This document shows positions 1 to 34,438 of a stretch of DNA of 34,438 bases, piece by piece. This DNA is from Deltaproteobacteria bacterium (lineage in GTDB: Bacteria; Myxococcota_A; Polyangia; JAAYKL01). How positions within the stretch are numbered: position 1 is the stretch's first letter; every line of letters begins with the position of its first letter. A model generated the notes under the pieces. That model saw nothing but the letters and a program-made list of their open reading frames with translations, did not search any database and was not told the DNA's origin. Location of the stretch: the NCBI GenBank assembly GCA_030595125.1, contig JAUVDV010000056.1:1-34438 (forward strand), given 5' to 3'. Position numbers and translations under genes: made by a program.

Positions 1-66
1 GATGCGAACCATCAATTCTGTGCGATCCAGTTCCTGTTTGCTCATTGTCAGTAATGCCTTCTTCAT
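1..66 (-). CDS. Transposase N-terminus, partial
   Basis: Only the first 22 codons are in the window, reading MKKALLT followed by MSKQELDRTELMVRI. The stretch MSKQELDR resembles the start of ISNCY/IS1202-family transposases, which begin with a short acidic/basic helix before a helix-turn-helix. A start at 45 (the internal MSKQ) is equally possible: AGAAGG lies 11 nt upstream of it, whereas the start at 66 has no clear ribosome binding site. The catalytic domain is not visible, so whether the element is intact is unknown. Confidence 0.4.
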   Translation of the reverse strand, partial: MKKALLTMSKQELDRTELMVRI

Positions 67-150
67 GCCAGCCAGTGGAACACCCTGAACCCGACATTTC
101 TACTTGGCACAAACCCGACATTTGCATTTTGGAGCTACACAACTTTGTCG
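1..150 (-). mobile_element. Edge of an insertion sequence (ISNCY/IS1202-like), cut by the window start
   Basis: The first 66 nt encode the beginning of a transposase-like protein on the minus strand. Upstream of it lie two copies of AACCCGACATTT at 88-99 and 112-123, spaced 24 bp, the kind of short repeated end sequence found at IS termini. The outer boundary cannot be fixed because the other end lies outside the window; it probably falls between 125 and 160. Family assignment rests on resemblance of the N-terminal peptide and of the GACATTT repeats to ISNCY/IS1202-type elements, from memory. Confidence 0.45.
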
Positions 151-162
151 CCCAAGATCTAT

Positions 163-211
163 TATGTCAAGAATGACATATCTTAATGCGGACTACGTGC
201 TACATGCACGT
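163..211. repeat. Two short inverted repeats between the IS edge and mpl
   Basis: TATGTC-6 nt-GACATA at 163-180 and ACGTGC-5 nt-GCACGT at 195-211 are perfect six-base inverted repeats. They lie about 90-140 bp upstream of mpl and could be operators or small hairpins. Nothing else is recognisable between 150 and 302. No clear -35/-10 pair was found. Confidence 0.3.
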
Positions 212-302
212 GCCAGGAAGCATCCGCGATCTCCCAGGAGGGACCGTTTATACGCCAGGATGGTCTTGTAAGTCCCCAGGCTGATGCGGTACCTATTTCT
301 AC

Positions 303-1715
303 ATGAACAGAATATCCATAGAACCACCTGCGACGGTACACTTAGTAGGCATCTGCGGAACGGGGATGGGAGCGCTTGCCGGTTTGCTGGTAGCTCGCGG
401 TTTCACGGTCACCGGTTCGGACGCGCACGCCTACCCCCCCATGAGCACCGAGTTGAAGTCCCTGGGCATCGATATCATGGAGGGCTACCGGGCGAGCAAT
501 CTGGATCACGCTCCCGACCTGGTGGTGGTTGGAAACGTCTGCCGGGCGGATCATCCCGAGGCGGTCGCAGCACAAAAATTGGGGCTGAAGTTCGCGTCCA
601 TGCCGAAAACCGTTCACGATCTTTTCATTCGAGATCGGCGCTCCATCGTCATCGCGGGCACTCACGGAAAGACCACCACGACCGCCCTGACCGCATACCT
701 GCTGGAGGCCACCGGCCGCGATCCCTCCGTGCTGGTGGGAGGTGTGACCGCGGATTTCGGTTCGGGATACAAGCTCGGAAAAGGCCCCGACTTCGTGATC
801 GAAGGCGATGAGTACGACAGCGCCTACTTCGAGAAGGTGCCCAAGTTCCTCTCGTATGCTCCGTCGGCGGCGGCGATCACATCCATCGAGCACGATCACA
901 TTGACATCTACCCCACGGCGGACGCCTACATGGATGTATTCCATGAGCTTGTGCGGCTGGTCGATCCGGGGCCCCTCGCGGTGTACGCCGGGGACGCCGA
1001 CGCCCTTTTTGCGGCGCGCGGATTCGATGCCCGGGTGGTGACTTACGGCGTGCAGGGAGATCCCATGCCGCCAGGCACCAACTGGGTAGCGGCTCATCGA
1101 GACGACGGAGATTTCAGTCTGCTGATCGACGGTGTTGAAGCGGGCACGTGGAAGACGGTAATGCACGGAACCCACAACCTGCGCAACACGCTCGGCGCGC
1201 TGATTCTTGCGCATCACGCAGCCGGAATACCGCTCGACGAGCTGGCGACCGCGCTGCCCGGATTTGGAGGGATCGCCCGTCGCCAACAAGTGGTGGCCCG
1301 ACCGCGAGGGATTACCCTGTACGACGATTTTGCCCACCATCCCACCGCCGTCGGTGAGACGTTGCGCGCTCTCAAACGGTTGCACCGCGATGGCCGGTTG
1401 ATCGCCGCGTTCGAGCCCAGATCGGCTACCGCGTGCAGGCGCCTTCACCAGCAGCGATACGCGGAGGTCTTCGACGCTGCTGATCTCGCGATCATAGCGC
1501 CGGTTGGAAGGGATCTTCCTGTTGACGAGATGCTGGACACCGGACGGCTTGCCGACGATCTACGCGCCCGTGGCGTAGAGGCGGTCGCGGCTTCCACCAT
1601 CGATGAGGTGGTCGACCTCATCACCCGGAGGGCGCAGCCGGGGGACGGCGTTGCGCTTCTGTCCAACGGCGCATTCGGAGGAATTCTGAACACGCTGGTC
1701 GGGGCGCTCGAATGA
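303..1715 (+). CDS. mpl: UDP-N-acetylmuramate:L-alanyl-gamma-D-glutamyl-meso-diaminopimelate ligase
   Basis: Mpl joins the recycled tripeptide L-Ala-gamma-D-Glu-meso-DAP directly to UDP-MurNAc using ATP, in the cytoplasm, returning cell-wall turnover products to peptidoglycan synthesis. The 470-residue length is normal. The N-terminal Rossmann region starts with HLVGICGTGMGAL (residues 13-25) and has SDAHAYPPMST, a signature separating Mpl from MurC. The Mur-ligase P-loop is AGTHGKTTTT at 118-127, followed by EGDEYDSAYF and the central-domain HNLRNTLGA. The C-terminal domain contains YDDFAHHPTAV and EPRSATACR, as in the family. The start is the first ATG in frame; no strong ribosome binding site is seen. 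The stop overlaps the next start by 4 nt (ATGA), so the two are co-translated. Family membership is very secure. Confidence 0.93.
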   Translation: MNRISIEPPATVHLVGICGTGMGALAGLLVARGFTVTGSDAHAYPPMSTELKSLGIDIMEGYRASNLDHAPDLVVVGNVCRADHPEAVAAQKLGLKFASMPKTVHDLFIRDRRSIVIAGTHGKTTTTALTAYLLEATGRDPSVLVGGVTADFGSGYKLGKGPDFVIEGDEYDSAYFEKVPKFLSYAPSAAAITSIEHDHIDIYPTADAYMDVFHELVRLVDPGPLAVYAGDADALFAARGFDARVVTYGVQGDPMPPGTNWVAAHRDDGDFSLLIDGVEAGTWKTVMHGTHNLRNTLGALILAHHAAGIPLDELATALPGFGGIARRQQVVARPRGITLYDDFAHHPTAVGETLRALKRLHRDGRLIAAFEPRSATACRRLHQQRYAEVFDAADLAIIAPVGRDLPVDEMLDTGRLADDLRARGVEAVAASTIDEVVDLITRRAQPGDGVALLSNGAFGGILNTLVGALE

Positions 1716-2527
1716 CGCTCTCTCCCGCACAGCTGGACGAGATCCTGGAGCGGGCGCTGGCCGTGGCCGGTCAGGCCGGGGATCTGCTCCTCGAGGGATT
1801 GAACAAACCCAAGGAGATCGTTCACAAGGGACAGGTCGACCTTGTCACGCAATACGATCGAATGGCCGAGGAGCTGATCTGCGAGGCCCTCCTGAGTAGC
1901 TTTCCGGACATCGGCATACTTGCCGAAGAGGGGGGCCAAAAAGGAAATATCGACGGTTCCGCCATGTGGATCGTGGACCCCCTTGATGGCACCACGAACT
2001 TCGCGGCCGGGCATCCCGTCTTCGCTGTTTCCATCGGGCTTCAGGACGAGGGAAGCCAGGTGCTTGGCGTCATCGGTATGCCCGCGCTCGGGATGATCGT
2101 CTGGGCACGGGAGGGGGGCGGCGCCTTCTGCAACGGCGAGCCGATCTCGGTTACGCAGACGCGGGATCTCGACAAGTCGCTGGTGGCCACGGGTTTTCCG
2201 TACGATCGTCGCACTGTCGATGACGACAACACGCGGGAGTACAGGGCGTTCATGAAGAGCGCCCTGGGCGTGCGAAGGTGTGGAGCCGCCGCCGTCGACA
2301 TGGCCTTCGTCGCCAGAGGCGTCTACGATGGATTCTGGGAGCCGAGGCTCCAGCCCTGGGATCTGGCGGCGGGTACCGCCATTATTCGAGAGGCGCGGGG
2401 CCGCGTAACCGACTACATGGGCGAGGATCTGGATGTGCACCGGGGGTGGGTGGTTGCCTCCAACGGCATGATCCACTCATCGATGCTGAAGGTAATCGAG
2501 CGCACTCGGAAAACAGGTACGCACTAA
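1712..2527 (+). CDS. Inositol monophosphatase family protein (SuhB-like)
   Basis: This 271-residue protein carries the Mg-dependent/Li-sensitive phosphatase signatures: AEEG at 71-74, DPLDGTTNF at 89-97 and WDLAAGT at 216-222. These supply the metal ligands and the catalytic threonine of inositol monophosphatases. Substrates in this family include inositol-1-phosphate, histidinol phosphate and other sugar-alcohol phosphates, and SuhB also binds RNA polymerase in E. coli. The sequence alone does not fix the substrate. It starts in the ATGA overlap with the upstream ligase gene. A role in peptidoglycan recycling is suggested only by that coupling. Full length with no anomalies. Confidence 0.88.
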   Translation: MTLSPAQLDEILERALAVAGQAGDLLLEGLNKPKEIVHKGQVDLVTQYDRMAEELICEALLSSFPDIGILAEEGGQKGNIDGSAMWIVDPLDGTTNFAAGHPVFAVSIGLQDEGSQVLGVIGMPALGMIVWAREGGGAFCNGEPISVTQTRDLDKSLVATGFPYDRRTVDDDNTREYRAFMKSALGVRRCGAAAVDMAFVARGVYDGFWEPRLQPWDLAAGTAIIREARGRVTDYMGEDLDVHRGWVVASNGMIHSSMLKVIERTRKTGTH

Positions 2528-2549
2528 TTTCATAGTTCCAGGCAACCCA

Positions 2550-2563
2550 TGACAGAATTGTCA
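2550..2563. promoter_or_regulatory. Palindrome TGACA-N4-TGTCA, candidate enhancer-binding site
   Basis: A perfect 5+4+5 palindrome lies about 120 bp upstream of the -24 element at 2685. Bacterial enhancer-binding proteins that activate sigma-54 promoters usually bind dyad sites 80-150 bp upstream. The position therefore fits an upstream activating sequence, but the cognate activator is unknown and the site is short. Confidence 0.35.
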
Positions 2564-2684
2564 TTGTTTCGGGGAAACCTGCTGTAGTGGCCCGGCATTC
2601 GAAGCTGATGGACCATGACGACCATTTTCGCAAACATGTGAAATTACGGGATTTAGCTGTCCTGGCGTCCATGATTGTACACCT

Positions 2685-2700
2685 TGGCACCGACATTGCA
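2685..2700 (+). promoter_or_regulatory. Sigma-54 (RpoN) -24/-12 promoter
   Basis: The sequence reads TGGCAC, five bases (CGACA), then TTGCA. This matches the RpoN consensus TGGCAC-N5-TTGCW at every defined base, with the invariant GG and GC dinucleotides correctly spaced. The predicted transcription start is around 2710-2711. It is in a non-coding stretch and faces the candidate small RNA that ends at 2888. Confidence 0.75.
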
Positions 2701-2710
2701 CAGTGTCTTT

Positions 2711-2888
2711 GCATAACGCGGCGCTCTTAGGGTAGGAATTTTGGATTTAAGCCGCCTTACATAGCTTAATTAGTTTTTTACAGATTAAGCAGACCTTGAC
2801 TTAGCTTATTTTTTCTTAGCGATTCGTGAATGCTCCTTCTCTTGTCTGGCTCGTCGCTGCCCGCCCTCAGCGACGAGCCTTTTTTTTT
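2711..2888 (+). ncRNA. Predicted sigma-54-dependent small RNA with anti-Shine-Dalgarno motif
   Basis: A transcript of about 178 nt is bounded by the -24/-12 promoter and an intrinsic terminator, with no convincing reading frame inside. Three stems can be drawn: GCGGC/GCCGC (2718-2722 with 2751-2755), GCTTAAT/ATTAAGC (2764-2770 with 2784-2790), and the 12-bp terminator stem (2848-2859 with 2868-2879). Between the second and third stems is a pyrimidine-rich, probably unpaired segment with CTCCTTCT at 2833-2840. This is the exact complement of the strong ribosome binding site AGAAGGAG, as in trans-acting small RNAs that block translation starts. No known RNA family was recognised. The start is inferred from the promoter; targets are unknown. 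Confidence 0.62.
2848..2888 (+). terminator. Strong Rho-independent terminator of the candidate small RNA
   Basis: GGCTCGTCGCTG at 2848-2859 pairs perfectly with CAGCGACGAGCC at 2868-2879 across an 8-nt loop and is followed by nine T residues (2880-2888). On the other strand the T-run would precede the hairpin, so this is a plus-strand terminator. The preceding annotated gene ends 320 bp upstream, which supports a separate short transcript. Confidence 0.88.
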
Positions 2889-3081
2889 AAGCAGCGTCAG
2901 GTAATACCGGCTCCGAGTCCGCAACTCGTAGATGGTGCGGTTGCATCTTGTGACGCCACCGGCCCGGCCTGCGAACGATTCTTGCCTTGACTCTCGAAAT
3001 CAGCGCGGAACACGTAATATCGTGATCCATGCAGTCGATCCGTTCCAATTCCGACACAACGGTTTCCATTTTTGATTCCAT
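2887..3081 (-). CDS. Possible small protein (64 aa), unknown function
   Basis: This reading frame starts MESKMETVVSELERIDC and has a basic C-terminal half; no family is recognised. The argument for a gene is a GGAGGG ribosome binding site 7 nt upstream of the ATG at 3081, with frame and spacing consistent. The argument against is its size, the absence of any recognisable motif, and a stop lying directly against the T-run of the small-RNA terminator. The ribosome binding site is itself the 3' arm of a hairpin (3089-3104). Treat as tentative. Confidence 0.3.
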   Translation of the reverse strand: MESKMETVVSELERIDCMDHDITCSALISRVKARIVRRPGRWRHKMQPHHLRVADSEPVLPDAA

Positions 3082-3088
3082 TTTCTCG

Positions 3089-3104
3089 CCCTCCAGTCGG
3101 AGGG
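3089..3104 (-). promoter_or_regulatory. Hairpin that would sequester the ribosome binding site of the small gene
   Basis: Read on the minus strand, CCCTCC-GACT-GGAGGG forms a 6-bp stem with a 4-nt loop, and its 3' arm is the GGAGGG ribosome binding site of the possible gene starting at 3081. Such an arrangement can act as a translational switch or simple RNA thermometer. It matters only if the small gene is real. Confidence 0.3.
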
Positions 3105-3148
3105 ATAAGAGAGCAAACCGTGTGCCATTGCCGGGCGAGCTATCCAAT

Positions 3149-3164
3149 CCATTGTTATCAATGG
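3149..3164. promoter_or_regulatory. Inverted repeat CCATTG-N4-CAATGG upstream of the M23 gene
   Basis: A perfect 6+4+6 inverted repeat lies about 80 bp upstream of the start at 3245 and about 70 bp upstream of the possible minus-strand gene starting at 3081. It is placed where an operator shared by divergent genes would be. No T-run follows, so it is not a terminator. Confidence 0.3.
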
Positions 3165-3244
3165 CTATTTGGCTGAACAGGGGAAGGGGGGCAACGCCGG
3201 GTTAAGGACAAAATGTCACCCCAAGACCCTCGGAGAAAGGAAAG

Positions 3245-4744
3245 ATGACAACTCTTGGTCCAACCGTGATAAACACAACCTCGATGTCTGATTCCGAAAC
3301 GGTTGCCGAGGTACCACCCGAAGAAATCCCGGAGGAAGGACCTTCCTCCCGCAAGGCCATAACCCTGTCGGCTCTGGTTCTGCTGGGGCTTTTCGGTGGG
3401 GTAATCGGGATGTTCGTCGCCATGTCGGGCAAACCGAGTGAGGCGCTCGCGGACGCGTCGGTCGATGCATCGGCTTCACCGTGGCTGGTCCCGGCGACAG
3501 CCGATGCCGGAGCGCCGACCGTAACTCTCCGTCGGGAGCCTGCCGCGCCCGAAAATCTCGTCGAGGAAGCTCCGAGTCCGGCGGACGGACGTATCCTCAA
3601 GGGTGAGGTTAAAAGCGGCGTACCGGTGATCAGAAACCTTACCGGGCTCGGCATTTCCGCGAGCGATGCGCAGCTTCTCATCAATGCCCTGGACGGACTC
3701 TTCGATTTCAGACGCGCCCGCCCCGGGCACAAGTTCGAAATTCGCATGGACAAGGCCACCGGTCGCCCGGTCTCTTTTCGCTACGAAGCCTCAATGACCG
3801 ATGTCTATATCGTCAAAAAACAAAACGATGCCTTTCAGGGGAAGAAGATCCACGTCCCGACCGTCAAGAAGGTCAAGCTGTTCGCGGGCACCATCGCCAG
3901 GTCCCTGTATGCCGCGCTGGCCGATCTGGACGCGCACCCCACGCTGACCGGCAAGATCGCGGATGTGCTTTCCACCCAGGTCAATTTCTACAAGGAACAA
4001 CGCCCCGGAGATACTTTTCGTGTAATGGTGGAAGAAGAGAGCCTCGACGGTCACTTCCTGGGTTACGAGCCGGTTTTGGCCCTGGAGTACAACGGCGTCA
4101 AATCGGGAAAGAAGCGTTTCTTCGGATTTGCGACCTCACCGGGCGCGAACATCATCTATTACGACGAAAAAGGAGTGTCCGTTCCCCGATCCGCCATTCT
4201 GATCCCTCTGCACTACACGCGAATCAGTTCACCATTCGGGCTGCGCTTTCATCCGGTTCTCAAGAGGAAAAAACTGCACAACGGCACTGATTTCGCCGCC
4301 CCCACCGGTACGCCAGTCTGGTCATGCGCCGCCGGCAAGATCATATGCGCGGGCAAACGCGGGGCAAATGGGAATCTGGTCAGCATCGATCACGGGGAGG
4401 GCCTCAGCTCCCACTACGCTCACCTCTCGAGGTTCGGTCCGGGCATCAAGACCGGCGTCGAGATCAAGCAGCGACGGGTCATCGGGTACGTGGGCTCCAC
4501 CGGAAGATCCACCGGTCCGCATCTACACTGGGGTCTGAAGAAGAACGGAAAGTTCCTGGATCCGCTAAAGTACAAGATCCGCCCCGGGCGTCCTGTTGCA
4601 CACAAACACCGCGCCGCGCTCATGGCCATCATCAAGGAACGCAGCAAGAGGCTCGACAAAAAACGCATTCGGCCCGCGAGCGAGCCCCTGGCCAAGGTTC
4701 CCGAAACACACGACGGAGCGCTGGGTGTTGAAGATGATTTTTAG
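3245..4744 (+). CDS. Membrane-anchored LytM/M23 murein endopeptidase (MepM-like)
   Basis: This 499-residue protein has a short cytoplasmic N-terminus, one membrane segment (about residues 37-60), an acidic/proline-rich linker, an OapA/MepM-like middle region (about 125-310), and a C-terminal LytM metallopeptidase domain (about 320-440). The zinc site is complete: HNGTD with H345 and D349, HYAH with H390 and H393, and HLHW with H426 and H428. The family cleaves peptide cross-links in peptidoglycan during cell growth or separation. RISSPFGLRFHP precedes the catalytic domain, as is usual. The ATG at 3245 is chosen because AAAGGAAAG lies just upstream; an internal ATG at 3284 has no such signal. 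The C-terminus is lysine- and arginine-rich. The exact bond cleaved cannot be read from sequence. Confidence 0.88.
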   Translation: MTTLGPTVINTTSMSDSETVAEVPPEEIPEEGPSSRKAITLSALVLLGLFGGVIGMFVAMSGKPSEALADASVDASASPWLVPATADAGAPTVTLRREPAAPENLVEEAPSPADGRILKGEVKSGVPVIRNLTGLGISASDAQLLINALDGLFDFRRARPGHKFEIRMDKATGRPVSFRYEASMTDVYIVKKQNDAFQGKKIHVPTVKKVKLFAGTIARSLYAALADLDAHPTLTGKIADVLSTQVNFYKEQRPGDTFRVMVEEESLDGHFLGYEPVLALEYNGVKSGKKRFFGFATSPGANIIYYDEKGVSVPRSAILIPLHYTRISSPFGLRFHPVLKRKKLHNGTDFAAPTGTPVWSCAAGKIICAGKRGANGNLVSIDHGEGLSSHYAHLSRFGPGIKTGVEIKQRRVIGYVGSTGRSTGPHLHWGLKKNGKFLDPLKYKIRPGRPVAHKHRAALMAIIKERSKRLDKKRIRPASEPLAKVPETHDGALGVEDDF

Positions 4745-4806
4745 CCTTTTGGCGCAATAAGCAGGTTAGAAGGGCAGGGCGGTTGAGCGGCGCGGCTTTT
4801 TCCGGG

Positions 4807-5268
4807 TTAACCCGACTTGAGTTCTTCCTCTGTGGCCTCGCGAAGCGCCTCGATCTCGGCCTTGATGTGGATGATCTTCCCCGCGAGCGGGTGAATGAGC
4901 CGGACCTGCACATCGTTGACACGATCTTCGAGCACGACCATCTTGACCGTCTGGCCGCTTCCCGACATGTCGGCCTCGAACATGGAACCGACCTTTATAT
5001 CCGCACCTTCCGGCAAATGAGTCTTGGTGATATCCATGGTGGGACCGGAGTCCATAGTGCCGAAGGCCTTCTCCGGCGGTAGATCGAACTCTCTCTCATC
5101 GCCGACCTCCATTCCACGGACCGCCTCGTCAAGACCCGGGAGCATCCCGCTCTTGCCGAAGAGGAACACAAGCGGTTCGCCACGACCAGCGGAGGACTCG
5201 ATCATCTCGCCCTTCTCCGTGGTGATGGTGTATTCCAACGTTACAATTTTTCCCTCTTCAACTATCAT
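4807..5268 (-). CDS. slyD: SlyD-like FKBP-type peptidyl-prolyl cis-trans isomerase
   Basis: This 153-residue cytoplasmic protein has the split FKBP fold of SlyD: an N-terminal strand (KIVTLEYTITTEKGE), the active-site part (LFGKSGMLPGLDEAVRGMEVGDE), an insert-in-flap chaperone domain, and the closing motif HPLAGKIIHIKAEI. SlyD proteins catalyse prolyl isomerisation and act as chaperones. The histidine-rich metal-binding tail of the E. coli protein is absent. The ATG at 5268 is chosen because AGGAGG lies 5 nt upstream; the longer frame would need a TTG inside that region. It is transcribed convergently with the M23 gene. No clean terminator was found in the 62 bp between them. Confidence 0.88.
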   Translation of the reverse strand: MIVEEGKIVTLEYTITTEKGEMIESSAGRGEPLVFLFGKSGMLPGLDEAVRGMEVGDEREFDLPPEKAFGTMDSGPTMDITKTHLPEGADIKVGSMFEADMSGSGQTVKMVVLEDRVNDVQVRLIHPLAGKIIHIKAEIEALREATEEELKSG

Positions 5269-5375
5269 CGCAACCTCCTGCAACCATTGACCTTACATTG
5301 GTACTAACAGGGCCCAAGAAAGTGAGACTATACATCCTGGGGACTTCCTTGCCAAGACCGTCGTCGTCTGGTTAT

Positions 5376-5393
5376 GGTTCGTTTGTTCGAACC
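5376..5393. promoter_or_regulatory. Inverted repeat GGTTCG-N6-CGAACC, candidate operator
   Basis: A perfect 6+6+6 inverted repeat sits 29 bp before the start codon of the membrane glycosyltransferase gene at 5422, where a repressor site or mRNA hairpin could act. The gene has no strong ribosome binding site, which makes control at this position plausible but unproven. Confidence 0.35.
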
Positions 5394-5421
5394 GGAATAA
5401 CCCAAAACGGACTTATTTTAG

Positions 5422-7548
5422 ATGACGTCGCCCTCTTTATCTTTCATTGCACGAGCTGCGTTCTTCATGCCGGTCTTGTTCGCGGCCGCTTTTCTTTTTG
5501 TGGGCCTCGGCGAGTTCGGTCTCTGGGAGCCGCAGGAGATCGATCGCGTCAACCTCGGTGAGCAGCTTCTGAAAGGCGGGGTGCCCACAGAAACAAAGGC
5601 GATAGGCGGCACCAAACTTTATCCCGGCGAGCGTCTCTGCGCGCTGGGCTGGTCTCTGGGCGGGCGAAGCGAGCTTGCCGCCAGGCTCCCCCTCGCATTG
5701 CTCGCGCTGATCACCCTGCTGGCTCTCCAGCTGCTGCTCACACCCCTGGCCGGTCGGCGTATTGCCGGTTTCGCCGCGTTCGCGTTTGCCGCGTCCCCCA
5801 TATTGCTCTTTCACGGAAGACAGGTCACCTCGTGGATGCCGCTCCTGTGTGCGGAGACCCTCTCCGTGGGCGGCCTCGCGCTCGTCTCATTTTATCACGG
5901 GAGAAAAAGCTCGGTAGCAGGAGCCGCGCTGGCTGTTTTCGGGTTGGCGCTCGGTTGGGTTACCGGCGGCCTGCTTGTGGGCGTGACCGTACCCACCGCC
6001 ACGATCCTTCTCACCCTGGCCCTCAACGGCGACGTGACGAAGATCTTCTTTGCCGGAGACGACGTACCCGCGCGCAGGCGGATCATGATCTACGCGACAG
6101 CGGCGGCGGTCCTCCTCTCCGTCTCGGGTTTCGTCTTCGCGCTCCTTTCCGATTCGGCCGATATCCCGTGGATCACCGGCGGCATCCCGGCAAAGGTAGC
6201 GGTTGTGAGCTTCTCGTTTTCGATGGAACGATTGGCCTTCGGCTGGTTCCCCTGGATTGCATTCGTCCCGGTCCTGCTGACGACCGTCATTAACCCCCGG
6301 TACGCAGACGACCCCCACGTTCGGTTGAGATTGCTGGCGATATCCGGCATCGTCGTCGGCCTGGTCGTGCATACGTTTTACGTTCGTTTTCACGGGCCGG
6401 CGCCCCTGTTTCTCCCGATCCCCGTGGCCCTCGCCATCGCTCTTTCAATTGAAGATCTGGAGTCGAGCGTGGTCCCCCATCTCCTCGGCGGCCTCCTTGC
6501 GGCCTTGCTGCTGGCAATCCTGTTACGCGATTTCGCCCAGCGTCCGGAGGCGATCCTGGAGGGCTTCGGATGGTCCGATCTCAAGGCTCCAAAAGACTTC
6601 AAACCCGTGATCCACGCCATCATCGCCTCAATACCATTTGGGATCATGGTCATCCTCGCGGGCTTCGTCGGTGCGGGTGAAAAAGGCAAATCCAGATGGC
6701 GCCCGATTCGGGCACGCATCCTGTTCCCGCTGGCTGCCATCGGTATCGGTGGCTACATTTCCATGATTCTCGTGCCCCAGTTGTCAATTGATCTTTCCTC
6801 CAAACATGTGTTGAGCAGCTACGAGAAGTTTGCCGGTGACGGTGAGCCGCTCGGAGTATTCGGATCGGCACAGCTCCCGGCGGGGGCGACCGCTATCAAG
6901 ACCCGCGCGGAATTGCTGAAGTGGTTGGAGAGGCGCGATCGCGTCTTCGCGCTATTTCCTCCAAAACATCTGGCCGGCCTGGATCGTGAGTACAGGGAAA
7001 AAGCCGGCAAGCACATTTTCTTGCTGGACGCCAAGAGCGATCGTCACTTCCTGGCCGTCAGCAAGCACAAGAGCAAGGAGAAGAACGACAACCCCATCGT
7101 CAACTTCGTCTTCTCCAAACCGTTTGAAAAAGCTCCGAGGCACAAGAAAGAAATCAATTTAGACAACAAGATAACGATGCTCGGATGGGAGGTCTCATCC
7201 GTTTCCGGCGCAAAACACCTCGAGCGGGGCAATGAGTTCGATCTCATCACCTACTGGCGCTGTGACGACAAGCTGTCGGCAAACTGGAAGGTATTTATCC
7301 ATATCGACGGACCGGGTCCCAGGATTCACGGAGATCACGAGCCCGTATCGGGTATTTACCCCACCAAGGAGTGGAGCCCCGGAGACTACATTATGGATGT
7401 GCACCGGGGGAAAGTGCCGGCTTACCAGGAGGCGGGTATGTACAGGGTCACCCTGGGCATGTATCGCGGCAACACCAGGATGAAGGTGCTGGACGAGCCT
7501 CGGGCAAGAGAGAACGCGATCACTATTGGGAAGGTATCGTTGAAGTGA
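5422..7548 (+). CDS. ArnT/GT39-like multi-pass membrane glycosyltransferase with C-terminal soluble domain
   Basis: The 708-residue protein has about ten to twelve hydrophobic segments over residues 10-450, then a hydrophilic part. The first periplasmic loop reads FGLWEPQEIDR (residues 32-42), resembling the loop of ArnT/GT39-type GT-C enzymes that carries the catalytic acid and follows a LWDP/LWEP motif. Such enzymes transfer sugars from polyprenyl-phosphate donors to lipid A, proteins or other acceptors on the periplasmic side. The last about 120 residues look like a beta-sandwich (VFIHIDGPGPRIHGDHEP, then YPTKEWSPGDYIMDVHRG) of a kind found attached to membrane glycosyltransferases. The donor and acceptor are unknown. 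A PilZ gene follows after 7 bp. The start has only a weak ribosome binding site. Confidence 0.62.
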   Translation: MTSPSLSFIARAAFFMPVLFAAAFLFVGLGEFGLWEPQEIDRVNLGEQLLKGGVPTETKAIGGTKLYPGERLCALGWSLGGRSELAARLPLALLALITLLALQLLLTPLAGRRIAGFAAFAFAASPILLFHGRQVTSWMPLLCAETLSVGGLALVSFYHGRKSSVAGAALAVFGLALGWVTGGLLVGVTVPTATILLTLALNGDVTKIFFAGDDVPARRRIMIYATAAAVLLSVSGFVFALLSDSADIPWITGGIPAKVAVVSFSFSMERLAFGWFPWIAFVPVLLTTVINPRYADDPHVRLRLLAISGIVVGLVVHTFYVRFHGPAPLFLPIPVALAIALSIEDLESSVVPHLLGGLLAALLLAILLRDFAQRPEAILEGFGWSDLKAPKDFKPVIHAIIASIPFGIMVILAGFVGAGEKGKSRWRPIRARILFPLAAIGIGGYISMILVPQLSIDLSSKHVLSSYEKFAGDGEPLGVFGSAQLPAGATAIKTRAELLKWLERRDRVFALFPPKHLAGLDREYREKAGKHIFLLDAKSDRHFLAVSKHKSKEKNDNPIVNFVFSKPFEKAPRHKKEINLDNKITMLGWEVSSVSGAKHLERGNEFDLITYWRCDDKLSANWKVFIHIDGPGPRIHGDHEPVSGIYPTKEWSPGDYIMDVHRGKVPAYQEAGMYRVTLGMYRGNTRMKVLDEPRARENAITIGKVSLK

Positions 7549-7555
7549 GGCATAA

Positions 7556-7912
7556 ATGAACGATGACAGCACCAGGGCCTTTTCCGATCGCAGACGCCAG
7601 GATAGGCACGACATCAAGGTCGACGTCGATTTTCGGCATGGCGACACATATCTCTTTTGCAAGTCCGGCAATATTTCCGAGATGGGGATCTTCCTCGTTA
7701 CTCCTGCTCCACTTTCCGCCGGATCGAGAATGGAGCTCAAATTTAGCATCCCGGGCAACGAGGCGCCCATCGTGGTCTTCGGGCAGGTCATGTGGGTTCA
7801 GGCCGGCGAAGGCGAGGGAGAGACGGGGATGGGCGTCAAGTTCATCGACCCCACCCCCGAGGTCAGCGCGCAGATAAAGGCCCTGATACGCACAATCGCC
7901 TACCTGGAGTAA
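7556..7912 (+). CDS. PilZ-domain protein, putative cyclic-di-GMP receptor
   Basis: This 118-residue single-domain protein has the two PilZ binding motifs: RxxxR (R13 to R17, in RRRQDR) and the N/DxSxxG motif as NISEMG at 39-44. The following strands (IFLVTP, GSRMELKFSIP, VMWVQ, GMGVKFID) match the PilZ barrel. PilZ proteins bind cyclic di-GMP and control partners by contact. The gene follows the membrane glycosyltransferase by 7 bp and precedes a lipoprotein gene by 15 bp, so the three are probably one operon. That suggests, without proving, second-messenger control of an envelope glycan or surface process. Confidence 0.85.
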   Translation: MNDDSTRAFSDRRRQDRHDIKVDVDFRHGDTYLFCKSGNISEMGIFLVTPAPLSAGSRMELKFSIPGNEAPIVVFGQVMWVQAGEGEGETGMGVKFIDPTPEVSAQIKALIRTIAYLE

Positions 7913-7927
7913 CGAAAGAGAGTCGTC

Positions 7928-9991
7928 ATGAGGATCTTTGGAGGAACAATCCTGGCACTGGTTGTGGCGATCTCTCTGGTCGCATGTAACGGATCTTCCG
8001 CCAAGAGTACGGATGCCGGTACGGATGCGGATACGGATACGGATTCCGATACCGATTCCGACACTGATGGCGATACCGACACGGGTGATGCGCCGCTGCT
8101 CGGAATCTACTCGATAACCGGATCGGACGGTGTGTGGGGTGAGTATACGGGCACCGCCGAGTTGAGGGACGACGGGGACGGGCCGTACCTGGTGCACCTT
8201 CGAGCTTGGACCGACGCGGATTTCGAGGGAGACGGGATCGCCTCGGCGTTTGTCGGCGGGGTGACGAGTGATGACGAGCCGGTTACTTTCGAGGTGTCCC
8301 TTGGGCGGGTCGGCTTCATCGTGGAATACGGAACTGACGAACGTGATACCGATGTTACAAACAACGCCCCGATCTTGTTCGAGGGAGTGTTCACCCGGGC
8401 CTCTTCTGCCGAGCTTGCCGGTGACTTTCAACCGGTGAGCGGTCCCGGGGAGCTGGGGTTCAGTGAGATATGGACCTGGACGTCGCCCTCCGGCGGCGAT
8501 CCGATCTGGCGCAACGAGCGGGATATACGACCGGGGCACGATCCCGTCGACCCCACGGAGTTGGCGACCCTTTTCACCACCTATGCGACGTATCATGGAA
8601 TGCCCGAGGTGGCGCCCTATGTTGGGCGACCGGAGTTCCAGGATGCCATCCACCATTTCGTTTTTGATCCCACCGACTACGATTACTATCAGCAGAACCC
8701 CGGAGCCTTGCGGGTCATCCAGAAGGTGGTGGATCCGATCAGCCTGGTGGAGACCCGTCAGCGCGCTCGGGCGTACGGCAACACTCTCGAACAGAAGCGG
8801 GCCCATTTTGAGCCGCTGATTCCCCAGTACAACCTCAACTCCGCGGGTATGATCTGTGGCTACGATCCAACCTTGCCCCTCGGAGATCAGCAGACCCCGA
8901 ACGGTGACTCCATGCTGTGGACGGGCGTATACGCCGCGACCCAGGCCATGCGCTACATGGAGACCGGGGATCCGGAGGCCGTCGACAACATGCTCCTGAC
9001 CGTAAACGGGCAGTTGATGTGTTACGACATCGCCCCGACGCCCGGAGACTTCGCGCGCACCATTCGCGACCACATCCCCGGCGACACCGACCCGGAATGG
9101 ATTCAGGGCCTGGGGGCGTATTCGGCCTATGACTGGAAGGTCGGCGCCAATAACGACATGCTCAAGGGCTTCTTCGTGGGGTTCCCGTGGGTTTTTCTGG
9201 CGCTCACGCAGGCCGGTGGTCACGACGTTGTTCTGAACGACATGCAGACGGTTATCGAGGGGTTACTCGACGACAGCCCCCTGGTCGACGTGAGCGGTGT
9301 CGCCGACATCCAGAACACATCCAATCGAATGATCGCCCTGCTCATCTACTACATGATGAACCAGGATGCGGGCACCTACCTGGAGTACGCGGCCCTGTAC
9401 CCGGAGGTCAGCCTGTACCTGGACACCATGGGAGGAGGTCACACCTATGAGTACGGGATCAGCGACTGGTCGGGCAACCATCTGGGTCTGCAGACCATGC
9501 TCACCCTCCTCTTCACTGCGACGCACGGCGACAACGTACTCGTGCCCCTCGAAAATCATGCTCTGAAGTACCGGGAGATCATGACGAGTGGATTGGAGAG
9601 GATGCGGGACACGCGCATCGGGCTGCTTCAACTTGTTTACGGAACCATGGGGGATTTCGCGACCGCGCCGCCGGAGGTGGAGGACGCACTGTGGGTGATG
9701 AGGGAGATGCCCATCCCGAAAGCAAACCACCACGTGGACTGGCGCATCAATCCGAGGTTCTGCATGTCTCCGTTCCCCAGTCTTCCGTGGAAGTTCGACT
9801 GGATGGAAGGCCGTCGCTTCCAGTCCATTACTTCCTATCCGCTGTTCGAGCGGGGTCCGGATATGTACGAATGGAAGTCGAATCCAATGGAATTCGAATA
9901 TGGAGCCACAACGACGCAGAATCCGGGAGTTGATTTCCTTTTCGCCTACTGGTTCGCCAGACGCTTCGGAGTCATCGACGACGCGATGTAA
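7928..9991 (+). CDS. Large secreted lipoprotein with possible alpha/alpha-barrel domain
   Basis: The 687-residue protein begins with a lipoprotein signal peptide ending LVAC (Cys20). A linker of alternating Asp and Thr/Ser/Ala follows (about residues 29-53), then a beta-rich region to about residue 190. The remaining about 500 residues are rich in aromatic residues and helices; GDSMLWTGVYAATQAM and MRYMETGDPEAVDNM resemble helical hairpins of six-hairpin glycosidase-like folds. Catalytic residues cannot be assigned, so an enzymatic role is only a suggestion. The gene is 15 bp after the PilZ gene. Its last 20 bp overlap the end of the convergent flavoprotein gene. It is well conserved in style with the other Asp-Thr lipoproteins here. 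Confidence 0.7.
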   Translation: MRIFGGTILALVVAISLVACNGSSAKSTDAGTDADTDTDSDTDSDTDGDTDTGDAPLLGIYSITGSDGVWGEYTGTAELRDDGDGPYLVHLRAWTDADFEGDGIASAFVGGVTSDDEPVTFEVSLGRVGFIVEYGTDERDTDVTNNAPILFEGVFTRASSAELAGDFQPVSGPGELGFSEIWTWTSPSGGDPIWRNERDIRPGHDPVDPTELATLFTTYATYHGMPEVAPYVGRPEFQDAIHHFVFDPTDYDYYQQNPGALRVIQKVVDPISLVETRQRARAYGNTLEQKRAHFEPLIPQYNLNSAGMICGYDPTLPLGDQQTPNGDSMLWTGVYAATQAMRYMETGDPEAVDNMLLTVNGQLMCYDIAPTPGDFARTIRDHIPGDTDPEWIQGLGAYSAYDWKVGANNDMLKGFFVGFPWVFLALTQAGGHDVVLNDMQTVIEGLLDDSPLVDVSGVADIQNTSNRMIALLIYYMMNQDAGTYLEYAALYPEVSLYLDTMGGGHTYEYGISDWSGNHLGLQTMLTLLFTATHGDNVLVPLENHALKYREIMTSGLERMRDTRIGLLQLVYGTMGDFATAPPEVEDALWVMREMPIPKANHHVDWRINPRFCMSPFPSLPWKFDWMEGRRFQSITSYPLFERGPDMYEWKSNPMEFEYGATTTQNPGVDFLFAYWFARRFGVIDDAM

Positions 9992-11885
9992 GAGACAACG
10001 CCGCGCGATAGCCGGACTGGCTGGCCGCGAAAATGTCAGCGGGATGGTCAGCGTCACCGATCAGTGTCACGGGTTTTCCTTGTTGTTTCAGTGTCTCGAA
10101 TAGTTCGGTTTCCGGGAGCATGCCCGAGGCCAGAATGACGGTATCTACCGGCTCCAGTGTCTTTTCCACGCCCTGATGAAGAACCCGAATTCCGGTTTCA
10201 CCGAAAGACAGGACAGTTGTTTCCGGCATGATGACCATGTTGGGATTTCCCTTGAGCCGGTTCATCATCATTTTCTTGGTCACCATTTCCATGTCGTTGG
10301 CAATGGTATCGGTCCGCTTGGTGGCGGTCACGTGGAGTCCACGGTCCGTCAGGATTTCGGCAGCCTCCATCCCCACCATTCCCGCGCCCACGATGAGTAC
10401 TCGCTTTCCCCGTACTTCCTTCCGATTCTCAAAAAAGTCCAGTGAGGTCATCCAGTACTGAGTATCCAGGTTCTGAATTTCCGCGAGATTCTGTCGGGAA
10501 CCGCTGGCAACTACGACATGGTCATATGCATCGGCCATGTTCGGTGTGAAACGGGTGTTCAGTTTAATACTCTTCACTCTGTCGTTCGTCAGGTGAAGCT
10601 GGCTGTTCAGGGGGCGGAACATGGTGTCCTTGTGAGGCGCCAGCGGCGCCAGTCGGAACTGTCCTCCAAGCTCGTTCCCCTGTTCGTACAGGGTTACGGA
10701 CGCGCCTGTTTCCGCCAGCGTTGTCGCAGCGGTCATCCCTGCGGGGCCGCCCCCCACCACCGCCACATTCAGCGGATTCTCAAGGGGTATAGGACGTTCG
10801 CTGTCGATCCCGGGATTGACGATGCACCCGAGTCCGGTTCCATTCTTCACGTTGGCCAGGCATCCTTGTAAACAGTATCCGCAGAGCATGATGTCTTGCG
10901 GACGGTTTTCCACCAGTTTTGCAGGTAGTTTCGGGTCGGCTATCAGGGCACGGCCAAAAGCCACCGCCTGAGCCAGGTCTTCGCGCTCTACCAGGGAAAG
11001 TTTTTTCATGTCGGCCATGCGCCCCGCCAATATCAGGGGGAGATTGGTCATTTCTCGAATTTTTCGGAATACGGCGATCTGCTTGTCTTCTGGAATGCCC
11101 ATATGCGCGTAGTACCAGGGGGGTGAATCACACGCACTGCCGTTGCCGCAATGTATCGCGTCAAAGCCGGCTTCTTCTGCCATCTCCAGAATCGGCCGGT
11201 TGTCCTCGGGCTGCAATCCCCCATCCACGAACTCGCTGCCTGATATTCGGACCAGTACCGCCATGCTGTCCCGCTCCTGTTTCACGATACGGAACAACTC
11301 GTCCAGGAACAGTGTGCGGTCCTTGCCGTATGCATCATTCCGAAGGTTGGTCCTGGGAGACAGGAACTGGCTGACCAGGTATCCGTGGCCGCACTGGATC
11401 TCCACCGCGTCAAAGCCCGCCTCCCTGGCGCGCTTCATGGCAGTCCGGTAACCATCCAGAATTTCTTCTATCTGCGGGATTGTCAGCTCCTTCGGTGTTT
11501 GTCCGGTGGCCGGGCAGAGGACCGCGGACGGAGCCGACGGTTGTGTGCCGGTGGCCTTGGGATTTGCCGCCCGGCCGGCGTGATTCAGGTTGAGACAAGC
11601 CAGAGATCCACCTCCGTGCAGTACCGAAACAATCTGGGCCAGGTCGGAGACGCTTGTATCCAGGTGCACGGTCAATTGTTTGGGATGTTCTTTCCCAGTC
11701 TGGGTGACAGAAACCGGTTCCAGGATGACCATGGCCGCGCCGCCTCGGGAGATGTTGGCGTGATAGGTCAGGTGGCGCCTGGTTACCCGGCCGTCCGGCG
11801 TACCGTAGGCGGTTTTTACCGGCGCCATGATGAACCCGTTTTTCAGGTGAAGCGATCCTAACGTGCAGGAATTAGTAAAACGCAT
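9972..11885 (-). CDS. Old-yellow-enzyme family NADH:flavin oxidoreductase (2,4-dienoyl-CoA reductase type)
   Basis: This 637-residue protein has the three-part architecture of 2,4-dienoyl-CoA reductase (FadH) and related bile-acid, enoate and trimethylamine enzymes. The FMN-binding TIM barrel (about 1-330) has NHAGR with H102 and GHGYLVSQFLSP with H167 and Y169. The 4Fe-4S ligands are C335, C338, C342 and C354 (spacing x2, x3, x11). The FAD/NADH module has GGGPAGM at 378-384 and GAGMVGME at 500-507. The family passes hydride from NAD(P)H through FAD, the cluster and FMN to an unsaturated substrate. The substrate is not evident here. GGGAGG lies 6 nt before the ATG. It is divergent from the NifX-like gene and overlaps the preceding lipoprotein gene by 20 bp tail to tail. 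Confidence 0.88.
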   Translation of the reverse strand: MRFTNSCTLGSLHLKNGFIMAPVKTAYGTPDGRVTRRHLTYHANISRGGAAMVILEPVSVTQTGKEHPKQLTVHLDTSVSDLAQIVSVLHGGGSLACLNLNHAGRAANPKATGTQPSAPSAVLCPATGQTPKELTIPQIEEILDGYRTAMKRAREAGFDAVEIQCGHGYLVSQFLSPRTNLRNDAYGKDRTLFLDELFRIVKQERDSMAVLVRISGSEFVDGGLQPEDNRPILEMAEEAGFDAIHCGNGSACDSPPWYYAHMGIPEDKQIAVFRKIREMTNLPLILAGRMADMKKLSLVEREDLAQAVAFGRALIADPKLPAKLVENRPQDIMLCGYCLQGCLANVKNGTGLGCIVNPGIDSERPIPLENPLNVAVVGGGPAGMTAATTLAETGASVTLYEQGNELGGQFRLAPLAPHKDTMFRPLNSQLHLTNDRVKSIKLNTRFTPNMADAYDHVVVASGSRQNLAEIQNLDTQYWMTSLDFFENRKEVRGKRVLIVGAGMVGMEAAEILTDRGLHVTATKRTDTIANDMEMVTKKMMMNRLKGNPNMVIMPETTVLSFGETGIRVLHQGVEKTLEPVDTVILASGMLPETELFETLKQQGKPVTLIGDADHPADIFAASQSGYRAALSLTSRRR

Positions 11886-11912
11886 GGTATACCTCCCGTT
11901 GTTACTTGATGA

Positions 11913-11920
11913 GGTTAACC
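11913..11920. promoter_or_regulatory. Palindrome GGTTAACC in the divergent promoter region
   Basis: An 8-bp perfect palindrome lies in the 78-bp interval between the flavoprotein gene and the NifX-like gene, which are transcribed in opposite directions and must share this promoter space. It could be an operator half or chance; it is short. Confidence 0.2.
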
Positions 11921-11963
11921 ACTAATTCCAGAATGGGAACCTTGCCACAACCAGGAGGATTTC

Positions 11964-12383
11964 GTGCCGAAGAATTCCCGCACCGGAGCCGATTCCATCT
12001 GGAGAGTTGTCGCTATCGGAACCACAAACGACGGTCGAATTTCCCCCACCCATTTTGGTGATGCGGACCGAATGATGCTGGGCCGGGTTCGATCCGGTGA
12101 ATATGAGGTAATCGACAACATCCCCAGCCCTCTGGCCCCGATGGAGGAAACCCACGGCAATCAGAAAAAACTGAAGCATGCCGCCGGTTTCCTCAAGGAT
12201 GTTCAGATTATTGTAACGGGAAAGCCCAGTATCAATTTCAAGAAACTGCGGATCGAGAAGGGAAAGTGGCCCATCGTCACCTCCATGGAACCCGAGGTGT
12301 TCCTGGCCTGGTTATCGGAAAACCTGGATGACGTGACGCGCTGGTATGACAACCCGGACAACCACGTGTTCAGAACACCGTAG
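11964..12383 (+). CDS. NifX/NafY-type dinitrogenase iron-molybdenum cofactor-binding domain protein
   Basis: A GTG start is used, with AGGAGG 7 nt upstream. The 139-residue product contains VAIGTTNDGRISPTHFGDADRM, matching the start of the NifX/NafY/NifB-C domain fold: strand, loop, then HFG-DA. The family binds iron-sulphur or Fe-Mo cofactor intermediates. Many members occur in organisms without nitrogenase, with unknown roles, so a nitrogen-fixation function should not be assumed. The divergent neighbour is an Fe-S flavoprotein, which may hint at a shared redox theme. The C-terminal 50 residues (PEVFLAWLSENLDDVTRWYDN) are outside the recognisable domain. Confidence 0.65.
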   Translation: MPKNSRTGADSIWRVVAIGTTNDGRISPTHFGDADRMMLGRVRSGEYEVIDNIPSPLAPMEETHGNQKKLKHAAGFLKDVQIIVTGKPSINFKKLRIEKGKWPIVTSMEPEVFLAWLSENLDDVTRWYDNPDNHVFRTP

Positions 12384-12392
12384 CCGCGTCAA

Positions 12393-13058
12393 TTAAGGGC
12401 AATTCGCGGGCACCGGCGTGCATGAGTCGTCGAGGTTGTCGTAGACCCATATCGATGTGGGTCCGGTGGTGAGCTGGTCCAGCAGATCGCATACCTCACA
12501 GCCGGGCAGCGTGTCGTTGTTGTAGATGTACAATTCCCCGCCCACCGACGTGAGATCACTCAGGCCATCCAGGTTGGTAATTATGTCGTTGCCCCGAATT
12601 ATAAGGAAAGAACCCACTGAAGTGATACCACTCAGACCATCCAGGTTGGCCAGATTGGGGTTGCTGCTAATGTCCAGACTCCATCCCACTGAAGTGATAC
12701 CACTCAGACCGTCAAGGTTGGTGAGGGTGTCATTGCTAATGACGTGCAGCTTTCCTCCCAACCCGTCGAGACTACTCAATCCGTCCAGGTTGGTCAGATT
12801 GGGGTTATCGTAGATCACGAGATTCCCACTGATCCAAATGATCTGCTGTAGATTGAAGGAATTAAACTCCGCACCTCCCACAGCAAGGGTACCGTTAATG
12901 CAATCGTACGGCTCCAAAGACTCCACATCCGAGGTGCTCGTAATGTAATAGTCACCCTGGAAACAGTAGTCGGCGCCGGGATCGTGATCGCGGCTATCAT
13001 CGTCACATCCACCGCACACAAGTACGGTCGCAAGTGCCATCAAAAGCAAGTACCGCAT
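12393..13058 (-). CDS. Lipoprotein with receptor-L-domain/leucine-rich-like repeats
   Basis: The 221-residue protein starts MRYLLLMALATVLVCGGC, a lipoprotein signal with the lipidated Cys at position 18. After an acidic stretch there are about five tandem repeats of about 23-24 residues of the type NLxNLDGLSGITSVGxxLxIxxNxx, as in bacterial surface proteins with receptor L-domain or leucine-rich repeats. A Cys-containing cap (GCEVCDLLDQL and DSCTPVPANC) follows. Such proteins are usually surface ligands or adhesins; the partner is unknown. The ATG at 13058 has AAAGGA upstream, and a 48-nt leader shared with the gene at 28669-29244 supports it. It ends 9 bp from the convergent NifX-like gene. 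Confidence 0.75.
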   Translation of the reverse strand: MRYLLLMALATVLVCGGCDDDSRDHDPGADYCFQGDYYITSTSDVESLEPYDCINGTLAVGGAEFNSFNLQQIIWISGNLVIYDNPNLTNLDGLSSLDGLGGKLHVISNDTLTNLDGLSGITSVGWSLDISSNPNLANLDGLSGITSVGSFLIIRGNDIITNLDGLSDLTSVGGELYIYNNDTLPGCEVCDLLDQLTTGPTSIWVYDNLDDSCTPVPANCP

Positions 13059-13103
13059 TGCCCAATCCTTTCGTTGTGAACGTGAAAGCATTTTACCATT
13101 GAT
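13056..13103 (-). promoter_or_regulatory. Leader shared with the lipoprotein gene at 29244
   Basis: The 48 nt up to and including the start codon match those of the DUF1566 lipoprotein gene (29242-29289) at 39 of 48 positions without gaps. The match includes the AACGAAAGG ribosome-binding segment and an ATCAATG block farther upstream. The signal peptides behind the two leaders are also nearly identical, although the mature proteins are unrelated. This suggests a copied promoter-plus-signal cassette or common regulation. Confidence 0.5.
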
Positions 13104-13133
13104 TGGGGAAAGGTGCTTTCGGAAAGCCGCGTC

Positions 13134-13967
13134 TTACGAGATATCCACTTGTTCCACATCCCCCACCGGCTCGCCGAGGAAGCGGCCGGCCATTTCCTGG
13201 AAGCTGGACGGAAGGTCGGTGACGTAGCAGGTGAGCCCGCCGGGCTGTTGCGCGTCTCGCGAGAGGGCGTGTTCGTCGAGCGCACGAACCACGTCCGCAG
13301 TCATCGCGGTGGCCGAGTCGACTACAGAGGCGTTGCTGCCCAGATCGTGAAGCGCGCGCCCCAGCGGATCTATCAGAAGGGGATAGTGGGTACACCCGAG
13401 AAGGAGGACGTCTATTTCCTCCGCCACCAGAGGGGCCAGGTATTTCTTTGCGCAAAGGAGCGGAACCTCGCCGTCGGTCCAGCCCTCCTCCGCCAGCGGC
13501 ACCAGGAGCGGCGCCGGATTTTGAAAAACCACCACGCCCGGATCGATGGCGCCGATCTCTGCGGGATACGCCCCCGAACCCACCGTGCCCGCGGTGCCGA
13601 TCACTCCCACGCGACCCACCCCCGGCTGTGACAGCGCCTCCCGCGCTCCGGCGGTTATCACCCCGAGCACGGGGATGTCTATCCGATCCCGCAAGTAGGG
13701 CAGGGCGACTGCCGATGCGGTATTGCACGCCACCACCAGCATCTTGAGCCCTTTTTCCAGCAGCAGCTCCGTGCAGTTCCAGGAATATCGCTCCACGGTA
13801 GCCGCCGAGCGGGTACCGTATGGGACGCGGGCGCTGTCGCCCAGGTAGACTATTTTCTCCGCGGGAAGCCGACGCCGCATCTCGCGGACGACGGTCAGTC
13901 CACCGAGTCCGGAATCGAAGACTCCGATGGGTAGCTCTGAGCGACCGTCATTGATGCACGTATTCAA
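13134..13967 (-). CDS. murI: Glutamate racemase
   Basis: MurI interconverts L- and D-glutamate to supply D-Glu for peptidoglycan, in the cytoplasm, without cofactor. The 277-residue protein has IGVFDSGLGGLTVV, PYGTRS, the first catalytic cysteine in VVACNTASA (C81) and the second in LLLGCTHYPLL (C192), all diagnostic. The start appears to be a TTG at 13967 with AAGAGAC upstream; no ATG or GTG is available in frame before the conserved FDSG motif. It begins 1 nt after the stop of the ion-channel gene and is the last gene of the minus-strand operon that includes larB and larC. Confidence 0.93.
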   Translation of the reverse strand: MNTCINDGRSELPIGVFDSGLGGLTVVREMRRRLPAEKIVYLGDSARVPYGTRSAATVERYSWNCTELLLEKGLKMLVVACNTASAVALPYLRDRIDIPVLGVITAGAREALSQPGVGRVGVIGTAGTVGSGAYPAEIGAIDPGVVVFQNPAPLLVPLAEEGWTDGEVPLLCAKKYLAPLVAEEIDVLLLGCTHYPLLIDPLGRALHDLGSNASVVDSATAMTADVVRALDEHALSRDAQQPGGLTCYVTDLPSSFQEMAGRFLGEPVGDVEQVDIS

Positions 13968-13968
13968 C

Positions 13969-14973
13969 TCAAGTCTCTTCTTGCGTAGTATCCGCTTCGG
14001 AACGTTTGGCCGACATCTGGATATTCATCAGTCGATTGTGAACCCGATCGAGCTCTCGCGCCAGCGACTTGAGCTGATCGGATACGGACGGCGCCGCGCC
14101 CTTCGCCGTTTCGAGTTTTCTCTCCCGCTCCAATAGTTCGTTCTCCTCGCGAGCCGCATCCATGCCGTTCATGATGACACCGATGAACAGGTTGAGGATG
14201 ACCATGGTGCCCAGGAGAACGATAGTGACGAAAATGATCGGAGATCCGATGGGAGACGCCTCGGGGGCCGTGCAAAGGTGTTCTATCCCCCTGTAGCCGT
14301 ACTCGTCGCACCCGTCGCGGTTGATGTACATCATGTCGGTCCAGTCCTCCAGCGTCACCGCGCGGAAGAGGGACAGCATGGACAGGGGAAGGGTTGCGAA
14401 GTGCACCGGATCGTTTTGGCTGAACATGAACGTGGCCGCCACCGCGTAGACGTAGAACAGCATGAGCAGGAGCAAGCTGACGTAGGCCATGGATGGGATC
14501 GATTTGAGCAACGCGCCAACGAGCACCTGCAACTTGGGCAGCGCCCTCACCAGCTTGAGCACCCGAAGAAGGCGGGCGAGCCGAAGCACCATCACGTATT
14601 GGGCATCCACCGGCAGGAAACACGCGGCGACGATAAGAAAATCGAACACGTTCCAGGGGTCCAGGAAATACCGCCACGGTCTCTTGCCCTGGGCTGCCAT
14701 CTTGATGACCACCTCGGCCACGAAGATCCATATGACCAGCTGATCGAGGAAATGGATGATATGCCCGTGCCTCGCGGCGAACTCCTGGTAGGTCTCGACG
14801 CCCACGAGGATACCCGCAAAAATGATCACAGAAGTGATGCCGTTTTGAAACCATGACGCGTCGGTGATCTTTTTGGAGAAATCATGGATCGGCCCCATGG
14901 GCTCGTTCGTCTCGCTTTTTACGGATCTTCTGGAACCGATCTTCACGGATTTTCTTCTGAACAGCTTCAGCAT
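13969..14973 (-). CDS. Single-domain voltage-gated cation channel (NaChBac/BacNav family)
   Basis: The 334-residue protein has six membrane segments typical of one subunit of a homotetrameric bacterial channel. The S4 voltage sensor (about 127-149) carries R131, R134, R137, K140 and R143 at three-residue spacing. The pore loop reads FRAVTLEDWTD, with the filter TLEDWTD at 207-213, and S6 is about 244-269. A Cys-containing loop (C222, C234) between filter and S6 is an insertion, and a charged C-terminal helix (about 273-312) could form the tetramer coiled coil. Sodium-selective members have TLESW; extra acids favour calcium. The first 7 nt overlap the end of larC, so translation is coupled. 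Ion choice is inferred from residues only. Confidence 0.88.
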   Translation of the reverse strand: MLKLFRRKSVKIGSRRSVKSETNEPMGPIHDFSKKITDASWFQNGITSVIIFAGILVGVETYQEFAARHGHIIHFLDQLVIWIFVAEVVIKMAAQGKRPWRYFLDPWNVFDFLIVAACFLPVDAQYVMVLRLARLLRVLKLVRALPKLQVLVGALLKSIPSMAYVSLLLLMLFYVYAVAATFMFSQNDPVHFATLPLSMLSLFRAVTLEDWTDMMYINRDGCDEYGYRGIEHLCTAPEASPIGSPIIFVTIVLLGTMVILNLFIGVIMNGMDAAREENELLERERKLETAKGAAPSVSDQLKSLARELDRVHNRLMNIQMSAKRSEADTTQEET

Positions 14974-16196
14974 TTTTCACCGCCTCGTTCAGTATCCAGG
15001 AGCTGCTGCGCGATTCCCGCGACCTCGGCCATCACCCGCTTGAGCGGTATCCGGTGTTCGAGCGCAGCCCGTTTGCAATCCTCGAACTCCGGCGCGGCGT
15101 TCAGACTTCCTCCGGGTCCACGCGCAACCTTCACCCGCACGGATCCCCAGGGAGTGTCCACCCGGTGCACCGATCTGGACATCTCCATTCGCCCCACCGC
15201 GTGGTACCGCAAGCCGATTGTGGTGGTCTCGCGCATCAACTGCGCCCCGAGGGATTCCAGGTCTTCCCGGTTGCAGAGCACCGACATCTTGAGCGCCGGC
15301 CGCCCCTTCTTCATCTGTATGGTTTCTATCCAGGCGTCCAGTGCGCCCTTTTCGAACAGTCCCTCCATAGCGCTCGCCGCTATTTCGCCGGTGATGTCAT
15401 CCATATTGGCCTCGATCACCCAGCACCGGGGTTCGTCGTCTTCATCCGATACAGGCAGCCCGAGGATGGCCCTCAAGATTCCGGACCTCTTCTCGTGGCT
15501 GCGGGCCCCCGCGCCGAAGCCCACGTGTTGTGGGATCATCTTGGGTATGGGTCCGAACTCGCGAGCGGCGGTCTTGACTATCGCCGCCCCGGTTGGAGTT
15601 GTAAGCTCTGCTTCCACCTCGGTTCCTTCGACCGGAACCCCCTTCAGGATGAACATGGTCGCCGGAGCGGGCACGGGCAGCGTACCGTGCTGCGTTTCCA
15701 CGAAACCTTTTCCCAGGGGCACCGGCGCACAGATAAGTGCCGCACCCAGATAGTTCAGGGCGGCGGCTATGCCGACGATGTCCACAATTGAATCGACGGC
15801 GCCTACCTCGTGAAAGTGCACCTGCTCGATGGTGGAACCGTGCACCCTGGCCTCCGCTACGGCGATGTTCCTGAAAATGTCGATGGCCAGATCCGCGATA
15901 CCCGGTTCCAGCTTCGCCTGCTCGATCATCTCTCGAATGCCCGAGAAATGGCGATGGGGCTGTTTCTTCTCATCAACATCCACGAAGAAACGAGTGACCC
16001 TGACCGAACGCCTGGTCTCATTCTCCACGCGAATGCGATAGCCATCGATGGGTAGCGACGACACCGCCGACTCCACCACTTCCAGGGGAACACCCAGATC
16101 GAGCAACGCCGACAGGATCATGTCCCCTGAAAGGCCGCTGAAGCAGTCCAGATACAGAATGCCACCCACGCCCGCGTCCCTCTCCAGAATCTCCAC
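14967..16196 (-). CDS. larC: Nickel-pincer cofactor biosynthesis protein LarC (nickel insertase)
   Basis: LarC is a CTP-dependent cyclometallase that inserts nickel into the pincer dithio-nicotinic ligand made by LarB and LarE. The 409-residue sequence is a single uninterrupted frame, in contrast to Lactiplantibacillus plantarum, where a programmed frameshift joins two parts. Diagnostic segments are GGILYLDCFSGLSGDM (11-26), HFHEVGAVDSIVDIVG, TPTGAAI and, in the C-terminal part, EANMDDITGE and MKKGRPA. A GTG start at 16196 is used, with GAGGGG 8 nt upstream, 12 bp after larB. The product could serve lactate racemase or other LarA homologues; none is in the window, and larE is also missing. 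Confidence 0.9.
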   Translation of the reverse strand: MEILERDAGVGGILYLDCFSGLSGDMILSALLDLGVPLEVVESAVSSLPIDGYRIRVENETRRSVRVTRFFVDVDEKKQPHRHFSGIREMIEQAKLEPGIADLAIDIFRNIAVAEARVHGSTIEQVHFHEVGAVDSIVDIVGIAAALNYLGAALICAPVPLGKGFVETQHGTLPVPAPATMFILKGVPVEGTEVEAELTTPTGAAIVKTAAREFGPIPKMIPQHVGFGAGARSHEKRSGILRAILGLPVSDEDDEPRCWVIEANMDDITGEIAASAMEGLFEKGALDAWIETIQMKKGRPALKMSVLCNREDLESLGAQLMRETTTIGLRYHAVGRMEMSRSVHRVDTPWGSVRVKVARGPGGSLNAAPEFEDCKRAALEHRIPLKRVMAEVAGIAQQLLDTERGGEKC

Positions 16197-16208
16197 TTTA
16201 TATTCCCC

Positions 16209-16964
16209 TCAGTTTCTGATCCGATTCATGATCGAGGCCGCGTATCCCGCCCCGAAACCGTTGTCAATATTGACCACCGTAACGCCTGCGGCGCAACTGC
16301 TCAGCATTCCGAGCAGGGCGGTCACACCCTTGAAGCTCGCCCCGTACCCGACAGAAGTGGGCACGGCAATGACGGGGCACAAGACCAGCCCCCCGATCAC
16401 CGACGGGAGCGCGCCCTCCATTCCGGCCACAACAACGATCACCGATGCGCTCCGCAGATCGTCGAGACGATGCAACAGGCGATGGACGCCTGCGACCCCT
16501 ACATCATTCACCAGCGCCACCTCGTTTCCTGCGAGACGCGCCACTAGCATTGCCTCCTGTGCCACCGGAAGATCGGAGGTGCCCGCTGTGACCACGAGGA
16601 TCTTGCCGGATCCCCTGCGCTCGATGGGGACTTGCTCCACAACGAGACACCTGGCCTGTGCGTGATAAACCATCCCGTCGACCCGGGCGCAGACCGCCGT
16701 GGCCTTATCCTCGTCCACCCTGGTGACGAGCACGTTGCCGCCGCCCTTTATCAACTCCCCGACGATGGCGACCAGCTGGTCCTCGGTCTTGGGCTCACCG
16801 AGCACGACCTCGGGGAAACCTGTGCGCAACGCCCGGTGATGATCTACAACCGCGTCGCCGATATCCACGAACGGCAACCGGGCCAGCTCTTCCATGGCCT
16901 CCGCGATATCGATCTCGCCGCTTTTGACTCCGCCCAGCAGTTCTTTGAGTTTGTCCGGTCTCAT
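16209..16964 (-). CDS. larB: Nickel-pincer cofactor biosynthesis protein LarB (pyridinium-3,5-biscarboxylate mononucleotide synthase)
   Basis: LarB carboxylates nicotinic acid adenine dinucleotide at C5 and hydrolyses it, giving the biscarboxylate mononucleotide, the first step of the pincer cofactor. The 251-residue protein has the PurE/AIR-carboxylase-like C-terminal part with VVTAGTSDLPVAQEA, NDVGVAGVHRL, GMEGALPSVIGGL, VPTSVGYGASF and NIDNGFGAGY, matching the LarB family throughout. The N-terminal 70 residues form the helical LarB extension. The ribosome binding site is weak, which fits translation within an operon: the redoxin gene ends 47 bp upstream and larC starts 12 bp downstream. 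Confidence 0.92.
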   Translation of the reverse strand: MRPDKLKELLGGVKSGEIDIAEAMEELARLPFVDIGDAVVDHHRALRTGFPEVVLGEPKTEDQLVAIVGELIKGGGNVLVTRVDEDKATAVCARVDGMVYHAQARCLVVEQVPIERRGSGKILVVTAGTSDLPVAQEAMLVARLAGNEVALVNDVGVAGVHRLLHRLDDLRSASVIVVVAGMEGALPSVIGGLVLCPVIAVPTSVGYGASFKGVTALLGMLSSCAAGVTVVNIDNGFGAGYAASIMNRIRN

Positions 16965-17011
16965 GACTTTGCTTTCATATCACAAGGGAAAGCCCGTGTG
17001 GACACCCCTTG

Positions 17012-17512
17012 CTATCTCCATCCCCGCTTTTCGATGGCCCTTATGAGAACATCGCCCGAAACGAATCCCGGAGCCATGTCCCGCACGCGCCCATCCGGAC
17101 CGATCAAGTACGTGGACGGAACCACCGGGATGAGCCCCAGCCGTGTTTCGCCCTGCGCCACAGACCAGTCGGCGAGTCCGATGGAGAAGGGCAGATCCTT
17201 CAACTCCACGTATTGTTCGAGCATGGGCGCCTCATTGGGCGCGATGGTCAGCACCAGGAAGAACGTCTTGCCCGCCGTGCGGGTGAATGCCTCCACCACT
17301 TGCTCCATGAAGAGATCGCTGGTGAGCTCCGCGATTCGCACGAGCACCAGCACCACCGGTCGGCCGCGCGCTTGTGACAAATGGTGCACCTGCCCGTCGA
17401 TCTCGTATGCAAAGTCCACCGGATGTTCGCTGTACGGCGGAGATTGACGCGAGCCGCACCCGATAGCCAAGATGACCGCGGTCGCAATGACGATGGTGAT
17501 GATTGTCCTCAT
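17012..17512 (-). CDS. Thioredoxin-fold lipoprotein lacking the CxxC active site
   Basis: The 166-residue protein has a lipoprotein signal ending AIGC (Cys19) and a fold like TlpA/AhpC-type redoxins: a strand RPVVLVLVRI, then helix, then FFLVLTIAPN, and the cis-proline region VVPSTYLIGPDGRV with P132. At the place where redoxins carry CxxC (about residues 60-64) it reads RIAELT, and the only Cys is the lipidated one. It therefore cannot do thiol-disulphide exchange in the usual way and may act as a binding or scaffold protein. It lies between the tandem parvulin lipoprotein gene (25 bp gap) and larB, in the same operon. Confidence 0.6.
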   Translation of the reverse strand: MRTIITIVIATAVILAIGCGSRQSPPYSEHPVDFAYEIDGQVHHLSQARGRPVVLVLVRIAELTSDLFMEQVVEAFTRTAGKTFFLVLTIAPNEAPMLEQYVELKDLPFSIGLADWSVAQGETRLGLIPVVPSTYLIGPDGRVRDMAPGFVSGDVLIRAIEKRGWR

Positions 17513-17537
17513 CGGCGCACAGTGGATCTCGCGGGTA

Positions 17538-18389
17538 TTATGGAAGTCGCTGGACTATGTGGTAGCCGAACTCGGTCTCGACAACATCCGATACACCGTT
17601 CTCCTCGAGGCCGAACGCGGCCTTTTCGAAGGGAGGAGCCATCCGGCCTTTCCCGAAGGTGCCCAGATCGCCGCCCCTGCTCTTGCCGGACGGGCAATCC
17701 GAGAACTCCTTTGCCAGCTCGGAGAAGTCGGCGCCATCCACGAGCTTCTTCTGGATCTCATCGATCAGCTTTTTCGCCTCGCCCTTTGTGCGAGTGATGG
17801 ATGACGGTTTTCGCTTGGATTCCGCGTGCATCAACAAGATGTGCCTGGCGTGAATTTGCACCACCTCCTGGCGCTTAATGATGTGATAGCCGAACGGGGT
17901 TTCGACAGGTTCCGTGATCTCTCCGACGGCGATCCCCTTGACCCCCTCCGTGAACGCGGGCGCCATACGGTTCGCCGGGAAGATGCCCAGATTGCCGCCC
18001 TTTTTCTTGCCGGACGGGCAATCCGAATGCTCCTTTGCCAGCTCGGCGAAGTCAGCTCCTCCCTTGAGCTTCTTGTAGATCTCATCGATCAGTTTTTCCG
18101 CCTCGTCCTTCGTGCGGGTCACCGTTGGGGGAACGCGCTTGGACTCCTTGTGCATGAGCAGGATATGCGACGCCGACAGCTTCTCCCTTGACCGTTTCGC
18201 CGGTCTGGGGACTTCGGTCTTCACGTCCGCTTCCTTCTTCTCCGTCTTATTCTCGGCGAGCCCCGGGGCTTCCTTGTCTTCGACCGTCAGAGTCTCAATT
18301 CCTTCGTCCTTGTCTGCGTCCTGCGAGCCGCAACACACAAGCCCTGTGGCGAGCATCGCGGTAGCTATTACCATTGCAAAGCGATTCAT
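17538..18389 (-). CDS. Lipoprotein with two tandem parvulin (PpiC) peptidyl-prolyl isomerase domains
   Basis: The 283-residue protein has a signal peptide ending LVCC, with Cys20 the probable lipidated residue, then a charged linker to about residue 72. Two parvulin domains follow (about 73-174 and 180-283). Each has the family features ASHILLMH or ARHILLMH, GADFAELAKEHSDCPSG or GADFSELAKEFSDCPSG, and FGYHIIKR or FGYHIVQR. The two domains are close copies, sharing an ESKR-P-TRTK insertion, so they arose by internal duplication. Periplasmic parvulins such as SurA and PrsA help exported proteins fold. The ATG at 18389 has GGAG 6 nt upstream and is preferred over the ATG 12 nt earlier. It is the first gene of the minus-strand operon that ends with murI. 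Confidence 0.85.
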   Translation of the reverse strand: MNRFAMVIATAMLATGLVCCGSQDADKDEGIETLTVEDKEAPGLAENKTEKKEADVKTEVPRPAKRSREKLSASHILLMHKESKRVPPTVTRTKDEAEKLIDEIYKKLKGGADFAELAKEHSDCPSGKKKGGNLGIFPANRMAPAFTEGVKGIAVGEITEPVETPFGYHIIKRQEVVQIHARHILLMHAESKRKPSSITRTKGEAKKLIDEIQKKLVDGADFSELAKEFSDCPSGKSRGGDLGTFGKGRMAPPFEKAAFGLEENGVSDVVETEFGYHIVQRLP

Positions 18390-18513
18390 TGTCTTCTCCA
18401 TGTTCAGTTAGGCCGAACTCTTGTCCGACCGGCGGATACTATATGAGTTTTTAAAAACATTTTCGATATTTTCTCAAAATGATATTATTGGTTCATATCT
18501 CGAAAGGAAGACA

Positions 18514-19851
18514 ATGCCCCGAATTATTTTATTGCACATCATCGCCCTTCTCGCCCTCGGGGTGGTACCGTTGAACTGTTCGACCACGACCGTAGAGCCC
18601 CCCTCCAGCGATTCGGACTCGGATTCCGATTCCGATGGCGACACGGACGGTGATACTGATGGCGATACAGACGGTGATACAGACAGCGACACAGACACTG
18701 ATTCCGATACCGGGCCGTGCGTCGATCCCGTAGATGGGGCTCCCACCGTCACTTCCAGCGACGCGGCGTACGCATGGGACACAATTGACGACACCTACAC
18801 GCTGACCTTCAACGAAGATGTCTTCAACGCTGATACCACCAACATTACGTGGACTGTGGTTACCGGTTCGGGAACGATGGACTCCATCACCGAGGTGAGC
18901 GGATCCGAATACACAGTTGCGTTTTCGGGCGCCGCAGAGGGTGACGAGTACACGCTCAGCGTCGGAACCGGCGTGGAGGACACCTGCGGTGAAACCCTGG
19001 CCGCCCAGGTGGATATTGCCATCACAGTAGAGGTCTGCGTCGATCCCGTAGCGGGCGATCCGACCGTCACGTCGGCCGATGATATCTTTCCCGTGGGCAC
19101 CACTACGGGTACCTACACCCTCACTTTCTCGGAGGACGTGCTCAACGTCGACACTACCAGCGTCACGTGGGCTGCCGTCACTGGTTCCGGCACCATGGGC
19201 ACGATCACCACGGTGGATGGAAGCACGTACGACATTGCCCTGTCGGGTCTTGCCGACGGCGATCACTATGAACTCACGGTCGGCACGAGTGTCACCGACA
19301 CGTGCGGCAATCCGATCGCAGCTGCAGTTGTCATCAACATCTACGTCAGCCTGGGTGGCAGCAGCGTCCGCATCGACGAACTCTACATCGGCACCGATGA
19401 CTACCTCGTTCTCTACAATCCCACGGGCAGCAGCATCGACCTGAACCCGATGGCGCTGTACATCAACGACTCCAGCACTTCATATACGGATTTCACCATC
19501 GATCTACCGACCCACATCCTTGCGCCCGGAGGCTCGGTCTACGTTGCCGAAACACCCCTTGCCGGCGATATTGACGCCGGACAGAATATTCCCTTTTCCG
19601 ACGGGCGAGGAGGCTGGGTCGCCCTCTGCTCGGGGACCTGCGATCTTTCCACGGGGACCAACTGGATTGACATGGTCGCCTTCAGTGAGGGAGCAACTCA
19701 CCCGACGCTCCCCTCTGCAATAACCTTCAGCCCGGCTGGCCTGACGGGGATCACGGATGATAACGCAAACAGCTACTACCACACCTCCAACGTCGGCTCC
19801 CAGCCGGTCTACCTCGCCGCAGACTGGAGCGTCTCCACAGCATCCCGCTAG
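18514..19851 (+). CDS. Lipoprotein with two Ig-like domains and a lamin-tail-like domain
   Basis: The 445-residue protein starts MPRIILLHIIALLALGVVP and has a Cys at position 22 (PLNC; the lipobox is imperfect). An Asp-Ser/Asp-Thr/Asp-Gly linker spans about residues 32-67. Two related bacterial Ig-like domains follow (about 74-168 and 171-283), each with APTVTS- or DPTVTS-type starts, YTLTFxEDVxNxDTT and DTCG. The last part (about 287-425) resembles a lamin-tail domain, with VRIDELYIGTDDYLVLYNPTG, ILAPGGSVYVAE and WIDMVAFSEG. It is probably a cell-surface binding or structural protein. The ATG at 18514 has AAGGAAG just upstream; the longer frame from a TTG at 18421 would disrupt the signal peptide. 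Confidence 0.78.
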   Translation: MPRIILLHIIALLALGVVPLNCSTTTVEPPSSDSDSDSDSDGDTDGDTDGDTDGDTDSDTDTDSDTGPCVDPVDGAPTVTSSDAAYAWDTIDDTYTLTFNEDVFNADTTNITWTVVTGSGTMDSITEVSGSEYTVAFSGAAEGDEYTLSVGTGVEDTCGETLAAQVDIAITVEVCVDPVAGDPTVTSADDIFPVGTTTGTYTLTFSEDVLNVDTTSVTWAAVTGSGTMGTITTVDGSTYDIALSGLADGDHYELTVGTSVTDTCGNPIAAAVVINIYVSLGGSSVRIDELYIGTDDYLVLYNPTGSSIDLNPMALYINDSSTSYTDFTIDLPTHILAPGGSVYVAETPLAGDIDAGQNIPFSDGRGGWVALCSGTCDLSTGTNWIDMVAFSEGATHPTLPSAITFSPAGLTGITDDNANSYYHTSNVGSQPVYLAADWSVSTASR

Positions 19852-19922
19852 AGATCCCGTGCACGCATGCTTCTTGCCCTTTGGCTAAATGATCATTATG
19901 GTCCCCACCGAAAGGTGCCGTC

Positions 19923-20444
19923 ATGATCAGGTCAATATCCACATTCTTCAAGGATCCGGAGCCCACCGGGAAATTCGACAAGCTGGAGAATGGTGTAAAC
20001 ATCGTAGAGGGCATCGCCCGCGTGGAGGAGCCCCTTCGCTCGCCGGTTCGCGGGCAGAACTGCGTGGCGTACTTCTACCGATCGTTTCTGGTAATGACGG
20101 GCGGGCGCAACCCGCAGCCCACCATTCACAAGCTCAAGGAGGCGGAGGTCTATTCCCCGTTCGATCTGGAGATGGAGGGCGGCACCCTCGCAGTGGTCCC
20201 GGCAAAACCGGGGAAGTTCACGCGGGAGCAGCACCAGGAGCTGAACAAGCAGTACGGCAAGCAGTTTCAGGGAGTAGAGGAAGTGATCCTCCCCGGAGCG
20301 AGGGTCCGACTGCGGGGCAAGGTCAAGAATGTCGATGGCAGGCAGGTGCTCAAGATGGACATGATCGCGGTGATCGACAAGCAGGCGGTGTCCGCCGGGG
20401 TTGTGGGAGATCGCAAGAAGCGTCGAAAAAAGGGCAAGAAATAA
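19923..20444 (+). CDS. GIDE/BAM-domain-like protein
   Basis: The 173-residue protein begins MIRSISTFFKDPEPTG and has VEGIARVEEPLRSPVRGQNCVAYFYRSF, which resembles the GIDE domain (originally described in a mitochondrial E3 ligase and widespread in bacteria), with the typical sequence G-x-V, SP-x-x-G, CV-x-Y. A short OB-like strand pattern (VILPGARVRLRGKVKNVDGRQVL) follows. The C-terminus is very basic (DRKKRRKKGKK). There is no RING finger or membrane segment. The function of bacterial GIDE proteins is unknown. AAAGGTG lies upstream of the ATG. Alternative explanations are any small beta-barrel domain, so the family call is moderate. Confidence 0.5.
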   Translation: MIRSISTFFKDPEPTGKFDKLENGVNIVEGIARVEEPLRSPVRGQNCVAYFYRSFLVMTGGRNPQPTIHKLKEAEVYSPFDLEMEGGTLAVVPAKPGKFTREQHQELNKQYGKQFQGVEEVILPGARVRLRGKVKNVDGRQVLKMDMIAVIDKQAVSAGVVGDRKKRRKKGKK

Positions 20445-20454
20445 CCCCATCCCG

Positions 20455-20469
20455 GATCAATGATTGATC
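20455..20469. promoter_or_regulatory. Perfect 15-bp palindrome GATCAAT-G-ATTGATC
   Basis: The 7+1+7 palindrome is 10 bp after the stop of the GIDE-like gene. No T-run follows, so it is not an intrinsic terminator. It could be a regulator site or the end of a repeat. The 20445-20786 interval otherwise holds the fold-back element and no convincing gene. Confidence 0.3.
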
Positions 20470-20530
20470 GCATCCTCTCATGTACAATATTCAACGCCAC
20501 AATAGTCCAATGTTGTCGGAACTCCCTGCG

Positions 20531-20702
20531 CCTGCACCGCGGAAATAAATCCCGCGGCCAGAAATGCGCCACTTCGTGTCGGAAAGGGCTTAGCCCTGAA
20601 GCACTGAGAGCCCTGGGGGCTTTTTCTGAAGTGTCTTTTCGTAGGCCTCGGGCCTTTTGTGTTCTTCATTTCTGGCCGCGGGATTTATTTCCGCGGTACA
20701 GG
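20531..20702. repeat. Near-perfect fold-back element (MITE- or REP-cluster-like), 172 bp
   Basis: The arms 20531-20566 and 20667-20702 are reverse complements at 35 of 36 positions, with a perfect 31-bp core (20536-20566 with 20667-20697). Each arm contains two CCGCGG half-sites separated by an A/T-rich stretch with AAATAAAT and so is itself nearly palindromic. The 101-nt interior has further small inverted repeats, AGGGCTTAGCCCT and CACTTC/GAAGTG. It contains no gene. The structure is that of a non-autonomous palindromic element; the family is not recognised. Confidence 0.7.
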
Positions 20703-20786
20703 GCCAGGCGAAATGCATCGTTGAAGATGTGATAGATCTTCAGGGGAAGATGTTTGAGGCCAGCTTTAACTGACCCCATCCCGGCC

Positions 20787-20990
20787 TCACGCCAGGTCGA
20801 AGTCCTTGCAAAAGAGAATAGTACCCGGGCGGATCTCGCTCACATAGTAGCTCAATCTGTGCTGCTCGTTTGGAAAACCGTGCAGGCACTCGCCGGTCTC
20901 GCCGTCGAAGTGGGCGCAGTCCTCGCATGTGAAGCAGAACGAATAACGGGTCCTTTGTTCCTCGAAATTCGGTCGGTAATCAACTTCCAT
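20787..20990 (-). CDS. Small Cys-rich protein (67 aa), putative metal-binding
   Basis: The product has five cysteines, C19, C22, C25, C35 and C61, in the arrangement CFTCEDCAHFDGETGECLHG and then FCKDF near the C-terminus. Four or five of these could bind zinc or an iron-sulphur centre. The family has no name known to me, although small proteins of this style with a final FCK-x-F motif seem familiar from related bacteria. AGAAG lies 7 nt upstream of the ATG. It is divergent from rpoH. No signal peptide; the protein is presumably cytoplasmic. Confidence 0.6.
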   Translation of the reverse strand: MEVDYRPNFEEQRTRYSFCFTCEDCAHFDGETGECLHGFPNEQHRLSYYVSEIRPGTILFCKDFDLA

Positions 20991-21033
20991 TTGCTGTCTT
21001 CTGGGTACCGGTGAGGCAAGTTATGTTTTGCAT

Positions 21034-21057
21034 GTTAACACCAATTCAGGTTAACAC
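21034..21057 (+). promoter_or_regulatory. Direct repeat GTTAACAC x2 upstream of rpoH
   Basis: Two exact copies of GTTAACAC (21034-21041 and 21050-21057) are 16 bp apart, about 40-60 bp before the rpoH start and within the divergent interval with the small Cys-rich gene. Two sites on nearly the same DNA face suggest a regulator binding site. No confident -35/-10 sequence was assigned. Confidence 0.35.
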
Positions 21058-21096
21058 GAGAAACTAAGGAACGGCCAGCGAGAGCCGTCGGTACGC

Positions 21097-22020
21097 ATGG
21101 TAGCAAAGAAGAAAAAGGACAAGCCCAACAGGCCTTCGATGCCTCCCGCCAGGCCAGTCGATGTAACCAAATACGATCCACTCGATGCTTTCCTGCGGGA
21201 AATCCGAAATTACCCCCTGCTCGACCCCGACGAGGAGAAAACCCTCGCCGAGCACTATGTCGCCACCGGAGATGTCAAGGCGGCGGCTCGCCTGGTGACT
21301 TCCAACCTTCGCCTCGTCGTCAAGATCGCATTCGAGTACCGACGAGCGTACCGGAACATCATGGACCTCATCCAGGAAGGCAACATCGGCCTCATGCACG
21401 CGGTCAAGAAGTTCGACCCCACGCGGGGGGTCAAGCTCTCATCTTACGCCGCGTGGTGGATCCGCGCGTACATACTCCGGTTCGTCCTCAACAACTGGCG
21501 GCTCGTCAAACTCGGAACCACCCAGGCTCAGCGCAAGCTCTTCTTCAATCTCAACAAGGAGCGCGCGCGCCTCAAGACCATGGGAATAGAACCGACGACC
21601 ACGGTGCTCGCAGATCGCATCGGCGTCTCCGAAAAAGAAGTGGTCGACATGGACAAGCGACTCAAGGGCGACGACGTGTCCCTGAACGCGGAGCTGTTCG
21701 ACGGGGAGGGACGCCCGCTCACGCGCATGGACATGCTGTCGGACTCCCGGGTACTTCAGGACGAGCTGTTCATGGAGGCGCACTTCGACGACGCCCTGTC
21801 CGGTCACCTGGAGAAGTACGGAAAGACCCTGGTCGACAAGGAAGCGTTCATCTTTCGCAAGCGGTTGATGAGCGCCGACCCCATGACTCTCCAGGAGATC
21901 GGTGACGAGTTCTCGGTGAGCAGGGAGCGGATACGCCAGGTGGAGAAGCGCCTGCTCACCAAGCTGCGAACCTATCTGACCGCAGGGATGCCGGAGTACT
22001 TCGAAGAGGACGAGGAATGA
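21097..22020 (+). CDS. rpoH: RpoH-like alternative sigma factor (sigma-32 group)
   Basis: The 307-residue protein has sigma-70 regions 1.2 (DPLDAFLREIRNYPLL), 2 (NLRLVVKIAFEYRRAYRNIMDLIQEGNIGLMHAVKKFDP, then SSYAAWWIRAYI) and 4.2 (TLQEIGDEFSVSRERIRQVEKRL). The RpoH box is visible as TQAQRKLFFNLNK, which distinguishes this group from housekeeping sigma factors. It directs RNA polymerase to heat-shock or other stress genes. The N-terminal 20 residues are Lys/Pro-rich and the ribosome binding site is weak. The stop overlaps the rsmI start (ATGA), so they are coupled. Which stress it serves cannot be read here; deltaproteobacteria can have more than one RpoH-like factor. Confidence 0.85.
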   Translation: MVAKKKKDKPNRPSMPPARPVDVTKYDPLDAFLREIRNYPLLDPDEEKTLAEHYVATGDVKAAARLVTSNLRLVVKIAFEYRRAYRNIMDLIQEGNIGLMHAVKKFDPTRGVKLSSYAAWWIRAYILRFVLNNWRLVKLGTTQAQRKLFFNLNKERARLKTMGIEPTTTVLADRIGVSEKEVVDMDKRLKGDDVSLNAELFDGEGRPLTRMDMLSDSRVLQDELFMEAHFDDALSGHLEKYGKTLVDKEAFIFRKRLMSADPMTLQEIGDEFSVSRERIRQVEKRLLTKLRTYLTAGMPEYFEEDEE

Positions 22021-22871
22021 GCTCGAGCGGGCGGGATGGCGGAACTCTCTTCGTGGTCGGAACCCCCATCGGCAACCTGAATGATATCACCATGAGAGCC
22101 CTCGAGGTGCTTCGGAGCGTTTCCGTCATTGCCGCCGAGGACACTCGGGTGACGGCCAGGCTCCTGGGCAGATACGATATTTCCACTCCGTGCGTTAGCT
22201 TTCGCGAGCAGAACGCGCGGCGCGCGGTTCCCTCTCTCCTGGCCCGACTCGAGGACGGGAATGACGTGGCCCTCGTCAGCGACGCGGGGACGCCTTCCAT
22301 CTCGGATCCCGGGGAGCAGCTCGTCGACGCCGCCTCGCGAGCGGGCATCACGGTTTCGCCCATACCGGGGCCGTCTGCCCTCGCCGCAGCGATTTCAGTG
22401 GCGGCACTCCGGGGTGACGGTGTCCGCTTTGTGGGTTTCCTTCCCCGTTCGAAAAAAAAACGGGAAGATCGGCTCAAGGCCGTCGCGGTGGACCCATCGA
22501 TCTCCGTGCTGTACGAATCTCCCAGCCGCCTGGGACGAACCCTTCGGGACCTGGCCCGGGCGTGTCCGGACAGGTCTGCCGTGGTGCTTCGGGAGATGAC
22601 CAAGATCCACGAGGAGATCGCACGCGGAAGCCTGAACGATCTGGCGGACCGGTTCGCGGACCGTGTCAGAGGAGAGATTACCGTCGTCGTGGCGGGAAAC
22701 GAGCAGAGCATGGAAGAGATCTCGACCGCGCGGCTCACACAGCTGGTTGTCGCGCAGGTGAAAGCCGGGGAATCGGCGAAGGACGTCGCGGCGAACCTGA
22801 GCAGGGCCCTGGGCGTCTCCAAAAAAAGGATCTACGAGATAGCCGTGGAGGCCATCTCCGAAGAAAAATAA
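22017..22871 (+). CDS. rsmI: 16S rRNA (cytidine-1402-2'-O)-methyltransferase
   Basis: RsmI methylates the ribose of C1402 in the decoding centre of 16S rRNA using S-adenosylmethionine. The 284-residue protein shows the tetrapyrrole-methylase fold motifs GTPIGNLNDIT, AAEDTRVTARLL, VSDAGTPSISDPG, PIPGPSALAAAIS, GFLPR and YESPSRL, plus the C-terminal region typical of RsmI rather than CobA-type enzymes. It starts in an ATGA overlap with rpoH, with GAGGACGAGGA just upstream. No anomaly. The TsaC-like gene follows after 74 bp with its own ribosome binding site. Confidence 0.94.
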   Translation: MSSSGRDGGTLFVVGTPIGNLNDITMRALEVLRSVSVIAAEDTRVTARLLGRYDISTPCVSFREQNARRAVPSLLARLEDGNDVALVSDAGTPSISDPGEQLVDAASRAGITVSPIPGPSALAAAISVAALRGDGVRFVGFLPRSKKKREDRLKAVAVDPSISVLYESPSRLGRTLRDLARACPDRSAVVLREMTKIHEEIARGSLNDLADRFADRVRGEITVVVAGNEQSMEEISTARLTQLVVAQVKAGESAKDVAANLSRALGVSKKRIYEIAVEAISEEK

Positions 22872-22945
22872 AAAACATTACACGATACGGGAATGGCGCG
22901 AAGCCCTGAATTGTTGCAAAATAGAGATAGGACAAGGGAGGGTGA

Positions 22946-23590
22946 ATGAAAACAATCAAGTTTTCCGAACTGCAAGCCGACCCGCAACTCTACAAACAGA
23001 TAGGAGAAGCTCTTTCGAACGGTGAACTCGTGTGTATACCGACGCCGTCCGGGTACAAGCTCGCGGCCGATCTGGGATCTCCATCGGCCGTCACGGCGAT
23101 GATCCACGCCAAGCGGCGGGTCAAGAACGCTCCGTCGCTGGTCTTGATACCGGACCGAAGCTGGGCGGACAAGGTGGCGTCCTTCGTCTCGCCCGATGCA
23201 CACAAGCTCATGGATAACTTCTGGCCGGGGCCTGTCACGTTGCTTTTCAAGGCCGGTGACGATCTTCATCCCAAGGTGAGAAAACCGCTGACCAAGGCAA
23301 AGGGCTGGCTCGGGGTGCGCGTGCCGGAGGACGACGTTTCTTCCAGGGTCATCGCGGCTTTCGGCGGGCCCGTTCTCGTCTCGTCGGCCAACCTGGCCAA
23401 GAAGAAGGGCGCCCACTCGATGGCTCAGGTCAAGAAGAACTTCGGCCGCACGGTGAATCTCCTCATCGACGCGGGCGATCTGTCGCCGGGTGAGAACTCC
23501 ACGCTGGTGGACGTGAGCAACGGCACCGTCTCGGTGGTGCGTTCGGGCGCCATAACGGAGGAAAGTATCCACGAAGCTCTGGCCGGCTGA
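22946..23590 (+). CDS. TsaC/YrdC/Sua5-family protein with altered N-terminal motif
   Basis: The 214-residue protein matches the YrdC fold: LVCIPTPSGYKLAAD, AKRRVKNAPSLVLIP, WPGPVTLLFKA, LGVRVPED and VLVSSANLAKKKGA. TsaC makes threonylcarbamoyl-AMP for the t6A37 tRNA modification. In typical TsaC/Sua5 the first motif is PT-(D/E)-x-(V)-(Y/F)-G and the KxR motif follows; here the first reads PTPSGYKL. This may mean a YciO-like or diverged paralogue rather than the main TsaC. GGGAGGGTGA lies directly upstream of the ATG, an excellent ribosome binding site. It stands after rpoH-rsmI on the same strand. Confidence 0.75.
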   Translation: MKTIKFSELQADPQLYKQIGEALSNGELVCIPTPSGYKLAADLGSPSAVTAMIHAKRRVKNAPSLVLIPDRSWADKVASFVSPDAHKLMDNFWPGPVTLLFKAGDDLHPKVRKPLTKAKGWLGVRVPEDDVSSRVIAAFGGPVLVSSANLAKKKGAHSMAQVKKNFGRTVNLLIDAGDLSPGENSTLVDVSNGTVSVVRSGAITEESIHEALAG

Positions 23591-23611
23591 AGCTGCAGAC
23601 CCGACCTCATT

Positions 23612-23631
23612 CCGCGGCGTAAACGCCACGG
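23612..23631. repeat. REP-like hairpin, GC stem with TAAA loop
   Basis: CCGCGGCG at 23612-23619 pairs with CGCCACGG at 23624-23631 except for one mismatch, around a four-base loop TAAA. It resembles the CCGCGG-rich arms of the fold-back element at 20531-20702. The 23591-23890 interval has this hairpin, a second one, and a T-run near 23852, with no recognisable gene. Confidence 0.45.
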
Positions 23632-23707
23632 CAACGATGCGCTTCCGCAAGCCCTCTGGGCTTGGGCGGTGGCTTCCCATGATTGGTGAGACTCAAGCTC
23701 ATCCTGA

Positions 23708-23729
23708 CCGCGCCCTATTCAGGGCGCGG
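23708..23729. repeat. REP-like perfect 8-bp hairpin
   Basis: CCGCGCCC-TATTCA-GGGCGCGG is a perfect 8-bp stem with a 6-nt loop. No T-run follows, so it is unlikely to terminate transcription by itself. It lies 79 bp after the preceding hairpin, in the interval between the TsaC-like and VWA genes. Confidence 0.5.
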
Positions 23730-23835
23730 CATAAAGGACGGAACGGCAGATTTCGGAGTCATGGTTAACGTGAACACAACATCGCCATGACCCGCGGCAT
23801 CATGATATAGATCCTTTTATCGATTACACCGTCAG

Positions 23836-23861
23836 TACGGGCAACGGCCGTTTTTTTTTGG
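23836..23861 (+). terminator. Weak candidate terminator, short stem and T-run
   Basis: A short potential stem, ACGG...CCGT, is followed by nine T residues at about 23852-23860. The stem is only four to five pairs, so this is a marginal call. Its position 20-40 bp upstream of the VWA lipoprotein start suggests it could instead be part of a leader. Confidence 0.25.
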
Positions 23862-23890
23862 CCATGGTCCGCGAATAAAGGGAGATGAAC

Positions 23891-26017
23891 ATGAAACGAT
23901 TAGTTGCATCCAAATTCTTCTGGCCGATCCTGTTCTTCGCGATCAGCTGCGGTCCAGCCATCGTGGGCGACGTGACCGAACCGGGGAAAGGGGATCCAAA
24001 GATCGCAGGGGAGACAGCACCGGGGGGATACGACGCTCCGGCGCACAAGTTCGAGGCCAGGCGGCACCCGTCCCACGGGCGGACCCTGACCGTGCCCAGA
24101 CCGAACTACAGTTCCCTGCCGGCCCTCAAGATGGATATGGGTGTCTGCTACGGGATGTACGACAAGGAAGAAAAGAAGATCGCCGCCGGCGCGAAGCCCA
24201 GGCCCCCTGTCATGAAAAAACCAAGGCCCAAAAAGAAAAACGGGGGAAAGAAATACAAGGGAAAAAAATACAAGAAGAAGGCAAGCGGCAAGAAGTACAA
24301 GCGACCCGCCTCGAAATCCGGGGGAGCGGGCTACGGGACTGCGGGCGGAGGCGCTCTTGGGGGAATGGCCAAATCGGCGCCCGCGCCCGGTGCGACACCT
24401 TCACCTGCGAGCCCGCCCCCGTCCGCGCCAATGGCGCAGCCATCCAGCCCCGACAGATCGAGAGAGGCGGCACCCGCGATGGAGATGGCCGAATCCGAGG
24501 AGTACGCCGGCGCCGACTACGACGATTCCGAGTTGCAGATCGCGGGCGATGAAGGCGAGCCCATTGAAGATGAGATCGGATCCGAATACGAGGATTGGGG
24601 CGCAGAGATCTACCTGTCCAACGACGACACCATGAGCCTCTCCTCCGCCCAGCGGGTCATCTACGCCATCGACAAGTTCCTGCCCTTGCCCCTCGACCAC
24701 ATTCGGCCCCACGAGCTGCTCAATTACTTCTCGTTCGAGACGCTCACGGTCGACGACGACGACGACTTCGCCGTACACGCGGACATTGCCTCCGATCCCC
24801 GCGATGACGGCATATACTCGCTTTCCATGTCCGTGCGCGGTCGTCCGGTCGACAGGGCGAGCAGGCGCAACATGGTCCTCACCTGGGTCATCGACCGTTC
24901 CGGCTCCATGCATGACGAGGGTCGCATGGACTACCTCAAGCGAGGCCTGAGCCGCAGCGTCAAGGAGCTGAAGGACGGCGACATGGTCCATCTGGTGCTC
25001 TTTGATCACAGCGTGTGCGTACCGGTGGAGAACTTCGTGGTGGGCCGCGACAAGATCAGCGACCTCGAGCGCGCCATCGACGCTCTTCGCCCCATGGGCG
25101 CCACCGATATTCACAAGGGGCTCTCCCGAGGGTACGAGATCGCCGACCGCACATACCAGGCGGAGTATTCCAACCGGCTGATCCTGATCACCGACGCACT
25201 CACCAACACGGGCGTCACCGACGAGCGCATGATCTCCATGATCTCCAAGTACTACGACAGCCGCCGCATACGGCTCTCGGGAGTGGGCGTGGGAAGAGAC
25301 TTCAACGACTCGCTGCTGGATCGTCTGACCGAGCGGGGCAAGGGCGCTTACGTCTTTCTGGGCTCGGAGGCCGAGGTGGACGCGGTCTTTGGTCCGCGGT
25401 TTATCTCCCTTATAGAGACCACCGCGCTGGATGTGCACTTCCTGTTGCGTCTGCCGGAATCACTGAGGATGAACGTCTTTTATGGAGAGGAGAGTTCCAC
25501 CGTCAAGGAAGACGTGCAGGCCATTCACTACTTCGCAAACACTTCCCAGCTCTTCCTGTCGGATCTGATGGCCAGGGGAGGGGAGATTCGTCCCCAGGAC
25601 GACGTGATGCTGTCAATAGAGTACCAGGACCCGGAGACCGGCGACGAGCTGTTCGAGGATTACGCCTTCAACCTGGGTGAGATCCACGGCGATGCGTTCA
25701 ATGTTCGCAAGGCGCGATTGATAATGGCCTGGGTTGATCTCCTGGCCCAGATGGCCGCGCGCCCCATTCCGTCCATGTACAGTTACTCACTTGGAGAGTG
25801 GGATGACCCGGACGGGTGGAACGCCTGCGAGGACGGTCGCGTGGAGTTGGGTAAACTCTACGAGGGGCTCGAAGATGACGGGGAATCCACCCGGGTGATC
25901 GACCTGTGGGAGAAATACTGCTCGCGCTACGAACGCCCCCGCAACCCCGTCAAACGTCAGATCGTCAAGACCGACGACTCCTGGCCCAGCGCCAAGAAGG
26001 TAGCTGCGCCGAGGTAG
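23891..26017 (+). CDS. VWA-domain lipoprotein (YfbK-like)
   Basis: The 708-residue protein has a signal peptide ending FAISC with Cys20, then a disordered region with a Lys-rich segment (about residues 96-140) and a Pro/Ala-rich segment to about 200. An N-terminal VWA-associated domain is at about 235-325 (LSNDDTMSLSSAQRVIYAI, then RPHELLNYFSFE). The von Willebrand A domain (about 330-510) has an intact MIDAS start DRSGSM (D335, S337, S339). A further C-terminal domain ends near residue 675. The layout matches YfbK-type proteins, which are extracytoplasmic metal-dependent binding proteins of unclear role. The ATG at 23891 has GGGAG 7 nt upstream and is preferred over the ATG at 23885, where spacing is too short. 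It stands alone between a repeat-rich gap and a minus-strand module. Confidence 0.78.
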   Translation: MKRLVASKFFWPILFFAISCGPAIVGDVTEPGKGDPKIAGETAPGGYDAPAHKFEARRHPSHGRTLTVPRPNYSSLPALKMDMGVCYGMYDKEEKKIAAGAKPRPPVMKKPRPKKKNGGKKYKGKKYKKKASGKKYKRPASKSGGAGYGTAGGGALGGMAKSAPAPGATPSPASPPPSAPMAQPSSPDRSREAAPAMEMAESEEYAGADYDDSELQIAGDEGEPIEDEIGSEYEDWGAEIYLSNDDTMSLSSAQRVIYAIDKFLPLPLDHIRPHELLNYFSFETLTVDDDDDFAVHADIASDPRDDGIYSLSMSVRGRPVDRASRRNMVLTWVIDRSGSMHDEGRMDYLKRGLSRSVKELKDGDMVHLVLFDHSVCVPVENFVVGRDKISDLERAIDALRPMGATDIHKGLSRGYEIADRTYQAEYSNRLILITDALTNTGVTDERMISMISKYYDSRRIRLSGVGVGRDFNDSLLDRLTERGKGAYVFLGSEAEVDAVFGPRFISLIETTALDVHFLLRLPESLRMNVFYGEESSTVKEDVQAIHYFANTSQLFLSDLMARGGEIRPQDDVMLSIEYQDPETGDELFEDYAFNLGEIHGDAFNVRKARLIMAWVDLLAQMAARPIPSMYSYSLGEWDDPDGWNACEDGRVELGKLYEGLEDDGESTRVIDLWEKYCSRYERPRNPVKRQIVKTDDSWPSAKKVAAPR

Positions 26018-26072
26018 CTTTCACCGCTGTCCAGGCCTGACCCATTCTGTTGTTTTTTTCGAACGGCTAAGA

Positions 26073-26098
26073 GTCTTTAGATCTGAGGTCTTTAGATC
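26073..26098. repeat. Short direct repeat GTCTTTAGATC x2
   Basis: Two exact 11-bp copies (26073-26083 and 26088-26098) are separated by 4 bp. The second includes the stop codon of the minus-strand gene beginning at 26733. It lies at the border between the high-GC VWA gene and the lower-GC module and could mark a small duplication at the junction. Confidence 0.4.
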
Positions 26099-26733
26099 GG
26101 AAACGTATTCGTTATCGCTGTCTTCTTCCCAAGATAGAAGATGTCGCCCAAGACAGAACCATCATCACCCATTGGGTACCTCAGCCCCAGCTTGGCCATG
26201 AAATCGCACATCTGCCAGCAATCACAAAATGTGAAATCATCCTCAGTGTACGCTTTCTTTTCTTCCTCTTGTTCGAGATCCCATTCGACCAGGTATTTGT
26301 TGATGGCTTCCCTCGACACAGACGGAATGAGCTGAGAAACAACTTCAGCGTTTCCCTTCCAGTGTTCTTTTTCGTCGTTAGGCAAATTCTCTTGCCAGTA
26401 TTCTGGCAAAGGGTTGAAGGCGTCGGCCTCCTGGCCGTTATTGAAAAGCACGTACATCCACAGGTCACCGTCATGAATATGAAGGGAGAATACGGGTTTG
26501 GACAACGTGTAGGAAAGATGCCGGGATGCGTCGTCCCAATCCGTGAAGTCGGAGGGGTAGAGAATCGTGGTATTCTCACCATCTCGGGTAACAACACCGA
26601 TGCCGGAGTCGTCGGTGGAGCCGCCTGCGTGTTCACAGACGCTCGATTGCCGCTCCGCGAACGATCGCAAGGCAGCAAACACCTCACTGGATGAAGCACC
26701 TATGACACCAGACATTGAAAGAAACAGTCCCAT
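26092..26733 (-). CDS. Conserved-looking hypothetical protein (213 aa)
   Basis: No named family is recognised with confidence. Visible features are KPVFSLHIHDGDLWMYVLFNNGQEADAFNPLPEYW, an aromatic and acidic core, and near the C-terminus CDCWQMCDFMAKLGL with three cysteines. There is no signal peptide or membrane segment. The start at 26733 has only a weak ribosome binding site; a later ATG at 26715 is possible. It is the third gene of a minus-strand set (gaps 48 and 16 bp to the upstream genes) and shares their lower GC content, so it may belong to the same acquired unit. A role as partner or immunity protein is speculation. Confidence 0.55.
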   Translation of the reverse strand: MGLFLSMSGVIGASSSEVFAALRSFAERQSSVCEHAGGSTDDSGIGVVTRDGENTTILYPSDFTDWDDASRHLSYTLSKPVFSLHIHDGDLWMYVLFNNGQEADAFNPLPEYWQENLPNDEKEHWKGNAEVVSQLIPSVSREAINKYLVEWDLEQEEEKKAYTEDDFTFCDCWQMCDFMAKLGLRYPMGDDGSVLGDIFYLGKKTAITNTFPI

Positions 26734-26781
26734 GATTTTACCCAGACCTCACTTCTCTGCCTCCTGCGACAAAGAATCCTT

Positions 26782-27606
26782 TCAGAGTAACCCAAGCTGA
26801 CGTTTATAGGGGATCGGGAGCACTCCGATGATGACCCACGGATTTGGGCCAACGAAATGAAATTGCTGAGTAGTACCGAGGAAGAAATGTAGGTCCTTTT
26901 TCGTGAAGTCGTCGAAATACTTCTGCTTCATTTTTGCAAGGGCCTCCGACTCATCCCCGTCCGAGGAGCGCAGACAGTTCCAGAAAAGCGCACCTGTTTC
27001 CCAGTCGAGAATCTGCAACTCACTCGCTTTGCCTTTCGCATCTTCGAACCTGTACGAGAAGCTATAAGGCAGCTTGGGAATGATCCCAAACGTCTCTCGC
27101 CAAGTGTTGTCGGCAAACAGGTCGTACTGATTTGTCAGCTCCCGCATCTGGCGAACTTTGTCGGGATCCCACTCGCGGCTTTCTTGTTCCCAGATGAAGT
27201 CCTTGACCTTGCTCGGTCGGAATACCGCAAGCGACAATTCGTTTGCTTTCGCGCCTTCGATCAGTTCGTCCAGGCAATCGTAAACCCGTGCTGTCTTCAA
27301 CAGGATGTTCCGTCGCTCGCGCCATTGGTCTCCCGTGTCGATGTGGCCGACAGGACGGAGTTCCTTTTCGTCAACGGGGCGAAACGTTTCCGGTCTCGGA
27401 TCGGATTTGTTTCTCAAGAGTTGACACTCGATCCAGTCGTACTTTTTAAACTGTTGTTTTTCGTCAAGTTGCCGAAACGGCACGGGGTAGATCCGAACCC
27501 AGGTTCCATCCTCTCGAATACCAGCAGTACAAACCGTTTCTCCGTATTTCCGCGAAAGAGTGGGATACGTTTTCACAGTAATCAGAATGCGTTTTCGATC
27601 CCCCAT
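26782..27606 (-). CDS. Uncharacterised protein paired with the DUF488 fusion
   Basis: The 274-residue protein starts MGDRKRILITVKTYPTLSRK. It has a well-defined N-terminal segment, TVCTAGIREDGTWVRIYPVPFR, then DWIECQLLRN, and a C-terminal FFLGTTQQFHFVGPNPWVIIGVLP. The pattern of short strands suggests an OB- or PUA-like nucleic-acid-binding start, but no Pfam family is claimed. The ATG at 27606 is chosen because CGGAG lies 6 nt upstream; a longer frame starting at 27660 would overlap the upstream gene. It follows the DUF488 gene after 16 bp, so the two are co-transcribed. I have the impression that this pair recurs in other genomes, but cannot verify it here. Confidence 0.6.
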   Translation of the reverse strand: MGDRKRILITVKTYPTLSRKYGETVCTAGIREDGTWVRIYPVPFRQLDEKQQFKKYDWIECQLLRNKSDPRPETFRPVDEKELRPVGHIDTGDQWRERRNILLKTARVYDCLDELIEGAKANELSLAVFRPSKVKDFIWEQESREWDPDKVRQMRELTNQYDLFADNTWRETFGIIPKLPYSFSYRFEDAKGKASELQILDWETGALFWNCLRSSDGDESEALAKMKQKYFDDFTKKDLHFFLGTTQQFHFVGPNPWVIIGVLPIPYKRQLGLL

Positions 27607-27622
27607 GCCGTTCTCCGAATTG

Positions 27623-28483
27623 CTAGAGGTGCTTGATTTCGAGGTGTGACACATCCGCAACGTGTGGGGCCAAACGCCCGCGATGGCACTGCCGGGACGA
27701 CGCTTCGAAACACATCAGCGCTGACGGCATTTCTTTGCACAGATCCGCTACGTGCGCGATGCCTCCTGTCGCGTCGGGCAGAATTTCGTTTTCGTAGCGG
27801 TCGAACAGGCGCTCGTAGGCATCAGGCGCAGAAAGATCGGCCCTGAGGGAACTTGGTATACCGAGGGAAGGGACGTGGGTGTACTCGATGCCCACGTCTG
27901 CGCATAGCCGAGCGATTGTCTTGCCGGCAAAGCCGTACTTCCGCGACATCGCATTCTTCCTGACGTCGATGATCCTGCGAATACCCGAACGAAGCAGATG
28001 GTCGAGGAGAGCATCAATAGAACGACCCTCATATCCGACGGTATACACGGTAAGCGGTGCGGGCTTCGCTTGCTCTCGTGGGCGGAGTTCGCTTCGGCTC
28101 GCGTACCACGGGTATCTCTCATAAACATCGTCGAGCAGCTTTTCGAGGGGCAGCGTTCCGTACTTTCGAAGAATCGAGTCTATGCCTTCTAACGCGCGAG
28201 GAGAGAGTCTGTGGACCTCGGCCCTGGCGTCTTTACGGCCCTTCGCTGGAATTTTCAGATCACCGGACTCCAGGAAGCCTGACGATTCGAGAGCAGCAAG
28301 CTCGCGATACGCCTGAAAGGAGAAGGGCCCGAATCGGTACGGCACGAATTCGTAGAACGACGGCCCAGCAGCTTTGGGCGCTTCTTTACGCATCAGGAAC
28401 AGCCACTTCATCAATTGGGTGCGCTTGGGGATTCCATCAGCGCGCTCAATAAACGAAAGCATAATACGTTGGCGCGTTATCAT
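27623..28483 (-). CDS. Fusion of a SocA/DUF4065-like domain and a DUF488 domain
   Basis: The N-terminal 120 residues contain TQLMKWLFLMRKEAP and FYEFVPYRFGPFSFQAYRELAAL, the pattern of the SocA/DUF4065 (Panacea) antitoxin-like fold. The C-terminal part (about 144-283) is DUF488: TVYTVGYEGRSIDALLDHL, DVRKNAMSRKYGF, YTHVPSLGIP and the family's closing motif MCFEASSRQCHR with C258, C266, H267 and R268. DUF488 has no proven biochemical activity; the conserved Cys, His and Arg suggest a thiol- or metal-dependent site. No signal peptide. The start has no strong ribosome binding site; the ATG at 28462 is an alternative. It is the first gene of a three-gene, lower-GC module. A defence or toxin-antitoxin-like role is inferred only from the domain combination. 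Confidence 0.75.
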   Translation of the reverse strand: MITRQRIMLSFIERADGIPKRTQLMKWLFLMRKEAPKAAGPSFYEFVPYRFGPFSFQAYRELAALESSGFLESGDLKIPAKGRKDARAEVHRLSPRALEGIDSILRKYGTLPLEKLLDDVYERYPWYASRSELRPREQAKPAPLTVYTVGYEGRSIDALLDHLLRSGIRRIIDVRKNAMSRKYGFAGKTIARLCADVGIEYTHVPSLGIPSSLRADLSAPDAYERLFDRYENEILPDATGGIAHVADLCKEMPSALMCFEASSRQCHRGRLAPHVADVSHLEIKHL

Positions 28484-28668
28484 TGTTGCGACATCCGGTT
28501 CCTTCGGTCGGAACTGTAGAGTTTATCTATGGGGACAATCAACTCTCTACCTCTTTCTAACCCATGAGTGTGTGTTCTGGCCAGTTTCGAGAAGCAACGG
28601 CCGTACTCGATGTAGGAGACCTTCGAAAGTGTTACTATGCTGCTAAGGTAAGAGAGACGGCTCCTTCA

Positions 28669-29244
28669 CTATTGCGTACCGTTGCGTACGCAGCGAATGT
28701 AATTACCATCCAATTTGTCATCGCTCAAAATCGCGCCCGTGGAGAAATCAATGTACCAGGAGGCAGGTGTGGCAAACGACCATGATGCCCAATAATAGCC
28801 GCAAGGACCGCTCAGGCCGTCTTGCCAATAGCATCCTCCCTCATTGATTTCACACCCCGAGCAATTGTCATCCCAACAATCCGAAAGATCGCATTCATCG
28901 TTGACGCCACATATTCCGCCAACTTCGGTCTCGGGGCACCCGCTTATCAGAGTTCGGAGTTCACCAATGGTAGGTAGCCTCCAGTCACTTTCCCCGTCAG
29001 TGTCCAGGTTTTCGCAGTAGGCCTTGGCCTGACCGGATCCGTCCCATAGATATGTATTTTCAGAAGAAGGATTCTGCCAGACCAGAGCAGAATTCTCGGT
29101 ATCCGTATCGGTATCCGTGTCCGTATCGGTGTCGGTATCGGTGTCGCCATCGGTTGTACCGCCGTCGCCGCCACCCGACGAGCCGTCCGAGCACCCGCCG
29201 CAAACCAGCGCGGTCACAAGCGCCATTAATAGCGTGTACCTCAT
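28669..29244 (-). CDS. DUF1566-domain lipoprotein
   Basis: The 191-residue protein has the signal MRYTLLMALVTALVCGGC (Cys18 lipidated), an alternating Asp-Thr linker (about residues 33-51), and a DUF1566/Lcl-type domain. That domain shows ALVWQNPS, AKAYCENL, DWRLPTIGEL, YYWASW and IRCVRNG. Such domains occur in secreted bacterial proteins of unknown, probably binding, function. The many cysteines (two CxxC-like pairs in DCWDDNCSGC) suggest disulphides. The start is supported by GAAAGGG upstream and by a leader shared with the gene at 13058. Nothing recognisable lies in the 185 bp between this gene and the DUF488 gene. Confidence 0.8.
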   Translation of the reverse strand: MRYTLLMALVTALVCGGCSDGSSGGGDGGTTDGDTDTDTDTDTDTDTDTENSALVWQNPSSENTYLWDGSGQAKAYCENLDTDGESDWRLPTIGELRTLISGCPETEVGGICGVNDECDLSDCWDDNCSGCEINEGGCYWQDGLSGPCGYYWASWSFATPASWYIDFSTGAILSDDKLDGNYIRCVRNGTQ

Positions 29245-29289
29245 TCCCCAACCCTTTCGTTTTTAACGTGAGATTATCTTATCATTGAT
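29242..29289 (-). promoter_or_regulatory. Leader shared with the lipoprotein gene at 13058
   Basis: This segment matches 13056-13103 at 39 of 48 aligned positions, with AACGAAAGGG as ribosome binding region and ATCAATG upstream. The divergent plus-strand acyltransferase begins about 80 bp away, so part of this leader may also serve that promoter. Confidence 0.5.
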
Positions 29290-29368
29290 CTGTGAGAGGC
29301 ACCGGGGAAAAAGAAGAGGACCAACCCCATGGTTGCGGGGATCACCGGTCGCCTCTATATTCCCCCAC

Positions 29369-30262
29369 ATGAACGCCGACGAAACACCCCGAGGATCCAG
29401 GTTCGGTTACAGAATCATCGGGATCTTCTACCGGATCTTCGGATACTGGTTCGTGTCGCTGTTCGCGCGATTCATAGTTTTCTACTACTACGTTTTTCAC
29501 CGTCGGGAGGTGGAGTCCTCCATTGATTTCTATCGCGCGATGCATCCGGACGCTGATCGTTCCGCCTGGAAAAAGATGGCCTGGAACCAGTTCAAGAGCT
29601 TCACCACGGTCTTCCTGGACCGTTTCCTCATCGAGAGCGGCCGGCAGGATCGGTTTAATCTCACCCACGAGGGGTTGGAATCGTTGACCGACGCGGCGAA
29701 GGAGCAGCGCCCGGCGATCCTGTGGATGGCGCACCTGGGAAACTGGGAGGTGGCCGTCCATTGCCTCAAGAAATACGACGTGCCCATCACCCTGATCATC
29801 GGGAAGTACGCGGGTGAGCAGGTAGAAGCACTGCAGCGGGCGCAGCTCGAGGCCGGTCAGGTGAAGGTGGTCATCGTTCAGAAGGAGCGGGACATGGGGG
29901 TCATGGAGGTGATGAAGGCTCTGCGAAGTGGGGAGCTCGTGGCCATCTCCGGGGATCGACTCTTCGACGAGGACCAGCAGCACCTGAATGTAAGCTTTAT
30001 GGGACATGAATGTCGCGTTCCAAAGGGACCGTACGTGCTCGCCGGACTCTCAAAGGCGCCACTCATCCCCATCTTCGGAATCAGGGTCGGAAAGCTGGCC
30101 TATCGCTTCGTCGCGCTGAGCCCCATCAACGTGGATCTCTCGAAACGAAGCGAGCGCGAAGCCACGATGAAGGCCACCGCACAGGAGTGTTTCGACCGGT
30201 TGGAATCGATGGTTCGAAGATATCCGGAGCAATGGTACAATTTTTTCAAGTACTGGGACTGA
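29369..30262 (+). CDS. LpxL/HtrB-family lysophospholipid/lipid A acyltransferase
   Basis: The 297-residue protein has an N-terminal membrane segment (about residues 16-42) and the family's catalytic H-x4-E as HLGNWE (H122, E127). GDRLFDED and VPKGPYVLAGLSKAPLIPIF match the LpxL acceptor and lipid-binding blocks. Family members add secondary acyl chains to lipid A precursors or other lipids on the inner face of the inner membrane. Which acyl chain and acceptor are used cannot be told. The start at 29369 fits the conserved N-terminal length but has no strong ribosome binding site. It is followed by a lipoprotein gene on the same strand after 49 bp. Confidence 0.8.
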   Translation: MNADETPRGSRFGYRIIGIFYRIFGYWFVSLFARFIVFYYYVFHRREVESSIDFYRAMHPDADRSAWKKMAWNQFKSFTTVFLDRFLIESGRQDRFNLTHEGLESLTDAAKEQRPAILWMAHLGNWEVAVHCLKKYDVPITLIIGKYAGEQVEALQRAQLEAGQVKVVIVQKERDMGVMEVMKALRSGELVAISGDRLFDEDQQHLNVSFMGHECRVPKGPYVLAGLSKAPLIPIFGIRVGKLAYRFVALSPINVDLSKRSEREATMKATAQECFDRLESMVRRYPEQWYNFFKYWD

Positions 30263-30311
30263 AATGTCCCAATGTCGGGATTGCGATCTTGAGATTCGTG
30301 AAGGACGTCAA

Positions 30312-33300
30312 ATGCGGTCATCCACGTGGATTCATATCCTGTTACTCCTCCTGGCTGCGGCCACGCAGGTTTCCTGCATCGAAAGCAACGACCATCGGGA
30401 CGACGACTCGAACTCGGACGGCGATACCGACACGGACACGGATACCGATATCGACATCGATACCGACACCGACACGGACACCGAACCGGACGCGGGCCCG
30501 AACGATGGAGGTCCAGGCGGTGGCTGGGAGTGCTCCGATCCGATCATCGTTCCGGACGATCCGCCGGGGTTCGTCTTCGCCAGCGACTGGATGTATTTCC
30601 AGGAAGACAACTTCGACGGAGGCATGCCCAACTGTGAAGACGATGAGGGCAACACGGTCTGGTTCGACATTGCCGTACCGAGCGGCGAATATCTCTCGGT
30701 AGAATCGGATCAGATTCACTACGTCAACTTCCTGAGTGATTGCTCGGCCGACGAATGTCTCGGATCGGGCATGACGTCCGACACGAGCAGCGTTCTGTAC
30801 TACAATGCCGACCTCGCCGACGAGAACCTGATGATCGCCGTCGAGGCAGACATCCCCTTTGCCTCCGCGCCCTTCGAGCTGACCTTCGATCGTTACGAAC
30901 GACACGGGGAAACCTGCATCGATCCGTTTGTCCTGAACCTGGTGACCGTCGCCACCCCTCAGACCGAAACCTTCGCCGTCACGGATTTCCAGATCAACCC
31001 GATGCCCTCGGAGTGCGGGAGCGTCTACTCCCTCGGCCAGGACATCTGGTTCGAGATCACCGTGCCCGCGCAGACCCTGTTGACCTTCCATGCGGGTAGT
31101 CCGGACTACTCGTTCCACCTGGGTTACTCACACGACTGCGTCTCGTGCCCGGTATCCAATGACAACCACATCGGGAGTTCTGTGACCCACGCCAACGACA
31201 CCCTCCTGGATGTGACCGTGTACGCATTCATCCAGAACTACGATCACATGAGCACCGGCGAGTTCGAAGTAACCGTGACCCTGACGGATCTTCCGGAGGG
31301 AGACACGTGCCCGGACGCCATCCTCATCGACGGAACAATGATGACGCCCACGTACACATGGTCCGACTTGAACCCGCTGCTCACCCCCACGTGTCCTGTT
31401 TGCACGGGCGCCACGGGGCCGGATGTATGGCACCAGATAACGGTTGGCGACAACCAGGTCCTTTCGGTGAGCAAGGTTGCCGGCACTGCTGATGCGTTCA
31501 TCGCCGCCCTCGGTGATTGCACCGGATCTCCCGCCGTATGGAGTTACGTCGCCGCCCCCGATCCGGAAGTCCTTTCATGGCACAACTCGACCGGCTCGGA
31601 TCAGGTGATCCTGGTGGCGACGGGAGCCATGAGCATCACCGAGGATCTCACCGACGCCCAATTCGAGTTTTCGCTGAATTCTCCGATTGCGGGCGATTTC
31701 TGCACCTTCCCGATCACGTCGGTGGATGTCAGCTCCGGAAGCGACGCCTGGTCCGGCCTCTGGTCGGATCATGGCGACACCCTGACCCTCGATATCACCA
31801 GCGGTTGCGCTGTGGCGAACGGTCCCGACGTCTGGTTCGAGGTGATCGTTCCCGCGAGCTCCATCCTTACCGTGACCGACAACCTGGCCGCAACCGGCCC
31901 GCCCACCGTCCTGCACGTGGTCGACGGATGCACAGATACCTCGGTCTGTCCTTTTTGGGGCGCCGGGACATTGTCTTTTCCCAATGAAGATTCGGCGGCA
32001 ACGGCAACTGTCATGATCGCCCTGGAGGCCGTGGATCCGGCCCCATCGGGCGCCATCGACCTTTCTTTCTCGTCTCAACCCATCGGACCGGGAGATGCGT
32101 GCACCACGGCTCACGCGGTGTCTTTTCCCTATTCCCAGACCCTGGATCTTTCCGGTTACAACCCGGCGTGGCGGTTCGATCCCTCGTGCGCTGCGGCCGC
32201 CGGCAGCGATATCTGGTTCGAGGTGAACGTGCCTCCAAACGAGGCGATCTTCGTGGAGGAAACTTCGTCGATCGAGGCCGCCGTGTACATCTCCGATTCC
32301 TGTCCGGTCGTCGGTTGTATGGCCGGCTCCAGCGAACCGGAGCTCGCCGCCTGGCACAATGACGGAACCTCCATTGCAACGGTCTACGCCGTCGTCAAGG
32401 CCGAGGATCCCGTGGACAATCTTGCCGATCTCGACGTGGAGATCGATGTCGGGCCGGCCATCCCCTTCGACTTCTGCACCAACGCTCACGCGGTGCCGGA
32501 TCTCGGGCTGGGGCCCTACACGTGGATCGGAGATCTCTCGACCTTCTTCGACGGCTTCACCGGGAGCGCCGGCTGCGCGCCGACCATGGGATCCGGCCCT
32601 GAAGTGTGGTTCGAGATATCCGTTCCGGCCGCCGGCTTCCTGTCGGTGGAGGACACGGGAGGAACCGAGACGGAAGTCGTGTTCAAGAGTTCGTGCGGCG
32701 GCACCGATTGTATACGCTCCGGGGGGACCGCTGCCGGCTGGTACAACGCGGACACGGTGTCTCCGACCGTTGTCTGGGTGGCAGTGGAAGGAAACGGAGT
32801 ATCGACGGGCCCGCTCAATGTCAGTTTTGAAGCGACCACGGCCCCTTCCACAATGTTCCCGCCCACCGGCCCGTCCTCCTTGACCGGCTGGTATTTTGGG
32901 GCCACGGATTCCGATCTGTCCATCTGCCAGGATATCATCACCCCCGCCAACGATCTGGCGCTCAACGACACGGACAGCGTCCTCGTCAACATGGGATTCG
33001 ACTTTCCTTTCTTCGGAAATACACACGACTCCGTGTGGGTAGGAGCGAACGGACAGATCACTTTCGGCCCCACTCCCAGCGCGGAGCCCTCAGGTGGAAC
33101 CATCCCCTACGAAAATACATTCGGTTATGATCCGCCGATCGTCTCGCCCTTTTGGGATGACCTGTATCCCGGCGCACCGAGCCCGGCCGGGGTTTACGCA
33201 CACTCCGGCAGCGGCATTTTCACCGTCGAGTGGAATACTCCCCCGTGGGCGAGTTCCGGTATCGGCGAATACATCTTCACCATGGTCATCGATAGCAACA

Positions 33301-33467
33301 CAGGTCTGATTCACTTTTGCTACGACAATATGTCGGTTGGAGACGGTGCGGACAACGGGGCCACCGCATCTGTCGGCGTACAGGGAAGCTCCAATGAGTA
33401 CCTGGTGTTTTCCAATAACGATCCGATCATCACCGACGACCTGCATGTCTGGTTTTCCAGAATCTGA
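30312..33467 (+). CDS. Giant modular lipoprotein (1051 aa)
   Basis: The signal peptide ends QVSC (Cys21). An Asp-Thr/Asp-Ile linker follows (about residues 35-60). Six tandem modules of about 128 residues come next, each with a DVWFEV-like core (WFDIAVP, WFEITVP, WHQITVG, WFEVIVP, WFEVNVP, WFEISVP) and Cys pairs, resembling bacterial pre-peptidase C-type beta-sandwiches. The C-terminal about 190 residues have MGFDFPFFGNTHDSVWVGANGQITFG, PFWDDLYPG and VEWNTPPW, a NIDO-like adhesion domain pattern. It is probably an exported surface adhesin or matrix protein. The ATG at 30312 has GAAGGA upstream and is preferred over the frame start at 30264, which would bury the signal peptide. A close relative lies immediately downstream. 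Confidence 0.75.
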   Translation: MRSSTWIHILLLLLAAATQVSCIESNDHRDDDSNSDGDTDTDTDTDIDIDTDTDTDTEPDAGPNDGGPGGGWECSDPIIVPDDPPGFVFASDWMYFQEDNFDGGMPNCEDDEGNTVWFDIAVPSGEYLSVESDQIHYVNFLSDCSADECLGSGMTSDTSSVLYYNADLADENLMIAVEADIPFASAPFELTFDRYERHGETCIDPFVLNLVTVATPQTETFAVTDFQINPMPSECGSVYSLGQDIWFEITVPAQTLLTFHAGSPDYSFHLGYSHDCVSCPVSNDNHIGSSVTHANDTLLDVTVYAFIQNYDHMSTGEFEVTVTLTDLPEGDTCPDAILIDGTMMTPTYTWSDLNPLLTPTCPVCTGATGPDVWHQITVGDNQVLSVSKVAGTADAFIAALGDCTGSPAVWSYVAAPDPEVLSWHNSTGSDQVILVATGAMSITEDLTDAQFEFSLNSPIAGDFCTFPITSVDVSSGSDAWSGLWSDHGDTLTLDITSGCAVANGPDVWFEVIVPASSILTVTDNLAATGPPTVLHVVDGCTDTSVCPFWGAGTLSFPNEDSAATATVMIALEAVDPAPSGAIDLSFSSQPIGPGDACTTAHAVSFPYSQTLDLSGYNPAWRFDPSCAAAAGSDIWFEVNVPPNEAIFVEETSSIEAAVYISDSCPVVGCMAGSSEPELAAWHNDGTSIATVYAVVKAEDPVDNLADLDVEIDVGPAIPFDFCTNAHAVPDLGLGPYTWIGDLSTFFDGFTGSAGCAPTMGSGPEVWFEISVPAAGFLSVEDTGGTETEVVFKSSCGGTDCIRSGGTAAGWYNADTVSPTVVWVAVEGNGVSTGPLNVSFEATTAPSTMFPPTGPSSLTGWYFGATDSDLSICQDIITPANDLALNDTDSVLVNMGFDFPFFGNTHDSVWVGANGQITFGPTPSAEPSGGTIPYENTFGYDPPIVSPFWDDLYPGAPSPAGVYAHSGSGIFTVEWNTPPWASSGIGEYIFTMVIDSNTGLIHFCYDNMSVGDGADNGATASVGVQGSSNEYLVFSNNDPIITDDLHVWFSRI

Positions 33468-33563
33468 TTTTTTTTCGACAACGAACAGGCGCGATGTGGC
33501 AAAATGACACTCGAATATTATTCGGACATCAAGGGGCACGCAAAACATAAGGAGCGGGGACAT

Positions 33564-34438
33564 GTTGCGGAAAGTTTGTTTAAACCTGTTTGTCGGGTTG
33601 GCCATGGTCTGGTTTTTGTCGTCTTGTGCGGAGAGTATTGACGCTCGCGAAGACGATGAAGACGGCGGGAGTGACTCGGATTCCGATTCAGACACGGACA
33701 CCGATACGGACATCGACACCGATACGGATATCGACACCGATACGGATACGGACACCGATACGGATACCGACACGGATACCGACACGGACACGGATACCGA
33801 CACAGACACGAGTCTGGGGGCAACCTGCGGCAATCCCATAGTGGTTCCAGACACGCCGGCGTTCTACAATTTCGTCGACGACTGGACCAATTTTACAACC
33901 GACTCCTTCGATGACTCCCTTCCGGGTTGTACAACTGCGGGTGGGGACACGGTCTGGTTCGAGGTGACTGTTCCCGACGGTGAGAATCTGGAGGTAGAAC
34001 TCCTCGACGGGCCGTCAATCGCCATCAACTACATTAGCGATTGCTCAGACACCTCGTGTCTGCTCTCCGGCGCAGGCCGAATAGCCTATCCCAACCTGAG
34101 CGGTAGCCCCATGACCATCCTGGTGGCGGTGGAGCAGTCGTTCCCGCTGGGGTCAGGTCTTATTGACATCGGCATCGATCGTTACGAGAAGCACGGGGAC
34201 ACCTGCTTCGACGGGGTGATGATGAACCTGGCGACCACCTCGACACCCCAGACCGAGGTCGTCTTCGTGGATGACTACGTGATGGACACAATGCCTTCGG
34301 GATGCGGGTATTCCTCGGCCAGCGGGCCGGACATCTGGTTCACGATCCCGGTTCCCGACAACACCCAGATGCAGTTCACTGCCGCGAGTTCCTACAGTAC
34401 TTTTTACTCGGGCTACACCCTGGATTGTGCGGTGGGCG
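33564..34438 (+). CDS. Second modular lipoprotein of the same family, partial
   Basis: The gene runs off the window end, leaving 291 codons. The signal reads MLRKVCLNLFVGLAMVWFLSSC with Cys22. A 46-residue linker of almost unbroken alternating Asp with Thr/Ser/Ile follows (about residues 37-82). Two modules begin after it, with WFEVTVP and WFTIPVP cores. The first two modules align with those of the upstream 30312 gene, sharing NPIVVP or DPIIVP, DCS, ERHGETC or EKHGDTC, and ATPQTE or STPQTE, so the genes arose by tandem duplication. GGAGCGG lies just upstream of the ATG. A poorly structured 96-bp gap separates it from the preceding gene. Confidence 0.75.
33669..33808 (+). repeat. Hexanucleotide repeat tract encoding the Asp-Thr linker
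   Basis: About 23 imperfect six-base units (GAY ACN GAY ACN style) run through the coding frame. Unlike a random codon run, the units vary at the wobble positions (GATACG, GACACG, GACACC, GATACC). Because the unit is a multiple of three, expansion or contraction would change linker length without breaking the frame. Shorter versions occur at 8019-8088, 18606-18714, 29086-29155 and 30414-30490. Confidence 0.8.

Follow-up and report, generated by a model that had tools for sequence, protein, structure and literature searches.

What might a short segment of a Myxococcota genome encode when it begins with a sigma-54 box and ends with a run of T residues, and how might its product act in a lineage with no detectable Hfq? 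The segment lies at positions 2685–2888 of the window, by which is meant the whole stretch of DNA analyzed (34,438 nucleotides), from a host genome of 5.39 Mb that belongs to an order of mostly uncultured Myxococcota. A preliminary description, prepared from the window alone, proposed a self-contained small RNA (sRNA) gene here and staked the proposal on conservation of its promoter, stems and C/U-rich motif in related genomes. Without its relatives, the window would be no more than suggestive of such a gene. Comparison among genomes of the GTDB order confirms, at the level of sequence, a free-standing and self-contained sRNA gene under sigma-54 control: the gene is found in all 14 genomes, with the promoter present in every one, the motif exact in 12 of them, and a terminator stem that covaries.

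Extent and Distribution of the sRNA Gene

The gene is delimited as follows:

2711 to 2888, forward strand: predicted sRNA of approximately 178 nt, its start placed from the sigma-54 box and its end from the terminator

A DNA search of the family finds the sRNA at approximately 92–93% identity in two congeneric genomes and recovers its 3′ part in most other genera of the order. The promoter and the 3′ module are conserved across all 14 genomes, and R1, a 60-position covariance model for that module, matches each of them with E values of 1e-9 to 1e-18, one copy per genome; genome G004 has in addition a truncated second copy of the gene at a contig end. Searches of the 304 remaining genomes in the class did not find the sRNA and yielded a single weak R1 match (G292, E = 0.0056), and in a sample of 379 genomes from the phylum, three of the 14 included, only weak R1 matches were obtained outside the order. 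The R1 matches outside the order (L094–L098) look like terminators, coding DNA or, in one case, the junction of a tRNA with a terminator, with no sigma-54 box nearby on the same strand. Matches to a genome-wide pattern outside the order (e.g., L062 and L073) lack both terminator stem and box. The preliminary description had recognized no Rfam family, and an Rfam scan of the window and its relatives agrees, returning none above the gathering threshold; a sub-threshold match of the locus to snoR100 (14.1 bits, E = 3.2, other strand) is attributed to chance. No tRNA or tmRNA was found in the window. The sRNA is rated as a new RNA family of a known kind, the sigma-54-controlled regulatory RNAs, with Pxr set apart by description.

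Sigma-54 Promoter and Upstream Inverted Repeat

Two elements precede the predicted start:

2550 to 2563, forward strand: inverted repeat TGACAGAATTGTCA resembling an activator-binding site, beginning 135 nt before the box
2685 to 2700, forward strand: sigma-54 −24/−12 promoter TGGCACCGACATTGCA, an exact match

The box is the one to which the preliminary description had drawn attention, and its reading as a −24/−12 promoter stands. Every one of the 14 genomes has a TGGYAY-N5-TTGCA box upstream of the sRNA, in the form TGGCAY-N5-TTGCA in 13 and TGGTAT-N5-TTGCA in G004. Such sequences are rare, with just 24 sites of the form TGGCAY-N5-TTGCW in the 5.39 Mb host genome versus 8 for a reversed-pattern control. 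The distance from the end of the box to the pyrimidine motif varies from 93 to 290 nt among the 14 members and is mostly 116–139 nt. Several other sigma-54 boxes in the order (L104, L108, L109, L110, L128, and L133) immediately precede genes that encode secreted lipoprotein-like proteins, of which some have DTDTDT-rich linkers.

The upstream repeat, TGACA-N4-TGTCA, is new to this analysis. It starts 132–136 nt before the box in 12 of the 14 genomes, 122 nt before it in G003 and 140 nt in G008. The best-scoring upstream site has a shuffle p value of at most 0.005 per genome in 12 genomes and is weak in the remaining two (G005 and G006, p = 0.08–0.09). When repeat and box are searched together, as GACA-N4-TGTC-N100–130-box, the pattern recovers the sRNA gene in 10 of 14 genomes (0 for the reversed control) and occurs in just three further places in the order. 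A GACA-N4-TGTC repeat is also seen upstream of a box on contig 414 of G009, contig 2 of G010, and contig 70 of G011. A bound sigma-54 activator would require near-constant spacing of this sort, and the repeat is best described as activator-like, a candidate sigma-54 activator site at a conserved distance. No candidate activator gene (an ORF with GAFTGA and Walker A motifs) was found in the window or in the flanks around its relatives. Most members have another short conserved element (TTTCATAG, TTGCATAG or TTTCACAG; approximately 2528–2535 in the window) some 22 nt before the TGACA repeat, a distance of about two helical turns.

RNA Structure and the Pyrimidine Motif

Three features of the predicted transcript are defined by pairing or its avoidance:

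2718 to 2755, forward strand: 5′ hairpin GCGGC...GCCGC whose loop contains CUUA, in the same place in relatives
2832 to 2844, forward strand: seed-like motif GCUCCUUCUCUUG, complement of the Shine-Dalgarno-like CAAGAGAAGGAGC, conserved and predicted to be mostly unpaired
2848 to 2888, forward strand: intrinsic terminator with a 12-bp stem, loop CCCGCCCT and nine T, from fold and covariation

Three stems had been drawn in the preliminary description. The terminator stem is strongly supported and the 5′ hairpin moderately so; the drawing as a whole is not upheld, the fold of 2711–2889 being only mildly better than that of shuffled sequences (z = −1.94). The 5′ hairpin has a stem of at least 5 bp at the same position in 13 of 14 members, with arms that have changed yet stay complementary; shuffle p values for single sequences are mostly not significant. 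The terminator was correctly given as 12 bp followed by nine T. Its stem occupies 2848–2879 and encloses an 8-nt loop, and both sides have changed in 9 of the 12 pairs, with 99.2% of cells able to pair. The covariation score is 0.542 versus 0.296 for shuffles, none of which reaches 0.542, and slid versions collapse. The loop sequence CGCCCT, to which no attention had been drawn before, is invariant in the 11 aligned members, which is unusual for a plain terminator.

Between these structures lies the 13-mer GCTCCTTCTCTTG, beginning at 2832 and containing the CTCCTTCT previously proposed as an exposed C/U-rich motif. The sequence GCTCCTTCTCTT is invariant in the 11 aligned members and exact in 12 of 14, and it constitutes both the longest invariant stretch and the best conserved single-stranded part of the sRNA. 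Its predicted unpaired probability is 0.66, versus 0.48 for the RNA as a whole, and it is more unpaired than the whole in every member tested, in keeping with the proposed exposure. The motif is degraded in G002 and G008, both of which keep promoter and terminator.

The CUUA Array

A further feature, also absent from the preliminary description, occupies the AU-rich region that separates the 5′ hairpin from the motif:

2726 to 2819, forward strand: CUUA array, six CTTA, recognized by over-representation relative to shuffles

In 12 related members, whose counts are not fully independent, CTTA was observed 64 times versus 14.1 in shuffles (z = 14.7). The excess is strand-specific, with 78 CTTA versus 5 TAAG in 14 members that are likewise related and not fully independent in their counts. 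Individually it reaches p < 0.01 in 12 of 14 members; G001 and G010 have just two CTTA each per sRNA. The 260 nt upstream are nearly free of the tetramer (3 in 14 genomes), and CUUGGAU is enriched as well (6 versus 0.2 expected). A periodicity in CUUA spacing, with peaks at 5, 8–9 and 13–14, is suggestive; it is not claimed, the members being related and the number small. The array is an unexplained and unusual part of the new family and possibly binds protein.

Within 864 kb of sequence searched, dense CTTA clusters are nearly confined to these sRNA genes. The notable exception is a second non-coding locus, on contig 410 of G009, where an exact sigma-54 box, TGGCACGGGTGTTGCT, is followed within 250 nt by nine CTTA. 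This locus (L225, minus strand) has a pair of 16-bp hairpin arms, CATGGCAAACCGGGTA/TACCCGGTTTGCCATG, downstream of TGGCACGGGTGTTGCT and a palindrome, TGACAGTATGACGTACTGTCA, upstream. Two other loci of G009 (L208 on contig 55 and L216 on contig 121) form long imperfect hairpins whose arms begin CCCCCTGCGCC and whose loops contain three or four CTTA; they have no sigma-54 box ahead and may represent a repeated element.

Proposed Mode of Action

A search for Hfq gave no match above the family cut-off in the order (0 of 14 genomes) and positive results in the control genomes, a point not raised in the preliminary description. Sequenced myxobacteria have been reported to lack Hfq (PMC5568312). The best explanation of the locus, favored here with slightly better than even confidence, is a trans-acting, Hfq-independent sRNA under sigma-54 control whose exposed GCUCCUUCUCUUG would pair with Shine-Dalgarno regions. 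A putative sigma-54 activator would bind the TGACA-N4-TGTCA repeat, the center of which lies approximately 154 nt before the predicted start; once bound, the activator would open the promoter, giving rise to an RNA of approximately 178 nt that ends at the intrinsic terminator. Pairing of GCUCCUUCUCUUG with purine-rich Shine-Dalgarno regions would block translation of a set of mRNAs, and the conserved C-rich terminator loop CGCCCU is likely to make a second contact. Given that Hfq goes undetected in this lineage, the sRNA is probably stabilized or presented by a different RNA-binding protein, for which the CUUA array would be the best candidate platform.

Judged from complementarity, the anti-Shine-Dalgarno mechanism is plausible. 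A generic motif of this type would pair with many start sites, and the specificity of the sRNA is left unexplained. The ribosome-binding site of recA has a perfect 12-nt complement, AAGAGAAGGAGC, in three congeneric genomes and in that genus only. Most genomes of the order carry two recA genes (in G000 on contig 136, L172, and on contig 46), and the complementary one within the genus is the contig 136 copy (L172); conservation of recA as a target was rejected, since the complement is kept neither in the second recA nor in the other genera. Among 40 GAGAAGGAGC..ATG sites from the order there was no broadly shared target, and those that recur belong to DTDTD-rich lipoprotein paralogs (G007) and to one ortholog pair (G010 and G012). 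Genome-wide enrichment of AGAGAAGGAGC was not observed (6 sites versus 18 for the reversed control).

The main rival to the anti-Shine-Dalgarno explanation, though an unlikely one in our estimation, is a decoy RNA, in which the CUUA array would bind and sequester an RNA-binding protein under sigma-54 control, much as CrcZ titrates Hfq/Crc and GlmY titrates RapZ, and the C/U-rich motif would be secondary or an aid to stability. Such a function would fit the strong, strand-specific excess of CUUA, the near-restriction of dense clusters to these genes in the 864 kb searched, the second sigma-54-preceded CTTA locus in G009, and the persistence of CUUA in G008 despite loss of the anti-Shine-Dalgarno motif. 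However, GCUCCUUCUCUU, for which a pure decoy would have no use, is much better conserved in sequence than the array, and G001 and G010 have just two CTTA each. We know of no CUUA-binding protein. A wider and speculative proposal, to which we attach a similarly low probability, is that this Hfq-lacking order has a class of sigma-54-driven RNAs built on CUUA arrays with CUUGGAU variants, which would bind and titrate, or be presented by, a putative oligomeric RNA-binding protein. The window sRNA, combining array and anti-Shine-Dalgarno seed, would be the conserved core member of this class and the contig 410 locus of G009 a second member.

Genomic Context

The anti-Shine-Dalgarno explanation treats the RNA as trans-acting, and gene order bears on this point. 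A role in cis for the locus, as leader, attenuator or 3′ UTR element belonging to a neighboring gene, is quite improbable. On the strand of the sRNA gene, an M23 peptidase gene follows it (window position 3245), and an mpl-like gene and an inositol-monophosphatase gene precede it. The mpl-like gene, a Mur ligase by Pfam, is the usual upstream neighbor and is shared in 8 genomes, but in several genomes the sRNA gene is not near mpl. The locus also comes with a sigma-54 promoter of its own and ends in a strong terminator. What lies downstream varies in gene identity and strand among genomes, and the sRNA gene is thus considered free-standing rather than a leader; this non-conserved context largely refutes the cis-leader reading.

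The opposite strand contains a second exact sigma-54 box, TGGCACACGGTTTGCT (3112–3127, minus strand), which precedes a 64-amino-acid ORF (3081–2887) that has no Pfam match and runs head-on into the sRNA terminator. The minus-strand box and the ORF are kept in G013, the box with a single base change in its spacer-proximal part, and both are absent in G012. The start site of this ORF, CCCTCCGACTGGAGGGCGAGAAAATG, could fold over its own Shine-Dalgarno sequence, and it has a 7-base stretch (GAGGGCG) complementary to the terminator loop of the sRNA.

Relation to Known Regulatory RNAs

Few sRNAs of the Myxococcota have been studied experimentally, and Pxr is the main one in the literature searched. 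The lack of Hfq raises the question of how sRNAs in this phylum are stabilized and matched to their targets. An sRNA that is universal in its order, with an activator site at a fixed position, a seed that does not vary and CUUA repeats, could serve as bait for the missing RNA-binding protein, and would also provide an entry to a conserved sigma-54 regulon.

Pxr, known from Myxococcus xanthus and other Cystobacterineae, is the nearest known RNA, compared here by description. Like the window sRNA, it belongs to a Myxococcota lineage without Hfq, has a predicted sigma-54 promoter with an upstream enhancer region, and is rich in hairpins (stem-loops; PMC5568312; PMC5684412). Membership of the window sRNA in the Pxr family, whose sigma-54-driven RNA blocks development, is nevertheless highly improbable, as Pxr is 108 nt long versus approximately 178 nt here, no GAFTGA/Walker A activator gene is found in the window or the relatives' flanks, and the sampled rest of the phylum gave no convincing model match. 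The pxr gene lies beside the activator gene nla19 (pxrR), as do all pxr homologs examined (PMC5568312), whereas no activator gene is near the window sRNA. As far as the description of Pxr extends, the CUUA array and the anti-Shine-Dalgarno motif further set the window sRNA apart.

Other sRNAs resemble it in promoter type or in mode of action. Repeated short motifs of CrcZ titrate Hfq/Crc, and GlmY is a decoy that titrates RapZ. CrcZ/CrcY of Pseudomonas and Azotobacter and GlmY/GlmZ of enterobacteria are sigma-54-driven (see PMC6292655; PMC7073468). These differ from the window sRNA in host, motif (CA-rich versus CUUA) and partner protein, and the Rfam scan gave no sequence relation to either pair. 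C/U-rich anti-Shine-Dalgarno seeds are found in RsaE-type sRNAs of Firmicutes and in RepG of Helicobacter, the latter with a C/U-rich terminator loop. Although their sequences and promoters are unrelated to those described here, the window sRNA likewise exposes a pyrimidine motif between its stems and conserves a C-rich loop in its terminator, and by this likeness would be expected to occlude ribosome-binding sites.
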